A stretch of 64,000 nucleotides of DNA from Paenibacillus sp. BIC5C1. GTDB taxonomy: Bacteria; Bacillota; Bacilli; Paenibacillales; Paenibacillaceae. The stretch spans positions 2,976,001-3,040,000 of the forward strand of contig NZ_CP135922.1 in assembly GCF_032399705.1 (NCBI RefSeq). Reading direction: 5' to 3'. Below are positions 1-64,000 of the stretch, piece after piece. The notes under the pieces are model-generated. The model saw only the letters and a list, made by a program, of their open reading frames with translations, made no database searches and was not told the DNA's origin. The translations under genes and the position numbers were made by a program. Position 1 is the stretch's first letter. Each line of letters begins with the position of its first letter.

Positions 1-626
1 GCCAGCAGAGATAACATCAAGAAGATCAGAAGCTGTTTTACGATCAGGTCTTTTAGCGGTTTCGTAGCAGTGCCCATCTGCACCATGGGTAAGCCGCGAT
101 TACGTGGTCCAGGCGAAGAGAAGACGATTAACTGCTCATTGCCTTGATTATCCGTTACAATCCGGTACGGAACATGTTGTTTATCGTTGATCCGATCTGT
201 GATGTTCTGATATTCAACGGATGTCAAGCGAGGAGCGGTCAGACCGTCTTCACCAAAAATATCCTCGAAGCCACTTTGATTATCGAATAAGGCGAGTGAA
301 CGATCGGGAATGTATAAGAAACGATTGCCTGATCCTCTTGGATCTGATCCAGATTGCCCACCAAAAGGATTGCTTGTCGCACCACTTCGTGAAGACGATC
401 CGAGCCACACAGGAGGCATGGACATGAGCTGCTCTTCCATGGTTTTCGCCTGGTTGCGATACAGAAAACTTTCCATAATCCAGAATTGAAGAATGCCAAT
501 TAATAATAACAGAGCTGCCATAATGAACAGGGAGCGTGCGAGTAATTGAGAGCGAAGCGAACGTGGCGATATCCATTGATGCAGCCATGTCCAAAGATGT
601 TTGTCCTTCTTTAATAAAGAGACCAT
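1..626 (-). CDS. Sensor histidine kinase, N-terminal part (cut by window edge)
   Basis: The reading frame starts at an ATG at 626 and runs off the left edge without a stop. The visible ~208 residues begin with a basic stretch and one membrane segment (about residues 28-52, FIMAALLLLIGILQFWI). A roughly 140-residue extracytoplasmic domain rich in Ser/Gly follows, and a second membrane segment begins at the edge (LLIFLMLSLLA). This is the layout of a sensor kinase of the OmpR-partner class; HAMP, HisKA and ATPase domains would lie outside the window. Its ATG overlaps the TGA of the upstream response regulator gene (ATGA-type coupling), so the two are one operon. The signal sensed cannot be read from the sequence. 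It is a kinase by context and layout only, because the catalytic part is not visible. Confidence 0.75.
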   Translation of the reverse strand, partial: MVSLLKKDKHLWTWLHQWISPRSLRSQLLARSLFIMAALLLLIGILQFWIMESFLYRNQAKTMEEQLMSMPPVWLGSSSRSGATSNPFGGQSGSDPRGSGNRFLYIPDRSLALFDNQSGFEDIFGEDGLTAPRLTSVEYQNITDRINDKQHVPYRIVTDNQGNEQLIVFSSPGPRNRGLPMVQMGTATKPLKDLIVKQLLIFLMLSLL

Positions 627-1309
627 CAGAGATCCACCCTGTATCCGACACCTCGAAGTGTACGAATGAGTTTATGCTCTTTATCCCCCAGTTTGTCACG
701 CAAGGAGCGGACGTACACCTCCACAATATTCTCTTCTCCACCAAAATCGTATCCCCACACGCGGTTCAGAATGGTCGCTTTACTCAGGACAATACCATGA
801 TTGAGCACGATGAATTTTAATAGTTCATATTCGGTTGGAGATAACTCCAGAATCTGATCGTGATAGGTAATCTCTTTGCGTTGATCATCAATTCGGAATG
901 GACCATGAGTCACTGCCCCTATTAATAAAGGAAACTGATTTCGAAGCCTTGCCTGAATCCGTGCAAGCAGTTCATCGAACGCAAAAGGCTTAATCATATA
1001 ATCGTCAGCACCAAGCCATAGGCCTTTTACCCGATTTTCAACTTCATCTTTGGCTGTCAGCATGATCACTCCGACCTGAGCTCCGCTCTTGCGCAGACGC
1101 TCAACAACTTCAAACCCATCCATCTCGGGCATCATGACATCCAGAATGGCCATATGTGGACGAAAGTCGAGTGCCAATTCAAGCGCAGCAGCTCCATCCG
1201 GGGCTGTACGTACATCAAAGCCTTCGTTGCTTAGTCCAAGCTCCAGAAATTGCAAAATATGTGGTTCATCATCGGCCAATAGTATTTTAATGCCAGTACT
1301 TAGCTTCAT
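626..1309 (-). CDS. OmpR/PhoB-family response regulator
   Basis: The 227-residue protein has a receiver domain (about residues 7-120) with the acidic pair DDE near residue 14, the phospho-acceptor Asp in AILDVMMPEMDG near residue 57, and KPF near residue 108. A winged-helix DNA-binding domain follows (about 130-227, ending in RTLRGVGYRVDL), typical of the OmpR/PhoB family. It is translationally coupled to the sensor kinase that follows. It is divergent from the glycosyltransferase operon starting at 1513. A pair of CTGAAAA direct repeats one helical turn apart lies between them, so control of both its own genes and the divergent operon is plausible. Target genes are inference. Confidence 0.93.
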   Translation of the reverse strand: MKLSTGIKILLADDEPHILQFLELGLSNEGFDVRTAPDGAAALELALDFRPHMAILDVMMPEMDGFEVVERLRKSGAQVGVIMLTAKDEVENRVKGLWLGADDYMIKPFAFDELLARIQARLRNQFPLLIGAVTHGPFRIDDQRKEITYHDQILELSPTEYELLKFIVLNHGIVLSKATILNRVWGYDFGGEENIVEVYVRSLRDKLGDKEHKLIRTLRGVGYRVDL

Positions 1310-1392
1310 AAGCAGGCGTTCCCTCCCGTTAAATCCATCGATTACATACCCTCAATTCTAGAGGTCTATATGCTGTATTATCGCTCGCCAAA

Positions 1393-1410
1393 CTGAAAAT
1401 TAGCTGAAAA
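1393..1410. promoter_or_regulatory. Candidate OmpR-family regulator box (direct repeats)
   Basis: Two identical CTGAAAA heptamers (1393-1399 and 1404-1410) repeat with an 11-bp period, the arrangement typical of binding sites for OmpR/PhoB-type dimers. They lie in the 203-bp divergent region between the response regulator and the glycosyltransferase operon. No clear sigma-A -35/-10 pair could be fixed for either side. Confidence 0.35.
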
Positions 1411-1512
1411 GTTTGCAAGTTATCCTCAGGCAACATTCAGCGGGCACTCATCCCAGTTTTACTTTGGCCTGTCACAATAGTTGATATGAAGAACTTGAAG
1501 GAGTGATTGAGA

Positions 1513-3765
1513 TTGAATAACGCCAAACGAAGGATTGACCTTGTCCTTCTGCCGATTGTTTTACTGGCGGCATTTCTGAACGGGTATGGCATCTGGAACG
1601 ACCAATATGCCAATTCCTATTATACGACCGCCGTCGGGAGCATGCTGAGGAATTTCCATAACTTTTTCTATGCATCGCTCGACTCGGCTGGTTCGGTAAC
1701 CGTAGACAAACCACCGGTTGTCTTCTGGATTCAAACCGCTTTTGCTTACGTTTTTGGATTGCATGGATGGAGTGTTATTTTACCGCAAGCGTTAGCGGGG
1801 ATCGGTTCGGTGCTGCTGATATATTTCATGGTCAAGCCTACATTTGGTCTTGCCGCGGCGCGAATCTCGGCACTTGCGATGGCGACTGTTCCTGTCGTGG
1901 CAGCGGTCAGCCGTACCAACAATATTGATAGCATGCTGGTATTCACGTTGCTGCTGGGTTCATGGTTTTTGTTCAAGGGAAGCAAGCAAGGCAGTACGTG
2001 GCGTATTCTGGTTGCCTTTGCACTCATCGGACTTGCTTTTAATATGAAAATGCTGCAAGCCTACATGATTCTTCCGGCTTTCTACTTGTTCTATCTGCTT
2101 GCATTCAACGCAAAGTGGAGAAGAAAAATCATTCTGCTGATCGGAAGTACGGCGGTGCTGGCAGTTGTTTCCTTATCCTGGGCAGTCACCGTGGATTCTA
2201 TACCGACAGATGAACGGCCTTATATCGGCAGCAGTGAAACCAATTCGGTGCTGGAGCTGGCTTTTGGATATAACGGCTTATCCCGTCTCACGGGACAACA
2301 GAACAGATCAGCGAATGCAGGCATGCCAAACGCCTCTGATGAAGGCAAGGCCCGTGGCAACGCAGCTTCCCAGACCTCAGCATCCGGTCAATCGGGCAGC
2401 GGCTCGGCTCCAACAGGCAATGCACCGGGGAATGGTGAAATGGGTGGCATGAACGGAATGACTTTCCCAGGCGGTCAGATGCCAAACGGTGGCGAGATGC
2501 CTAATGGAAGAAATTTTGGAGGTGGTAATGGCGGCGGAGGCATGGGTGGCATGTTTGGTACCGGGGAGAAAGGTCCTCTGCGGTTATTCCAGACCGAACT
2601 GTCCGGTCAGGCCAGTTGGTTTTTGCCTATTGTATTACTTGGCTGCATCGCCATATTTGCCGGGTTAAGACGGAGAAATATAACCGATAAGCATAAGGAA
2701 GCCCTGTTCTGGCTGGCCTGGCTGCTTCCGGTAGCTGCATTCTTCAGTGTGGCTGGTTTCTTTCATCAATATTATCTGATTATGCTCGCACCTCCGGTAG
2801 CGGCATTAACCGGAGCAGGGTTTGCAGCCATGTGGTCGGCATATCGTGAACGCAATGGCTGGCAAGCCTGGCTGCTTCCGTTATCCGTACTGCTTACGAC
2901 CATCTTCGGCTGGTATATCATGCAGGTGTATAACGAAACTATCGGAGCAGGTTGGTCCATAGGTGAGTTAATTGCAGGCATTCTGATCACGGTTATCCTG
3001 ATTGTGATGCTTAATCGTTCACATCCATGGAAACAGGGTTTGATTATCGCAGGCTTCATGGTCATGCTGATTGGACCAACCTATTGGGCATTTACCCCTA
3101 TTACGTATGGAGGCAACAGCATGATTCCGGCGGCCGGGCCGACAGGTTCCAATGGGATGTTTGGCGGAATGGGCATGGCAATGGGAGATAGACAAGGTGA
3201 TCGCAATGGTGGCGGAATGGGTATGGCTCAGCCGAATACATCAAATGACACCGACACCGATCAGGCTTTCCCATCGTCCGATGAAGCTGACCCTAACAAT
3301 GCGGGCATGGGAACAATTCCGAATTCAGGCGGAAACATGAATGGCGGAGGAGGCATGCCGACGACAGGTGGCCGAGGTGGTGCGGGAAACCGCAACGAAG
3401 AAGTGGACACCACAACACTGAATTATCTGAGAGAGCATAACACAGGTGAAACCTATCTCTTTGCAACGACGGACTATAACCAGGCAGCTCCATATATCAT
3501 CGATGAAAATGAAGCAGTCATTACGCTTGGCGGGTTCTCGGGTTCAGATCCGGTGTATAGCACGGAAAAATTGGAACAACTCGTGAAGAGTGGGCAAGTG
3601 AAATACTTCATGGTAGGTGGCATGGGCGGCCGAGGTGGCAGTTCTGATATCGGCGACTGGATCAAGGAGCATGGTACCGAAATTCCAACGTCAGAGTGGA
3701 AGACGGGTACGGACAGCGGTTCAGGTTTCGGCGGTCAAACCACTCTATATGAAGTGAAATTATAA
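1513..3765 (+). CDS. GT39-type membrane glycosyltransferase (YkcB/ArnT-like)
   Basis: A polytopic membrane protein of about 750 residues with the GT39/ArnT pattern: an acidic residue in the first outside loop (GIWNDQYANSYY), VDKPPVVFW and many later membrane helices. Such enzymes move a sugar from a polyprenyl-phosphate carrier onto an acceptor outside the membrane. Two extracellular loops (about residues 265-345 and 540-630) are unusually rich in Gly, Met and Asn. A soluble C-terminal part (LNYLREHNTGETYLFATTDYN onward) resembles the extra C-terminal domain of Bacillus YkcB. The TTG at 1513 is preferred because AAGGAG at 1498-1503 sits 9 nt upstream; an in-frame TTG at 1507 is too close. The following GT2 gene would supply the lipid-linked sugar. 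The sugar and acceptor are unknown. Confidence 0.88.
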   Translation: MNNAKRRIDLVLLPIVLLAAFLNGYGIWNDQYANSYYTTAVGSMLRNFHNFFYASLDSAGSVTVDKPPVVFWIQTAFAYVFGLHGWSVILPQALAGIGSVLLIYFMVKPTFGLAAARISALAMATVPVVAAVSRTNNIDSMLVFTLLLGSWFLFKGSKQGSTWRILVAFALIGLAFNMKMLQAYMILPAFYLFYLLAFNAKWRRKIILLIGSTAVLAVVSLSWAVTVDSIPTDERPYIGSSETNSVLELAFGYNGLSRLTGQQNRSANAGMPNASDEGKARGNAASQTSASGQSGSGSAPTGNAPGNGEMGGMNGMTFPGGQMPNGGEMPNGRNFGGGNGGGGMGGMFGTGEKGPLRLFQTELSGQASWFLPIVLLGCIAIFAGLRRRNITDKHKEALFWLAWLLPVAAFFSVAGFFHQYYLIMLAPPVAALTGAGFAAMWSAYRERNGWQAWLLPLSVLLTTIFGWYIMQVYNETIGAGWSIGELIAGILITVILIVMLNRSHPWKQGLIIAGFMVMLIGPTYWAFTPITYGGNSMIPAAGPTGSNGMFGGMGMAMGDRQGDRNGGGMGMAQPNTSNDTDTDQAFPSSDEADPNNAGMGTIPNSGGNMNGGGGMPTTGGRGGAGNRNEEVDTTTLNYLREHNTGETYLFATTDYNQAAPYIIDENEAVITLGGFSGSDPVYSTEKLEQLVKSGQVKYFMVGGMGGRGGSSDIGDWIKEHGTEIPTSEWKTGTDSGSGFGGQTTLYEVKL

Positions 3766-3797
3766 ACTTGATCGAATGGTTAAAGGAGGGAACGAAC

Positions 3798-4784
3798 ATG
3801 GCTCAAAAGTGCCGTTACAGCATTATCATTCCGATGTATAACGAAGAAGCGGTGATTGAGGAGACCTATCGGCGTCTGAAAAAAGTCATGGGCAGTACAG
3901 GAGAGAGTTACGAACTTCTTTTTGTCAACGACGGTAGCGTGGACCAAAGTGCACAGATGATCCGTGACTACGCCCGTTGGGACGAAAGTGTGAAGCTGAT
4001 AGATTTCGCACGCAACTTCGGTCACCAGATCGCAATTACGGCAGGGATGGATTATGCAGCAGGCGATGCCGTCGTCATTATTGATGCGGATCTTCAGGAC
4101 CCTCCCGAGCTGATATTGGACATGATCGCCAAGTGGAAAGAGGGCTATGAGGTTGTCTATGCCCGTCGAACCCGACGAAGCGGTGAGACACGCTTCAAGA
4201 AATGGTCAGCAAGCATGTTCTACCGCGTACTGCGTGCGTCGACGGATACGGATATTCCAGTGGATACGGGGGATTTCCGACTGATTGATCGCAAGGTGTG
4301 TGATGAGATGAAACGTCTTCCGGAAAAAAATCGATTTGTTCGCGGACTGGTCAGTTGGGTGGGGTTCCGTCAGACGGCCATTGAGTATGAACGGGATGAG
4401 CGTTTGGCAGGGGAGACAAAATACCCGCTGAAACGCATGTTGAAGCTGAGTTTGGACGGCATTACCTCATTCTCATACAAACCGCTCAAGCTTGCAGGTT
4501 ACGTAGGAGCTATTCTATCCATCGGCGGTTTCATCTATATGCTTAGTGTCATTGCTTCAGCGATATTCACAGATTCTACGATCAAAGGATGGCCTTCGAT
4601 GGTCAGTATCATGCTGATATTTAACGGCTTTATATTGATCATGCTGGGCATTCTTGGCGAGTATGTCGGCCGAATCTATGATGAAACGAAGGCGCGCCCC
4701 CTCTATATCGTAAGAGATGTGTATCAGATGGAGAGTCAGTCAAGTCAGTCACGGTTAACGGGCAGAGTTGCTCATCATGACTAA
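3798..4784 (+). CDS. GT2 polyprenyl-phosphate glycosyltransferase (DPM1/YkcC-like)
   Basis: The 328-residue enzyme has an N-terminal GT-A fold: SIIIPMYNEE, FVNDGSVDQS, VVIIDADLQDPPE with the metal-binding DAD region, and RRTRRSGETRFKKW. Two membrane helices near the C-terminus (about 230-255 and 268-292) end in GEYVGRIYDETKARPLYIV. This family transfers a sugar from a nucleotide donor to undecaprenyl phosphate on the cytoplasmic face. The ATG at 3798 follows GGAGGG by 7 nt; an in-frame TTG further upstream (3768) has no ribosome binding site. It sits directly after the GT39 gene and overlaps the GtrA gene. Together these form a donor-making, flipping and transferring set. Confidence 0.92.
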   Translation: MAQKCRYSIIIPMYNEEAVIEETYRRLKKVMGSTGESYELLFVNDGSVDQSAQMIRDYARWDESVKLIDFARNFGHQIAITAGMDYAAGDAVVIIDADLQDPPELILDMIAKWKEGYEVVYARRTRRSGETRFKKWSASMFYRVLRASTDTDIPVDTGDFRLIDRKVCDEMKRLPEKNRFVRGLVSWVGFRQTAIEYERDERLAGETKYPLKRMLKLSLDGITSFSYKPLKLAGYVGAILSIGGFIYMLSVIASAIFTDSTIKGWPSMVSIMLIFNGFILIMLGILGEYVGRIYDETKARPLYIVRDVYQMESQSSQSRLTGRVAHHD

Positions 4785-5214
4785 CCGGTTGGTCACTATA
4801 TTTAAGTTCGGCATTGTGGGTGTCCTGAATACGGCAGTGGATGCATTGGTATTCACGTTGCTCGCTACCGCAGGCGCACCTGCTCTAATTGCCCAGGTAA
4901 TCTCGTATAGCTGTGGGGTCGTAAACAGTTACTGGTGGAACGGCAGATGGACCTTCCAGGATTCGGGAAGACAGGGCAAAAAAAACGAAATCATGCGTTT
5001 TGTAATTACCAATCTAGTGGTTCTTGCGTTATCTTCTCTGATTCTGTACATCTGCAACAGCATATTAGGTTGGAGCGTGGTAATGAGTAAAATACTGGCA
5101 ACTCTCTCGGGCATGGTTATAAATTATATTGCGAGTCGGCATTGGGTGTTCCGGGCAGAGCCCGTTCAAGGATCTGACCCTTCATCTGATGCGAATGAAA
5201 GGAGTGTTTCATGA
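4777..5214 (+). CDS. GtrA-family membrane protein
   Basis: A 145-residue protein with four predicted membrane helices and typical GtrA features: FKFGIVGVLNTAVD at the N-terminus, then SYWWNGRWTFQ and NYIASRHWVF at the C-terminus. GtrA proteins are thought to help translocate polyprenyl-phosphate sugars. The ATG at 4777 overlaps the TAA of the GT2 gene, indicating translational coupling; an in-frame TTG at 4768 is an alternative. It belongs to the same operon as the GT39 and GT2 genes and fits as flippase or partner of the lipid-linked sugar they use. Confidence 0.9.
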   Translation: MTNRLVTIFKFGIVGVLNTAVDALVFTLLATAGAPALIAQVISYSCGVVNSYWWNGRWTFQDSGRQGKKNEIMRFVITNLVVLALSSLILYICNSILGWSVVMSKILATLSGMVINYIASRHWVFRAEPVQGSDPSSDANERSVS

Positions 5215-5215
5215 T

Positions 5216-6088
5216 ATGAGAATTAAAAAAGCAGTCATTCCGGCAGCCGGGCTTGGCACCCGATTTTTGCCGGCAACCAAGGCACAACCGAAAGAAATGC
5301 TGCCAATAGTGGACAAACCGGCTATTCAATACATTGTGGAAGAAGCGGTACAATCTGGCATTGAAAATATCATCATCGTAACCGGACGGAATAAAAAATC
5401 GATTGAAGATCATTTTGACAAATCGGTTGAATTGGAACATTCCCTGTACGCCAAGGGCAAACAAGCGCTACTGGAAGAGGTGCAAGCGATCAGCGAAATG
5501 GCAAGTATTCATTTTATCCGGCAAAAAGAGCCGCTTGGATTGGGCCATGCGATTGGATGTGCTCGCCAGTTCGTGGGAGATGATCCGTTCGCCGTACTGC
5601 TTGGAGATGATATTATGGTGTCAGATCCACCAGCGCTCGCACAGATGATTCATTTATATGAAAAGACAGGCAGCCAGATTGTTGGCGTGCGGCAGGTGCA
5701 ACCTGCTGACGTGAGTAAATACGGCATTATCGATTCACAAGGGGCAGAGGATCGGGTTCACCGAATCACCAATCTGGTAGAAAAACCTTCAATTACAGAA
5801 GCGCCCTCCCGAACAGCCGTGATGGGACGTTACATTCTGAAGCCTTCCATCTTTCCCATTCTGGATCGAATCGAGAGAGGTGCTGGAGGAGAATATCAGC
5901 TAACGGATGCGCTAAAAGAAGTAAGTCAGGTGGAAGAACTGCTGGCTCTTGAACTGGAAGGACGTCGCTACGATATTGGTGATCAGTTCGGATATATTCA
6001 GGCGATCCTGGAGATTGGACTGATGCGTAAGGAACTACAGCCCATGCTTACACCATATCTTCAGAAGCTCGCTACGCAGTGGGCGTAG
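5216..6088 (+). CDS. galU: UTP-glucose-1-phosphate uridylyltransferase
   Basis: The 290-residue protein carries the nucleotidyltransferase signature AAGLGTRFLPATKAQPKEM and continues with VDKPAIQYIVEEAV, GLGHAI, LLGDDI and NLVEKP, all typical of bacterial GalU/GtaB. It makes UDP-glucose from UTP and glucose-1-phosphate in the cytoplasm. The ATG at 5216 is one base after the GtrA stop and follows AAAGGAG by 11 nt; an upstream in-frame ATG lies inside GtrA and was not chosen. It is the last gene of the glycosyltransferase operon. This suggests, by inference, that the lipid-linked sugar starts from UDP-glucose or a product of it. Confidence 0.95.
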   Translation: MRIKKAVIPAAGLGTRFLPATKAQPKEMLPIVDKPAIQYIVEEAVQSGIENIIIVTGRNKKSIEDHFDKSVELEHSLYAKGKQALLEEVQAISEMASIHFIRQKEPLGLGHAIGCARQFVGDDPFAVLLGDDIMVSDPPALAQMIHLYEKTGSQIVGVRQVQPADVSKYGIIDSQGAEDRVHRITNLVEKPSITEAPSRTAVMGRYILKPSIFPILDRIERGAGGEYQLTDALKEVSQVEELLALELEGRRYDIGDQFGYIQAILEIGLMRKELQPMLTPYLQKLATQWA

Positions 6089-6167
6089 GATTGATATGTA
6101 GCTGAGGTTTAAATCTGCTGTAGGACGGGGGCTGCTCATTGCCATGGTTCTGGCATAGACTCCAGCA

Positions 6168-6196
6168 TTGTACAATGGAGCCTGTCACGATACAAT
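6168..6196 (+). promoter_or_regulatory. Candidate sigma-A promoter of the methyltransferase gene
   Basis: TTGTAC (6168-6173) and TACAAT (6191-6196) are separated by 17 bp and end about 40 bp before the ATG at 6237. The promoter is embedded in inverted repeats (TGCTCATTG at 6133-6141 with CAATGAGCA at 6193-6201), so the same DNA can also form a long stem-loop without a U-run. Confidence 0.5.
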
Positions 6197-6236
6197 GAGC
6201 AAGAAGTTCAAGTTGCTCTTTGAGGAGTGAGGAATC

Positions 6237-7082
6237 ATGAATGAGTCTATCATCAGGGATCTTATTCAGTATATGGACGTGGAGGACAACGCGGCTATTC
6301 AATACATTCAGACCGAGCATCGGTTGAAACTGGGTCACTTTTGGGAAATCCGGGAAGGCAGCCGCGTTCTGGAAATTGGTTGTGGTCAGGGAGATACCAC
6401 TGCCGTACTTGCACATCTGGTGGGGGAACACGGTTACGTTCATGGTGTAGACATTGCACCTGAGGATTATGGTGCACCACTGACCGTAGGGGAAGCGGCA
6501 GCCAAGCTGCGGAAATCTCCGCTGGGTGGCCGAATTCGAATGGATTATGAGTTTGACATCCTAAGTGGACAGGCTCAATTCGCTGAAAATGAGTTTGATG
6601 TGATTGTACTTTCCCATTGTTCATGGTACCTGAAATCGTTTGAAGAACTCGCGGAGATTCTTAAAAAGGTTAGGACGTGGGGACATCAGCTATGTTTCGC
6701 CGAATGGGACACACGAGTTACAGATGTGAGCCAGCTCTCACATTGGTTATCCGTTCTGATTCAGTCGCAGGTTGAATGCTATAAGGAGAACAGCTTCTCC
6801 AATGTGCGCACGCTCTTTACACCGGAGGATATCCGAGAGCTTGTCTCTGCGGCAGGCTGGACGATTAAGGAAGAGGCTTCGATCCATTCTCCCGAGCTGC
6901 AGGACGGTCGCTGGGAAACGGAAATGACACTGGCAGAAGCGCCAGTGGAACTGCAGATGCTTCCGATTCCGGACAAAGTAAAAACACTTCTAATTTCCGA
7001 ACTGAAATTACTTAGAACACATCATGTTTCTGGGCCTGGGAGTCCACTGGGAACGTATGCAATTGTTGCCAAAAAGCAGTAA
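6237..7082 (+). CDS. Class I SAM-dependent methyltransferase
   Basis: The 281-residue protein has the SAM-binding motif I (VLEIGCGQGDTT, about residues 45-56), the acidic end of strand 2 (VHGVDIAP, about 72-79) and a strand-4 motif (FDVIVLSHCSWYL). This is a standard Rossmann-fold methyltransferase of the Methyltransf_25/11 type. The substrate cannot be told from the sequence. The start has a strong ribosome binding site (GAGGAGTGAGGAA). The gene stands alone between galU and the T-box of asd with its own candidate promoter. No terminator is obvious after it, and 7083-7255 contains no gene I can support. Confidence 0.85.
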   Translation: MNESIIRDLIQYMDVEDNAAIQYIQTEHRLKLGHFWEIREGSRVLEIGCGQGDTTAVLAHLVGEHGYVHGVDIAPEDYGAPLTVGEAAAKLRKSPLGGRIRMDYEFDILSGQAQFAENEFDVIVLSHCSWYLKSFEELAEILKKVRTWGHQLCFAEWDTRVTDVSQLSHWLSVLIQSQVECYKENSFSNVRTLFTPEDIRELVSAAGWTIKEEASIHSPELQDGRWETEMTLAEAPVELQMLPIPDKVKTLLISELKLLRTHHVSGPGSPLGTYAIVAKKQ

Positions 7083-7259
7083 AGAAATAGCTATTTGCAG
7101 CAATTTATAAAAAAACGTCTATCGACGTACTTTCACAGAAGACAGACCGCGTTTAGCTGAAGTTTTTCTTGCGATAATTGAATTGTTCAGCTCCGCTGAA
7201 AACGTATTAATTCCGTTATCTAAAAAAATGTGTTTACTTCACGATGGTAATTTTGATAT

Positions 7260-7265
7260 TATAAT
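7260..7265 (+). promoter_or_regulatory. -10 element of the T-box/asd transcript
   Basis: A perfect TATAAT at 7260-7265 lies just ahead of the first conserved T-box bases (GACGAAGAGATGAG from 7280). The -35 is poor (TTTACT or CTTCAC at about 7233-7242). A start near 7272 is inferred. Confidence 0.5.
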
Positions 7266-7271
7266 CGCAAT

Positions 7272-7577
7272 ATCAAATGCGACGAAGAGATGAGTAGATA
7301 AAAGGTTTTCTTTCACAGAGAGCTCCGGTAGCTGAAAAGGGGTAAAGAATTTTTTATTGAATAAAGACTCAGAGCAGCACATCGGAACTTGAAGGATTGA
7401 GGGATGGTGTGACAGGAGCTCCTGTTACAGAGCGAGAGTATATACGGATGGGCATGATTTTATGCAGTATCCTTAACTCGAAGAGGCTGGTATGGCGACA
7501 TATTGGCGAATCTGGGTGGTACCACGAGTGTAACAATCTCGTCCCTGAGACTTTTGTCTTGGGGATGGGATTTTTTG
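7272..7577 (+). promoter_or_regulatory. T-box riboswitch upstream of asd
   Basis: The leader carries the T-box hallmarks in order. A Stem I base GACGAAGAGATGAGTA starts at 7280. An apical AGAGAGCT...GCTGAAA lies at about 7317-7337. The T-box sequence TGGGTGGTACCACG is at 7513-7526. An intrinsic terminator follows: TCCCTGAGAC (7542-7551), loop TTTT, GTCTTGGGGA (7556-7565), then TTTTTT at 7571-7576. The acceptor bulge reads TGGT, predicting an uncharged tRNA whose discriminator base is A. GAATAAAGACTC (7359-7370) is my best reading of the specifier loop. It contains AAA/AAG (Lys), but the register is uncertain. Uncharged tRNA would favour antitermination and asd expression. Confidence 0.92.
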
Positions 7578-7666
7578 GTTTTTCCGGGATGTTGGCTACA
7601 CGCTTTGGAAACGCCTGAATAGTGTTTAATAAGAGGGAACTCACACTGAAAGGAAATGATGATTCT

Positions 7667-8752
7667 ATGTCAGCAAAATTGAAAGTCGGTATCGTCGGAG
7701 GAACGGGGATGGTGGGTCAACGATTTGTGGATCTGCTCAATGGACACCCATGGTTTGAAGTAACGGCTATTTCAGCAAGTGCCAACTCGGCAGGCAAAAC
7801 ATACGAAGAATCCGTACATGGCAGATGGAAACTCGCCGTTCCGATCCCGGAAGCAGTGAAAAACATCGTTGTGCAGGATGCTTCCCAAGTGGAAGCTTTT
7901 GCGAGCCAGGTTGATTTTATATTCTGTGCTGTAGATATGAAAAAGAATGAAATTCAAGCGCTCGAGGAGGCTTATGCCAAAACGGGAACTCCGGTTGTTT
8001 CCAACAACTCGGCTCACCGCTGGACAGCGGATGTACCTATGGTCATTCCTGAAATTAACCCGGGACATCTGGACGTGATTGAAGCTCAACGCAAACGTCT
8101 AGGAACGAAAACCGGATTCATTGCAGTTAAACCAAACTGCTCGATTCAGAGCTATGTACCTGCACTTCACGCGTTGCGCGAGTTCAACCCAACTCAAGTG
8201 GTGGCTTCCACTTATCAAGCAATCTCTGGAGCAGGCAAAAACTTTACCGACTGGCCGGAAATGCTGGATAACGTGATTCCATACATCGGTGGCGAGGAAG
8301 AAAAAAGTGAACAGGAGCCGCTGCGCATCTGGGGAAGCATTCAAAATAATGAGATTGTAAAAGCGTCCTCACCATTAATTACAACACAATGTATTCGTGT
8401 TCCAGTAACAGATGGTCACCTGGCGACAGTATTTGTATCCTTTGAGAAAAAACCATCCAAAGAAGAAATTCTGGATCGTTGGTTGCAATTCAAAGGTCGC
8501 CCGCAAGAACTGGGTCTGCCAAGCGCACCGAAACAGTTCATTACGTATTTTGAAGAAGAGAACAGACCACAAACGAAGCTGGATCGTGACATCGAGCGCG
8601 GCATGGGCGTTTCAACGGGCAGACTGCGCGAAGACTCCCTGTATGATTACAAGTTTGTAGGACTGTCTCACAACACGCTGCGCGGAGCAGCAGGTGGTGC
8701 AGTTCTGATCGCTGAATTGCTCAAAGCTGAAGGATATATTCAGCCGAAATAA
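7667..8752 (+). CDS. asd: Aspartate-semialdehyde dehydrogenase, archaeal/fungal type
   Basis: The 361-residue enzyme reduces aspartyl-phosphate to aspartate semialdehyde for Lys, Thr, Met and diaminopimelate synthesis. It shows the NADP-binding GIVGGTGMVGQRFV and the catalytic Cys in KPNCSIQSY (residue 158). Later motifs ISGAGKNFTDWPEM, HLATVFV and NTLRGAAGGA are characteristic of the archaeal/eukaryotic branch of ASADH, not the usual bacterial (usg-1-like) branch. The ATG at 7667 follows AAAGGA at 7649-7654; an upstream in-frame extension overlaps the end of the T-box leader and was not used. It is the only gene between the T-box and the following terminator, so its transcription is probably governed by tRNA charging. 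Confidence 0.95.
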   Translation: MSAKLKVGIVGGTGMVGQRFVDLLNGHPWFEVTAISASANSAGKTYEESVHGRWKLAVPIPEAVKNIVVQDASQVEAFASQVDFIFCAVDMKKNEIQALEEAYAKTGTPVVSNNSAHRWTADVPMVIPEINPGHLDVIEAQRKRLGTKTGFIAVKPNCSIQSYVPALHALREFNPTQVVASTYQAISGAGKNFTDWPEMLDNVIPYIGGEEEKSEQEPLRIWGSIQNNEIVKASSPLITTQCIRVPVTDGHLATVFVSFEKKPSKEEILDRWLQFKGRPQELGLPSAPKQFITYFEEENRPQTKLDRDIERGMGVSTGRLREDSLYDYKFVGLSHNTLRGAAGGAVLIAELLKAEGYIQPK

Positions 8753-8801
8753 ACAGGCATTGTGGAGATGGGAATAGCAGTAATAGAATATCACTGACAG
8801 G

Positions 8802-8875
8802 TACCCCTTTTAGTAGACAAGAGTATGAGCATCTGAGAAGATGAATTTATTTTTGTTGAACAAAGGGGTATTTTT
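8802..8875 (+). terminator. Terminator after asd, with an internal hairpin
   Basis: TACCCCTTT (8802-8810) pairs with AAAGGGGTA (8862-8870), followed by TTTTT. The 51-nt loop itself holds CATCT/AGATG closed by a GAGA tetraloop (8830-8843). It is larger than a simple terminator, but the U-run supports termination of asd. From 8876 to 9128 I see no gene; a weak TTGTAA/TATTTT pair with 17-bp spacing (about 9014-9042) may drive the next gene. Confidence 0.6.
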
Positions 8876-9128
8876 AAATCCAAACCGTTTTGCTACGGTA
8901 TTTGGATGACATCGTTACTATACATATCTGTTACAAGGGAAGAAGGGATCTGCTCATGTCGTTACAATTATCATTCTATGAAGGGCAAAACTAATATGGT
9001 AAATATTACATTGTAAATTCATGAGAATTCCGGTATTTTTATTAACGGCAAACTTTTCCTCTATAAAGTAGAAGTGGATTGTCTTAGCAGGTAGCAATTG
9101 AAGTGAAGGAGAAAGGAGGAAAAATAGT

Positions 9129-9389
9129 ATGTCAGAAGTTGCTAGTCAAAGAGTACATAAGCCAGGACCACCACCAGTAAGTTTCGGTAGTTGGATGCTC
9201 ACATTGTTCCTTATGATGATTCCGCTTGTAAACATTATTATGTTGTTTGTTTGGGCATTTGGAGATTCGAATCCTTCGAAATCAAATTATGCCAAAGCAT
9301 CATTGCTGTGGGCAGCCATCGGAATTGTTGTGTATATTCTTGTGTTCGTACTTATCATTGGAGCTGGAATTTCACTCTCAGATTACTAG
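9129..9389 (+). CDS. Small two-helix membrane protein
   Basis: An 86-residue protein with a Pro-rich hydrophilic N-terminus (KPGPPPVSFGSWM) and two strong membrane helices (about residues 22-44 and 57-82). They are separated by a short polar loop (GDSNPSKSNYAKAS). It has an excellent ribosome binding site (GGAGAAAGGAGG) and its own terminator, so it is very likely expressed. The sequence FGDSNPSKSNYAKA is typical of a widespread Bacillota family of small membrane proteins of unknown role. I do not recognise a specific function. It is monocistronic and unrelated in sense to the sugar-transport operon that follows. Confidence 0.8.
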   Translation: MSEVASQRVHKPGPPPVSFGSWMLTLFLMMIPLVNIIMLFVWAFGDSNPSKSNYAKASLLWAAIGIVVYILVFVLIIGAGISLSDY

Positions 9390-9426
9390 GTTTAAGAGTA
9401 CGTAGCTTAATAAAGTTTCAACTCGA

Positions 9427-9453
9427 ACGCCGACAATAATGTCGGCGTTTTTT
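9427..9453 (+). terminator. Intrinsic terminator
   Basis: ACGCCGACA, loop ATAA, TGTCGGCGT, then a run of T. A clean Rho-independent terminator for the small membrane protein gene. Confidence 0.9.
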
Positions 9454-9560
9454 AATTTGTTTTTTCTCATGTTCGTTGATTAGGTACACATTTCGTTAGT
9501 TGTAGTTCTATTCCATGAAGAGGATTGGGATTACGATAGAAATATCAAGCGACGAAGTGG

Positions 9561-10556
9561 GTGATGAGGAAAATGAAGAAAGTAAATGTGCCAGACCACC
9601 CACAATTGTTGGGAAAGGGAGTTACGCAGACCAAATCGGTTTCAGGGTGGAAAAGGTTTATGGGACAGTGGGAGTTTCAAGTTATGATCTGGCCTGCTCT
9701 GTTATTCTTGCTGATCTTCAGCTATGGACCCATGTGGGGGATTTTTATTGCGTTCCAGGATTACAATTTGTTCGCAGGCGTGAAGAATAGTCCGTGGGTT
9801 GGATTCATGCATTTTCGCATGTTCTTTGAATCTCCGGAATTCTGGAGCGTGATGCGAAATACATTTGCCATCAGTTTGCTTAAGCTGTGTATCGGTTTTC
9901 CCGCGCCGATCATCTTGGCCCTGATGTTAAATGAAGTGGCAGGCAAGTTCAAACGAGTCGTTCAGACAGTCACTTATGTTCCTCATTTTATGTCATGGAT
10001 CGTAATCTCTGGGCTCGTATTCTCTATGCTTGCGGTGGATAATGGGGCGGTTAATGAGCTTCTGATCGCACTAAATCTCATTCATGAGCCGGTTAACTGG
10101 ATGTCCACACCCGAGTATTTCTGGGGAATCCTTGTATCCTTAAATGTCTGGAAAGAGATTGGGTTCGGTTCAATTGTCTACCTAGCGGCCATTATCGGCA
10201 TTGATCCCGCCCAATATGAATCTGCTTCCATCGATGGAGCGAGCCGTTTCCAACAGATCTTTCGAATTACAATCCCGAATATTATGCCGATTATGATGAT
10301 CTTTCTGATTTTGGGGATTGGTAACATTCTAAATGCGGGTTATGAAGATATTCTGGTACTCACAAAAAACTTGAGTAATGGCATCGTTCTTCCCGTTGCG
10401 GATGTAATCGACACCTATGTCTATCAGATGGGGATTGTTAATCAACGATTCTCCTATGCAACCGCGGCAGGATTATTCAAATCGTTATTAAGTGTAACAT
10501 TGTTGGTTGTAGCGAACACATTGGCAAGAAAGTTCGGAAAAACAAGCTTGTGGTAA
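9561..10556 (+). CDS. Sugar ABC transporter permease, LplB-like
   Basis: The 331-residue inner-membrane permease has six predicted helices. It carries the EAA loop that docks the ATPase (QYESASIDGASRFQQIFRITIPNIMP, about residues 218-243). The opening (PALLFLLIFSYGPMWGIFIAFQDYN) is typical of the LplB/YteP subfamily that imports poly- and oligosaccharides in Paenibacillus. The exact start is uncertain: GTG 9561, ATG 9564 and ATG 9573 are all in frame and none has an ideal ribosome binding site. It is first of a permease-permease-binding protein operon. No ATPase gene is present in the window, so a shared MsmX-type ATPase is inferred. Confidence 0.93.
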   Translation: MMRKMKKVNVPDHPQLLGKGVTQTKSVSGWKRFMGQWEFQVMIWPALLFLLIFSYGPMWGIFIAFQDYNLFAGVKNSPWVGFMHFRMFFESPEFWSVMRNTFAISLLKLCIGFPAPIILALMLNEVAGKFKRVVQTVTYVPHFMSWIVISGLVFSMLAVDNGAVNELLIALNLIHEPVNWMSTPEYFWGILVSLNVWKEIGFGSIVYLAAIIGIDPAQYESASIDGASRFQQIFRITIPNIMPIMMIFLILGIGNILNAGYEDILVLTKNLSNGIVLPVADVIDTYVYQMGIVNQRFSYATAAGLFKSLLSVTLLVVANTLARKFGKTSLW

Positions 10557-10586
10557 AACCGCGAGTGAAAGAGTGGGAGATCGTCT

Positions 10587-11474
10587 ATGAAACTGTCTGC
10601 AGGAGATCGTATTCTCAAAATCGTGATCTATGCGCTGTTGAGCATTCTGGCATTTATTACTTTTTATCCGTTCTGGAATTCCCTTGTCTTGTCGTTGAAC
10701 GTAGGTTCCGATACCTCCTCAGGTGGGATCACCTTTTGGCCAAGACAATTTACGTTGGAGAATTATGCAGTTGTGTTCCAAGAAAAAAATATCTACAATG
10801 CGTATCTCATCACGATTCTTCGGACAGTAATTGGCACGGTATGTGCACTGCTTTTTACATCTTTATTCGCTTATGCGATGTCCAAAAAAGGGATCATGTT
10901 CAAGAAAACCTACATGATTCTTGCCTTAATAACAATGTTCTTCAGCGGAGGAATTATTCCGTACTTTATCCTTGTCTATCACCTTCAATTATATGATACG
11001 TTCTTATTCCTCGTGCTTCATGGCATGGTTAACGTGTATAACATGATCATCTTCCGTACCTTTTTTATGGAACTTCCGGACGGGCTGGAGGAATCGGCCA
11101 AAATGGACGGATGCAGCAATTTTGGTGTATTTTTTCGAATTGTGCTGCCTGTATCCGGCCCCGTTATGGCGACCCTAGGACTTTTTACTGCTGTATTTTT
11201 GTGGAATGACTGGTTTATCCCGGCGGTATTCATCAGTAATCAAAATTTGATCCCTCTGCAAACGTTGCTGGTCCAGATTATCAACGCAGGAACAACGGCT
11301 TCGCTGATGACCAATCTGAACAGTTATGCGCAAAGTATGGTGCAAAATACGGTTACCGTAAAATCCTTGCAGATGGCTACGATGATGGTGGCCACGCTAC
11401 CTATTCTCATGATCTATCCATTTTTACAGAAGTATTTTGTGAAAGGTGTTCTGGTAGGCTCACTTAAAGAGTAG
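10587..11474 (+). CDS. Sugar ABC transporter permease, LplC/YtcP-like
   Basis: The 295-residue six-helix permease belongs to the carbohydrate CUT1 class. The EAA motif is in GLEESAKMDGCSNFGVFFRIVLPVSGPV (about residues 168-195). The N-terminus AFITFYPFWNSLVLSLN and the C-terminus KYFVKGVLVGSLKE match the LplC/YtcP type. It is the heterodimer partner of the preceding permease, 30 bp upstream. It sits before the lipoprotein gene, and a stem-loop lies in the gap. Confidence 0.94.
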   Translation: MKLSAGDRILKIVIYALLSILAFITFYPFWNSLVLSLNVGSDTSSGGITFWPRQFTLENYAVVFQEKNIYNAYLITILRTVIGTVCALLFTSLFAYAMSKKGIMFKKTYMILALITMFFSGGIIPYFILVYHLQLYDTFLFLVLHGMVNVYNMIIFRTFFMELPDGLEESAKMDGCSNFGVFFRIVLPVSGPVMATLGLFTAVFLWNDWFIPAVFISNQNLIPLQTLLVQIINAGTTASLMTNLNSYAQSMVQNTVTVKSLQMATMMVATLPILMIYPFLQKYFVKGVLVGSLKE

Positions 11475-11499
11475 TTTGCTCGCAAAATGGTTATGAAGC

Positions 11500-11522
11500 C
11501 TTCTTGTCTGACGGACAGGAAG
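11500..11522 (+). other. Intercistronic stem-loop before the binding-protein gene
   Basis: CTTCTTGTC, a short loop, then GACAGGAAG form a hairpin with a bulge between the permease and binding-protein genes. There is no U-run, so it may be an mRNA processing or stability element that raises binding-protein levels relative to the permeases. Confidence 0.4.
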
Positions 11523-11563
11523 ACGTGTAACATACAAATGTATAAGAGAGGGGCAAGGCAAAT

Positions 11564-13282
11564 ATGGAACGAAAACAACAAAAACGACGTAAATCACTGC
11601 ACTGGCTTCACCTTTCGGCATTAAGTGCAGTACTAATGATTAGTGGATGTACAGGAGGCGAGGAGGGGGCAAGTTCATCTGTAAATGAAAGCGCAAACAC
11701 CAAAGAGCAGATAAAGACAGGTGAAACCGTCTCTCCAAATGCGGATGCAAAATCAAAAGTAAGACCAGTCAGCTTCACCCAATTTGTCAATTATGACTGG
11801 TACACAGCTCCAACATGGGAAGAACGCCCACATGGCAAATGGATAACAGACGAGCTTGGTGTTGTGATGGAACCTGTACAATCCAACGGAGCGGCTGCGA
11901 CCAAACTCAATTCCATGATTGTTGCCAAAAAGCTTCCTGATGCCATAGTACTTGACCGAGGCAAAGACGTGGAACGACTAGTCAGTGCAGGTCAGCTTGT
12001 AGCACTTGACCCTTATCTGGAGAAGTATCCTGAGTTTGTAAAGACAATCGGGGAAGAGACGATAAATATGCTCCGCAGTGCGGACGGTAAGTTATACCAA
12101 ATTCCGAACTGGTTTATTAGTGGTGATAACGGAAATGGCAATGCAGCCTATCTTGTGAATCGTAAAATTTACAAGGAATTGGGATCACCGAAGGTGGAAA
12201 CCTGGAGCGAGCTTGAGGCTTATCTGAAGCAGGTGAAGGAGCGGTATAACGGCAGTATCGTTCCGATTGATTTTGGGGAAATGCGTGACAGTGAATCTCA
12301 GATGATCAGCATGCTCTATAGTGGAGCAGCGGAAGATCGCACAGGTGGATTTATTTCACCGGGTTCTGGAGGTGTATTTGGTGTACCGCAGGGAGCGCAG
12401 CTAACTTCTATTTATACAGATCCTTCTTTTGAACAAACCGTCATGTATGCAAGTCGTTTATTCCGTGAGGGATTAACTTCTAAAGATGCGTTTACCCAGA
12501 CACGTGATCAAATTTTGGAAAAACTGAAAAATGGTAAAGTCGCTGTATTCAGTGCCTTTGATTCGGTGGTCGAAGGGATAGGGCGTGAAGCTAACAACCA
12601 TCTGCAAGCTGCCGACCCGGAAGCGGGATATGATGTCATCTGGCCGGTGCATGCTGATGGCGTGGACAAAAACAAGGTGTATCCGAGTGGATACAATACG
12701 CTCGGCTGGAACGTGAATGTCATTACGAAGAATGCCAAGGATCCGGAAGCCATTTTTGCTTATATGAACTGGGCGACCAGTGAAGAAGGTCAGCAAGTCC
12801 TCTTTTTTGGGCCGAAAGGATTGTTCTATGATGAGGTTAAAGACGGCGTTCCGATCCCGAATGAAGCCTATGTTAACCGTGATCCGAAGAAATATGACGA
12901 AATGAAGATCGGAGAGTTTAACTGGTACGGTAACACAAGTTACGTCGATGTGGTCAAAGCCAAACGGGAAGAGCTTCTGCCCGAAGAAGCACAAGACTGG
13001 ACAACGGTTGCCCAGTCCACCGTTTCCTTTAAAACGTCCAAAAACATGACTGAATTCTCCAATCTGGATCCTCTTGCAACTTCGGAAGAAGGGATTATTC
13101 TTCAAAGGTTGAAAGATTATTATAAGCAGGTCATTCCTCGTCTTGTATTCGCCGGAAATGATGAAGAAGTAAAGAGTATTCTGGCGGAGGCTCAGGCGGA
13201 ATCTGTGAAGCTTGGGTATGACAAAGTGCTGAAATGGAAAACCGCCAAATGGCAGGAGAATCTTAAAATTATGGGGAAATGA
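11564..13282 (+). CDS. Extracellular sugar-binding lipoprotein (LplA-like)
   Basis: The 572-residue solute-binding protein has a basic N-region, a hydrophobic stretch and a lipobox MISGC (Cys 29), followed by a Ser/Asn/Thr-rich tether. The mature part has the large LplA-type fold: TAPTWEERPHGKWITDELGV, KLPDAIVLDRG and SAGQLVALDPYLEKYPEF. It would hand oligosaccharides to the two upstream permeases. A terminator-like hairpin follows the stop, which would make it more abundant than the regulators downstream. Given the GH81 endo-beta-1,3-glucanase in the same cluster, laminari-oligosaccharides are the likely ligands (inference). Confidence 0.93.
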   Translation: MERKQQKRRKSLHWLHLSALSAVLMISGCTGGEEGASSSVNESANTKEQIKTGETVSPNADAKSKVRPVSFTQFVNYDWYTAPTWEERPHGKWITDELGVVMEPVQSNGAAATKLNSMIVAKKLPDAIVLDRGKDVERLVSAGQLVALDPYLEKYPEFVKTIGEETINMLRSADGKLYQIPNWFISGDNGNGNAAYLVNRKIYKELGSPKVETWSELEAYLKQVKERYNGSIVPIDFGEMRDSESQMISMLYSGAAEDRTGGFISPGSGGVFGVPQGAQLTSIYTDPSFEQTVMYASRLFREGLTSKDAFTQTRDQILEKLKNGKVAVFSAFDSVVEGIGREANNHLQAADPEAGYDVIWPVHADGVDKNKVYPSGYNTLGWNVNVITKNAKDPEAIFAYMNWATSEEGQQVLFFGPKGLFYDEVKDGVPIPNEAYVNRDPKKYDEMKIGEFNWYGNTSYVDVVKAKREELLPEEAQDWTTVAQSTVSFKTSKNMTEFSNLDPLATSEEGIILQRLKDYYKQVIPRLVFAGNDEEVKSILAEAQAESVKLGYDKVLKWKTAKWQENLKIMGK

Positions 13283-13315
13283 TAATAGAACCAAGCTATA
13301 CGATGTCAAAACGGT

Positions 13316-13340
13316 GGGTGTGCTGAGGCACGCCCTTTTA
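13316..13340 (+). terminator. Terminator/attenuator after the binding-protein gene
   Basis: GGGTGTGC, loop TGAG, GCACGCCC, then TTTTATT. It separates the transport genes from the regulatory pair and probably lets only part of the transcripts through. Confidence 0.75.
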
Positions 13341-13365
13341 TTCTCTATTAAGGAGTCGAACGATC

Positions 13366-14940
13366 ATGTATAAAGCAGCGTTGGTCGATGACGAAAATTA
13401 CGATCTGGTCGGTATGCGTGAACTTATTCCCTGGGACGAACTTAATATTGAGATCACTTTCATGGGGAACAAACCACTTGCCGCATTGCATTACCTTCAG
13501 AATCATGATGTGGACATTCTCGTTACCGATATTAAAATGCCCGTAATGTCTGGCTTGGAGCTTGCCCGAATGGCACTCCAGAAACAGCCGGAGCTTAAAA
13601 TCATATTTATCAGCGGTTATGAGGACTTTGATTATGCGAAACAGGCTATTCATTTGAAAGCGGATGGCTATATTCTGAAACCGGTGGATGACGATGAAAT
13701 TAAGACAACTCTGCAAAAAATCGTTCATGTTCTGAGAGAAGAGAATGCCAGATTGGAGACAAACAATGGGAGCGATGCACTTGAACATTTTGATTTTGTG
13801 AAACAGGATTTCTTGAAGCATCTCATGGAAGGTAGTATTGATACGCCAACCTTGCAGTCCTTCACCCGGCTTTATCCGCTTCCCCTACGAACGGAGACGG
13901 CCCATGCCGTTATTATAGAAATGGATCATATGCAGCACTTGTTCACAGATGAAGAATATGAACGATGGCATGAGCTGACTTTCCGCCAAATTACGTCCTG
14001 GATTGAAACTAAAAATTGGGGGGCATGGTGCCGATTGTCTACGGACCGAATTGGACTCATGTATTCCTATGATGCTGGGGATATAGAATTGAATCTGAAC
14101 GAACTTATCCATTACATACGTGATCGTTCCCGCTTTACCATTACGGTCAGCTTTGGACAAAAAACGAATCGGGTTACCGAACTGCCGGTATCCTTTGATG
14201 AAGCGCGAAATTTAATCGGATGCAAAATGTTTCTTGGTAAAAATCGGCTTATCTCTCCAGGAGAGGTGCATGTTCCGCTTGTAAGAGATGTACTGGACGT
14301 AAATAGTCAGCTGGATCGGCTATTTACAGCGATGTCCACATATGATCTCGTCACGATCTGTGATGCCGTGGAGGAGCTGTTTGAGCATGTGCGGGCCTTT
14401 TCCGATTCGTCCAAAGTACACCATTTCTCTACTCATGTCCTGTCACGGCTCGAAGGATATTTGAATGCAGAGGCACAAGGTGATTTTCCTCACTTTGCAA
14501 AGTGGAAAGCAGAAGGATTTGAGACCGTTCAGCAGTTCGACACGGTGGATGATATTAAATCCTGGCTAAGACGAACCGTGTTCGAATGGTCGGAACATAT
14601 CTACTTGCGCAAGCAAAAGTCCAATTGGAAGTTATTCTCCGATATTGAACATTATGTTGGGCAGCGTCTGTCACAAGACGTAACTCTAAAGGATCTGGCT
14701 GCCCATTTCTCGTATTCTCCGAATCACCTTGGATTTCTGTTCAAGGATAAGGTGGGGGTCAATTTTAGTGATTATGTTGCTGCCCGGCGGCTTGAACATG
14801 CCAGGCAACTGCTGCAGACTACTAATCTCAAAATCTATGAGATTGCCGATCAGGTTGGTTATCGAAGTCTCACCTATTTCAGCCGATTGTTCAGGGAAAC
14901 TTTTGGCATGAAGCCCGGCGATTTTAGAAAGCAGAGTTGA
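13366..14940 (+). CDS. YesN-type response regulator with AraC DNA-binding domain
   Basis: The 524-residue protein has an N-terminal receiver (acidic DDEN near residue 9, phospho-acceptor Asp in ILVTDIKMPVMSG near residue 55, Lys in ILKPVDD near 105). A middle region of about 270 residues follows. The C-terminus carries an AraC/XylS double helix-turn-helix (about 420-524; YSPNHLGFLFKDKVGVNFSDYV and IADQVGYRSLTYFSRLFRE). AAGGAG precedes the ATG. It is three bases from the YesM-like kinase gene and inside the glucan locus. It most likely activates the permease/binding-protein operon and perhaps the GH81 gene. Confidence 0.95.
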   Translation: MYKAALVDDENYDLVGMRELIPWDELNIEITFMGNKPLAALHYLQNHDVDILVTDIKMPVMSGLELARMALQKQPELKIIFISGYEDFDYAKQAIHLKADGYILKPVDDDEIKTTLQKIVHVLREENARLETNNGSDALEHFDFVKQDFLKHLMEGSIDTPTLQSFTRLYPLPLRTETAHAVIIEMDHMQHLFTDEEYERWHELTFRQITSWIETKNWGAWCRLSTDRIGLMYSYDAGDIELNLNELIHYIRDRSRFTITVSFGQKTNRVTELPVSFDEARNLIGCKMFLGKNRLISPGEVHVPLVRDVLDVNSQLDRLFTAMSTYDLVTICDAVEELFEHVRAFSDSSKVHHFSTHVLSRLEGYLNAEAQGDFPHFAKWKAEGFETVQQFDTVDDIKSWLRRTVFEWSEHIYLRKQKSNWKLFSDIEHYVGQRLSQDVTLKDLAAHFSYSPNHLGFLFKDKVGVNFSDYVAARRLEHARQLLQTTNLKIYEIADQVGYRSLTYFSRLFRETFGMKPGDFRKQS

Positions 14941-14943
14941 TGC

Positions 14944-16692
14944 ATGATACAACACAGCAATCGACGACGCTTCCTGCCCATTTTATATAAATTACTTATA
15001 TCCAATCTGGCTCTTGTAATTATCCCGATTATAGTGATTGGTTGTTATGCCTATATATCCTCAGCACGTTCAGTGGAGGAACATACACGAAATAACCTTG
15101 AGGTAGCAGTGAGTCAGATTCAAAGCAATGTGGAATACAGGGTAGGGGAGATTATTCGCAGTTCAGATGAAATCTATCAGGATCAGGGGTTATCTACGTT
15201 GCTTTCGGGCTATTATCTGGACTGGGAGAAGTATCAGGTGACAACGCAATATGTGATGCCAAGACTTGAATCGGCTACCAATCTGCCCAAATCCAAAATC
15301 AAGCTCTCCTTGTATTTGCATGCACCTACCATCAGTGAATTTTACTACAATGAAACGGAGCAGTCACTGATCGCTGGAGAAAGACAGTATGAGATTTTGC
15401 ATACCAGCCGGATTGTGGATAAGGCATGGTACCAGAATCTGCGCATCGGTTACGACGAAATGAAATGGCAGCAAATTGAGAACGATGCCGAATACGGATA
15501 TATCTCTTTGTTAAGACATGCCATTAATTACGAAACGTTTCAGTCCATTGGCCTTATTCGAGCTTCCGTTAAGTTGAAAGATATTTTTGAAGATGTTGAC
15601 TTCAATCAATTAGGGGAAGGGACGAAGCTGTTTGTACTCGATCAGGATGAACAGCTCCTCTATTCGAGTTCGCCTGGCGGTTCCTTGCCTTATACTGCCG
15701 AGGAGTTGAATGAATCCCATGATTTTCTGAAAATCTCCAAACCGATTCACAATATTCCTGTTCAGATCGTTGCACTGGTCCCCAATGCATCCTTTAAGGA
15801 CAATTCTCAGAAAGTTCGGAACGTGACCATCATCATATGTTTCATCAGCATTCTTGTCATGACCCTTGTCAGTTTCATTATGGCACGTATGTTCTCCAGC
15901 CGCCTCTCCAAACTCGTAGTATCACTTGAAGCTTTCAAAGAAGGGGAACTACAACGGCGAATTCAATACACAGGTAATGATGAGTTTGCCATTATTGCGG
16001 AGTCCTTTAACGAAATGGCTTCCACTACAGAGCAATTAATTGATGAAGTCTATACGAGCAAGCTGGAGAAGAAGGAAGCAGAACTGCAAATTTTGCATTC
16101 AAAAATAAATCCTCACTTTTTATACAACACGTTTTCTTCGATTAGCCGCATGGCAAAGCTTGGGGAAATTGATAAGCTGCATGAGATGATTCGTGCGCTG
16201 GCGAAGTTTTATCGTCTTACCCTAAACAAGGGGGAAATGCTGATTCAAGTCGAGAAAGAGCTTCACATTGTTAGAACGTATCTTGATATTCAAAATATTA
16301 AATATGCAGAACGAATTCATTATCAGTTGGAATCTGAGCCGGAAACTTTAGGGCTGGAAACAGTTAAATTCATACTGCAACCGTTTGTCGAAAATGTGCT
16401 GGAACATGCCTGGTATGACGATGAGATCAAGATTCATATTAAGGTAAAAAAGCAGGCAGAACATGTACACATTGAAGTGCACGATAATGGACTTGGGATG
16501 AAACAGGAGATTATAGACGCAATTTTCACCGAAGGTGCAGGTGGTATAGGGTACGGAATACGTAACGTGAACCAGAGGATCAAACTTCATTATGGCAAGG
16601 ACTATGGCGTGAGTATTCGTAGTGAAGTGGGAACAGGTACGGTAGTTACGATTGTTTTTCCGGTTATGTCTCCGCCTTCCAGACAGGAGTAG
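14944..16692 (+). CDS. YesM-type sensor histidine kinase
   Basis: The 582-residue membrane kinase has a first helix at about residues 15-35 and a large extracytoplasmic sensor domain (about 36-285). A second helix (VTIIICFISILVMTLVSFIMA), a HAMP linker, and the His_kinase box with the phospho-acceptor His in HSKINPHFLYNTFSSI follow. The C-terminus is an ATPase domain (LQPFVENVLEHAW, HDNGLGM, GGIGYGIRNVNQRI). This family senses extracellular sugars or the loaded binding protein. It lies three bases after its response regulator. Confidence 0.95.
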   Translation: MIQHSNRRRFLPILYKLLISNLALVIIPIIVIGCYAYISSARSVEEHTRNNLEVAVSQIQSNVEYRVGEIIRSSDEIYQDQGLSTLLSGYYLDWEKYQVTTQYVMPRLESATNLPKSKIKLSLYLHAPTISEFYYNETEQSLIAGERQYEILHTSRIVDKAWYQNLRIGYDEMKWQQIENDAEYGYISLLRHAINYETFQSIGLIRASVKLKDIFEDVDFNQLGEGTKLFVLDQDEQLLYSSSPGGSLPYTAEELNESHDFLKISKPIHNIPVQIVALVPNASFKDNSQKVRNVTIIICFISILVMTLVSFIMARMFSSRLSKLVVSLEAFKEGELQRRIQYTGNDEFAIIAESFNEMASTTEQLIDEVYTSKLEKKEAELQILHSKINPHFLYNTFSSISRMAKLGEIDKLHEMIRALAKFYRLTLNKGEMLIQVEKELHIVRTYLDIQNIKYAERIHYQLESEPETLGLETVKFILQPFVENVLEHAWYDDEIKIHIKVKKQAEHVHIEVHDNGLGMKQEIIDAIFTEGAGGIGYGIRNVNQRIKLHYGKDYGVSIRSEVGTGTVVTIVFPVMSPPSRQE

Positions 16693-16736
16693 TTCCGTGC
16701 AAAGTTACACTTATCGTTGCTCGGTATAGTATTTTT

Positions 16737-16750
16737 TGTAAGCGTACCCA
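16737..16750 (+). promoter_or_regulatory. Candidate catabolite-responsive element (cre) before the GH81 gene
   Basis: TGTAAGCGTACCCA fits most positions of the CcpA consensus TGWAANCGNTNNCA. It lies 7 bp after a TATAGT (16725-16730) that could be a -10. This would give glucose repression of the glucanase. The matching -35 is not clear. Confidence 0.35.
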
Positions 16751-16837
16751 ATTTAAAATGAAAAGGAGCCGATACATCTTCATATTCCACATCATGACTT
16801 CGGTACCTATCACCCATTTAAGGGGGTATTTTAAGAC

Positions 16838-19800
16838 ATGGCATCAAGAAGTAAAAGAAGAGCGTTTGCTGGCAAAGGATTGGCGATTGCATTGATCGCT
16901 GCATTATTTACCACCTTGTTTCCGGGCTTTGTCCCATCCAAAGCTCAGGCTGAACCTGCATCCTATCTATTGTCTAGCAATCGACCAGCTTATGCTTCAT
17001 CAACTGAAGGGAATAATACGGCGAATCTCGTCGTTGACGGTTCCAGTGGAACGAGATGGTCGAGTGCCTGGGGCAAAGATCCGCAGTGGCTGTATGTAGA
17101 TCTGGGTGACACTGCTACGATTGACAAAGTACGCATCCAATGGGAGGGAGCATATGCCAAGGCTTATCAAGTTCAGGTTTCAACTGATGAAGTGAACTGG
17201 ACTGACATCTACAATACAGCTACAGGCAATGGCGGGAATGATGAGCTCACCGTTAATGGAAGCGGCCGCTACGTACGCGTATTAGGGACAGAAAGGGCCC
17301 TCGCGAATTATGGTTACTCCATCATTGAGTTGGAAGTGTACGGAACCGGTGGAACCGGTGTACCACCTGTTACATATGGACCGGATGTGGCACAGGGTAA
17401 GCAAGTAACCGTCTCTTCCTATGAACAATCCGATTATCTGCCCCCAGGGGCAACACTTCCCGAGAATGCAGTCGATGGGAATTCCTCTACCCGATGGGGT
17501 TCAAATCATACGGATGATGAATGGATCTATGTGGATTTGGGCAGCAAGCGGAACATTGGACGAGTGGTTCTGAACTGGGAAGGGGCTGCAGGACGTGCCT
17601 TTGATCTGCAAGTCTCCGATGATGCCACTGCCTGGACTACCGTGTACAGGGAGCTGCATGGGAATGGAGGGAAACAGGATATTTCGATGTATGCATCCGG
17701 ACGTTATGTCAAAATGCAAGGCATCGGAAGAGCGACCAATTTTGGTTACTCCCTGTTTGATTTTGAAGTATACGACTATGTAGAAGGAACGCCGAAGCCA
17801 TCCTACCCTATTCCTGAATTGCCAAGTCCCAGCACGGTTCAGGTAGGAAAGGGCAGTTATCTGACGAATGACATCCGTATGCCTCAGCCCAAATATCCTT
17901 CCTATAAAACGGATAACGTTCAGGCACCTATTGCGTCCAATGACTGGTGGCAGTCCCTGCTTATTAAGCCGCTCAGCGATTCTATTATTACACTGCCACT
18001 CAAATCCAAGTTCTACCCCCAAGGGCTCGGCCTTTTGAACCCAGGGGAAGGATGGATTAATGGAGATGGAAGTGCAGTGAATGCAGACGGCAACCCGGAT
18101 CTGTATTTTATGTCCACCAATATTAATGCCAATAATATGGAAACCCGAGTAAGCGGGTACAGCGACTATGCGGTAGATACGATACTGAGTGACGATGCTT
18201 CGGCGAAAATGAAAACGACCTTTGTAAAGGGTTCACCTTATGTGTTTATGGAATTCAACAATCCTAATACAGCCGAAATCTTTTCTTCGCTCATTACTAA
18301 AGTCGTGAATGGTAATGGAGAAACGGTATTGCAATCGGATGGTGATACCTTTACGGGAGATCATATTGGCATTCAGTTGGAGAATCAAAGTGGCGATCCG
18401 GCTGGGGGAAAAGAGGAACGGTACTACGGAATTTTTGCCCCGGAAGGAACAGTATTCAAAAAAGCGGGAGCCAAGATCAAACTCCAGCTTGGAGGCGGCA
18501 AAGGTTATCTATCCGCTGCGACAATGCCGTCTTTAACGGATCTGAATCAATTCCATGAACATGCCTATGCCTTTGTAACGAACACAGAGGTTACTTACAA
18601 CTATAACGAGCAAACGTCTACCGTTACGACCAACTTCAAAGCCGAGACCGAAGTGAAGCGTCCAGGGTTCTCAGCGAACACATTGCAGGCCCTATATCCA
18701 CATCAATGGAAAATTTCGAATTCTCTGCTGACTTCGCTCACATATCCGTCCATTCGTGGAACGTTGAAAGTGCGAGAAGGTAACCAGTTTACGGTGGAGG
18801 ATCATTTCTACGGCATGGTTCCCCAGTTCACGGAACCTACCAATGCAGAATACAACCGAGAAGAGATGGTAGCTTATCTCGAAATGCTCAAAGCGGAGAC
18901 AGACAACAATCTGATGGCTGCTGACGCTTACTGGCAAGGCAAAAAACTTCATCCTCTTGCCATGGGTGTACTTGCAGCGAACGAAATGGGAGAGACCGTC
19001 TACCGTGACCTGTTCCTTTCCCGCATGAAAGAGATTCTGGTCGATTGGTATACGTACACAGCAGGTGAACCTGATTATTTCCTCTATTACAATGATGATT
19101 GGGGAACGATGTACTACAAGACAAGTGAATTTGGTGCTAACTATGGAATTACCGATCATCATTTTACGTATGGGTATTATGTATTTGCATCAGCGGTGCT
19201 GGCTACCTTTGATAAGCAGTTCCGGGCAGATTATGGTGATATGGTGGATCATCTTATTCGGGATTATGGCAATCCGTCCAAGAACGATCCGTTGTATCCG
19301 TCTTTCCGCAGTTTTGATCCTTATCAGGGCCATTCCTGGGCAGGAGGCTATGCAGATAATGATAGTGGCAATAATCAGGAAGCTGCTGGCGAATCCCTCT
19401 TTGGCTGGGTAGGGCAGTATATGTGGAGCCTGTTAACTAAAGATGAGGATTTCCGGGATGCAGCGATTTACGGATTCACAACTGAACTGAAGGCAATTGA
19501 GCAATACTGGTTCAACTATGATGGGGATAATTGGCTAGATGAGTGGAAACACGCTTCTGTAGGGCAAGTCTATGGAAGTTCGTATTTCTTTGGTACCTTC
19601 TTCAGCGGTGAACCGGTTCATATTTATGGTATCCACTGGCTGCCAACCAGTGAATATCTGACCAGTTATGGTTTGGACAAAACGAAGGCTGCTGGTTTGT
19701 ACAACGGATTTGTTGCCGATAACGGTGGACCTGAACGAGAATGGCAGCATATTGTATGGCCTATTCAAGCGCTAAGTGATCCGGCTGCAGTGCTTGCCAA

Positions 19801-20536
19801 GTGGAATGCTACATCTATGCAAAAAAATGAAATTTTTAATACGTACTGGTTCGTAAACAGTATGGCAACACTGGGTGAGCGGACAAAAGACATCTGGGCT
19901 ACCGGATGGAGCAGTGCAACCGTCTACAAGAAAAATGGAACGTATACTGCACAAATCTGGAATCCGACAGATGAGAGTGTAACGGTCACTTTCAAAAATG
20001 CATCTGGGACCACTGGAAAAGCTGTCGTTGGGCCTAAATCTCTGGTAAGAGTCGATCCAACCCAAAATACCGAAGTTTCTGATTCATGGATTCCCTGGAA
20101 CGGAGAAAACGGAGGAAATGAAGGTGGAGAAGATGGAGGGGATACCAACGTTAATTTTGCACTCAACAAAAATGTGACTGTTTCTTCAACTGAAGAGCCT
20201 TTTGTTGGCAATAATGCAGTCGATAGCAATCCCGAGACACGTTGGAGTTCCGGATTTGGTGATACCCCGGAGTGGATTACGATTGATCTCGGAGAGATCA
20301 AGCAAGTAAAACGCATCAAGCTGAATTGGGAAGCAGCCTATGCTACCGCTTATCGTATTGACGTATCCGAAGATGGTACCGTTTGGAAGGAAGTGTATCA
20401 TACGCAAGATGGCAAAGGTGGCATAGAGGAGCTTGCGGTCAACGGAAAAGGAAAATATGTGCGACTCACGGGTGAGAAACGAGCCACCCAATATGGTTAC
20501 TCACTCTATGAAGTGGAAGTGTATGGTAGAGACTAG
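16838..20536 (+). CDS. Secreted GH81 endo-beta-1,3-glucanase with three discoidin-type modules
   Basis: The 1232-residue secreted enzyme has a signal peptide cut after AQA (residues 36-38). Two F5/8 type C (discoidin/CBM32-like) modules lie at about 40-170 and 180-312. A GH81 domain spans about 320-1060. A Gly/Glu/Asn linker leads to a third discoidin module at about 1105-1232. GH81 marks are SNDWWQSLLI, the TDHHFTYGYY block (Asp 773), FDPYQGHSWA and NNQEAAGES (Glu 848 and Glu 852). GH81 enzymes cut beta-1,3-glucans such as laminarin, curdlan and fungal wall glucan from within. The three modules are clearly related (each has TRWSS/TRWGS, a DLG segment and YGYS or FGYS near the end). It follows the sensor kinase by 145 bp and completes a glucan-use locus. 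Confidence 0.93.
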   Translation: MASRSKRRAFAGKGLAIALIAALFTTLFPGFVPSKAQAEPASYLLSSNRPAYASSTEGNNTANLVVDGSSGTRWSSAWGKDPQWLYVDLGDTATIDKVRIQWEGAYAKAYQVQVSTDEVNWTDIYNTATGNGGNDELTVNGSGRYVRVLGTERALANYGYSIIELEVYGTGGTGVPPVTYGPDVAQGKQVTVSSYEQSDYLPPGATLPENAVDGNSSTRWGSNHTDDEWIYVDLGSKRNIGRVVLNWEGAAGRAFDLQVSDDATAWTTVYRELHGNGGKQDISMYASGRYVKMQGIGRATNFGYSLFDFEVYDYVEGTPKPSYPIPELPSPSTVQVGKGSYLTNDIRMPQPKYPSYKTDNVQAPIASNDWWQSLLIKPLSDSIITLPLKSKFYPQGLGLLNPGEGWINGDGSAVNADGNPDLYFMSTNINANNMETRVSGYSDYAVDTILSDDASAKMKTTFVKGSPYVFMEFNNPNTAEIFSSLITKVVNGNGETVLQSDGDTFTGDHIGIQLENQSGDPAGGKEERYYGIFAPEGTVFKKAGAKIKLQLGGGKGYLSAATMPSLTDLNQFHEHAYAFVTNTEVTYNYNEQTSTVTTNFKAETEVKRPGFSANTLQALYPHQWKISNSLLTSLTYPSIRGTLKVREGNQFTVEDHFYGMVPQFTEPTNAEYNREEMVAYLEMLKAETDNNLMAADAYWQGKKLHPLAMGVLAANEMGETVYRDLFLSRMKEILVDWYTYTAGEPDYFLYYNDDWGTMYYKTSEFGANYGITDHHFTYGYYVFASAVLATFDKQFRADYGDMVDHLIRDYGNPSKNDPLYPSFRSFDPYQGHSWAGGYADNDSGNNQEAAGESLFGWVGQYMWSLLTKDEDFRDAAIYGFTTELKAIEQYWFNYDGDNWLDEWKHASVGQVYGSSYFFGTFFSGEPVHIYGIHWLPTSEYLTSYGLDKTKAAGLYNGFVADNGGPEREWQHIVWPIQALSDPAAVLAKWNATSMQKNEIFNTYWFVNSMATLGERTKDIWATGWSSATVYKKNGTYTAQIWNPTDESVTVTFKNASGTTGKAVVGPKSLVRVDPTQNTEVSDSWIPWNGENGGNEGGEDGGDTNVNFALNKNVTVSSTEEPFVGNNAVDSNPETRWSSGFGDTPEWITIDLGEIKQVKRIKLNWEAAYATAYRIDVSEDGTVWKEVYHTQDGKGGIEELAVNGKGKYVRLTGEKRATQYGYSLYEVEVYGRD

Positions 20537-20561
20537 ACGTTCACAATGTTCTAGACAAGGG

Positions 20562-20593
20562 AACAGCAGATCAGAATATTCTGATCTGCTGTT
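20562..20593. terminator. Bidirectional terminator
   Basis: A 32-bp perfect palindrome with arms AACAGCAGATCAGAAT lies between the convergent GH81 and BASS transporter genes. The U-runs on either side are weak, but its position and stability support a shared terminator. Confidence 0.7.
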
Positions 20594-20642
20594 TGTGTTT
20601 GGAGCATATTTAAGATAAAACGGTACAATGGCGGATTCGCAT

Positions 20643-21617
20643 TCAGGCTGCAGACGTCTTATCAGTATTGTGAAGAGTCTGCGAACGACGCCCAAGCAGA
20701 TATCCTGCAAGCGAGGCCAACATCTGCTGGAATACCATGCCTAGTACAACCGGGACGGCAACTGGTGGAGGGAAATAAGATACGGCAAGCACCGCTCCCG
20801 CACTAATATTGCGCATGCCTCCGTTGAACACAAGTGCAACCTGATCGGCTTCATTCCAACCGAGTAATCGGGCAACGAAGTAGCTTAGAGCATAGCCAAA
20901 TGAGGCCAGAAAAATAATGATGGCTGCCAGACCAGCGAGCTGCCAGTTAAAGTCAGCCAAATAGGGGGCAACAACAGAACCATTAATCGCGACAACCGCT
21001 GCCATGAACAATTTGGAGAACGGATTCAGTCTGGGCCCCCAGACCGGAACAATGGCCCCTTTGGTCCATTCATTCAAAAGCATTCCGAGCAAGGAGGGGA
21101 CAACGATCATCCAGAAAAGACTGCTCATCATGGCTGCAATATCCAACGATACACTAGTGCCAATCAGCAAGGATAACACACCGGGTACCACGAAAGGAGC
21201 AAGCATGGTGTCAATCAGGATAATCGACAGTGTCAGCGCGATATTGCCCCGATAGATGCTGACCCAGATAAAACTGCTCACACCTGTTGGAATAACGGCA
21301 GCCAGAACAAGGCCCGTTATCGTGTAGGCATCCGTTGGGAAGACCAGGTGACCCATGCCCAGAGCAATGAGAGGCATCGCCAGATGCAAAATAAACAGAC
21401 AAACAAACAGTGGGAAAGGCTTCTTCAGCACGTTCACAAAATCCCGTATCCCGAGACTGATGCTTCCGGCAAACGTCATGAAAGCAAAAAGCCATGGCGA
21501 CAAAAAAGTATAAGAAGAAAGAAGATTCCCGCAAAGAACGCCAATAATAATGCTGATTGGGGTAATCAGTGGCATGATGCGGTTCAAGCGTACATTTAAG
21601 GCCTGAAGCATATTCAT
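20643..21617 (-). CDS. Bile acid:sodium symporter (BASS) family transporter
   Basis: The 324-residue membrane protein has about ten helices and BASS family marks: GNLLSSY, FMTFAGSISLGIRDFVNVLKKP, TGLVLAAVIPTGVSSFIWVSIYRGN and FNGGMRNISAGAVLAVSYFPP. Members carry organic anions such as pantoate, keto acids or bile salts with sodium; the substrate here is unknown. The ATG is preceded by AAAGGGATGTC on the minus strand. It stands alone, convergent with the GH81 gene and divergent from the lipoprotein gene. Confidence 0.9.
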   Translation of the reverse strand: MNMLQALNVRLNRIMPLITPISIIIGVLCGNLLSSYTFLSPWLFAFMTFAGSISLGIRDFVNVLKKPFPLFVCLFILHLAMPLIALGMGHLVFPTDAYTITGLVLAAVIPTGVSSFIWVSIYRGNIALTLSIILIDTMLAPFVVPGVLSLLIGTSVSLDIAAMMSSLFWMIVVPSLLGMLLNEWTKGAIVPVWGPRLNPFSKLFMAAVVAINGSVVAPYLADFNWQLAGLAAIIIFLASFGYALSYFVARLLGWNEADQVALVFNGGMRNISAGAVLAVSYFPPPVAVPVVLGMVFQQMLASLAGYLLGRRSQTLHNTDKTSAA

Positions 21618-21755
21618 GACATCCCTTTACCGTATGATTCTTTTATTATACATGTTAATAACGCAGAGTGCAGACCCATTTGCAATGTAGTATACGGAGC
21701 AGTTATCATAAATCTGGAAGAAACACTTTAATTTGAATAAGGGGAGAGGGTCATA

Positions 21756-22229
21756 ATTAAACGGAAAAGAAAGCATACATTGATGATGGCAGGCCTCATT
21801 GCATCAAGTATTCTTGTGATATCCGCCTGTTCGGTTGTAGAACAAGCGAATCAAAGTTTTAATTACGTTAGTGGGGCTACTGATTATATAGAACAAGTAT
21901 CGAACGCCGGAGCCGATCTGCAAGAACTCGCATCTGGAGCGGTGAGTAACCCGGAAATAACAACTCAGGTACAGGAGAAAATAGATCAGATTCAGGCGGA
22001 AGCCAGTGAATTCTCTCAGCTGACAGCACCAGTGATAGGAGAAAGCATTCATGAAAATCTGGTCAGTTACAACAATCAATTAACTGAAGTGGTGGGTCAA
22101 TTTGAGAATACGCTTGCAGAGCAGGGCTTTACTGCAGAAAACTGGGAGAAGACAGGAATTCCCGAATTGATTAATAATATTAATGGTTTAAAAGATCCGT
22201 TAAGCGGGCTTGGCAACGAATCCAATTAA
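21756..22229 (+). CDS. Small lipoprotein, DUF6376-like, with a doubtful start codon
   Basis: The lipobox VISAC and the sequence after it (NQSFNYVSGATDYIEQVSNAGADL) match the DUF6376 family of small Bacillota lipoproteins, whose role is unknown. The mature part is mostly helical and acidic. The obvious starts (TTG 21780, ATG 21783) leave no basic N-region and no ribosome binding site. A non-canonical ATT at 21756 sits 5 nt after GGGGAGAGGG (21741-21750) and would add IKRKRKHT, a proper signal-peptide N-region with Cys at 25. I give that longer form, but the start is unsettled. Confidence 0.7.
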   Translation: MKRKRKHTLMMAGLIASSILVISACSVVEQANQSFNYVSGATDYIEQVSNAGADLQELASGAVSNPEITTQVQEKIDQIQAEASEFSQLTAPVIGESIHENLVSYNNQLTEVVGQFENTLAEQGFTAENWEKTGIPELINNINGLKDPLSGLGNESN

Positions 22230-22280
22230 GTTTTAAACAGGCTAGGCTTTGACCAATAGCAAGTTAATTTAATCTCATGT

Positions 22281-22340
22281 AAAAAGGACGATATACCGGA
22301 GTGATTTTGATCACATGCGGATATCGTCCTTTTTATTTTT
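22281..22340. terminator. Bidirectional terminator
   Basis: AAAAAGGACGATAT (22281-22294) pairs with ATATCGTCCTTTTT (22321-22334). There is a second inner hairpin GTGAT/ATCAC and further T. It serves the lipoprotein gene and the convergent marR gene. Confidence 0.85.
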
Positions 22341-22346
22341 CTAATA

Positions 22347-22841
22347 TCAAGATGTTGATTTGCCGCGAATTTTGGAACTTAGATCATCAATCTGTTCATC
22401 CAGTACATTTCCTGCTTTGCTTAGAAACCCTGTAATAAGCTCCAGTTCTTCCTCAGTGTAAGTGGAAGCCAGTTTAACCATAGCTGCGTGAAGGGTGAGG
22501 TATGTGCTGCTGACCTCTTCCTTGTTTTCGTACAAAGGCACAATGATGACTTTACGGCGGTCATTGGGGTCATTTTCCCGGCGAACAAAGCCGTTCTTCT
22601 CAAGCCTGTCAATTAATGTCGTGACACTCCCTGTGGCCAGACCGGTAAGTTTTGACAGCTCACCTGCAGTGATTGGACCTTTCTCGCGCAGGATATCCAC
22701 GGATATGAAATCGTTATTGTACAAGCCCAAAGAGGCAGCCACATGCTGCTGATATAAAACGGTTCGTGTACCCAGGCTTCGCATGCGTAACGTAAAATTC
22801 TCCTGTAATTCGGTAGGTTGTTGTTGATGTTCTCTTGACAA
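22347..22841 (-). CDS. MarR-family transcriptional regulator
   Basis: The 164-residue protein has a MarR winged helix (about residues 40-125): NNDFISVDILREKGPITAGELSKLTGLATGSVTTLIDRLEKNGFVRRENDPNDRRKVII. The wing has the canonical DPNDRRKV. It is divergent from a UvrA-like/MFS/SDR operon. The shared region contains an inverted repeat and direct repeats overlapping the operon's promoter. It is probably a drug-responsive repressor of that operon and of itself. Confidence 0.94.
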   Translation of the reverse strand: MSREHQQQPTELQENFTLRMRSLGTRTVLYQQHVAASLGLYNNDFISVDILREKGPITAGELSKLTGLATGSVTTLIDRLEKNGFVRRENDPNDRRKVIIVPLYENKEEVSSTYLTLHAAMVKLASTYTEEELELITGFLSKAGNVLDEQIDDLSSKIRGKSTS

Positions 22842-22868
22842 AAGATAACCCTCCTCTTAAGATGACAT

Positions 22869-22927
22869 ATATCTTGATTATCGAGATATTAGATTAACAA
22901 GATAATAAATTTTGGAGATACTAGATT
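22869..22927. promoter_or_regulatory. Candidate MarR operators
   Basis: A 21-bp inverted repeat with one mismatch (arms ATATCTTGAT at 22869-22878 and ATCGAGATAT at 22880-22889) lies in the divergent region. A 13-bp direct repeat GAGATATTAGATT / GAGATACTAGATT (22883-22895 and 22915-22927) is spaced 32 bp, three helical turns. The second copy reaches the -35 of the downstream promoter. Confidence 0.6.
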
Positions 22928-22954
22928 GACGTATGAATAATTTCAACTTATTTT
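22926..22954 (+). promoter_or_regulatory. Sigma-A-type promoter of the UvrA-like operon
   Basis: TTGACG (22926-22931), 17-bp spacer, TATTTT (22949-22954), about 40 bp before the start codon. The -35 overlaps one of the repeated boxes, fitting repression by the divergent MarR protein. Confidence 0.65.
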
Positions 22955-22993
22955 AACGAACTCTGTACTTATTTGCAAAGGGGACGATCGATT

Positions 22994-25498
22994 TTGAGAG
23001 ACACAATGATGATTAAAGGTGCACGGGAGAACAACCTGAAGAATATTTCACTTTCGATTCCGAAGTATAAATTGGTTGTTTTAACGGGTCCGTCCGGCTC
23101 CGGCAAATCCACGCTGGCAATGGATACCCTTCAGCGAGAATGCCAGAGACAATACATGGAATCGATGGGGTTAACATCGGATTCGATCAGCAAACCAAAA
23201 GTGGAGTCGATCACAGGTCTTTCTCCTTCCATCAGCGTAGGACAGCACATTACTAACCGGAATCCACGCTCAACGGTAGGAACAGTGACAGACATTTACA
23301 CTTACGTTCGTTTCATTTTTTCCAGACTTGGGGAGCGTACATGTCCATCCTGTAACGGCAACATTTCGCCATCGTGGGAAGCGGCTGGTCATCTAACCGA
23401 GGAAGACGAATACATGGGTCATCAGACTATGCATTGCCCGCATTGCAATGTCGAGCTGGAGAAATTGGGTATGTCACACTTTTCGTTCAACAAACCGGAG
23501 GGTGCTTGTGATGTATGTAGTGGACTGGGGCATGTGGCATCAATCAACGAAGCCGCTGTATTCAATCCTGAGCTTAGTGTGCGGGATGGAGGTGTAGCTT
23601 CCTTAAATGGTGTGCATCGGGATATTCAGATCCGAATTCTGGTTGCAGCTGGAAAGCATTTTGGATTCGGATTCGATCCGGATCGGCCATTGAAGGACCT
23701 TGGTGAAATCGACCGTGACTTGCTGTACTACGGCGTCGATAGCGAAGAATTCAAGCAGCATTACCCTAATATCAAGCCGATCCAGGGAACCAAGTTCGAA
23801 GGTGTAATCCCCGGATTGTGGCGACGCTATAAGGAAAAGGAAGGAGAAGGTGGTGGAACGGAAAAAGACGGACGTTTTTTTCATCAACAGCAGTGTCCTG
23901 AATGTCAGGGGGACCGTTTGAAAAAAGAAATTCTGTTGGTAAACGTAGCTGGCGCATCTATCTCCGAGGTTACCAACTGGTCATTCAGTAAAGTGCTGGA
24001 ATGGACGGCAGGACTTCAAGAAGTGATCTTACCCGAGGCACATCATCTGCTTGATCCAATCCTTCATGATCTGCCCACCAAATTGAAGCGCATTATGGAT
24101 GTTGGACTTGGCTATCTCTCCATGGATCGTCAGACCGTAACTTTATCTGGTGGTGAAGCTCAGCGATTACGACTTGCATCGCTTCTGGGCTCTGGTTTAA
24201 CGGGTGTATTGTATATTCTGGACGAACCGACAACAGGGCTTCATCCGAAAGATACCATTGGCCTGATTCGTGTACTTCAGGAGCTTCGTGATCTGGGCAA
24301 TACGATCCTCGTCATTGAACACGATATTGAGATGATGCGTGCTGCCGATCATGTGATCGACATTGGACCTGGTGCTGGAGTCAATGGTGGGATAGTTGTT
24401 GGTGAAGGGAGTCTGGAGGATTTAATGGCAAGTGAACTTTCGGTTACGGGAGCTTATCTGAGAAATGAATCTTTGGCTAGTCCTTCTTATAACCGAAGAA
24501 CAGGTACGGGGCAGCATCTTGCCATCCGGGGAGCGCATTTGCGCAACATCGATATTCCGGTTGTATCTTTTCCATTAGGAACACTGATCTCCGTAACGGG
24601 TGTTTCGGGGTCCGGCAAATCTACGCTTGTATTTGATATCCTTGCACAGGGTATGGAGTCAGGTCAGAAACCAACAGGTTGTGAAGAGATAACAGGTTTG
24701 GAGAACGTCGGTGATATCGTTATTTTTGACCAAACGCCGATGGGCAGAATGCAACGGTCGAATGTTGCCACCTACACCGATGTATTTACGCATCTGCGTC
24801 AGCTATTCGCTGGTTTGCCAGATGCCACAGCACGAAAGCTAACTGCGAAGCACTTCTCGTTCAATACACCCGGAGGGCGTTGTGAAACCTGTCAAGGTCT
24901 TGGGGTATTGTCTGTAGACATGAACTTCCTGCCTGATCTGGAGGTAACTTGTCATGACTGCAAGGGCAGACGGTTCGTGGATGAAGTGTTACAGGTTCAA
25001 TACGAAGGCTTCTCGATATCCGATGTCCTAAATATGTCGGTTGCCGAAAGTCTGCCTGTCTTGAAAAGTCAGACCAAAATCGCCGATCTTGTCGAGATGT
25101 TGTGTGAAGTTGGACTTGGTTACCTCCAGTGGGGTCAATCAGTTAAAACATTGTCAGGCGGTGAGGGACAGCGGATCAGGCTGGCAAAAGAGCTGAGTAA
25201 AAAGACCAAAAAACACACGCTCTATCTGTTGGATGAGCCAACAACCGGCCTTCATCCGTCAGACATCAAGCAACTCCATATTTTGCTGGATAAGCTGGTT
25301 GAGTCGGGGAATACCGTTGTCGTTGTAGAGCACAGTCTGGAATTGATTCGGGAATCCGATTGGGTTATTGACATTGGCCCAGAAGGTGGCGCAGCGGGTG
25401 GCGAACTGGTAGCCGAAGGTACGCCGGAGCAGGTGGCGGAAGTCAGAGTCTCCCATACAGGACAATTTTTGAAGCGTATATTAGCCGAAGGGCTTTAA
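22994..25498 (+). CDS. UvrA2-like ABC ATPase
   Basis: The protein (about 834 residues) has two ABC ATPase halves built as in UvrA. The first Walker A is GPSGSGKST and the second GVSGSGKST; signatures are LSGGEAQR and LSGGEGQR, with Walker B VLYILDEPTTGLHP and LYLLDEPTTGLHP. Two Cys pairs mark each zinc module (CPSC...CPHC and CETCQG...CHDCKG). It is shorter than housekeeping UvrA (about 950 residues), which suggests loss or shrinkage of an inserted domain, as in class II UvrA proteins such as the drug-resistance protein DrrC. TTG 22994 is chosen for AAAGGGGA 8 nt upstream; ATG 23006 is possible. With MarR upstream and an efflux pump downstream, a role in removing DNA-bound drugs is likely (inference). 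Confidence 0.9.
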   Translation: MRDTMMIKGARENNLKNISLSIPKYKLVVLTGPSGSGKSTLAMDTLQRECQRQYMESMGLTSDSISKPKVESITGLSPSISVGQHITNRNPRSTVGTVTDIYTYVRFIFSRLGERTCPSCNGNISPSWEAAGHLTEEDEYMGHQTMHCPHCNVELEKLGMSHFSFNKPEGACDVCSGLGHVASINEAAVFNPELSVRDGGVASLNGVHRDIQIRILVAAGKHFGFGFDPDRPLKDLGEIDRDLLYYGVDSEEFKQHYPNIKPIQGTKFEGVIPGLWRRYKEKEGEGGGTEKDGRFFHQQQCPECQGDRLKKEILLVNVAGASISEVTNWSFSKVLEWTAGLQEVILPEAHHLLDPILHDLPTKLKRIMDVGLGYLSMDRQTVTLSGGEAQRLRLASLLGSGLTGVLYILDEPTTGLHPKDTIGLIRVLQELRDLGNTILVIEHDIEMMRAADHVIDIGPGAGVNGGIVVGEGSLEDLMASELSVTGAYLRNESLASPSYNRRTGTGQHLAIRGAHLRNIDIPVVSFPLGTLISVTGVSGSGKSTLVFDILAQGMESGQKPTGCEEITGLENVGDIVIFDQTPMGRMQRSNVATYTDVFTHLRQLFAGLPDATARKLTAKHFSFNTPGGRCETCQGLGVLSVDMNFLPDLEVTCHDCKGRRFVDEVLQVQYEGFSISDVLNMSVAESLPVLKSQTKIADLVEMLCEVGLGYLQWGQSVKTLSGGEGQRIRLAKELSKKTKKHTLYLLDEPTTGLHPSDIKQLHILLDKLVESGNTVVVVEHSLELIRESDWVIDIGPEGGAAGGELVAEGTPEQVAEVRVSHTGQFLKRILAEGL

Positions 25499-25525
25499 TC
25501 AGAATGGATAAGGGGAAAAATAATC

Positions 25526-27055
25526 ATGGTAAAAAGCAATAAATTAGGCGTTATTCTTGCAGGCTTGCTGCTTGCCATTCTTATGGCTTCGATGGATAAC
25601 ACCATCGTTGCCACTGCAATTGGTACCATCGTAGGTGATCTTGGCGGATTTGATAAATTAATGTGGGTCACCTCTGTCTATATGGTTGCAGAGATGGCGG
25701 GTATGCCGATCTTCGGTAAACTATCGGATATGTATGGGCGCAAGCGATTTTTCATTTTTGGAATCATTGTATTTATGATTGGTTCTGCATTGTGCGGGAC
25801 GGCGGATTCCATCATTCAGCTCAGTATTTATCGTGCGATTCAGGGAATCGGCGGCGGGGCGTTGATGCCGATCGCATTTACCATTATGTTTGATGTCGTT
25901 CCCGCAGACAAACGGGGTAAGGTGGGGGGACTATTCGGTGCAGTCTTTGGTTTATCCAGTATTTTCGGACCCCTTCTCGGAGCCTATCTTACCGATTACA
26001 TTCATTGGTCCTGGATTTTCTATATCAACCTGCCACTTGGTCTGATCGCCTTTGTCATGATTGCATTCTTCTATAAAGAATCCGTAGAGCATTCCAAACA
26101 GAAAATTGACTATTTTGGCGCATTCACACTGGTAGCTTCCATCGTATGCCTCATGTTTGCACTTGAACTTGGAGGCAAGGAATACGCCTGGAATTCCAGC
26201 ATGATCGTGGGTTTGTTTGCTGCGTTCGCCGTGCTGATGACTGCATTTGTGTTCATAGAGCGCCGAGTGGCAGAACCGATTATTACATTTAGCATGTTCA
26301 AAAATCGACTTTATTCCACCAGCAATCTGATGGCCATATTTAGCGGTGCAGCCTTTATTACAGCTTCCATCTATATCCCCATTTATATTCAGGGTGTACT
26401 TGGTGGATCAGCCACCAATTCCGGTCTTGTTCTTCTGCCGATGATGCTCGGATCGGTTGTGACAGCTGCTGGTGGAGGAGCCATGCTTACCAAGCTCAGA
26501 TACCGCTCCATCATGTTACCTACACTCGCGTTGCTGGTTATTGGTATTGCCTTGCTGACAACGTTAACGACAGATTCCTCCCGATTTATGGTGACTATCT
26601 TCATGATTCTGGTTGGTCTGGGCATTGGGTCTTCGTTCTCTGTATTGAGCAATGCAGCCATTCACGGTTTCTCGGCAAGACAGCGTGGTTCGGCCAGTTC
26701 AACACTTAACTTCAATAGGGAACTCGGTATGACGTTGGGAATCACGGTATTTGGTATCGTACAAAGTCACGTATTTACGAGTAAATTGGTCTCCTTCTTT
26801 GGAAATAGTAATGGTAGTGAGCAGGGTGGTGGCGTGAATCTGAGTGATCCTAGCCTAGTCCTAAAACCGGACACTCGTGCTGATATTCCTGCGCCAATGT
26901 TGGATAAGATTACAGAAGCATTGTCCTCATCCATCGTTCATACGTTTGCCTGGGCCATCATTCCGGCAGTTATTGCTCTATTGGCTGCGTGGTTTATGAG
27001 TAAGGAAAAATTCGACCCTGCTTCTGAGTCGGATGAATATTTTGCTTCACACTAG
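25526..27055 (+). CDS. DHA2-family (EmrB/QacA-like) drug efflux MFS transporter
   Basis: The 509-residue membrane protein has 14 predicted helices. It carries DHA2 motifs: LDNT-like SMDNTIVATAIGTI in helix 1, GKLSDMYGRKRFF between helices 2 and 3, AIQGIGGGALMPI, and motif C-like GLSSIFGPLLGAYLTD. Members export cationic dyes, antiseptics and antibiotics using the proton gradient. It starts 27 bp after the UvrA-like gene and is part of the same MarR-controlled operon. Confidence 0.93.
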   Translation: MVKSNKLGVILAGLLLAILMASMDNTIVATAIGTIVGDLGGFDKLMWVTSVYMVAEMAGMPIFGKLSDMYGRKRFFIFGIIVFMIGSALCGTADSIIQLSIYRAIQGIGGGALMPIAFTIMFDVVPADKRGKVGGLFGAVFGLSSIFGPLLGAYLTDYIHWSWIFYINLPLGLIAFVMIAFFYKESVEHSKQKIDYFGAFTLVASIVCLMFALELGGKEYAWNSSMIVGLFAAFAVLMTAFVFIERRVAEPIITFSMFKNRLYSTSNLMAIFSGAAFITASIYIPIYIQGVLGGSATNSGLVLLPMMLGSVVTAAGGGAMLTKLRYRSIMLPTLALLVIGIALLTTLTTDSSRFMVTIFMILVGLGIGSSFSVLSNAAIHGFSARQRGSASSTLNFNRELGMTLGITVFGIVQSHVFTSKLVSFFGNSNGSEQGGGVNLSDPSLVLKPDTRADIPAPMLDKITEALSSSIVHTFAWAIIPAVIALLAAWFMSKEKFDPASESDEYFASH

Positions 27056-27121
27056 CAAGACTATGTAATGGATTTGTATGCTCAATATGACAATTTGTTC
27101 TTATCAAAGGAGACCTACGTT

Positions 27122-27877
27122 ATGTCTGAACAAAATGGAAAAGTAATCATTATCACTGGCGGAGCGAGTGGTATTGGTAAAGAAACAGCGCTTCAGCTTT
27201 CGGATCTGGGTGCAACGATTGTTATAGCAGACTTTAACGAAGAGGGTGCGAGAAAGCTTGCAACTGAGATTGAAGCAGGTGGTGGCACAGCCGGGGCATA
27301 CAAAGTGGACGTGTCCAAAGGAGACGAGATCAAAGCTCTGATCGACTGGACCGTAGAGAAATACGGAACATTGAGCGGTATTTTCAACAATGCGGGCATT
27401 GGACTTGTGAAGCCATTTCTGGAGATGGACCCGGAATCCTATCACAGAGTAATCGATGTTGACCAACACAGTGTGTATTACGGCATGTATTATGGCGCCA
27501 AAAAAATGGTTGAACTGAATGTACAGGGTACCATTGTAAATACAGCTTCGATCTATGGCAGTATTGCTGCGGTGGGAAGCTTTAACTACAATGCAGCCAA
27601 GGCAGCTGTCGTGATGATGTCCAAATCCGGTGCCTTGGAACTTGCCGAACATGGCATTCGTGTGGTTGGTGTAGCGCCAGGCTTCATTGAAACACCGATT
27701 CTGGGTGATGACAAAGCGATGAAGGATGCGCTTGCCACGCAACATATGCGGGGAGAGCTCATTCAACCGGAGAAAGTTGCGAGTGTTGTTACCTTCTTGT
27801 TCAGTGATGCTGCAAGTGCAGTGAATGGTACAACGGTTGCAGTAGATGATGGATTCCTCAGCTTCAAAACAAAATAA
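27122..27877 (+). CDS. SDR-family oxidoreductase
   Basis: The 251-residue protein is a classical short-chain dehydrogenase. It has the TGGASGIG cofactor motif (residues 11-18), NNAG (about 89-92), catalytic Tyr-Lys in FNYNAAKAAV, and VAPGFIETP. Asp in VIADFNEEGA after strand 2 suggests NAD preference. ATG 27122 follows AAAGGAG. It ends the MarR/UvrA-like/DHA2 operon, and its substrate is unknown. The spacing to the exporter gene is 66 bp, followed by a strong terminator. Confidence 0.92.
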   Translation: MSEQNGKVIIITGGASGIGKETALQLSDLGATIVIADFNEEGARKLATEIEAGGGTAGAYKVDVSKGDEIKALIDWTVEKYGTLSGIFNNAGIGLVKPFLEMDPESYHRVIDVDQHSVYYGMYYGAKKMVELNVQGTIVNTASIYGSIAAVGSFNYNAAKAAVVMMSKSGALELAEHGIRVVGVAPGFIETPILGDDKAMKDALATQHMRGELIQPEKVASVVTFLFSDAASAVNGTTVAVDDGFLSFKTK

Positions 27878-27921
27878 GATTTGAGTTGTAAGTTTGCCAC
27901 TCCGTATCTGAAAAATAAAAG

Positions 27922-27964
27922 AAAAACGGTGCAGAACGAATAAATCGTTCTGCACCGTTTTTTT
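27922..27964. terminator. Strong bidirectional terminator
   Basis: AAACGGTGCAGAACGA, loop ATAAA, TCGTTCTGCACCGTTT, with A-run on the left and T-run on the right. It ends the SDR operon and faces the small Cys-rich gene on the other strand. Confidence 0.95.
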
Positions 27965-28064
27965 GTATCCCATAATAAGAAGAGTATTTATTATGAAAAT
28001 AATTCTATATAGTCATCCCAGTAGTTCAGAGATCATGATACAATAAGCAGGCATGCGTCTTTTA

Positions 28065-28235
28065 TCATTTTGTGGTGTCATAGACAATACGCACACCGAG
28101 AGAGCCATAGCTCTCTTCTTTGTAGTGACATTCGGAGCATGTTTTTGTAGCACATAACGCATCACTGTGAACTTGTAATTTTTCGTTACACAGCGGGCAT
28201 TTATTTTCAAAAAGAGTCTTCAACACGTTAAACAT
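28065..28235 (-). CDS. Small Cys-rich (zinc-ribbon-like) protein
   Basis: A 56-residue frame from ATG 28235 to TGA 28065 encodes a protein with CPLC at residues 13-16 and CSEC at 33-36, plus Cys 28. It ends in GSLGVRIVYDTTK. Two CxxC knuckles about 17 residues apart are what a small zinc ribbon needs. The ribosome binding site is weak (GAGTG upstream). It is followed on its strand by the strong terminator at 27922-27964. I do not recognise a named family, and the call rests on the Cys pattern and the terminator position. Confidence 0.55.
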   Translation of the reverse strand: MFNVLKTLFENKCPLCNEKLQVHSDALCATKTCSECHYKEESYGSLGVRIVYDTTK

Positions 28236-28348
28236 GCTTAATCACTCATTTCGGATTAATTTACTTGGTTTTTATTATAGCCGATTATTTTAACTGCGTA
28301 TACTGTTTTTTGCATCTTTTTTATACCGCAAGAAAGGAAGAAAAACCG

Positions 28349-29146
28349 ATGGATACTCTGCTTTTTGTCATCATGTTTATACTGGGTCTGGTCGGTTCCT
28401 TCTTCTCCGGTTTGTTGGGTATTGGTGGAGCCATAATTAATTTCCCGTTGCTGCTGTATGTACCTTCTCTCATGGGACTGGAACCATTCTCGGCACATGA
28501 GGTGTCGTCGATCAGCATGTTTCAGGTGTTTTTTGCCTCACTCGCTGGTGTGGTTGCCTACATTAGGAGAACAAGGAAAGGGGAGAAGAGCGAAGCTCTT
28601 ATTCATAAAGGTCTGGTAGCTTATATGGGCTCCAGTATTCTTGTCGGCAGTCTAATTGGCGGTTTCATATCCGGTCATTTGAATGGAGAAGTCATCAATC
28701 TGATCTATGGCATTCTGGCCATTATTGCGATTGTACTTATGTTGATTCCCGGTAAGGGAACAGAAGGCTCGGCTGGACAGCTGACATTCAACACATATGT
28801 TGCGGCAGGATCGGCTCTCGCCGTGGGGATCATTTCAGGAATTGTTGGTGCGGGTGGTGCTTTTATATTGATTCCGATCATGCTCACCGTGCTTAAGATC
28901 CCTACCCGGACAACCATTGCTTCTTCACTTGCGATCGTGTTCATCTCCGCCATTGGTGGGGTGGTGGGAAAGATTATGGGTGGAGACATTCCGCTGGAGC
29001 CGATTATTTATACGGTTATTGGGAGTCTGCTTGGTGCTTCACTCGGTTCCAAAGTAAGCTCAATGATTAATGTGAGACTGCTTCGGTATGGACTGATGGT
29101 TCTTATTGCCATTACAGCGGTAAAGGTATGGTCTTCGATATTGTAA
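28349..29146 (+). CDS. TSUP (TauE/SafE) family membrane transporter
   Basis: The 265-residue protein has eight predicted helices and two family repeats, each with a Gly-rich motif: FSGLLGIGGAIINFPLLL near the N-terminus and ISGIVGAGGAFILIPIML near the middle. TSUP proteins move sulfite, sulfoacetate or related organosulfur anions across the membrane. ATG 28349 follows AAAGGAAG; an upstream in-frame extension lacks a ribosome binding site. Neighbours do not reveal its substrate. Confidence 0.92.
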   Translation: MDTLLFVIMFILGLVGSFFSGLLGIGGAIINFPLLLYVPSLMGLEPFSAHEVSSISMFQVFFASLAGVVAYIRRTRKGEKSEALIHKGLVAYMGSSILVGSLIGGFISGHLNGEVINLIYGILAIIAIVLMLIPGKGTEGSAGQLTFNTYVAAGSALAVGIISGIVGAGGAFILIPIMLTVLKIPTRTTIASSLAIVFISAIGGVVGKIMGGDIPLEPIIYTVIGSLLGASLGSKVSSMINVRLLRYGLMVLIAITAVKVWSSIL

Positions 29147-29264
29147 AACCACATAGGATTGAAGCGACCATGACGATTTCGTAACCAAACGGATGGAATG
29201 CCGTATAAAGGTTATGAACATGAGGTGGCGAATTTGTTGTTGCATGAATTCACATCAGTTTTCG

Positions 29265-29331
29265 TCCATGGAGCACCCTCAAACTCCTTTCATGGATACA
29301 TGTTTAACATTCTGAGAAGTTGAGGTATCCA
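29265..29331 (+). promoter_or_regulatory. Possible alternative hairpins over the ribosome binding site
   Basis: CATGGA (29291-29296) can pair with upstream TCCATG (29265-29270). Alternatively the overlapping TGGATAC (29293-29299) can pair with GTATCCA (29325-29331), which adjoins the GAGG ribosome binding site of the isoprenoid synthase gene. The two pairings exclude each other, which would allow translation control. Seen only by eye. Confidence 0.3.
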
Positions 29332-29335
29332 TCCT

Positions 29336-31720
29336 ATGAATAACGTACTTACAGATCAGGCTGATGCAGGATATCGGCTGGCTGAGCAGAAGGCAGCTCA
29401 GTATTTTACTTCTCTTCATGAACAACTTCTGAATAACACGTATACAACTGCGCTTACGCAAGATATTCACTTGTGGCAAAAGAAACATATTCAATCTTTT
29501 TCCTGGTTATCTTTTTTATCAACAAGTCGAAAAAAACCGGATTCCCGGGATGCTCATAGATATATCCATTGGCTGAATGTTACAGGCAAACTGGATGATT
29601 ACCTGGACCGCAGTATTTCTTACATTTATATGAGAGATCTGGGCAAAGCACTGGATTCCTCGGACACGCAAGCACGCATTCAGCGTGTTGCTCAGGATAC
29701 CAAAGCGTATTTTATGCGTTCAAATACAACCCATCACAAGGAAAGTCCGGATTATATCAGTCTGGCCGCCTTGTATCGCTGGGCTCAGAAGGAGAACGTG
29801 GAAACAGCCGTTATCTGGGTCATCAGCAAATTAAAAAATGTCGCTTCCAATATCCCCAAAGAACTGGACGCAGAACAGGCACAGCGCAAACTGCTCAAGA
29901 TTATTCTGGGCGTTGTTCTGCATGTGAACGATGATATGAATGATGAGACTCCACAGGCAGAACGTTCCGAGAGGCTAGATGCTGCGATTCGGCTTGGTTA
30001 TTCTTACGGACTGACCTATCCATTTATTGATGACCTGCTCGATTCGCAGGCGTTGACTGCACAAGAGAAGGAGCAGTATTCTCTCTTGATTCGCAATGCG
30101 CTTCTCACCGGGATCGTGCCCGATATCGGCGAATGGAAGGGAGCCAATCTCCAAGTCATTCAATATGTTCACTCCGAGCTTCGTGATGCGTTTGAGTATA
30201 TTAAGAACTACCAGCGCCCTGAGACGCAGCGTACGTTCTTCGAGCAATCTTATGTATTCTTTCAGTCTCAGGAAATAGACCGTGCCAAAAAACTGTCCAA
30301 CGCGAATTATTCCAATGAAGAACTTTATATTCCGATTATTATTAAATCCTCATCCTCCAGACTCATTGTTCGCTCCGTGCTCAGTGCATCTGCGGATGAA
30401 GGGTTTGATCTGCGGACGTTCTACTATGGCATATATAATCAGCTCGCGGACGATTTCGCTGATATGTTTGACGATATGGAGGATGGGGCAGTGACTCCGT
30501 ATACCTACTATCTGAAGTATCGTGACCTGCGGCCTGATCTGATCAATCCGTATGAGCTATACTGGGCGGTTATTTCCTATCTGATTCATGAGGTATACCA
30601 TTCGGATGCGAAGACCCGGGAGGTCATACTGGATCGGGCTATTAATGGTCTAAAGCGTTGTAGAGCGCGTTTGGGTCAAGAACAATACAACGAAGTGATG
30701 AATATCTTTGCCTCCGGACAACCGGAATTCAATCGTCTCATTCAGCAAATGGTACGAAAAGCCGATGATGTTGATTTTCTGGATAAATTGCTGCGGGATC
30801 AGGTCATCCTCCAATTGCAAAATGACAAGCGCGAAAAACAGGATTTTCTGGATACGATTCGTACGGTTCGTGAACAGATTAATATTGAATTACAGATTTC
30901 CAAGCCGGGTGGACTTCCAGAGATGAAAGGAACGCTTATTGATGCAGCGAATTACAGTCTGCAGGGAGATGGAAAACGGCTTAGGCCGATCCTGACCTGG
31001 GTGATGGGTGTACGTGAATATGGACTGCATGAATCGTCAATCATTCCTCTTCTGAGATCACTGGAATACATGCATACCGCATCACTGATCTTTGATGATC
31101 TGCCGACCCAGGATAATGCTTCGACCCGGCGAGGCCGTTCCACCTTACATCAGGTGCATAATAGCGCAACAGCGGAATTAACAGGATTATTTCTCATCCA
31201 AAAGGCCATTGGCGAGCAATCTTCCCTCAATCAATTTGATGCCGCAACTGTGCTTACCCTGATTCAATATTCCGCTGAAAAAGCAGAGGATATGTGTATG
31301 GGACAGGCGATGGATCTGAATGCCAAAGGAAAAACGCTGACTCTGGAACAATTGAACATGATCTGTTTCTACAAAACAGGTATTGCTTTCGAGGCTGCAC
31401 TTGTGATGCCCGCCATTCTGGCTCAGGTGAAGGACGTAGAGATTGAAGCCTTAATAAAGTTTGCGTATCATGCAGGTATTGCCTTTCAAATTAAGGATGA
31501 CCTGCTGGATCTGGAAGGGGATCATCGGATACTCGGTAAGCCGGCAGGTCAGGACGTTAGGAACAACAGTTCAACCTTTGTATCCATTCTGGGTGAAGAT
31601 GGTGCGAAGAAAGAGATGTGGGAGCACTATTGTCTGGCAACCGATGCGCTGAACGAAATGCCAAAGCCAATTTCTTTTCTAAGACATCTGTTGGATTACA
31701 TCATTGGACGGGAGCGGTAA
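29336..31720 (+). CDS. Tandem-domain class I isoprenoid synthase (polyprenyl synthetase fused to a second synthase-like domain)
   Basis: The C-terminal ~290 residues of this 794-residue protein are a clear trans-prenyl diphosphate synthase: GDGKRLRP (544-551), first Asp-rich motif DDLPTQD (587-593), KTG (680-682) and second motif DDLLD (721-725). Typical single-domain enzymes are about 290-320 residues, so about 500 residues are extra. That extra part has the same order of features: a basic RKLLK stretch (about 184-188), DDLLD (232-236), KSSSSR (337-342) and DDFAD (372-376). The distance between Asp motifs is 140 residues, against 134 in the C-terminal domain. I read it as a second, diverged isoprenoid-synthase fold, possibly a terpene synthase or prenyltransferase using the product of the C-terminal domain. 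Product and partners are unknown. Confidence 0.85.
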   Translation: MNNVLTDQADAGYRLAEQKAAQYFTSLHEQLLNNTYTTALTQDIHLWQKKHIQSFSWLSFLSTSRKKPDSRDAHRYIHWLNVTGKLDDYLDRSISYIYMRDLGKALDSSDTQARIQRVAQDTKAYFMRSNTTHHKESPDYISLAALYRWAQKENVETAVIWVISKLKNVASNIPKELDAEQAQRKLLKIILGVVLHVNDDMNDETPQAERSERLDAAIRLGYSYGLTYPFIDDLLDSQALTAQEKEQYSLLIRNALLTGIVPDIGEWKGANLQVIQYVHSELRDAFEYIKNYQRPETQRTFFEQSYVFFQSQEIDRAKKLSNANYSNEELYIPIIIKSSSSRLIVRSVLSASADEGFDLRTFYYGIYNQLADDFADMFDDMEDGAVTPYTYYLKYRDLRPDLINPYELYWAVISYLIHEVYHSDAKTREVILDRAINGLKRCRARLGQEQYNEVMNIFASGQPEFNRLIQQMVRKADDVDFLDKLLRDQVILQLQNDKREKQDFLDTIRTVREQINIELQISKPGGLPEMKGTLIDAANYSLQGDGKRLRPILTWVMGVREYGLHESSIIPLLRSLEYMHTASLIFDDLPTQDNASTRRGRSTLHQVHNSATAELTGLFLIQKAIGEQSSLNQFDAATVLTLIQYSAEKAEDMCMGQAMDLNAKGKTLTLEQLNMICFYKTGIAFEAALVMPAILAQVKDVEIEALIKFAYHAGIAFQIKDDLLDLEGDHRILGKPAGQDVRNNSSTFVSILGEDGAKKEMWEHYCLATDALNEMPKPISFLRHLLDYIIGRER

Positions 31721-31784
31721 AATCGTTCCTGACTAAATCCCATTTCCATGTTCAGCAAGGTTTATATGAAATCAAAAAAAAGTT

Positions 31785-31822
31785 GCCTGGATTCCATACG
31801 AATAGAATCCAGGCCTTGTTTT
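31785..31822 (+). terminator. Intrinsic terminator
   Basis: GCCTGGATTC, a 10-nt loop, GAATCCAGGC, then CTTGTTTTG. It separates the isoprenoid synthase from the hybrid kinase gene. Confidence 0.75.
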
Positions 31823-31922
31823 GCTTTATTGACACAAACTTTTAGAAAATGAGATGTTTCAACAATGGAAAAATCGGGTATTAAGCAAATATTGTGTTTA
31901 TACACCAAAAGGAGAGCTAAAG

Positions 31923-34562
31923 ATGCAGGTTCAAAAGGTCGATCATCACGAATTGTTTGAGCAGATTTATAATCAAGCACCTATTGGGATTGCAATTGTT
32001 GCTCCAACAGGACAGTGGATGAAAGTGAATCCTGCTTTTTGCAGTATGCTGGGTTATACAGCTCAAGAATTAATCCTTCTTCATTACAAGGAGATCACCC
32101 ATGCGGATGATTTTGCACAGGATCTGAAGTACGAACGTGAACTGTGTGAAGGAAAATCACAAGAGTACAGGTACGAAAAGCGTTATATTCAGAAAAACGG
32201 AGACATTTTATGGATATCAATGCATATATCATTGGCTCGAAACGAAGTCAGCGGTGAACCGTTGTATTTTATCTGCCATGTTGTAGATATTACGGATCAT
32301 AAAACAACCGAACTAAAGTTGCTTCAAACGGAAGAAATGTTCAAACTCATTTCCGATAATGCACAGGAAATCATCTATATTGCAACTTTTGATGGCATTT
32401 GTCGTTATTGTTCTCCTTCCATTTATAAGCTGCTTGGTTACACTCCAGAGGAAGTGGTGGGCAATAATAATACCGCCATTTTTCACCCGCAGGACCTGGA
32501 TCGTGTCTCGCAGATCGATTTGAGCACAGGTCATATGTTGAATATGCAGGTTCAGCATAAAGATGGACATAGTCTTTGGTTTGAAACCACTTATAAGGTT
32601 ATTGGGGACTCTGGACAGGAACAACAAATTCTTGCCATTGGTCGGGATATATCGGAGAGAAAGAAACATGAGGAAATTAGTGCAGAAGCTGAACGGATAG
32701 CCATGATCGGCAGTTGGGAGTGGAACATGCTCAATGACCATGTTTCCATGTCTGAGCAGATATTCGAGATTTTCGAAATAGACAACAACAAACTGTATAA
32801 GGGCAGCGATATCTTTGCATTCATGGAACAAGCGGAGGAGCAGCGGTTGAAGGAGTGTATTGAATGGGTGAAAACGGGTCAACCGCTTGATTTTGAATAC
32901 CGGCATCTGGGCTCAAATGGTAAAGAAAAGTATCTTCATCTGCGAGGATTAATTACATTTGATGAATATCAACAACCGATACAGTTAAACGGAACTTTGC
33001 AGGATATTACAGAGCGTAAACTCGTCGAATTCAAACTTCAGGAATCGGTGGAACGTTATACTTCACTCAAAAAATATAATCATGATGCCATCATTTCTTT
33101 TGATATGGACGGCAATATTATAAATGCCAACCCGGTAGCTATGAAAATGACTGGATGCCCGGTTGCGGAAATGATTGGGACAAGTATATGTCGATTTATC
33201 GGACCGTATCATCTTGGACTTATTCTCAATAGCCAGTATGAGATGGCTGAAAAAGAAATCAATGCTGTTCAGCACGTAAATGGTTCTGAGACAGAAGTTT
33301 TGGCAACGCTTGCGCCTATCATTATTAATGAGAAAAACGTAGGATTCTACCTGATTGCCAAGGATATTACGGAACAGAAAAAGCTTCTTGTAGCCAAAGA
33401 GACTGCTGAACGAATGAATAAGGCCAAAAGTGAGTTTTTGGCGATGATGAGTCATGAGATCCGTACACCCATGAACGGCGTGATTGGGATGACGGATTTG
33501 CTTCTGGATACGCCTGGACTTAGCGGAGAACAAAAGGAATACATTGAGATCATTCAAAAGAGCGGGGATTCACTGCTTGCGATTATCAATGATATTCTGG
33601 ACTTTTCCAAAATAGAGTCAGGTAAAACCGATCTGGTGGATGAGCCCTTTGATCTGAAAGAGATTGTGACAGAGACGGTTAAGATCGTAACACCAATGAT
33701 TCGGGAGAAACAGTTGGATCTTCGTTTAAGCCTGGATGACGCCATTCCTGTTCCCTTGTTTGGGGATGCTTACCGTCTAAAACAAGTCCTAACCAACATC
33801 ATTGGTAATGCAGTAAAGTTCACCCCGGAAGGTAGTATTGAGATCGAAGTGAAGGTTATTGGACAAGAATATAATGACGTTCAATTTCAGTTCAAGGTGA
33901 AGGATACAGGGATTGGAATTCCAGTGGAGAAAAGAGAGCATTTATTCGAAGCCTTCTACCAATTGGAGAATTTCATGACACGCAAGCCTCAAGGTACCGG
34001 ACTTGGACTAGCTATCAGCAAAAAGCTTGTAGAGCTTATGCAGGGGGATATCTGGATTGAGGATTCGGACGCTACGGGGACCACATTTATGTTTACAGCG
34101 TCGTTTAAAGCCAGCAACATGGAGGATTTCAACAGATACGATCTACAACAGAAAAAGAATAAAACAGATCAACTTCGAATTCTGATTGCCGAGGACAATG
34201 AGGTGAACCAACTTGTTCTGCGCCGGATGATTGAGAAGAAAGGGCATCTTGTCGATTATGTAGTAAATGGAATCGAGGCAGTGGAAGCTGTCAAACGAAG
34301 TGCGTACGATATTGTGTTCATGGATGTGCACATGCCTAGGCTGAACGGATTCGAAGCGACCAAAGCGATTAAGGAATTGATGCGGCCAGAGGCATGCCCT
34401 TATATTGTTGCGGTTACCGCAAACGCAGTTCGAGGGGATATGGACAAATGTCTGAAGGCTGGAATGGATGCTTATGTAAGCAAACCAATTAAAAGTGAAT
34501 CCATTATGCAAGTGATGGAGGAGTTTTACAAAATAAAGAAATATCCCACTGCATACAATTGA
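31923..34562 (+). CDS. Cytoplasmic multi-PAS hybrid sensor histidine kinase
   Basis: The 879-residue protein has no membrane segment. Four PAS/PAC repeats fill the N-terminus (about 10-490; for example LFEQIYNQAPIGIAIV, FKLISDNAQEIIYIA and YNHDAIISFDMDGNI). HisKA with His 511 in MMSHEIRTPMNGVIG, an ATPase domain (NIIGNAVKFT, DTGIGIP, GTGLGLAI) and a C-terminal receiver with Asp 801 in IVFMDVHMPRLNG follow. ATG 31923 is preceded by AAAGGAG. The receiver has no DNA-binding domain after it, so output passes to another protein or stays within the kinase. No cognate regulator is adjacent, and the PAS ligands are unknown. Confidence 0.94.
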   Translation: MQVQKVDHHELFEQIYNQAPIGIAIVAPTGQWMKVNPAFCSMLGYTAQELILLHYKEITHADDFAQDLKYERELCEGKSQEYRYEKRYIQKNGDILWISMHISLARNEVSGEPLYFICHVVDITDHKTTELKLLQTEEMFKLISDNAQEIIYIATFDGICRYCSPSIYKLLGYTPEEVVGNNNTAIFHPQDLDRVSQIDLSTGHMLNMQVQHKDGHSLWFETTYKVIGDSGQEQQILAIGRDISERKKHEEISAEAERIAMIGSWEWNMLNDHVSMSEQIFEIFEIDNNKLYKGSDIFAFMEQAEEQRLKECIEWVKTGQPLDFEYRHLGSNGKEKYLHLRGLITFDEYQQPIQLNGTLQDITERKLVEFKLQESVERYTSLKKYNHDAIISFDMDGNIINANPVAMKMTGCPVAEMIGTSICRFIGPYHLGLILNSQYEMAEKEINAVQHVNGSETEVLATLAPIIINEKNVGFYLIAKDITEQKKLLVAKETAERMNKAKSEFLAMMSHEIRTPMNGVIGMTDLLLDTPGLSGEQKEYIEIIQKSGDSLLAIINDILDFSKIESGKTDLVDEPFDLKEIVTETVKIVTPMIREKQLDLRLSLDDAIPVPLFGDAYRLKQVLTNIIGNAVKFTPEGSIEIEVKVIGQEYNDVQFQFKVKDTGIGIPVEKREHLFEAFYQLENFMTRKPQGTGLGLAISKKLVELMQGDIWIEDSDATGTTFMFTASFKASNMEDFNRYDLQQKKNKTDQLRILIAEDNEVNQLVLRRMIEKKGHLVDYVVNGIEAVEAVKRSAYDIVFMDVHMPRLNGFEATKAIKELMRPEACPYIVAVTANAVRGDMDKCLKAGMDAYVSKPIKSESIMQVMEEFYKIKKYPTAYN

Positions 34563-34601
34563 AATCAACATTCCGTAGGAACGGATTCTTGATTGGCAAT
34601 G

Positions 34602-34640
34602 GCCGCTCTTTTATCAATGGATAAAGGAGCGGCTTTTTTT
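34602..34640 (+). terminator. Intrinsic terminator
   Basis: GCCGCTCTTTTATC, loop AATG, GATAAAGGAGCGGC, then seven T. It ends the hybrid kinase transcript. Confidence 0.9.
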
Positions 34641-34666
34641 GCATGTTCATTTTGCGGAATGCTAAA

Positions 34667-36433
34667 CTACTGGTTTTTGATCCATAGTTTGGAGATATCC
34701 ATGAACCCAAACTCAGCGGTATGAAGACCAAACAGACTTTGATTAAGCAATGCTTTTTTATTCATGTGGCAGCCATACAATATCCAGCAGTTATCACGGA
34801 GCAAATCCTCAGCTTCGTTAAGCAGCGATGACCTTTGTTCTTCATTCTGCTGTAGGAAATTCTCCATTTTTCGATAGAATACGGACTGTAAATCAGGTGA
34901 TAAACAAATATGAAAATAGTTACGTTTGTTGATGAAGAAATTAATCATGCCAAATTGCCAGTCATCTTCCAAAACTTCTTCTGCGATAATTAGGTCGGCT
35001 TCGCTTGTTTCCCTCACATTGGGAAATTCAACGAAGGGTTGCAACTCAATACATAAACCAATGCTTGCTCCGCGTTGTTTAAGCCAATCTGCTTCTTTTT
35101 GGTCTTTAGCTACAGTATACGCAAGGATGATTTTTTCTCCCCGGTATCCGCTGCTGTGCAGGAGGTCACGTGCATCCTCAAGAGAAGACTCGCGCCAAGC
35201 GTGCTCCGCGCTTTTCCAGGGAAGAAAGCTGTTTGCCGGTGTAATTCGATTGCTGCCCAGTTCCCTCACCAAAGCGACTGGATCGAAAACCATTCGCATG
35301 GCTTGCCGAAATTCCAGTTGATGATGAATACCGATTTTACGAAAATTAATCAGCATGTATCGGCATCCTGTTGCTGGATAATCAACACTGTTACTCCCCG
35401 TCTCGTCTGCAGCCAATTTCAGTCGGTCTGTTCCCGGCAATTCATAATGACGTTCATATGGACCCAGATTCGGGACAAACCAAATATCTACTCGATCCAG
35501 ATGAGGGCGGATTCCATAATAGGCATCGAATGCGCTTATTGTCAGCACCGTTTCATTTATTTCATTGATCCGAAAAGGTCCGGTACCGATCAATTGTTGG
35601 GATACATCGACATCATAGGGGAGAATCGTCATTGAGACACAACTAAGCAAGTTCAGGAAAAAACGATTAGGCCGACTTAGATAAAAACGAATGCAGTAAT
35701 CCCCGACAACTTCGGTACGCTCAATATCACGGTATAGCCAAATGAATGGACTGTCTACAGTGCACAAGCGTTGCAATGTAGCTTGGACATCTAGGGATGT
35801 CATTACCCGACCATGGTGGAATCGCACACCTTTGCGAAGATAGAAAATCCAAACTCTTTGATCCTCGTTGTACTCCCACATATGCGCCAGATCCGGCAGG
35901 AAGGTTCCTGTTTTGGCGTCATAGGTAATTAGCGTGCTGCATACCTGCCCAAGCAGATAGGTTTCAAAAGCAGTGTACACAAAGGCAGGGTCCAGCTCTG
36001 ACAATCTTCGTGACCTTACCATGCGAAGCACGTCCTGACCGGAAGAGCTCTCGGCATGACTGTGGAATCCCATCTGTTTATTTAATGAATTCAGCAGCCG
36101 TTCCCGGAGAGCGTCGTTCTTCTCTGTGCTGCCAATCAACTCGATCGCTTCCTTCATTTTACCTCTGCCCATGAGTTCCAAAAAGCTCTCCTCGAGCGCC
36201 TCATTCACACTGCGCAGCAATGTCATTTCAGAATGATGTCCCCGGCCTCGCCCAGGCTGCCAGTGAATAAAGCTTTGTTCTTCCAGCTTGCGCAGAATAA
36301 ACTTCACGTTTCGTGGAGTGCAGCATAGGGCGGCGGAAAGACTTTCGATCGTTACCGGAACCGCTTCATGAAATTGAAGAGAAAGTTCTTTTGCTGTGGC
36401 GAGACGCAGATAGTGAGTTGTTGCTGTATCCAT
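34667..36433 (-). CDS. SgrR-family regulator (HTH plus solute-binding domain)
   Basis: The 588-residue protein has an N-terminal winged-helix region (about 1-115; LSAALCCTPRNVKFILRKLEEQSFIHWQPGRGRGHHSEM). A family-5 solute-binding domain follows (about 150-480; LDPAFVYTAFETYLLGQVCSTLITYD and LAHMWEYNEDQRVWIFYLRKGVRFHHG). This is the architecture of SgrR, the E. coli regulator of sugar-phosphate stress, in which the binding-protein fold senses a small molecule in the cytoplasm. No signal peptide is present, as expected. ATG 36433 follows AAGGAG by 8 nt; a 42-residue in-frame upstream extension is unsupported. It is divergent from an MFS transporter, its likely target. Confidence 0.9.
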   Translation of the reverse strand: MDTATTHYLRLATAKELSLQFHEAVPVTIESLSAALCCTPRNVKFILRKLEEQSFIHWQPGRGRGHHSEMTLLRSVNEALEESFLELMGRGKMKEAIELIGSTEKNDALRERLLNSLNKQMGFHSHAESSSGQDVLRMVRSRRLSELDPAFVYTAFETYLLGQVCSTLITYDAKTGTFLPDLAHMWEYNEDQRVWIFYLRKGVRFHHGRVMTSLDVQATLQRLCTVDSPFIWLYRDIERTEVVGDYCIRFYLSRPNRFFLNLLSCVSMTILPYDVDVSQQLIGTGPFRINEINETVLTISAFDAYYGIRPHLDRVDIWFVPNLGPYERHYELPGTDRLKLAADETGSNSVDYPATGCRYMLINFRKIGIHHQLEFRQAMRMVFDPVALVRELGSNRITPANSFLPWKSAEHAWRESSLEDARDLLHSSGYRGEKIILAYTVAKDQKEADWLKQRGASIGLCIELQPFVEFPNVRETSEADLIIAEEVLEDDWQFGMINFFINKRNYFHICLSPDLQSVFYRKMENFLQQNEEQRSSLLNEAEDLLRDNCWILYGCHMNKKALLNQSLFGLHTAEFGFMDISKLWIKNQ

Positions 36434-36493
36434 ATGAATGTGCTCCTTCATAAAAGGTGAAATGTGTTCGCGTTTTCTTACACTTTTATTTCC

Positions 36494-36524
36494 CCCTTTG
36501 ATCCATACAATTATACATAAAGGG
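36494..36524. promoter_or_regulatory. Candidate SgrR-like operator
   Basis: CCCTTT (36494-36499) and AAAGGG (36519-36524) form an inverted repeat in the 148-bp region between the divergent regulator and MFS genes. AT-rich sequence containing TACAAT and TATACAT lies between the arms, so binding would cover promoter elements. Confidence 0.35.
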
Positions 36525-36581
36525 ATAGGGCAAAGGTAGCCCATCTGAGACAAAAACATCTAGAACAGGAGAACCATACGC

Positions 36582-37802
36582 ATGAAGCAGCATTTACGTC
36601 AAATTCACCCTTTAGCCTGGACAATCATTGTTGGAACGATGTTTGGACGTCTCGTTACGTCCATGAGCATCCCGTTTTTATCCATTTATCTGACTCAGGT
36701 ACTGGGAGCTACACCCACACAGACTGGAATTACCGTCGCGGTCAGTTCTCTGGCGGGGGTTATGGTCAGCTTTTATGGAGGTTATATTTCCGATCGGATC
36801 GGCCGTAAAGTGGTCATGATGATCTCCGTATTTGGCTGGGCCTGTGTTTTCTTTATCTTTTCAGCAGCTGAGCATCTGTGGGTATTTTTTGTGGCCAATA
36901 CGTTAAACGGTTTATGCCGCGCCGTGTTTGAGCCCACTTCACGTGCACTTCTATCGGATATTACTCCACCGCAAAATAAACTGCTTGTCTTCAATCTCAG
37001 ATATGCGGCTATTAATCTGGGTGTTGTGTTTGGACCGATTATCGGTCTTCAGCTTGGATCAGCGGAGTCTACATTTCCGTTCATGATCTCCGGGTTGGTA
37101 TATATCGTTTACGGCTTGGTTTTGTTCCTGCAATTTCGATTGCAGCGTGCAAATCTGCCGGAACATGTTCAGGTCGCAGCACCTCGTTTACGAGATGCAC
37201 TGGCTACTACGGGACGCGACCGTGTATTTTTGCCAGTACTTATCGGAACTACGTTTTGCGTACTCGGGTATGGGCACTTTAGCTCGACCTTGGCTCAGTA
37301 TGTGGCCCAGAATCCTCTCTTTGAACATGGAAGTCAAGTGTTTTCCTATATGCTTTCACTCAATGCGTTGACTGTGCTTGTAATCCAATTCCCGATTGTG
37401 CGAGTGGCCAGCAAATTCCCGCCAGTTGTACCCCTCATACTTGGAAACGTGCTGGTCGCAACAAGTCTGTTCCTATTTGGCATAGCTGAAGGTGTTATGC
37501 TGCTGATGATCAGTGTCATTCTGTTCACCATTGGGGAAGTGCTCATGTTCACCATGATGGATATGCTGATTGACCGTATTGCCAAACCTGAATGGAAAGG
37601 GACCTACTTTGGCACGATTGGATTCAATAACTTGGGGAGCGTCATGGCACCGATTCTTGGAGGGCTCCTATTAACCCAATTTGGGACGGGGAATGGTCTG
37701 TTCGTTTTTGTACCGCTGGCACTGACCACTGCACTTGGACTGCCTTTTCTTATCGTAGCGCATAAGCGCCTTGTCGTCAGGGAGAGGGAAGTTAATGTTT
37801 AA
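36582..37802 (+). CDS. MFS transporter
   Basis: The 406-residue protein has 12 predicted helices. The MFS motif A lies between helices 2 and 3 (GGYISDRIGRKVVMM) and a second one in helices 8-9. It resembles the bacterial DHA1 exporters (LNGLCRAVFEPTSRALLSDITPP). The divergent SgrR-like regulator suggests a regulator-transporter pair comparable to SgrR and the sugar exporter SetA in enterics (known pairing; application here is inference). The substrate is unknown. Confidence 0.92.
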   Translation: MKQHLRQIHPLAWTIIVGTMFGRLVTSMSIPFLSIYLTQVLGATPTQTGITVAVSSLAGVMVSFYGGYISDRIGRKVVMMISVFGWACVFFIFSAAEHLWVFFVANTLNGLCRAVFEPTSRALLSDITPPQNKLLVFNLRYAAINLGVVFGPIIGLQLGSAESTFPFMISGLVYIVYGLVLFLQFRLQRANLPEHVQVAAPRLRDALATTGRDRVFLPVLIGTTFCVLGYGHFSSTLAQYVAQNPLFEHGSQVFSYMLSLNALTVLVIQFPIVRVASKFPPVVPLILGNVLVATSLFLFGIAEGVMLLMISVILFTIGEVLMFTMMDMLIDRIAKPEWKGTYFGTIGFNNLGSVMAPILGGLLLTQFGTGNGLFVFVPLALTTALGLPFLIVAHKRLVVREREVNV

Positions 37803-37897
37803 TCTCAGAGAAATTCCCTATCTGGGTTATGATCGTTGAAATCGCTGCATATGATGTTCAGTGTCATGAAGGAAATAACAATTAAGTTAATATTATC

Positions 37898-37926
37898 TTG
37901 ACGGATTACAGTGGAGCGAATACAAT
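37898..37926 (+). promoter_or_regulatory. Strong sigma-A promoter with no adjacent gene
   Basis: TTGACG (37898-37903), exactly 17 bp, TACAAT (37921-37926). Start near 37933 is expected. No coding sequence of size lies between it and the terminator-like elements downstream. The next gene starts at 38285. Confidence 0.75.
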
Positions 37927-37932
37927 AAACAA

Positions 37933-38034
37933 CAAATATGTGTGACGGGTGGTTAAGATGAACATGTTCCAGACAGGGCGCATTCTGAATCGATAACTGA
38001 ATACGCATGAGCAAGTGACTTAACCAATTTTTTT
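37933..38034 (+). ncRNA. Candidate structured RNA ending in a U-run
   Basis: TGGTTAAG (37950-37957) pairs perfectly with CTTAACCA (38019-38026), followed by seven T (38028-38034). Inside this closing stem are a small hairpin GAA/TTC (37960-37969) and a stem GCGCATTC / GAATACGC (37978-37985 with 37999-38006, one mismatch). The RNA would be about 100 nt from the promoter to the U-run. A 12-codon frame (ATG 37958 to TAA 37996) lies in it without a convincing ribosome binding site. It could be a small RNA or an attenuator leader for the sulfotransferase gene. It does not match any riboswitch class I know. Confidence 0.5.
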
Positions 38035-38151
38035 GTGTTGGCGTTTGGACAGTCATGTTTGTGCACCCCTGTCGTGGACGCTCATCATTATTGCGTGCAG
38101 AGGAGAAATCCGGAAACGCTTCTTATTTCATATGGTTCTCTTATTGTTACA

Positions 38152-38188
38152 AGCTGTAGATGAACATTAGTTCATCTATGGCTTTTTT
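38152..38188 (+). terminator. Second intrinsic terminator upstream of the sulfotransferase gene
   Basis: AGCTGTAGATGAAC, loop ATTA, GTTCATCTATGGCT, then a run of six T. Between 38035 and 38151 I see further weak pairing (GCGT...ACAG with CTGT...ACGC, about 38042-38092) but no gene. A frame of 34 codons from 38056 lacks a ribosome binding site. Confidence 0.85.
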
Positions 38189-38284
38189 GCATGCATTCCA
38201 CCCAATTTGTTGCACATGGAAGGGAGATTTTGTAGTGCTTTTTGGTGGGGAATCACCCCTAAGGGGAGAAAGAGAGGCAGCAAT

Positions 38285-39016
38285 ATGAAACGACCTACTC
38301 AAAGTTATACCATATGGTTTTCTCAACGAACCGGCAGTACTCTGCTGGGTGAAGCCTTAAGTTCTACGGGTGTCGCAGGATATCCGAGTGAGTGGCTGCA
38401 TTATCAGCATAAGAGTCCAGACACATTAAAGCGTGAAGATCTGGAGCAGATCTGGGATCAGGGTACAACATCGAACGGAGTATTCGGAATCAAAATTAAT
38501 TTTGAACAACGATGGATAGACGCATTCCGCAGTCTCTATAGTCTACCAACAGCGTTATCGCGTGCTGAGGTATGGAGTACGGGCTTTCCAAATTGCACAA
38601 AGCATATTTACATGACGCGTCGCAACAAAGTCAGATTGGCTGTGTCATGGTGGAGAGCCATTGTCTCGGGTGAATGGCACCGCAAGCACGGAGACAGCCC
38701 CCAGTTACAAGATATTGCAGATCAATATAACTTTGATGCGATTAAACACCTGCTTGTGGAGAGTAATATGTGCGAAGCTGCCATTGAAGATTTTCTGTCC
38801 GAGTCAGGTATTGTGCCGTTGACAATTGTTTATGAGGATTTTATACAAGATTACGAAGGGACCGTCATGAAAGTGCTAGCGTTTTTGGATGTTCAAACTG
38901 ACGGTGTAATCGTATCGCCCCCGTTCTTTGACCAGATTGCAGACGAGATTTCTGAACAATGGGTGCAAAGATTTCGGGAAGAATGCCAGAGGGATTGGGA
39001 GAATGTTAAATGGTAA
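38285..39016 (+). CDS. Stf0-type sulfotransferase
   Basis: The 243-residue protein opens with the PAPS 5'-phosphosulfate loop SYTIWFSQRTGSTLLGEAL (residues 7-25). It continues with GYPSEWLHY, a 3'-phosphate-binding region (YMTRRNKVRLAVSWWRA, about 113-129) and IVYEDFIQDYEGTV. These are marks of the Stf0 family, known from mycobacterial trehalose 2-sulfotransferase. It would move a sulfate group from PAPS to a sugar or lipid acceptor in the cytoplasm. ATG 38285 follows an AGAGAGG box. It lies 97 bp after a terminator and before a heterodimeric ABC exporter. Export of a sulfated product is a possible but unproven link. Confidence 0.9.
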   Translation: MKRPTQSYTIWFSQRTGSTLLGEALSSTGVAGYPSEWLHYQHKSPDTLKREDLEQIWDQGTTSNGVFGIKINFEQRWIDAFRSLYSLPTALSRAEVWSTGFPNCTKHIYMTRRNKVRLAVSWWRAIVSGEWHRKHGDSPQLQDIADQYNFDAIKHLLVESNMCEAAIEDFLSESGIVPLTIVYEDFIQDYEGTVMKVLAFLDVQTDGVIVSPPFFDQIADEISEQWVQRFREECQRDWENVKW

Positions 39017-39153
39017 ACACACTTGGTAAGATTCATCCACGGGTAGGAAATGTTGCATTTATTGTTATTATGTATGATTCATCTTAGTGAGGAAGCAAAA
39101 TGCTTTGAATCACCAAAATCAAATAGAAATGTTATACGAAGGGGTGAGGGGCT

Positions 39154-40899
39154 ATGCCCAAAACAGAGAAACGCTCCATGTCCTGGCTGCTGCAATATCT
39201 AAAACCAGTCAAAGGCCGATTGGCCATACTTATGGTGATGTTGCTAACTTCAACAGGACTGCAGCTCCTAAATCCACAGATTATCAAACGATTCATCGAT
39301 ACAGCGGCAAGTGGGGGAATCCTTTCTAACCTGATCCAGCTTGCGGGATTGTTTCTGATTGTTGCCATCGTCAATCAATTGATTACTGTAGCTGTCAGTT
39401 ATCTGGGGAATGACGTGGCCTGGCGAGCAACGAACCGATTACGGGGAGATCTCCTGAAGCATTGTCTGCGTCTCGATATGCGGTTTCATAATGTAAAGAC
39501 GCCGGGAGAGATGATCGAACGGGTGGATGGTGATGTGACGAGTATCTCCAACTTCTTCGCGATGTTCATTGTGCAGGTGGTGGGGAGCTTTGTCTTGCTT
39601 GCCGGAATTCTTGGATTTATGTTCACTGTCAACGTACCGATTGCGATCGTCATGACGGTGTTTACATTATTATCGATTCTGTTTATGGTGTTCATTCGGA
39701 ATCTGGGAGTAAACTCTTCCAAAAATGAGCGGGAAGCGAGTGCATCTTTGTTCGGATTAATTGAAGAGCGTATTGCGGGAATTGAAGATGTTCAAGCGAA
39801 CGGGCATGTCCCGTATGTAATGAATCGTTTTTATCGCACGATGCGTGTTGTATTTCAAAAAGGAAGGAAAGCCTGGCTGCTTCGGGTGATTCCATGGAAT
39901 ACAACAGTCATTCTGTTCGCACTTGCAGTCACGGCGGTACTTCTGCTCGGTGTTCATTACTACATGCAAGGCATCATCAGCATCGGAACTCTGTTTCTGA
40001 TATATCAATACACTCAGATGCTTAATGATCCGATTGAGATGTTGGGTGATCAGGTTCAAGAGTTTCAGAAGGCGAAATCAGGTATGCTTCGTTCGAGAGA
40101 ACTGTTGTCTTTACGCAGCGAGATCGAAAACGGAAGAGAAGATGAGCTGCCAGAAGGGCCGCTTGGTCTGGAATTCAGACAGGTGAACTTCAGTTATAAC
40201 GAGGATAAACCTGTATTGCAGAATATTAACTTTGCCATTAAACCTGGCGAGCGGCTTGGCATCATCGGTCGTACGGGTAGTGGAAAATCAAGTCTCAGTC
40301 GGGTACTTCTGCGCCTGTACAATCTGGATAGCGGAACAATCCGTGTGGGTGGCAAAGATATTACAGAGCTTACCTTGCCTGCACTTTACCGCAGGGTTGG
40401 TATGGTTACGCAAGATGTACAGCTGTTCGATGGTACGTTGCGAGACAATTTAACGCTGTTCAACCAGGACGTCTCGGATCAGATCATTAAGGAGACAACG
40501 GATCGACTTGGATTAAGTCACTGGATTGAATCACAGCCCGCAGGGTTGGACACACATCTAAAAGCAGGCGGTTCTTCATTATCCGCTGGGGAAGCTCAAT
40601 TGTTTGCCCTGACGCGAGTATTTCTGACTGAACCTAGCCTGGTTATTCTCGATGAGCCTTCCTCACGGCTGGATGCCGCTACAGAGAGTATGCTTCAGTC
40701 TGCCATCGATCAGTTGATGAAGCAATGTACCGGAATTATTATTGCACATCGCCTGGCTACTTTGGAGAAGGTCGATCAGATCATGGTTCTGGGTGATGGC
40801 AAGGTACTGGAATTCGGAGCCAGAGAAGTACTCGCCAGCGATCCAGCCTCACATTATGCCAGATTGCTGATTACAGGGCGAGAGGAGGAATTGGCGTGA
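39154..40899 (+). CDS. ABC exporter half, first subunit of a heterodimer
   Basis: The 581-residue protein has six membrane helices followed by an ATPase domain (about 345-581): Walker [11 protein letters not shown]-loop [10 protein letters not shown], signature LSAGEAQ, Walker [10 protein letters not shown] with the catalytic Glu present, and His switch [10 protein letters not shown]. The signature is LSAGE, not LSGGQ. Its stop overlaps the next gene's GTG by 4 bp, so the two are coupled and form a pair like BmrC/BmrD or TM287/288. It starts 137 bp after the sulfotransferase gene. Confidence 0.94.
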
Positions 40900-42665
40900 A
40901 TGTAACCGGATTTATTGGCCGTTTGTTTCGATTCAGGCCTTTTCTATTTTTGATCAACGGATTGTCATGGTGCATATTCCATTCTTTGCCGCTGGCAATA
41001 GGGATCGGGATGCAGTGGTTTTTTGACCGGGCAACGGCGGGTTCCAGTGATTATATGTGGCTGGCAGCTCCGCTGATCTTCATTGCTTTGGTCAGAGCGG
41101 TAAGAGTAGGAACGTTTTTTGCCGCATTCTATGCATGGATCACGTATATCTACCATATTCAGGCCATTCTGCGTACCAATATGCTCGCTGGGATTATGCG
41201 CTGGCCAGGACGTAATCTGCCGGCCTCACCGGGGGAGGCGATGAGCCGCTTTCGAGATGATGTGGATGAAGTGGTTGAGTATATAGAATCCTGGGTGGAT
41301 TTCTGGGGACGGCTCGTGTTCGCCATCGTATCCATCGTCATCATGGCGAACATTAACTGGAAAATCACTCTCGTTGCGGTATTGCCGCTGGTAATCGTAA
41401 CGTTACTGAATAACTTGTCTGGTAATCGGGCTCGTCGATATGCACAGGTTAATCGTGAGTCGACAGGACGAATCACCAGTTTCATTGCTGAAACATTTGG
41501 AGCGGTGCAGGCACTGAAACTTGGGCAGGCAGAAGAGCATGTCTCTGCTCGTTTTAACAAACTGAATGAAGAACGTCGTCAAGCTGCACTCCGGGATAAT
41601 CTGTTCAAACAGTGGATGAGATCACTTAATCAGCATGTGCTCAGTATCTGTACAGGTCTCATTCTCCTGATGTGTGCAGCCGAGATGAAATCCGGCAATT
41701 TCACCGTAGGTAATTTTGCTTTGTTCACCAGTTATCTTGCCAATATTGGTTTTAGTATTTCATTGTTTGGCTATATGGTATTTCAACATAAACGGCTCAA
41801 AGTATCTTTTGACCGGATGCGAACCTTGTTTCGTCCTGGGGAAGAAGACCGGATCATGGATTTCAGAGAGACGTATCTAAATGAAGATCCGCCGGAGCTT
41901 CTTAATGAAGAGAGAGATCCCAAAGAGAAGCTAAGAGAGCTGGAGATCAGCAATCTGGCGTACCAATATCCTCAATCTGCAAATGGAATACAGGATATCA
42001 GCTTCCGTGTGAAGCGGGGACAGTTTCTGGTCATTACTGGACGGATCGGTTCTGGCAAGTCGACTCTGGTCCGCACACTTCTGGGACTGCTGCCCAAACA
42101 GGAGGGCACGATTCGTTGGAATGGTAAAGATGTAGACCCCGCTACCTTCCTGATGCCGCCCAGAGCAGCATATACGCCGCAAGTACCCCGACTGTTCAGT
42201 GATACGCTGAAAGAGAATATTGTTCAGGGTAAACAGGGCCGTACGGAAGTCACGCTTGCAAAAGCCATTCGTTTGGCTGTTATGGATAAGGATATTCAAA
42301 ACCTGGATCAAGGTCTCGAAACGTCCGTAGGTCCAAGAGGTGTGATGTTGTCTGGTGGTCAGATTCAACGTGCGGCTACCGGACGTATGCTGATGACGGA
42401 AGCAGATCTGTTCATCTTCGATGATCTGTCCAGTGCGTTGGATGTGGAAACCGAGCAACAGGTCTGGGAAGGCCTGTTCCAAGAACCAGATGTCACATGT
42501 ATTGCGGTGTCTCACCGCAGAGCAGCACTTGCGAAGGCAGATCATATCATCGTCATGAAGGATGGACGAATTGAGGCCGAAGGCAGCTTATCAGATTTGC
42601 TTGCTACTAATGAAGAGATGCAGCTGCTTTGGCAAGGTGAGCAAACACCGGTTAAAGTGGGATAG
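40896..42665 (+). CDS. ABC exporter half, second subunit of a heterodimer
   Basis: The 589-residue half-transporter has six membrane helices, then an ATPase domain with Walker [10 protein letters not shown], signature LSGGQIQ and Walker [10 protein letters not shown]. In Walker B Asp replaces the catalytic Glu; the His switch is VSHRRAAL. Together with the LSAGE signature of the partner this gives one degenerate and one standard ATP site, the usual asymmetry of heterodimeric exporters. Start is GTG 40896, overlapping the partner's stop. The cargo is unknown. Confidence 0.94.
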
Positions 42666-42691
42666 AATAAGGTATACGATATATAACAAAT

Positions 42692-42751
42692 AATAAAAGC
42701 CGTACAGACAACTCTTCTTTTGAAAGAGTTAAGATCTGTACGGCTTTTATT
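42692..42751. terminator. Bidirectional terminator
   Basis: AATAAAAGCCGTACAGA pairs with TCTGTACGGCTTTTATT, enclosing a second hairpin AACTCTT/AAGAGTT. It lies between the convergent ABC exporter and ctaB genes. Confidence 0.92.
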
Positions 42752-42771
42752 ATTGCTCATTTGGTCAATCT

Positions 42772-43704
42772 TTATTTGATCAGCGGCGCAATTAATGAAT
42801 ACGCAATAATGACCAGGAAGATGATCGTAATGTGGTTTATGGAGAAAATAAACATTTTATGTGACCATTTCTTCGTTTCTTTCTTATCGAAGGTTGCCAC
42901 ACTAAGGATAAGCCATGCCAAACTTACCAGAAACGCAACAATGGCAATGAACGGACTCATCGGCCAGAACAAGAAGCTGGAGAATAACAACAATACCAGA
43001 TAAACATTTGTCTGGATGTATGTTCGTCTGATTCCTTTTACAACAGGAAGCATGGGAACGCCAGCCGCTTTGTACTCATCAAATCTCCGGATGGCAATGC
43101 CATAGAAGTGAGGCATCTGCCACAACAGCATGGTAACAACCAAAGCCCAAATTTCATAATGACCCAGTTCTGGGGAAATAGCTGCCCAACCAATGAGTGG
43201 AGGAACAGCGCCTGAAAGACTCCCTACTTCCGTATTGTATACCGTTGTCCGCTTGGTCCACATCGTATAAGGGAACACGTACAACAACAGTCCCAATATG
43301 CCGAATACGGCAGCCGAAGGGGAAGCGATATACAACATGATGCCCCCGATAATCGTAATGGCAATACCGAGGATCAAACCTGTTTTGGTATCAACACGAC
43401 CCGTTACCGTTGGACGTGTTTTGGTGCGCTCCATGATCGCATCGATATCCCGATCATACAAATTGTTAAACACCCCCGCCGCTCCGATAATCAGGGAAGA
43501 CCCGATGACAGAGAGGATAATGGGTACAATATTAGCTAAGATAGATGCATCAAATACATACAAAGCCAAACTTAAACCGGCAAACATGGCGATCAGATTG
43601 GATTTGATAATTCCGATCTTGATCGTATCAAAAAATACTTTCGGAATCGAGCTAGTATACTCCAGGCTGATTTCGGGCCGTGCCCCTTTATTCAATGTTT
43701 TCAA
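42772..43704 (-). CDS. ctaB: Protoheme IX farnesyltransferase (heme O synthase)
   Basis: The 310-residue UbiA-family membrane enzyme has about nine helices. The two Asp-rich prenyl-diphosphate sites are NNLYDRDIDAIMERTKTRP (about residues 81-99) and DEYKAAGVPML (about 208-218). It adds a farnesyl chain to heme B to make heme O for terminal oxidases. It stands alone on the minus strand, away from other cytochrome oxidase genes. On the plus strand an unrelated leader RNA and flavoprotein gene begin upstream of it. Confidence 0.95.
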   Translation of the reverse strand: MKTLNKGARPEISLEYTSSIPKVFFDTIKIGIIKSNLIAMFAGLSLALYVFDASILANIVPIILSVIGSSLIIGAAGVFNNLYDRDIDAIMERTKTRPTVTGRVDTKTGLILGIAITIIGGIMLYIASPSAAVFGILGLLLYVFPYTMWTKRTTVYNTEVGSLSGAVPPLIGWAAISPELGHYEIWALVVTMLLWQMPHFYGIAIRRFDEYKAAGVPMLPVVKGIRRTYIQTNVYLVLLLFSSFLFWPMSPFIAIVAFLVSLAWLILSVATFDKKETKKWSHKMFIFSINHITIIFLVIIAYSLIAPLIK

Positions 43705-43918
43705 GAACTCACTTCCTATATCTATACTTATATATCTCGTGTTTTTATTATAGCATTCAATACACTATGTGAATAAATTAACGATTTAGTATTTAAAATA
43801 ATGTCATTTGATTGTGAACAATTTAAAAACAAGGTTTTTTTTAATTGTTAAAAATGATTTTCTGTGATACAGGTCATTGAAGTTGAGCAGCAGCAATAAC
43901 GAGAAAAGAAAATTTTTC

Positions 43919-43947
43919 TTGCATAATGAATTTTATTTGTTTATTGT
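43919..43947 (+). promoter_or_regulatory. Candidate promoter of the flavoprotein leader
   Basis: TTGCAT (43919-43924), 17 bp, TATTGT (43942-43947). Transcription would start near 43954, just at the foot of the leader structure. The stretch 43705-43918 is AT-rich and I see no gene in it. Confidence 0.5.
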
Positions 43948-43954
43948 AGATATA

Positions 43955-44049
43955 AGAGGTCTTTAATGGTATGATTGATTTCTTCTTGCATTGTTTCTAT
44001 TAGAGAACAGCTGTAAGCGGCAAGATGTAATCAGGATAGACCTTTTTTT
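43955..44049 (+). ncRNA. Candidate structured 5' leader with terminator-like end
   Basis: The RNA can form one long, interrupted hairpin. AGGTCT (43957-43962) pairs with AGACCT (44038-44043). TGATT (43976-43980) pairs with AATCA (44029-44033). A symmetric 3x3 internal loop follows, then TCTTGC (43984-43989) pairs with GCAAGA (44020-44025), and an inner GTTTCT/AGAGAAC hairpin sits at 43993-44008. It ends in seven T (44043-44049), 42 bp before the ATG of the flavoprotein gene. This is the layout of a transcription attenuator or riboswitch. It does not match a class I know. Confidence 0.5.
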
Positions 44050-44091
44050 GTATCAATAAAGGATATTAAATATCTGGAAAGGGTGTTAAAT

Positions 44092-45021
44092 ATGGATCAA
44101 AAGATGGATGTATTAATTATAGGCGGAGGACCAGCGGGTCTTAATGCCGCACTTGTACTAGGACGAGCTCGCAAACATGTAGTGGTCATAGATGATGAAC
44201 GCCCACGTAATTGGGTCACGCGTGAAACACACGGTTTCCTGACAAGAGATGGTGCAAGTCCACGTGAATTTCGGGAGGTTGCGAAAGAACAGATTAGCGC
44301 TTACCCGTCAGTTCATTTTGAAGGGGACACAGCGACTTCAGTGACAGGAACAGATGGTGATTTCCAAGTTACAACTGCCCAAGGAGTCGTCTATCGCACG
44401 AAGAAAATTTTGTTTGCAGTGGGGAAAAAAGATCTTCCACTGGATATTAGCGGGTTGAAAGAGGTATATGGCAAGAGTGCTTTTGTATGCCCTTATTGCG
44501 ATGGATGGGAATTAAGAGATCAACGGCTTGTCATCATTGTGAATGGAGCCAAGGCATTTCATATGGCCAAGACCATTTCCGGCTGGACAAGTCAATTTAC
44601 CATTTGCACAAATGGACCGGATGAATTGACGGATGAGCAGCGGGATGAATTGAAGCAGCATGGTGTCCCGATATGGGACTCTCCAATTCAATCTATTGAA
44701 TCAAGCGATGGTATGGTGCAGCAGGTTGTGTTAGAAGATGGTACCAAAATTTCGTGCACGGGGATTTTCTTTGGACCGAAACTTACGGCTGGATCAGAAC
44801 TTCCGCAGACGATAGGCTGTGAGGTTACGGATGCGGGTACAGTCGTTGTAGATGATTTCGGCAAAACAACCGTGCCGGGTCTGTTCAGCGCTGGAGATGC
44901 AGCATCGGAGTTGTACCAAGCCATTACTGCGGCGTCCCTTGGTGCATTAACCGCTGTAACAATTAACAGTGAACTTAATCAGGAAGCCTGGGATGAGCGC
45001 GGTAAACATTTAAACCCGTAG
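44092..45021 (+). CDS. Thioredoxin-reductase-like FAD oxidoreductase with a CPYC motif
   Basis: The 309-residue flavoprotein has the FAD motif IIGGGPAGLNAALVLGRA at the N-terminus, a redox pair in CPYCDGWE (about residues 133-140) and the C-terminal FAD motif GLFSAGDAA. The place where thioredoxin reductase has its NADPH-binding GGGxSA reads VIIVNGAKAFHMA, so NADPH use is doubtful. The CPYCDG pair recalls GliT/HlmI-type dithiol oxidases, which use oxygen. ATG 44092 follows AAAGGG by 8 nt. It is preceded by a structured leader and followed by its own terminator, upstream of the P450 fusion. Confidence 0.85.
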   Translation: MDQKMDVLIIGGGPAGLNAALVLGRARKHVVVIDDERPRNWVTRETHGFLTRDGASPREFREVAKEQISAYPSVHFEGDTATSVTGTDGDFQVTTAQGVVYRTKKILFAVGKKDLPLDISGLKEVYGKSAFVCPYCDGWELRDQRLVIIVNGAKAFHMAKTISGWTSQFTICTNGPDELTDEQRDELKQHGVPIWDSPIQSIESSDGMVQQVVLEDGTKISCTGIFFGPKLTAGSELPQTIGCEVTDAGTVVVDDFGKTTVPGLFSAGDAASELYQAITAASLGALTAVTINSELNQEAWDERGKHLNP

Positions 45022-45088
45022 AGTAGCGTTGTACAATTTCTTGTTCAGTACTTTGCACAAACAAAAAGTCAACAAAATAGATCTGATC

Positions 45089-45121
45089 AAAAAGGGGATT
45101 GCAAACGCAATTCCCTTTTTG
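45089..45121 (+). terminator. Intrinsic terminator
   Basis: AAAAGGGGATTGC, loop AAAC, GCAATTCCCTTTTT. Ends the flavoprotein transcript before the P450 gene. Confidence 0.88.
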
Positions 45122-45188
45122 TGTTTAATCGATCATTTAGTAGATCTTCTCCATCGATAAGTGGATTAATTCCAACCGTTTTTGACAT

Positions 45189-45207
45189 AAAATCAATATT
45201 TGATTTT
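45189..45207. promoter_or_regulatory. Inverted repeat in the P450 control region
   Basis: AAAATCA (45189-45195) and TGATTTT (45201-45207), 5-bp spacer, directly downstream of TTGACA (45182-45187), which may be a -35 element. Confidence 0.35.
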
Positions 45208-45234
45208 CATTCGTTTACGGTTTATTATTGTATC

Positions 45235-45258
45235 AAATGATAGATAATACTATCATTT
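45235..45258. promoter_or_regulatory. Candidate operator of the P450 fusion gene
   Basis: A perfect 24-bp inverted repeat with arms AAATGATAG and CTATCATTT around ATAATA ends 25 bp before the ATG. A -35/-10-like pair TTGTAT/TATCAT (45228-45233, 45251-45256) overlaps it. Related CYP102 genes are repressed by TetR-type proteins binding palindromes here (B. megaterium Bm3R1). No such regulator lies next to this gene. Confidence 0.5.
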
Positions 45259-45283
45259 TAAACTCTGGGAGAGGGTGTTTAAA

Positions 45284-48200
45284 ATGAGTATTGCAACTAA
45301 TGTTCCACAGCCCAAGATGTATGGACCACTCGGGAATCTGCCCTTGATTGATAAAGAAAAACCAACATTGTCCCTTGGGAAATTAGCAGAGGAGTATGGA
45401 CCGATATATCGATTGACCGTTCCTGGTTATTCTGGATTGATTGTATCTGGTCCAGATCTGGTGGCTGAATTATGTGACGTGTCTCGTTTTGATAAATTTG
45501 TATACAATGAACTCGAAAATGTACGCGCCTTTGGAGGTGATGGTTTATTTACAAGCAGAACATCCGAACCGAACTGGAAAAAGGCCCATAATATTTTGCT
45601 TCCGACCTTTAGTAAACAGGCGATGAAGGGTTATCATCCGATGATGGTCGACATTGCGGAACAATTGATAAACAAATGGGCACGTTTGAATTCCAACGAC
45701 ACCATTGATGTAGCAGATGACATGACACGTCTTACACTGGATACCATTGGACTGTGCGGGTTCAATTATCGATTTAACAGCTTTTACAGACAGGACCACA
45801 GTCCTTTTATCGAAAGTATGGTCCGTGCATTAAATGAAGCTATGCAGAAAAGCTCGCGCTTGAAAATCCAAAATCTACTGATGGTGAAAACCAAACGACA
45901 GTTCGAGGAAGACATCCAAACGATGTTCTCATTGGTTGATCAGATTATTGAAGAACGTAAAGCAAGTGCTGCTCCTGAAGAGGTTGACTTGCTTGCTCGT
46001 ATGCTGAATGGCAAAGATCCGGAAACCGGAGAAACGCTGGACGATGAGAACATTCGGTATCAGATTATCACGTTCCTCATTGCCGGACATGAAACGACGA
46101 GTGGTTTGTTATCTTTTGCCCTTTATTTTTTGTTAAACAATCCCGAAGCACTCCAAAAGGCCTATGATGAGGTGGACCGGGTGTTGGTAAGTGACTCTCC
46201 ACAGTACGAGGAAATCCTTCAACTCCCTTATATTCGCATGATTCTCAGTGAATCGCTGCGTCTATGGCCGACCGCTCCCGGATTTGACGTCTATGCCAAA
46301 GAAGACACCGTCATAGGTGGCAAATTTCCACTGAAAAAAGGGGAGAGCTGCAGTATTCTTCTACCTCAGCTTCACCGTGACAAAGGCGCCTGGGGAGAGG
46401 ATGCAGAGCTATTTCGCCCGGAACGTTTTGAAGATACGACTCAAGTACCTCATCATGCGTATAAACCGTTTGGCAATGGGGAGAGAGCATGTATCGGCAT
46501 GCAGTTTGCTCTATATGAAGCTACGCTTGTGCTGGGTATGGTACTTAAACATTTTGAATTGGTAGACTATAGTAACTATCAGTTGGACGTGAAACAAACG
46601 TTAACGTTAAAACCAGGCGATTTTCGAATACAGGTGAGAACACGTACTGTATCACCGAAACTGAGTGCGTCTGTTACACCCTTAAATGAAAAGCATAATC
46701 AGGAACTTCATACAAGTGTAGCTGGTCACAGCCCTATTACGGTATCGATGACGACTTCGACTCCGGCGAATACCAATCCAACATTACTGGTACTGTACGG
46801 CTCCAATCTGGGGACGGCAGAAGGCATTGCCAGAGCGATTGCAGAAAAAGCCCGTACCTATGGAATTCCAAGCGAAGCAGCAACATTGAATGAATGGATG
46901 GGCCGTTTGCCTAAAGAGGGGATCGTTCTCATCGTGACATCTTCGTACAATGGTAAACCTCCGCAAAATGCAGCGGCATTTATCGAATGGCTAAAGGAAG
47001 CGGAGTCAGAGAAGGTGCATGGTGTGACCTATACAGTTCTGGGCTGCGGGGATCGGAGTTGGTCCGGTACCTACCAGAGCATTCCTCGATTGGTCGATGA
47101 GAAGCTAGCGAGCTTGGGGGGCAACAGGCTGATATCTCGGGGAGAAGTCGATGCTGGCGGGGATATGGAGAAACAAGTGGAAGAGTGGCAGCGGGTGTTG
47201 TGGACTCAGATATTCAACACGTTGGGGATTAGCAAGGAATCGATGGAGCACTCCTCACGAAATACACTTCAAATGGAATTTGTTCACGAGAAAGCCGATC
47301 TTCCACTTGCACAAGCCTACCATGCCAGCTGTGCGACTATAGTGGTAAATGAAGAACTTCAGGCAATGGATAGTGAACGGAGTACACGTCACATTGAGAT
47401 GCTGCTGCCTGAAGGCATGACCTATAAAGAAGGCGATCATCTTGGCGTACTGCCGCTAAATGCCAATGAAATCGCAAATCGCATTCTTCATCGTTTCCGA
47501 TTAAAAGGAGACGTTCAGATCCAATTAACTTCGAACGAAACACTGTTGACACATCTTCCGCTGAACCGTCCAGTCAAAGTGAATGAATTGCTCCGTTCCT
47601 GTGTTGAGCTGCAAGCACCTGTTACTAGAGCTCAGTTGCAGGAGCTGGCGAACCATACGGTGTGCCCGCCTCATAAGCGCGAACTGGAGCTGATGATGGA
47701 AGAGAGCAACTATAGAGAACATATACTTCAAAATAGAACTACCATGCTGGAACTACTTGAAAAGTATGAGGCCTGTGAGCTGCCGTTCGAAAGGTTCCTT
47801 GAACTGCTGCCTCCACTCAAGCCCAGGTATTACTCCATCTCCAGCTCTCCACACTTCAATGACAAGCGGGCGAGTATCACAGTGTCTGTGGTGAGAGAGC
47901 CTGCATGGAGCGGCAACGGTGAATTCCGTGGTGTGGCTTCATCTTATTTGGCCGACTGCCAGACGGGAGAGAGTGTTCTGATGTTTGTACGTACGCCAGA
48001 ATCCGGATTTGAGCTGTCAGAAGGGCCGGATGTTCCAATTATTATGGTCGGTCCAGGGACGGGGGTTGCACCGTTCAGAGGTTTTCTTCAGGCTAGATCT
48101 GCCCTGAAAGAGAGAGGATTGCGACTGAGTGAAGCACATTTGTTTTTTGGTTGCAGGAATGATTCGGATTTCATATATCGTCAAGAACTTGAACAATACG

Positions 48201-48535
48201 AACAGGCAGGCATTGTCAAGCTGCATTTGGCTTTTTCACGTGTTGAGGGTAAACCCAAAACGTATGTGCAGCATCTGATGTTGCAGGAAGCGGAACAGTT
48301 GCTTCATTTACTTGATGCCAAAGGAAGAATTTACGTATGCGGGGATGGAAGCCATATGGCTCCCGCTGTGGAAGAGACTTTGCTGCAAGCATATCAGAAG
48401 GCGAAGGGGGCAATTCGCCAGGAAGCGAAAGATTGGCTCAATCAGCTTCAGTCGGAAGGCCGTTACGTTCAGGACGTGTGGGCAGGTAAAAGAACTGCTG
48501 AATTGTCTAAGGCCCTGTATGCGGAGACACTTTAA
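45284..48535 (+). CDS. CYP102-type cytochrome P450-reductase fusion (P450 BM3-like)
   Basis: This self-sufficient fatty-acid-type monooxygenase has 1083 residues. The P450 domain (about 1-460) has the oxygen-activating AGHETTSG and the heme Cys 403 in [12 protein letters not shown] linker leads to an FMN flavodoxin domain (about 500-650; [13 protein letters not shown]), then FAD- and NADPH-binding reductase domains (about 690-1083; [35 protein letters not shown]). Compared by eye with P450 BM3, Phe87 is kept (DGLFTS). The carboxylate-anchoring Arg47 and Tyr51 positions read Tyr and Ile, and Ala82 reads Gly. ATG 45284 is chosen over GTG 45275, which abuts the ribosome binding site GGGAGAGG. 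Two terminators follow. Confidence 0.96.
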
Positions 48536-48540
48536 GAAGG

Positions 48541-48564
48541 AGGCGGCGATAAGCCGCCTTTTTC
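48541..48564 (+). terminator. Intrinsic terminator of the P450 fusion gene
   Basis: AGGCGGC, loop GATAA, GCCGCCT, then TTTTC, starting 6 bp after the stop codon. Confidence 0.88.
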
Positions 48565-48575
48565 TTATGTCGAAA

Positions 48576-48622
48576 AACAGCCCGTGAACTGGAGTTTTAA
48601 TCCAGATCACGGGCTGTTTTAA
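48576..48622 (+). terminator. Second intrinsic terminator
   Basis: AACAGCCCGTGA...TGGA pairs with TCCA...TCACGGGCTGTT, followed by TTAATTT. A back-up terminator 12 bp after the first. It may originally have served the MFS gene now beyond the insertion sequence, read from the other side. Confidence 0.75.
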
Positions 48623-48743
48623 TTTGGCTGATACGATCTATTGACAAAGATGAATTTTTAAAGCAATATAATAAATGAACTTTATAAAGTATATAAATAA
48701 AGTAGTTAACCAGTATTATTATGTTTCATTTACTTTTAATTTA

Positions 48744-50245
48744 CTCAACTTTCGCAGCTTAAATCTCCAAACAAACCCTTGATATAGCTGGGTAAACCGG
48801 AGATCCATTCTTGTAGTTGACAAAAAACGTCCATTTTGTTCGTTTTCGTTTTCGCTTGAGACATGTCGAGAAATAAACGCATCAGCTGCTGAAGCGCGGT
48901 TTGAAAGTCCAGATCCCGAACCTCATCGGCAAAGAGGAAAAAGAGTCCTCCCAGGGTTCGGTCATCATTGGTTTCGCGTCGTTCGTATTCCATCGCTAAA
49001 TAACGGCTGAATACAACCGTCGTGTGGCTAATCAGTTGGTCGAAGGAACGGCCCTGAAATTCGGTTCCTAGTTTTAAATAGCTTTTGGTCACTTTAAAAA
49101 AGGTCTCAATACTCCAACGCATGCCGTAAATTCGTACAATTTCTGCCGCATCCAGCGTGACGTCTGTACTTAAAATGGTAAGCCATTCCCGTCTTTTATT
49201 CCGATTGCGCACAAAAACAAGCTTCACGGGCAGACCGCACGACGTATGTACGACCACGGAGCCTTTGATGTCTTTTGAACTCGATTTAGGCAGGCTTTGA
49301 AACACAGCACCTAGCGTCATACGCTGTCCCTGTACGAGATACCGTTGCTTCATTTCTTTAATCATTCCAATCACCGGCAGACCTCTGGCTGTGAGCTCGC
49401 GAAGTAATGGAACCTGCGTAAACCAGCTGTCCATCAAAACATAATCCGCCGTGAAGCTGGCTTTTAACGCCCGATCTAACAAGCCCACAACGGCATCGGG
49501 CTTCCGAGAAAAAGACTCTATTCGGCGTTTGTATCCATGGCTGCGTTTCGAGAGATGGGAGGCCATTTCGCAAAAACGATTGGCCAGTTTGGCGGAAGAC
49601 AGCATGACAAAATCGAGCGGTGCAAAGCTAAAACCGTCCGACCAGCCGAGTGTGAGCATCGTGTAGCCTTTGATGTACCTGCCTGCAGAATGGTCAAACA
49701 CACGTGCCAGCAGTTCTGCTTTTTTACTCCGGTTTCGGCTGAGCACCGAATCATCCACAATAAATACACGTACGCGTTTGGAGGAAATGAGCGTTTCAAA
49801 ATAGCGTACGATCTGGAGACTTAATGTCTGCAAAAATCGCCGCCAAGCAAAGGAAGATTGATTCAAGAATCGATAGATGACATCTTTACCTGGCAGATCG
49901 GCTCCGCGGTTACTCTCCAACAGGCGAAACCAGTTCTTCCCTTCAAAAACCAAGGAGAACACGATTCGAAAAATAGCTAAACTCGAAAGACCAAACGATT
50001 TGGAAATCCCTGCATGCCGCAAAGCTTTCCCGATGTGAAGTGAAGCAAAAAGTTTAGAAAAACGAGACTGGTCAGACAGGGAATGTTGTTGTAACATAGG
50101 GTTACACACCTTTCTTGTTCATGGTTGGTCGCACTTCCATGATACTAAACAAGCAAGGTGTTTTTTTTGTCAAGAGAAACAGTAATGTTTAAATTCTCTT
50201 ACGCCCACAAGGGGTTGACTCAATATTCTAGGTGCGAAAGTTGAG
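48744..50245 (-). mobile_element. Complete IS4-family insertion sequence with target duplication
   Basis: The ends are inverted repeats CTCAACTTTCGCA (48744-48756) and TGCGAAAGTTGAG (50233-50245), with weaker matching inward to about 21 bp. They are flanked on both sides by the direct repeat TAATTTA (48737-48743 and 50246-50252), a 7-bp target-site duplication. The length is 1502 bp with one transposase gene. The transposase stop codon lies inside the left inverted repeat. Intact ends, intact gene and exact duplication point to a recent insertion. Confidence 0.95.
48745..50097 (-). CDS. IS4-family transposase
   Basis: The 450-residue DDE transposase has catalytic Asp in FIVDDSVLSR (about residue 115), Asp 223 in YVLMDSWFT and Glu 331 in the IS4 signature Y-x2-R-x3-E-x6-K (YGMRWSIETFFKVTK). 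An N-terminal DNA-binding region (about 1-100) recognises the ends. ATG 50097 follows AAAGGTG by 9 nt; GTG 50109 is in frame but lies within the ribosome binding site. No frameshift or stop interrupts it, so the element is probably active. Confidence 0.96.
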   Translation of the reverse strand: MLQQHSLSDQSRFSKLFASLHIGKALRHAGISKSFGLSSLAIFRIVFSLVFEGKNWFRLLESNRGADLPGKDVIYRFLNQSSFAWRRFLQTLSLQIVRYFETLISSKRVRVFIVDDSVLSRNRSKKAELLARVFDHSAGRYIKGYTMLTLGWSDGFSFAPLDFVMLSSAKLANRFCEMASHLSKRSHGYKRRIESFSRKPDAVVGLLDRALKASFTADYVLMDSWFTQVPLLRELTARGLPVIGMIKEMKQRYLVQGQRMTLGAVFQSLPKSSSKDIKGSVVVHTSCGLPVKLVFVRNRNKRREWLTILSTDVTLDAAEIVRIYGMRWSIETFFKVTKSYLKLGTEFQGRSFDQLISHTTVVFSRYLAMEYERRETNDDRTLGGLFFLFADEVRDLDFQTALQQLMRLFLDMSQAKTKTNKMDVFCQLQEWISGLPSYIKGLFGDLSCES

Positions 50246-50274
50246 TAATTTATATGCAGGGAAGGGATCTATTT

Positions 50275-51492
50275 ATGGCAACTTGGTTTCTTATCATTAT
50301 CTACCTTGCGTTTATCAGTTTGGGAATTCCGGACTCCTTGCTTGGTTCAGCATGGCCAGTCATGTGGCCTGAACTTGGCGCTTCGTTTGGGTCAGCAGGA
50401 ATATTGTCCATGGTCGTTGCAGGGGGAACTATCGTTTCAAGCTTGGCTAGCGGTACGGTGATTCAGAAGTGGGGAACAGGAAAGGTTACGTTAATTAGCT
50501 GTTGTCTAACTGCCGGAGCACTCCTTGGATTTTCCTTCGCACCTTCATTGGCATGGCTCGTCATTCTTGCCATTCCGCTCGGTCTAGGGGCCGGCGCCGT
50601 TGATGCTGCGCTGAATAATTATGTAGCAGAGCATTACAAGGCACACCATATGAACTGGCTGCATTGTTTCTGGGGTGTTGGCGCGACGTCAGGGCCGATT
50701 ATTATGTCATATTACATTGCGGAACATCATTCCTGGAGAAGCGGCTATACAGCTGTAGCTGTCGTCCAGTGCTGCCTCGTCCTGATTTTGTTTGCCACGT
50801 TGCCGTTGTGGAAGCGTGTTGCTGCAAGTCGGGAGCGTGCGAGTCTGAACAACGAATCAGATCATGTGCAAGCAGACAACACGTTAGTACAGCATGAGGA
50901 GAGACCCGAACGGAATGTATTGAAGATTAAGGGAGTCAAAAACTCACTGATTGCATTTCTGTTTTATTGTGGCGTGGAGACGACGGTTGGTTTATGGGGA
51001 GCCAGCTATCTGGTAGGAGCAAGAAACATTTCGGCAGAAACGGCTGCGGGATGGATCTCCTTATACTACGGTGGTATTACGATGGGCAGGTTGATAACAG
51101 GCTTTATCACGTTAAAAATAAAAAATCGGGTGTTAATTCTGGCGGGTCAAGTGACTGCCATTGTGGGTGGAGTCATTTTATTGCTTCCATTATCCATTTC
51201 GTTTGCGCTGGCTGGATTTATGCTAATTGGATTGGGGCTTGCACCTATCTATCCCGGACTTCTTCATGAAACTCCAGCTCGATTCGGCAAAGCGAATTCT
51301 GCCCGATTGATGGGATACCAGATGGCACTGGCATACACAGGAACTACATTGCTTCCTCCGCTTTTTGGCGTTCTTGCTGCGCAAACCAATATCGGATTTT
51401 TCCCGCTGGTTGTACTTGTTTTCCTTATCTTGATGTTGGCTAGCTCAGAGCAAGTGAATCGTATTTTGAAAAAGAGGATTCTTAATGGATAG
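50275..51492 (+). CDS. MFS transporter (FHS/sugar-type)
   Basis: The 405-residue, 12-helix transporter opens with FLIIIYLAFISLGIPDSLLGSAWPVMW and has NWLHCFWGVGATSGP in helix 5, as in the fucose/glucose MFS branch. A long cytoplasmic loop (about residues 190-215) separates the halves. ATG 50275 follows AAGGGA by 7 nt; ATG 50254 is in frame but lacks a site. The IS element ends only 29 bp before this ATG, so its native promoter has been separated or removed. Any expression may depend on the IS end. The substrate is unknown. Confidence 0.92.
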   Translation: MATWFLIIIYLAFISLGIPDSLLGSAWPVMWPELGASFGSAGILSMVVAGGTIVSSLASGTVIQKWGTGKVTLISCCLTAGALLGFSFAPSLAWLVILAIPLGLGAGAVDAALNNYVAEHYKAHHMNWLHCFWGVGATSGPIIMSYYIAEHHSWRSGYTAVAVVQCCLVLILFATLPLWKRVAASRERASLNNESDHVQADNTLVQHEERPERNVLKIKGVKNSLIAFLFYCGVETTVGLWGASYLVGARNISAETAAGWISLYYGGITMGRLITGFITLKIKNRVLILAGQVTAIVGGVILLLPLSISFALAGFMLIGLGLAPIYPGLLHETPARFGKANSARLMGYQMALAYTGTTLLPPLFGVLAAQTNIGFFPLVVLVFLILMLASSEQVNRILKKRILNG

Positions 51493-51531
51493 AGCTGGTA
51501 GGGGTGTAACAAGCCATTAAAAGAATGATAC

Positions 51532-51565
51532 AAAAAAAAGCGAGGATCAATCCTCGCTTTTTTTT
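51532..51565. terminator. Bidirectional terminator
   Basis: A-run, GCGAGGA, loop TCAA, TCCTCGC, eight T. Shared by the convergent MFS and carboxypeptidase genes. Confidence 0.95.
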
Positions 51566-51579
51566 ATTTTGCACAATCA

Positions 51580-53082
51580 TTACAACTCGTAGAGCTGTTC
51601 GTATTTATCCGTCAAGTAATGAATTAATGGAGCGGTATCAATACTTTTTCCGGTGATGGACTTGATTAGCTCGTCCGCCGATCTTGATTTGCCAAATTGA
51701 TGAATATGAGTTGTTAGCCATCCGGTAATCGTCTCAATGTTATCTGATTCAATTAAATGATCATAATCGGGAAGTTCGCGGCGAATGACTTTGTGTATTT
51801 GTGCTGCATAGACAAACCCGAGTGCATAGGAAGGGAATAGTCCAAATCCGGCGCTCCAGTGTCCATCCTGTAAAATGCCCTCCAGATGAGTCGGGGGACG
51901 AATGCCCAGGTATTCCTCATATTTATCATTCCATGCTTCAGGCAATCCCTCGTAATCCACTTCTCCTGCAATAATGGCTTGCTCCAGCTCATACCGAATA
52001 ATGAGATGCAGGTTGTAGGTAAGCTCATCGGCCTCAAAACGGTTAAACGTTGGTTTTACTGCATTTAAAGCAAAATAAAAGTCATCCAAACTCACATGGC
52101 CAAACGTTTCAGGTTTGATTTTTTGCAAAATAAAATAGTTGTTTTCCCAGAAGCCCTTGTGTCTGCCAATAAATTTCTCGAAAAAGATCGACTGGGATTC
52201 ATGAATGCCGTACGAAGTGAAGATCCCAAGGCCGGTATGTATCAGGTTGGGGTCAATATTCTGTGTATAGAGTGAGTGGCCTCCTTCATGTAAAGCACTC
52301 CAAAGGGAAACGCGAACGTCATTTTCAACAAATTTGGCTGCGAGCCGTGCATCGTAAGAATTGATGGCAGAACTGAATGGGTGCACGGTTGCGCCGAATT
52401 GCCCGGCATCAAAGTCGTAGCGAATGGCTTGTAACAGCTCGATCCCTAGCTGCCGCTGCTGTTCAAGTGGGAAGGGATGAGTGAATATGGATGTATCCGG
52501 TTGTTTAGCGGCAGATGTGACACGACGGATTAACGGTATTAGAGCGGATTTGAGTTCACTGAAAATGCGATCCAACGTGACCTTATCCAGATCAGGATCA
52601 AACTGCTGCACGAGTGGATCGTATGCATGCTGCTCGTATCCCCAGTATCCGGCAAACTTCAAGCTTGCATCAAAGATCTGTTTCAAATGCGGGGCGAAAA
52701 TGGAAAAATCATTGGCAGCTCTGGCTTCCAGCCAAGCGGCGTTTGCAAAACCTTGCTGCTGTACAAATGCCTGATATTCCTCTAACGGAATGGCACTCCA
52801 GCGTTTATACGTTTTCCAATGCTCTGCAATAATTCGCTTGGATAGCTCATCAAGGTCCTCTTGTTGTGCTGTTTCCTCTAATCGCGAACCGAATTCAGCA
52901 TCGGTCTGTAACTTGAAAAGTTCTCCAGCCAATGTTGCTTTGGCTCGTGCGGCGTAGGGTGCGCCCTTTCGAGGTGCACCTGTGCGAGCATCCCAGGCAA
53001 GCAGGGTTTGTACCTGTTTATAATGCTCAACCTTCTCGATATGTGCCGCAAGTGCAGCATCCAAACGTTGTATCGTTGTCAT
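51580..53082 (-). CDS. M32-family metallocarboxypeptidase (thermostable carboxypeptidase 1)
   Basis: The 500-residue cytoplasmic peptidase has the zinc-binding HEGGH at residues 265-269 and the following ESQSIFFEKFIGR helix that supplies the third ligand. Further family blocks are HPFSSAINSYDARLA, GIFTSYGIHESQS and DGHWSAGFGLFPSYALG. It removes C-terminal residues from peptides. ATG 53082 follows GGAAGGAG; an in-frame extension of 17 residues has no ribosome binding site. It faces away from the peptide-import operon, which would supply its substrates. Confidence 0.95.
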   Translation of the reverse strand: MTTIQRLDAALAAHIEKVEHYKQVQTLLAWDARTGAPRKGAPYAARAKATLAGELFKLQTDAEFGSRLEETAQQEDLDELSKRIIAEHWKTYKRWSAIPLEEYQAFVQQQGFANAAWLEARAANDFSIFAPHLKQIFDASLKFAGYWGYEQHAYDPLVQQFDPDLDKVTLDRIFSELKSALIPLIRRVTSAAKQPDTSIFTHPFPLEQQRQLGIELLQAIRYDFDAGQFGATVHPFSSAINSYDARLAAKFVENDVRVSLWSALHEGGHSLYTQNIDPNLIHTGLGIFTSYGIHESQSIFFEKFIGRHKGFWENNYFILQKIKPETFGHVSLDDFYFALNAVKPTFNRFEADELTYNLHLIIRYELEQAIIAGEVDYEGLPEAWNDKYEEYLGIRPPTHLEGILQDGHWSAGFGLFPSYALGFVYAAQIHKVIRRELPDYDHLIESDNIETITGWLTTHIHQFGKSRSADELIKSITGKSIDTAPLIHYLTDKYEQLYEL

Positions 53083-53239
53083 GTTCGTGTCTCCTTCCAG
53101 ATAAAGGATGAAATTTAAGTTGTATATTACCATCGGAATAGTTGGAAGTACATAGAATCACGCTTTTTTCGTAGATTACAAAAAATGAATCAACCCATTA
53201 GGATTGCTTATTTTACAAAAGACCTCTGTTCCCTTAGCC

Positions 53240-53257
53240 TGAAAATACCAATTTTCA
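53240..53257. promoter_or_regulatory. Candidate operator before the peptide-import operon
   Basis: TGAAAAT and ATTTTCA form a perfect inverted repeat around ACCA. The half-sites resemble the halves of a CodY box (AATTTTCWGAAAATT) but in inverted order, so CodY control is only a guess. Confidence 0.3.
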
Positions 53258-53338
53258 CTAATCCGACATGAACACTTGTATATCATTCAGGACAGTGAAA
53301 TCGGATTTAACATTATGCATGAGAGCGAGAGGGGTTAC

Positions 53339-54945
53339 ATGATGAGAAAACATACCAAGCCTGCTTTAATGATGATTCTGGCATTCCTGCTTCTGGCAGG
53401 TTGCGCTTCAAGTGGAGAAGGCCAGCAGAGTACACAGGCCTCTTCATCAACCGGAGAAAGCTCGTCACAGCAGACATCGGCAGAAGGCAAGACAGGCGGG
53501 ACACTGAACATTGGCTATCCAACACAACCGGTCACACTGGATGCACATGTGTCTTCCAATACAGCGGTCAAGGATATTTCACGCGAGATCTATGAGCAGC
53601 TGGTAACGTTAGATAAAGATGCACAGGTCATTCCGCTGCTTGCAGAATCCTATGAGATCAGCGACGACAAGTTATCCTATACGTTCCATCTGCGTCAAGA
53701 TGTGAAGTTCCATAATGGCAAAGAACTTCAGGCGGAGGATGTTGTCGCTTCCCTTAACCGTTGGATCAAACTGTCGAGTCATGGTAAAGCAAACTTTGTG
53801 GGTGCAGAGGCCAAAGAAACAGACCCCTATACCGTGGTACTTCAATTGAAAACACCATTTCTGCTAACACTGCAACTTCTTGCTGATCCGATTCCCGCAG
53901 CGGCGATCTACCCAAAAGAAGTGGTTGATGAAGCAGATGATAAAGGGATCAAATCATTCATCGGTACAGGTCCGTTTCAATTGGAGGAGTGGAAGCAGGA
54001 TCAGTATATTCATTTGAAAAAGTATGACGATTACTCCGCCCGTACCGAGCCGAGTGATGGAGCAGGCGGTAAAAAGGAAGCGCTGGTTGATGACCTGTAC
54101 TTCCGCTTTGTAACGGACGAGTCGACCCGTCTTGCCGGGATTACTTCCGGGGAATACGACATTGCGCTGAATATCTCTGTGGATAATGAACAGCAGATTG
54201 CGGACAATCCTGATTTGCAAACCTTCCTCAGTCCGGGAGGCATGATTGGATATTTCTATAACAGTAATGACGGCTTGTTCAAGAACGTCAAACTTCGTCA
54301 GGCTGTCAATGCCATTCAGAACGTGGATGACATCCTGACATCGGCATTCCGTGATCCACAATTTTATGTGAAGACATCCTCTCTGGTCTTGCCGGAATAT
54401 CCAAATTGGTATTCAGAAGCGGGCAAGGAATCGTACAGCCAGGCGAACGCGGATAAAGCAAAGCAACTGCTTCAGGAAGCAGGCTATAACGGCGAAGAAA
54501 TCAAAATTTTCACAACAAGAGATTATGTGGATCAATATAACGTAGCCGTTGTTTTGCAGCAGGAGCTGGAGTCGATTGGTATCAGGGTCAAGCTGGATGT
54601 CTATGATTGGCCTACTTTGCAGGAAAAACTCGGGACAGGTACAGGGTGGGATATTTACCCCATGAGTTATGCGTTCCGGCCTACGTTCTACCAGTATGCG
54701 TTCGGGGAGGCGGAGCAGGGCTGCTGAAGAGTGAGAAAATGAGCGAGCTGCTTCAAGGAATCCGGACGTCAGATTCAGTAGAGGCCGCAAGGCCGCTCAT
54801 TGATGAATTGCAGCAATTTGTATGGACCGAAGTTCCATTCGCTCAGATTGGGCACACCAAACAGGTTACAGCGCTATCGAAAAATATCAGTGGTTTCCAG
54901 AACATTTTGGGCCCGATCTTCTGGAATACAACCAATAACAAATAG
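53339..54945 (+). pseudogene. Family-5 (Dpp/Opp-type) solute-binding lipoprotein, frameshifted
   Basis: The gene starts at ATG 53339 (ribosome binding site GAGGGG) with a signal peptide and lipobox LLAGC (Cys 22). It continues with NIGYPTQPVTLDAHVSS, LAESYEISDDKLSYTFHLRQDVKFHNGKE and FIGTGPFQLEEWK. The first frame ends at TGA 54725-54727 after YQYAFGEAEQGC. The missing C-terminus (LLKSEKMSELLQGIRTSDSVEAARPLIDELQ...) continues in the -1 frame to a stop at 54945. Adding one G to GGGG at 54704-54707 would restore a protein of about 535 residues, the normal family length. This is either a recent inactivation or a homopolymer sequencing error. It would feed the permeases and ATPases that follow. 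Confidence 0.88.
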
Positions 54946-54969
54946 TTAAAAGGAAAGGACAGCGGATGA

Positions 54970-55005
54970 AAAGGCGTAGCATCGCTTCCACGGGAATACG
55001 CCTTT
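54970..55005 (+). other. Intercistronic hairpin
   Basis: AAAGGCGTA (54970-54978) pairs with TACGCCTTT (54997-55005) around an 18-nt loop, between the binding-protein and permease genes. No U-run follows, so an mRNA stability or processing element is more likely than a terminator. Confidence 0.45.
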
Positions 55006-55038
55006 CCGCTTGCCATTGGAAAGTGAGGTGGCCCTCAT

Positions 55039-55989
55039 ATGGGTGGATATATTGTTCGTCGGTTATTGTCCTTGATACCTGTCCTTTTTGTGGTGGCAAT
55101 CGTGGTGTTCTCCATCATTCATGTTACACCGGGGGATCCCGCTGCGATTCTGCTGGGTGAAGAGGCGAGCAAAGCCGATATCGATGAGCTAAGAAGCAAG
55201 CTGGGGTTGGACAGACCGATCTATGAGCAATTCGGTATTTGGTTGCTAGGGCTGTTATCCGGGAATTTGGGGGAGTCCATCTTTCTGGACAAACCTGTGA
55301 CAGAGGCTTTTTTTGAACGACTGGCGCCTACATTGTCCCTTGCGATCATTGCCCAGGTCATTGGTGTGTTCCTTGCCTTGTTCCTTGGCATTACAGCGGT
55401 TAAGCGAAGAGGAACCATCGTGGACCAATCGGTGATGGGTTTTTCCATGCTTGGCATCTCCATTCCGAGTTTTCTGTTGGGATCACTGCTGGTCATGTTC
55501 TTTAGCGTGAAGCTGCGCTGGCTTCCCGTTGCAGGGTATCAGCCGCTCACAGAAGGTCTGTGGCAGCATATCAAGTATCTGTTGCTCCCTGGCATCGTGC
55601 TTGGCATCATTCAGGCAGCGCTCATTACCCGAATGACAAGATCCTCCATCCTGGATGTGATGTCCGGCAATTTTATCAAAACCGCCAAAGCCAAGGGTGT
55701 GAAAGAAAAAACGATCGTGTATACACATGCGTTACGCGTTGCATTCATCCCTATTCTCACAGTTATTGGGGAATCGTTCGGTGGGTTGGTTACTGGTGCT
55801 GCGGTTATAGAAACGCTATTCAATATTCCGGGAGTGGGGCAGCTCATCGTCAATTCGATCAGCAGAAGGGATTACTCGGTTATTCAGGGTTCAGTGCTGC
55901 TGGTTACGGTGGCTTATGTATTCGTAAATCTAATCGTTGATTTGTTGTATGGTTTGGTCGATCCACGAGTTCGATTAAGCAAGAAATGA
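55039..55989 (+). CDS. dppB: Dipeptide/oligopeptide ABC permease, DppB-like
   Basis: The 316-residue permease has six helices and the standard N-terminus MGGYIVRRLLSLIPVLFVVAIVVFSIIHVTPGDPA. It has the EAA loop GNFIKTAKAKGVKEKTIVYTHALRVAFIPILTV (about residues 208-240) and the C-terminal FVNLIVDLLYGLVDPRVRLSKK. It pairs with the DppC-like permease 16 bp downstream to import peptides or similar compounds. The gene name shows family, not proven substrate. Confidence 0.93.
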   Translation: MGGYIVRRLLSLIPVLFVVAIVVFSIIHVTPGDPAAILLGEEASKADIDELRSKLGLDRPIYEQFGIWLLGLLSGNLGESIFLDKPVTEAFFERLAPTLSLAIIAQVIGVFLALFLGITAVKRRGTIVDQSVMGFSMLGISIPSFLLGSLLVMFFSVKLRWLPVAGYQPLTEGLWQHIKYLLLPGIVLGIIQAALITRMTRSSILDVMSGNFIKTAKAKGVKEKTIVYTHALRVAFIPILTVIGESFGGLVTGAAVIETLFNIPGVGQLIVNSISRRDYSVIQGSVLLVTVAYVFVNLIVDLLYGLVDPRVRLSKK

Positions 55990-56005
55990 AGGGGGTGGAG
56001 ACAAC

Positions 56006-56929
56006 TTGATAACCAACCCGGATACCACCATTGCTGCGTCAGCATATCAAAAAGGGAAGAGCAGACGCAGCGCATTCAGGCGCTTTATGCATAATCAGTT
56101 GTTAAGCACAGGGGCGGGAATTCTGCTTGTTGTTGTGCTTTTGGTAATCATAGGGCCGATGCTTACACCATACGGGCCGTTACAGATTGATCCGGTGAAT
56201 CGACTTAAAGGGCCCAACGGGCAGCACATATTTGGCACAGATAACTTTGGACGTGATGTATTCACTCGCGCCGTATATGGTTTGCGTATTTCGGTTGCGG
56301 TTGGTTTCGCTGTTACGGTTGTATCTTCTTTGATCGGCATGATTGTTGGGCTGTTATCTGCAAGTTATTCGGTACTGGATCATATCTTTATGCGCATCTG
56401 TGATGGTTTGTTCGCTTTTCCGTCCATTTTGCTTGCCATCTCCATTATGGCGGCTCTTGGCCCGAATCCGGGTAATGTCATTATCGCCCTAAGCATTATC
56501 TTCATTCCATCGATGGCCCGGATTATTCGTTCCAAGGCACTGGTTATTCGGGAGTTAACTTATATTGAAGCGTTGCATGCGCAGGGAGCAAGCAGCTGGC
56601 GCATCATTTGGATTCATATGGCGCCCAATACGCTGTCTCCGCTCATTATCCAATCCAGCTTCATTTTTGCCGTATCGATCCTGACGGAAGCTTCTCTAAG
56701 TTTTCTTGGAGCGGGTATTCCTTCCCCGTCCCCAAGTCTCGGGAATATGCTTTTTGACGGAAAAACGGTAATCTACAACGCTTGGTGGATGACTGTCTTC
56801 CCGGGCATTTTCCTGGTGCTCGTTGTACTGGGTCTGAACCTGTTCGGCGATGGCCTTAGAGATCTGCTCGACCCGCAGGCAAATAAGGTGAAAAGGGGGA
56901 GACGTCGTGGGAAAACAACCGCTGCTTGA
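56006..56929 (+). CDS. dppC: Dipeptide/oligopeptide ABC permease, DppC-like
   Basis: The 307-residue permease starts at TTG 56006 behind GGGGGTGGAG. It has the OppC-type N-terminal helix, the motif HIFGTDNFGRDVFTRAVYGLRISVAVG (about residues 72-98), the EAA loop YIEALHAQGASSWRIIWIHMAPNTLSPLI and a C-terminal GDGLRDLLDPQ. It is partner of the DppB-like permease. Its end overlaps the next gene, whose GTG lies inside it. Confidence 0.93.
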   Translation: MITNPDTTIAASAYQKGKSRRSAFRRFMHNQLLSTGAGILLVVVLLVIIGPMLTPYGPLQIDPVNRLKGPNGQHIFGTDNFGRDVFTRAVYGLRISVAVGFAVTVVSSLIGMIVGLLSASYSVLDHIFMRICDGLFAFPSILLAISIMAALGPNPGNVIIALSIIFIPSMARIIRSKALVIRELTYIEALHAQGASSWRIIWIHMAPNTLSPLIIQSSFIFAVSILTEASLSFLGAGIPSPSPSLGNMLFDGKTVIYNAWWMTVFPGIFLVLVVLGLNLFGDGLRDLLDPQANKVKRGRRRGKTTAA

Positions 56930-57923
56930 GGTGAAGGACCTGAAAGTATCCATCTCAACCGAAAAAGGAACCATCCACCCGGTGGAAGGCGTATCCTTCC
57001 ACGTCCTTGCCGGGGAGACGCTGGGCATCGTAGGTGAGTCCGGCTGCGGGAAAAGCGTAACCGCCGAATCCATTCTCAGACTGTTTGATGAAGATTACGT
57101 GGATTACTCGGGTGAAGTCCTCTACGAAGGTACCGATCTCTTAACTTTGTCCAAAAGACAAATGGAACGCATTCGTGGCAATGAACTCTCCATGATCTTT
57201 CAAGACCCCATGTCTTCCCTGAATCCGGTTCAGACGATTGGCAAACAAATTGCCGAGAGCTTGAAGCTACATCAAGGCATGAATGGCAGACAGGCGCGTC
57301 GGGCTGCCGTGGATCTGCTGCGTATGACAGGTATCCCCTCACCTGAAAAGAGGGTAGATGAGCATCCGCATGAAATCTCGGGAGGGATGAGACAGCGGGT
57401 CATGATTGCCATGGCACTTGCCTGTAATCCAAAACTGCTTATCGCAGACGAACCGACAACGGCACTGGATGTGACGATTCAGGCGCAAATACTGGAGCTT
57501 ATCGAAAGTCTGCAAGCGAAGACGGGACTTGGTGTCATCCTGATTACACATGACCTTGGTGTAGTCGCAGAGACATGTACAAGAGTGGCGGTCATGTATC
57601 TTGGACAGGTCGTGGAGGAGGCGAGCGTAGAAGATTTATTTTTCAATCCCCAGCATCCATATACGTCAGGCTTAATGAAATCCATTCCCCGTATTGATGG
57701 CGAGCAGCACAGCAAGCTCCATGTCATTGAGGGAACGGTACCCGCGCTGCATCAGGTTCCAGCAGGCTGCCGATTCGCTCCAAGATGTGCTTATGCGGAT
57801 GAACAATGCCTGCGAGCAGCGCCTACTTTGAAACAGGTGGACGAGAACCATTCGGTACGCTGCTGGTATCCCGGAATAGCAACGATTCAGGAGGAGACAC
57901 ATGAACTCGAAATCATTGGTTGA
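56907..57923 (+). CDS. dppD: Peptide ABC transporter ATPase, DppD-like
   Basis: The 338-residue ATPase has Walker A GESGCGKSV (about residues 38-46), Q-loop FQDPMSSLNPVQTIG, signature ISGGMRQR and Walker B LLIADEPTTALD. The C-terminal oligopeptide domain has the Cys cluster CRFAPRCAYADEQC. The start is GTG 56907 after AAGGGGGAG, 23 bp inside the DppC-like gene. It also overlaps the following ATPase gene by 23 bp, so the three are tightly coupled. Confidence 0.94.
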   Translation: MGKQPLLEVKDLKVSISTEKGTIHPVEGVSFHVLAGETLGIVGESGCGKSVTAESILRLFDEDYVDYSGEVLYEGTDLLTLSKRQMERIRGNELSMIFQDPMSSLNPVQTIGKQIAESLKLHQGMNGRQARRAAVDLLRMTGIPSPEKRVDEHPHEISGGMRQRVMIAMALACNPKLLIADEPTTALDVTIQAQILELIESLQAKTGLGVILITHDLGVVAETCTRVAVMYLGQVVEEASVEDLFFNPQHPYTSGLMKSIPRIDGEQHSKLHVIEGTVPALHQVPAGCRFAPRCAYADEQCLRAAPTLKQVDENHSVRCWYPGIATIQEETHELEIIG

Positions 57924-58890
57924 GTCGAAGCCGCTGCTACAGGTTAGCAATCTGAACAAACATTTCCCTGTTCGATCTTCTTTTGGCAGAACCAGAGGGC
58001 AAGTCAAGGCAGTTAACGATGTATCCTTCGACATCCACACAGGACAAACCTTTGGCCTGGTTGGCGAATCCGGCTGCGGTAAAAGCACACTCGGTCGGTC
58101 GATTCTCAGACTTGTTGAGCCAACGTCAGGGGAAGCATTTTATGAGGGCACGGATATCCTGGGGTTAAGTAAAAAAGAACTGCGAAGCTACAGGCAGCAT
58201 ATGCAGATGGTATTTCAGGACCCATACACCTCGCTGGACCCTCGCAAACGCATCGGTTATTCCATTGAAGAACCGCTATTAATCCACAACAAGGGCAACA
58301 AACGGGACAGAATGGAAACAGCCATGTCGTTACTGCGCAAAGTTGGATTCAGTGAAGAACATTACGAGCGGTTTCCCCATGAATTCTCAGGTGGTCAGCG
58401 TCAAAGGCTGGGCATCGCCAAAGCGTTGGCCCTTGGACCGAAGCTCATTATATGTGATGAACCCGTGTCAGCGCTGGACGTGTCGATTCAATCCCAGGTC
58501 ATTAATTTGCTGGAAGAGGTTCAGGAGGAGCTCGGCATTTCTTATTTATTCATTGCACATGACCTTAGCGTTGTACGCCATATTGCAGATCGCATTGGTG
58601 TGATGTATTTGGGCGAGATGGTGGAACAGGGACCAGCGGAAGCTTTGTTCGCCGAACCTTTGCATCCCTATACCAGATCATTATTGTCTGCGGTACCGAT
58701 CCCGAATCCTCGGGTCAAAAGGGAAAGAGTTGTATTGAGCGGTGAGATCCCATCGCCACTTCATCCGCCTGCCGGCTGTGTTTTTCATACCCGATGCCCA
58801 TACGTTATGGATACATGCAGACAGTTCGTTCCACAGAAACGATTCGTCGCTCCAGACCGTGAAGTGCAGTGTCATTTATACGATGAATAG
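57901..58890 (+). CDS. dppF: Peptide ABC transporter ATPase, DppF-like
   Basis: The 329-residue ATPase is the second motor of the importer. It has Walker A GESGCGKST, FQDPYTSLDPRKRIG, signature FSGGQRQRLG, Walker B LIICDEPVSALDVS and C-terminal CVFHTRCPYVMDTC. It begins with ATG 57901 behind AGGAGGAG within the end of dppD. It completes a binding-protein, two-permease, two-ATPase set. Confidence 0.95.
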   Translation: MNSKSLVESKPLLQVSNLNKHFPVRSSFGRTRGQVKAVNDVSFDIHTGQTFGLVGESGCGKSTLGRSILRLVEPTSGEAFYEGTDILGLSKKELRSYRQHMQMVFQDPYTSLDPRKRIGYSIEEPLLIHNKGNKRDRMETAMSLLRKVGFSEEHYERFPHEFSGGQRQRLGIAKALALGPKLIICDEPVSALDVSIQSQVINLLEEVQEELGISYLFIAHDLSVVRHIADRIGVMYLGEMVEQGPAEALFAEPLHPYTRSLLSAVPIPNPRVKRERVVLSGEIPSPLHPPAGCVFHTRCPYVMDTCRQFVPQKRFVAPDREVQCHLYDE

Positions 58891-58905
58891 AGGAGGAATG
58901 AAACA

Positions 58906-60156
58906 ATGAGTTTTCGTAGTTCAGCCGAAAAGTGGAAGGACGAAGCTATACGGCTTCGACGCCATATACACCAGAATCCTGAGCTTGGTCACCAGGAGTT
59001 TGAAACGGCCAAGCTGATTGCCCAATTTTTGGAGGACGCTGGTCTCGAAGTCCAGACGGGTGTAGGCGGCACAGGAGTTGTTGGGCTTTTGAAAGGTGGA
59101 CGTGAGGGAAGAACCATTGGAATTCGCGCCGATATGGATGCACTGCCAATCTTAGAAAAGACAGGATTGCCGTTTGCCAGCGTTCACGAAGGGGTGATGC
59201 ATGCTTGCGGGCATGATGTGCATACCGCCATTCTTCTTGGAACAGCAGCGGCATTAAGCGAGCACAGGGATGAGCTTCAGGGAACGGTGAAGTTCATTTT
59301 CCAGCCTGCTGAGGAAGTACAGGGAGGTGCAACGGATCTTATTGAGGCAGGTGTATTGCTTAATCCGGAAGTGAATGCGATCATTGCGCTCCACGTGTGG
59401 CCGGATTTGCCTGCTGGCAAGATTGGTTTGAGAAAAGGGGCCATGCTGGCGGCGGCCGATGCCTTTGATATTCGAGTGACGGGAAAAGGTGGACATGCTG
59501 CCTATCCGCATCGAACCGTCGATCCGGTCATCATTGCAGCCCAGATTATAACTGCGTTGCAAACGGTAGTCTCCCGAAACTTGTCTCCGCTTGATTCTTC
59601 CGTCATCTCGATCACGAAACTGCAAAGCAATAGCCATGCTTATAACGTTATCGCTGGGGAGGTCCAACTCAGAGGTACCATTCGTACGCACAATCCTGAG
59701 ACGCGTGAAGCTGTGCCCGTATATATGAAGCGACTCATTGAGACCATTGCGGGAGGGTTCGGTGGTAAAGCGGAATTTGATTACTACCGCGGCGGTTCTC
59801 CTGTAATAAACGATGATCGTATCGTTGATGTGATTGAACAGGCAGCGGCAGATACCATTGGCCGGGAAGCTGTGGTGTATCTGAAGGAGCCATCCATGGG
59901 CGCCGAAGATTTTGGTGCGTATCTCGAATATGTACCGGGTGCCATATTCCGGCTCGGCACGATTACAGAAGAAGATGCCCGATCAGAACTGCCCCTTCAC
60001 AGTGATTCCATCATTTTTGATGAGCAAGCGATTGTTACAGGAATATCGGTTCTTGGAGAAGCAGCCATCCGTTACTTGAATCAGAACAGTGATGATGAAT
60101 CAAGGATTGCGCTGGGCGTTGCAGCAGGCAATGAGCACAGGGGGGGATCGACATGA
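58906..60156 (+). CDS. M20 (M20D) metal-dependent amidohydrolase/aminoacylase
   Basis: The 416-residue protein belongs to the IAA-amino acid hydrolase/HipO group. It has RRHIHQNPELGHQEFETA, IRADMDALPI, the metal-binding HACGHDVHT (about residues 102-110), PAEEVQGGA with the catalytic Glu, and GKGGHAAYPHRTVDP in the dimerisation domain. The C-terminal ligand region is SMGAEDF. It hydrolyses N-acyl amino acids or similar amides in the cytoplasm. It follows the ATPase gene by 15 bp and overlaps the next hydrolase by 4 bp. This suggests the importer brings in N-acyl amino acids or modified peptides. Confidence 0.95.
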   Translation: MSFRSSAEKWKDEAIRLRRHIHQNPELGHQEFETAKLIAQFLEDAGLEVQTGVGGTGVVGLLKGGREGRTIGIRADMDALPILEKTGLPFASVHEGVMHACGHDVHTAILLGTAAALSEHRDELQGTVKFIFQPAEEVQGGATDLIEAGVLLNPEVNAIIALHVWPDLPAGKIGLRKGAMLAAADAFDIRVTGKGGHAAYPHRTVDPVIIAAQIITALQTVVSRNLSPLDSSVISITKLQSNSHAYNVIAGEVQLRGTIRTHNPETREAVPVYMKRLIETIAGGFGGKAEFDYYRGGSPVINDDRIVDVIEQAAADTIGREAVVYLKEPSMGAEDFGAYLEYVPGAIFRLGTITEEDARSELPLHSDSIIFDEQAIVTGISVLGEAAIRYLNQNSDDESRIALGVAAGNEHRGGST

Positions 60157-61859
60157 CTGAGTTGCAGCAACAACCGGAGGTAGACTCCATATTGCACGAG
60201 GTCGACCGTGATCTTCTGCTTGAATACAACAGACAGATTGCGAAGGAAATTCGTTTGTCGGGTTCCGAAGAGGAACTGCGGGCTTTCCATTATATTAAGG
60301 AACAGCTTGAGGATTTTGGGGTGACCACCGAGCTTACGTTGGACAAAGCCTACATCAGTATCCCTGTCAGAGCAGAACTTAAGGTCGGCGGCATTTCTTT
60401 TGCAGCTATTACGCATTCCATGTCAGCCCAGGCGAAACAGTTGAACACGTTTTTGAGATGCATAGAGCTAAAGGATTCAGACCAGACCGACTGGATCAAT
60501 CAAGTGACAGGTCATGCGGTGATCGTTCACGGACTTGCGAATGGACCCACGATTTATCGTTTGCAGCAGTTGGGCGCAGCAGCCGTCATATTTATCAATA
60601 GCGGTGCGTATACGCATGAAATGATTGTTTCCTCCGTTTGGGGAAATCCGACACCACAGGATGATGGCTATCCGTCCATTCCAGTTCTGTCGGTCAACCA
60701 TTCGGATGGAGAGCAGATCAAGTCTTTGATCGCCTCGGAAGAAGGAGAGACTATAGCAATTACATTGACCGTGGAAGTTCGCACAGAATGGGTGAACATT
60801 CCAACCCTGATTGCTGAGATTCAGGGGACGGAAGAGCCCGAATCTTTTGTGCTGTTTAGCGGGCATGTGGATTCATGGCATTATGGCGCAATGGATAACG
60901 GCTCCGCCAACGCCGTCATGGTGGAGACAGCGCGGGTACTATCATTACATCGTGACACGCTGCGGCGCTCCGTTCGGTTTGCATTTTGGTCAGGCCATTC
61001 CCACGGCAGATATGCCGGCTCTGCATTATACAGTGATCTTCATTGGGAAGATTTGCATGAAAACGGGGTGTTGCATATCAATATTGATTCCGTGGGCGCC
61101 AAGGGAGCGAGTGAGCTCGGTGCAGCTAATACAATGGCAGAGACTCGGACACTTTGTGCAGATGCCATACGTATCGTCACGGATGAACCTTTTCGCGGAT
61201 CACCGTTTGGAAGGTCGGGAGATCAGTCCTTCTGGAGTGCTGGACTTCCGTCTGCTTTTATGGGGCTGTCCTATCAGCCTGAGGGCTGGTTTGGCTGGTG
61301 GTGGCATACGACTGAGGACACGCTGGACAAAATTGATGCAGATTATCTGGCACGTGATTGCAAGGTGTACGTAGCAGCCGTCCATAATGCTGCCTCTGCT
61401 CCCATTATTCCCATTGATCAGAGACAGGCGATCCGAACGCTTTCCGAACGAATTGGCTATTATACGGAGCTTATTGGAGACAAGTTTGACCTTTCACGCT
61501 TAACAAGCAGGGTCCGGCAGCTACAGAATGCCACGGAGCATTTCTATGACCGGATAGGTTCCACGTCCTTACCGGCTGCTTCTATTACAAAAGCGAACCG
61601 AACGATATTGTCACTTAGCAGATGGCTGGTGCCCATCAATTATGTTCGAGGCAGCCGGTATGATCATGATGCCGCAGGCAGTCATTCGCTTGTACCTGCG
61701 CTATCAGACATCGAACTTCTGGCGGCAGCCGAAGTAGGCAGTGAAGCCTTTTTCAGACTCCAAACATCACTTATACGTCAGGTGAATCGGATTGGTTATG
61801 AAATAAAGCAGGCAGAGCGACTTGTCGTTGAGGCCGAAAAGAATCTCGTTTTGAATTAA
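60153..61859 (+). CDS. M28-family peptidase homologue with PA domain, altered catalytic motif
   Basis: The 568-residue protein has a PA-type insertion (about residues 110-220; AVIVHGLANGPTIYRLQQLGAAAVIFIN), then an M28 fold. Metal ligands seen are His 238 and Asp 248 in SGHVDSWHYGAMDNGS, Asp 312 in NIDSVG and His 385 in WWHTTEDT. Where ordinary M28 aminopeptidases have the Glu-Glu pair (FWGAEE-G) this protein has FWSGHSHGRYAGS, so both Glu are absent (His 282, Ser 283). It may use another base or be a non-peptidase member. ATG 60153 overlaps the M20 stop (ATGA). No signal peptide is present. Confidence 0.87.
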   Translation: MTELQQQPEVDSILHEVDRDLLLEYNRQIAKEIRLSGSEEELRAFHYIKEQLEDFGVTTELTLDKAYISIPVRAELKVGGISFAAITHSMSAQAKQLNTFLRCIELKDSDQTDWINQVTGHAVIVHGLANGPTIYRLQQLGAAAVIFINSGAYTHEMIVSSVWGNPTPQDDGYPSIPVLSVNHSDGEQIKSLIASEEGETIAITLTVEVRTEWVNIPTLIAEIQGTEEPESFVLFSGHVDSWHYGAMDNGSANAVMVETARVLSLHRDTLRRSVRFAFWSGHSHGRYAGSALYSDLHWEDLHENGVLHINIDSVGAKGASELGAANTMAETRTLCADAIRIVTDEPFRGSPFGRSGDQSFWSAGLPSAFMGLSYQPEGWFGWWWHTTEDTLDKIDADYLARDCKVYVAAVHNAASAPIIPIDQRQAIRTLSERIGYYTELIGDKFDLSRLTSRVRQLQNATEHFYDRIGSTSLPAASITKANRTILSLSRWLVPINYVRGSRYDHDAAGSHSLVPALSDIELLAAAEVGSEAFFRLQTSLIRQVNRIGYEIKQAERLVVEAEKNLVLN

Positions 61860-61917
61860 CCCAAGTTGAAGCAGCCTATTTACAGCAAGAACATCATGAT
61901 ATAGAGGAGCGACTGTC

Positions 61918-62682
61918 ATGCCGGAACGAACATTTGCAGGGAAAAGGGTAGTCATTACCGGAGGGGCAGGTGTTTTTGGCCAATGGATTGCACAAGCATA
62001 CGCCGCCGAAGGCGCGAGCCTTTATTTGTCCGATATCCGGGAGGAAGCTTTGAGGGGTACAGTAGATAAGCTGAAGCAGGAGGGAGTGGATGTACACTGG
62101 CATGTAACGAATCTTGTGGATGAACACTCCATTAATGAATTGGTTCAAGCGGTGAAGCAGCAATGGAAAGCGCCGGATATTGTCATCAATAATGCGGGAA
62201 TATATCCATACCGCACACTCATGAACATGACGCTTCAACATTGGAATGAGACGATGGATCTGAATCTGGCAGCACCGTTCCTGCTCACTCAGCATTTTGC
62301 CAAACAGATGATTGCGAGCGAAGTAGAAGGTTCCTTCATTAATATAAGCTCTGGAGCAGCTTCCACCGCAGGAGTCGGCATGGGGAATTATTCGGTTTCG
62401 AAAGTAGGAATCGAGATGCTGACCAAAACCTTTGCCCTGGAGTTGTCGCCCTATCGCATTCGGGTAAATGCGGTTGTGCCGGGTTACGCACCCGGCAGCG
62501 AGGTTAGTGTGATGACGAAGGAGCATACGGAACATATGATCAAAATTACACCGCTAGGCCGGACATCAGGTCCGGATGATGCTCCGCAAGCGATATTGTA
62601 TCTGACTTCTGACCAGGCATCATTTATTACAGGCAGCATATTAACGGTAGATGGTGGACGCACGGCAGGCAGACTTAAGTAA
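61918..62682 (+). CDS. SDR-family oxidoreductase
   Basis: The 254-residue short-chain dehydrogenase has the TGGAGVFG cofactor motif (about residues 14-21), Asp in LYLSDIREEA, NNAG (about 91-94), catalytic Ser-Tyr-Lys region ISSGAA...YSVSKVGIEM, and VPGYAPGS. It starts 58 bp after the M28 gene with GAGGAG upstream and ends the operon. It would oxidise or reduce a product of the imported compound (inference). Confidence 0.92.
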   Translation: MPERTFAGKRVVITGGAGVFGQWIAQAYAAEGASLYLSDIREEALRGTVDKLKQEGVDVHWHVTNLVDEHSINELVQAVKQQWKAPDIVINNAGIYPYRTLMNMTLQHWNETMDLNLAAPFLLTQHFAKQMIASEVEGSFINISSGAASTAGVGMGNYSVSKVGIEMLTKTFALELSPYRIRVNAVVPGYAPGSEVSVMTKEHTEHMIKITPLGRTSGPDDAPQAILYLTSDQASFITGSILTVDGGRTAGRLK

Positions 62683-62730
62683 CTGTTTGCGCCCTAATAA
62701 AGAAAATAGGATGGCAGCTGGTGAGTCCAT

Positions 62731-63660
62731 TTACGGTATAGCCAGCTGTGAAGGGAGTTCAAATTCGGGAACATATAGATTGCTCTGAAGCAGCGCAGCC
62801 CGAATGTCCAGCATGAGCTTTTCACTCGCGGAGCCAAGCGGTATATTTCGCTTACGCAAAATGCCAGCAATGGGCCCAACCTTGAGATCGGCAATTTTCT
62901 GAATAACGGTACCTGGAATGGCGGGGCAGATTGTTGCAACCGGAGCAATAGTTATGCCTAATTTGGCTTGTACATAATACTTGTGAGACCGAATATTACT
63001 TATTTCAATTCCCTGATAGTCGCTGTCGATTTTCTCGGCCAATAGCTGCTCTATACGGATGCGGATTGGGCAATTGGGGGGTGTGAATAGAAATTGTTGT
63101 CCTTTCAGATCTGCCAACTGGATTTCATCACCCTGAGCAAATGGATGTGAATCATACAACAGCAATGCCATCGGTTCAAAAAGCAGCGGTTGAAACTCGG
63201 TTTCCATACTCGTCTCAGGAGAAGGGCAGACGGCAAAGTCAAGCTGCTCATCAATTAGCAATTCATTAAGCAGCTTACTGTCCCCGATGCGCACGCTGAG
63301 CTTAATCTTGGGATTCTGTTTTACAAAAGAAGACAGAATAGCAGGAAGGCGATGGCTTGCTGTTGGTTCAGATACTCCAATTCGTACAAACCCCGCTTGT
63401 CCCTGTTGAATGTCGGTGATCGTATTTGTCAAATACTCGTATTCCTTCAGAAGCTGATCGGCTCTGGCGTAAAATATTTTCCCCGCTTCCGTCAATTTAA
63501 TCTTTTTGCCTCTATCCAGTAATTTCATACCCAGATCGGCCTCAAGTTTCTGCATATGCAGTGTAATGGCGGGTTGTGAGTACTGCAAAGCTTCTGCTGC
63601 CTGCTGAAAGCTCCCGAGCTTTACAATCGTTTGAAAGGTCTTGATCATTCGCATTTCCAT
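62731..63660 (-). CDS. LysR-family transcriptional regulator
   Basis: The 309-residue protein has an N-terminal winged helix (MRMIKTFQTIVKLGSFQQAAEALQYSQPAITLHMQKLEADLGMKLLDR) and a C-terminal LysR substrate domain (about 90-300; VRIGVSEPTASHRLPAILSSF). ATG 63660 follows AAAGGTG by 7 nt on the minus strand; an in-frame start 7 codons upstream is less good. It is convergent with the peptide-import operon and divergent from the TetR gene. Control of the import operon is a reasonable guess. Confidence 0.94.
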   Translation of the reverse strand: MEMRMIKTFQTIVKLGSFQQAAEALQYSQPAITLHMQKLEADLGMKLLDRGKKIKLTEAGKIFYARADQLLKEYEYLTNTITDIQQGQAGFVRIGVSEPTASHRLPAILSSFVKQNPKIKLSVRIGDSKLLNELLIDEQLDFAVCPSPETSMETEFQPLLFEPMALLLYDSHPFAQGDEIQLADLKGQQFLFTPPNCPIRIRIEQLLAEKIDSDYQGIEISNIRSHKYYVQAKLGITIAPVATICPAIPGTVIQKIADLKVGPIAGILRKRNIPLGSASEKLMLDIRAALLQSNLYVPEFELPSQLAIP

Positions 63661-63717
63661 GGCAAACACCTTTCTATTCATTATTGTAATGATCAGTATA
63701 TCATGGTTAATACATAC

Positions 63718-63732
63718 TATCCCAATAGGATA
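63718..63732. promoter_or_regulatory. Candidate LysR-type box
   Basis: TATCC, CAATA, GGATA: a 15-bp inverted repeat of the T-N11-A type, 58 bp upstream of the LysR start codon. Consistent with autoregulation. Confidence 0.4.
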
Positions 63733-63789
63733 TTATGTTTTTAGAGTGTTATCAAGAGTAATTTGCATTTGTTCTTTGCATGCACTGGA

Positions 63790-63805
63790 TTGATAGCGCT
63801 ATCAA
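63790..63805. promoter_or_regulatory. Perfect palindrome of LacI/cre type
   Basis: TTGATAGCGCTATCAA is a 16-bp perfect palindrome centred on CG. It resembles a LacI-family operator and, with one mismatch, a CcpA cre site. It lies 24 bp before the -35 of the TetR gene. Confidence 0.45.
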
Positions 63806-63828
63806 GAAAATTGGCCGAAATATAAGGG

Positions 63829-63857
63829 TTGACAGTGTTTTTCGAAACGGTTTTAAT
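63829..63857 (+). promoter_or_regulatory. Sigma-A-type promoter of the TetR gene
   Basis: TTGACA (63829-63834), 17 bp, TTTAAT (63852-63857), followed by the TetR start at 63901. Confidence 0.7.
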
Positions 63858-63900
63858 TATATAGACCGATTGTTATAATTCATTTAAGGATGTGGCTTTA

Positions 63901-64000
63901 TTGAGTGAAAAGTCTAATGCTAGAGAACTAATTGTCAGCACAGCAGCCAGACTGTTTTTTTCACAAGGATATCATGCGACCGGTCTAAATCAGATTATTA
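63901..64000 (+). CDS. TetR/AcrR-family regulator, N-terminal part (cut by window edge)
   Basis: The frame from TTG 63901 (AAGGAT 9 nt upstream) gives about 33 residues: SEKSNARELIVSTAARLFFSQGYHATGLNQII. This is the first part of a TetR-type helix-turn-helix (AARLFFSQGYHATGLNQI). The ligand domain lies beyond the window. It may regulate genes to the right. Confidence 0.85.
   Translation, partial: MSEKSNARELIVSTAARLFFSQGYHATGLNQII

Follow-up and report, generated by a model that had tools for sequence, protein, structure and literature searches.

Within a 64,000-nucleotide stretch of the Paenibacillus sp. BIC5C1 genome (the window; the genome is one contig of 7,078,281 bases), one gene raises the question of whether two class I isoprenoid synthases are joined in a single bacterial chain and, if so, what the N-terminal half does. 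The open reading frame and all motifs named in a preliminary description were found in place (Table 1), with the two Asp motifs 140 residues apart in the N-terminal half (N-half) and 134 apart in the C-terminal half (C-half). In a Pfam/NCBIfam profile scan, PF00348 matched residues 534-755 (2e-48), and residues 1-498 had neither a Pfam match below E 0.1 nor any match in NCBIfam; the annotation name "polyprenyl synthetase" arises because Pfam detects the C-half alone.

Table 1. Features of the fused gene and its flanks (positions within the window; counts refer to distinct fused relatives)
Feature	Position	Strand	Basis
Promoter-like bipartite element GTAACC-N15-CGTAT	29181..29206	+	conserved upstream of fused gene
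Fused gene, 794 aa	29336..31720	+	ORF translation; full-length relatives found
N-half, residues 1-493, noncanonical class I isoprenoid-synthase-like domain	29336..30814	+	AF2 model
Invariant basic cluster R184 K185 ... K188	29885..29899	+	each 283/283
N-half first Asp motif, D232 D233 L L D236	30029..30043	+	conservation
N-half K337 S S S S341 R342	30344..30361	+	conservation
N-half second Asp motif, D372 D F A D M F D D380 (DDxxDxxxD)	30449..30475	+	conservation
Helix 482-518, linking both halves in best model	30779..30889	+	whole-protein model, pLDDT 85.9
C-half, residues 499-794, E-type prenyl diphosphate synthase	30830..31717	+	
G K547 R L R550 P	30971..30988	+	K547, R550 283/283
C-half first Asp motif, DDLPTQD (587-593)	31094..31114	+	D587, D588, D593 283/283
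K680 T681 G	31373..31381	+	K680, T681 283/283
C-half second Asp motif, DDLLD (721-725)	31496..31510	+	D721, D722, D725 283/283
Hairpin between fused gene and next, T-run on minus-strand side	31785..31814	.	scan

The C-half has the PF00348 domain, both Asp motifs, GKRxRP and KT of the E-type prenyl diphosphate synthases, which supports its original description as a prenyl diphosphate synthase carrying the expected motifs. It shares fold and motifs with the E-type (trans) FPP/GGPP synthases and differs from them at position 745, which is seldom lysine (3/283 relatives), and in being fused to the N-half. GKRLRP is presumably the IPP-binding motif. Residues just before the first Asp motif inform the product length of such synthases, and A582 and S583, directly before this motif in 283/283 relatives, suggest by this rule a product longer than FPP. 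Because the genome encodes two other prenyl synthases, which by eye resemble IspA and HepT, the fused enzyme is likely specialised.

A fold check on residues 1-493, set beforehand as a refutation test, yielded an all-alpha AF2 model (pLDDT 86.7, pTM 0.87) with isoprenoid-synthase matches; the earlier proposal of two class I isoprenoid-synthase-like halves in a single bacterial protein is thus supported by predicted folds and by motifs. In this comparison residues 85-493 were covered by at least a fifth of the VIA-align rows, and residues 1-84 were barely probed. Of the 50 listed Foldseek rows, 5yo8, a beta-C25/C30/C35-prene synthase, had the highest query TM (0.40); a family missing from these fold lists is no evidence against that family. 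That the Asp motifs of the N-half would face one cavity is supported by a single feature of the model, the position of these motifs close to the expected helix ends. The computation establishes the fusion and its predicted folds, and the two-synthase protein is real, conserved and apparently unstudied. The four whole-protein models other than the best one had pLDDT values from 84.9 down to 70.5, so the geometry of the joint between the halves is uncertain. The lowest Foldseek E-values of the N-half came from uncharacterised predicted proteins of Cedratvirus kamchatka (3e-4, target TM 0.66) and Pithovirus LCPAC403 (4e-4, target TM 0.61), hinting that giant viruses may bear an isoprenoid-synthase-like fold.

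Residue conservation was counted in 163 distinct fused sequences drawn from 186 candidates and, after addition of 120, in 283 distinct sequences, which are the closest relatives and not a random sample; relatives shorter than 740 aa in the first list and 730 aa in the second, locus ORFs shorter than 700 aa and identical copies were excluded. Strict conservation of both metal sites was established, with D232, D233, D372, D373, D376 and D380 of the N-half present in 283/283 sequences and D236 in 282/283, in a set whose N-half identity to the query reaches down to 54%. K337 and R342 (283/283), S341 (282/283) and Q369 (unchanged across all 283) were similarly retained, and the K337 motif is likely the counterpart of the KT lysine. 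Five DDxxD strings occur in the N-half (87, 199, 232, 372 and 379), more than expected by chance, since two or more were seen in just 2.8% of 2000 composition shuffles. Those at 87, 199 and 379 were dropped as decoys because they drift among the fused relatives: position 91 is D in 128/163, position 199 is D in 72 and E in 91, and position 379 is D in 244/283. The second metal motif of terpene synthases has the NSE/DTE triad as its consensus. When the N-half was first described as a possible diverged terpene synthase, the class I likeness was correctly recognised; its second Asp motif, DDxxDxxxD, is of the prenyl-diphosphate-synthase type and not NSE/DTE, so this half is more than a diverged form of a canonical terpene synthase.

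A 399-aa open frame, found in the phylum sample described below, led to a standalone protein family of 3243 members at E <= 0.001. The N-half shows 28% identity to this family in residues 222-411 (E 4e-8), the profiles of fused and standalone proteins align at residues 222-391 (E 5e-7, probability 92%), and the standalone-family HMM matches the N-half with an E-value of 2e-5 for a database of 10000. As controls, the two other synthases of the genome and a shuffled N-half gave no match with this HMM, and the C-half gave E 2.9. Homology, including both Asp motifs and the lysine, is limited to about residues 222-396, with no alignment of the first 220 residues in the profile comparisons. In a joint alignment of 68 fused and standalone rows, 18 columns are invariant, and R184, D232, D236, K337, S341, D372, D373, D376 and D380 are common to 68/68 rows; the standalone proteins differ in lacking a synthase half and are 13-19% identical to the fused protein in this one automatic joint alignment. 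Among the 120 standalone proteins listed, two are named "class 1 isoprenoid biosynthesis enzyme" and the rest are hypothetical or without a name, none has a precomputed Pfam domain, and no function of the family is stated in the sources examined. A Pfam scan of 47 members gave scattered weak families (best E 6e-4, one member; PF00348 at 0.06, one member). Standalone taxa include Proteiniborus, Alkaliphilus, Tissierella, Clostridium and Acetobacterium among others, and the best 80 of 248 loci also include Acidobacteria, Chloroflexi, KSB1, Aminicenantes and Bacteroidetes. In a Rosetta-stone test of these 80 loci, with flanks up to 6 kb and the standalone ORF itself recovered in 78/80, no prenyl synthase gene was found beside the standalone gene (0/80); the recurrent neighbours, an ABC-ATPase-like group, a regulator-like group and two others, each occurred at 9 loci or fewer.

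Structure alignments took 42/121 fused sequences (at least 780 aa, reduced by filtering on word similarity) and 26 standalone sequences hand-picked from a thinned set of the 120 listed; the synthase profile comprised alternate rows of a 47-row alignment plus two proteins of this genome. The joint N-half profile gave a weak in-register match to prenyl diphosphate synthases at the second Asp motif (E 4e-4, probability 35%), and the standalone-family profile reached an hhalign probability of only 32% against the synthase profile. By hhalign, the fused-only N-half profile had no significant match to the synthase profile (1.2%), and the joint N-half profile had none to the C-half by itself (5.1%). 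The GKRxRP and RRG motifs of the IPP site are absent from the N-half translation, and residues 1-498 have no PF00348 match. Profile A2 had no match in this genome and weak hits within fused frames in 3/20 relatives only.

We compared the fused protein with known isoprenoid systems. Geosmin synthase is a bacterial enzyme with two class I folds in one chain, both terpene cyclases; the protein studied here is likewise bacterial with two class I folds per chain and differs in that one of its halves is a prenyl diphosphate synthase. Fungal PTTS such as fusicoccadiene synthase unite a class I cyclase at the N-terminus with a C-terminal prenyltransferase in one chain and, in a 2021 account, are described as unique to fungi (PMC8307374). 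By predicted folds the fused protein has the same layout, an N-terminal class I and a C-terminal prenyltransferase domain; its DDLLD motif is present, and its second conserved motif, DDFADMFDD, lacks the S/T and E of NSE/DTE. PTTS membership was therefore rejected by motif and by taxon, the fused protein being bacterial. Class IB terpene synthases (YtpB/BalTS, DUF2600) resemble the N-half in their class I-type fold; the motifs DYLDNLxD and DY(F,L,W)IDxxED, given for this class in PMC11234867, are absent from the N-half, and with no PF10776 row at E <= 1 membership was likewise rejected. A three-member class IB profile gave an hhalign probability of 0.1% against the N-half, which is not significant. 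A separate DUF2600 (YtpB-type, class IB) gene lies at 2195062-2196048 of this genome, beyond the window, and such a gene occurs in 295/295 Paenibacillaceae genomes sampled, which rules out the fused gene as a replacement of the DUF2600 enzyme. PMC11234867 further lists D(N/D), ND and RXXKD as class ID motifs and reports that structure-guided mining in actinomycetes revealed noncanonical class I terpene synthases missed by sequence methods, so a further noncanonical class is plausible; our sequence comparison of the N-half with terpene-synthase classes covered class IB.

Fusions of this kind had been considered rare in bacteria, a view that is corrected by the distribution of the N-half. Matches occurred in 9/398 genomes and 5/266 genera of a phylum sample and in 163/295 genomes and 11/19 genera of a Paenibacillaceae sample, so the fusion is common in its family. 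Of the nine phylum matches, 8 lie within open frames of 797-841 aa, which could accommodate the fusion, the ninth being the 399-aa frame above; the family matches listed lie in frames of 758-875 aa with room for the C-half, one with an internal stop. Five family genomes had second matches, few of which are in this listing. Among proteins with a named source, the most similar (96-97% identity) come from Paenibacillus taichungensis, Paenibacillus sp. AD87 and P. pabuli, and the fused form is also found in Desulfitobacterium, Desulfosporosinus, Neobacillus, Metabacillus, Peribacillus, Psychrobacillus, Sporosarcina and Clostridium polyendosporum; the named organisms among the 120 matches listed in each of two relative searches are all Bacillota. 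We take the named hosts to be mostly endospore formers. Desulfitobacterium metallireducens, outside Paenibacillaceae, has a fused protein with a 61% identical N-half although just 9/398 phylum genomes match, and horizontal transfer of the gene is possible. The fused enzyme is widespread in Paenibacillus and other Bacillota and apparently unstudied; among the open-access titles and abstract openings listed, none dealt with this protein or with a chimera of synthase and terpene synthase in bacteria, which is weak evidence since subscription papers lie mostly outside that literature.

The genomic surroundings were named by eye: upstream of the fused gene lies a TauE/SafE-like exporter with its end at 29146, and downstream a PAS-type hybrid kinase begins at 31854. 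Farther upstream, a MarR-like regulator, a UvrA-like ATPase and an MFS transporter stand in a row at 22347-27055. No terpene-tailoring genes were recognised by eye beside the fused gene, and a gene cluster was rejected, as nothing but the fused gene was common to at least 4 of 20 hand-chosen loci (19 from the family, one outside; ORFs of at least 100 aa, 40% identity). A relaxed pattern of the upstream promoter-like element was found in 41/49 distinct upstream stretches against 0.96 expected in shuffles: 26/27 from relatives at least 80% identical, 11/12 at 65-80% and 4/10 below 65%, with 0.55, 0.16 and 0.25 expected by chance, respectively. Strict GTAACC/CGTAT sites listed upstream of relatives numbered 40, and the element has a variable spacer and lies 64 to 155 bases ahead of the start. 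A bipartite GTAACC/CGTAT layout is a consensus in the style of ECF-sigma promoters, and by its letters the element looks like such a promoter. Genome-wide, the strict element gave 4 sites versus 7 in a reversed control and a longer form 2 versus 2; because the strict element is not enriched, no regulon is claimed. A consensus sigma-70 scan around the fused gene gave no more than shuffles, and Rfam had no match at 28000-32500. Terminator-like sites around the gene were at chance level (3 found versus 2.7 expected), and a role of the hairpin in Table 1 as its terminator is no more than a guess.

What, then, does the fused protein do? We consider it probable that it is a bifunctional bacterial isoprenoid enzyme whose C-half product is ionised by the N-half, and this is the most economical reading; our best guess for the N-half is a putative terpene synthase or prenyltransferase fed in cis. 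In the C-half, IPP and an allylic starter would be condensed into a prenyl diphosphate, probably GGPP or a longer chain. The N-half would bind the diphosphate of this product via Mg2+, with DDLLD and DDFADMFDD holding the metal and K337 and R184 assisting, and would ionise it, either releasing a terpene or handing the prenyl cation to an acceptor. What we infer here comprises both activities, the length of the chain, the transfer between halves, the kind of product and ECF-type sigma control, and one may speculate that the product is channelled between the halves.

Three other readings of the N-half were weighed. Class I folds also transfer prenyl groups, ComQ being an example, and the N-half could be an aromatic, protein or lipid prenyltransferase using the C-half product rather than a terpene cyclase; the lack of recognised tailoring genes and of any conserved neighbour is in keeping with this, yet no candidate acceptor gene is conserved adjacent either, and we regard it as unlikely. 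Still less likely is a second chain elongator, i.e., a tandem prenyl diphosphate synthase extending the C-half product. Motif order and helix placement in the N-half do mimic the C-half, its DDxxDxxxD is as in prenyl diphosphate synthases, and the invariant R184/K185/K188 lie about 48 residues ahead of the first Asp motif, compared to 40 for GKRxRP in the C-half. However, the N-half has neither GKRxRP nor RRG after its first Asp motif, which favours ionisation without elongation, and R184 alone of the basic cluster is common to the standalone family.

Heteromeric prenyl synthases with an inactive partner exist, and the N-half, like the small subunit of such enzymes, might be a noncatalytic regulatory or chain-length-setting partner. 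With a mean identity to the query of 70% versus 74%, and the lower value in 271/282 rows, it is slightly more variable than the C-half, as such a role would allow, but the constancy of its metal-binding residues across the fused relatives argues against a pseudo-enzyme. The "regulatory pseudo-synthase" of the preliminary description is accordingly disfavoured, and we rank this improbable reading lowest among the rivals.

Returning to the bifunctional reading, we put forward, at slightly less than even chances, that the N-half belongs with its standalone relatives to an unrecognised noncanonical class of terpene synthases or prenyltransferases with a prenyl-synthase-type second Asp motif, present in many bacterial phyla, and that in Bacillota a member fused to its own substrate supplier is the first equivalent in bacteria of the fungal chimeric synthases, possibly turned on via an ECF sigma factor to alter the membrane. 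The fused protein may need IPP and DMAPP only. If it is active, it would show that a self-supplying synthase layout, so far ascribed to fungi alone, also evolved in bacteria; the fusion would give a large standalone family a likely substrate, and thousands of hidden class I enzymes would become testable through one fused protein.
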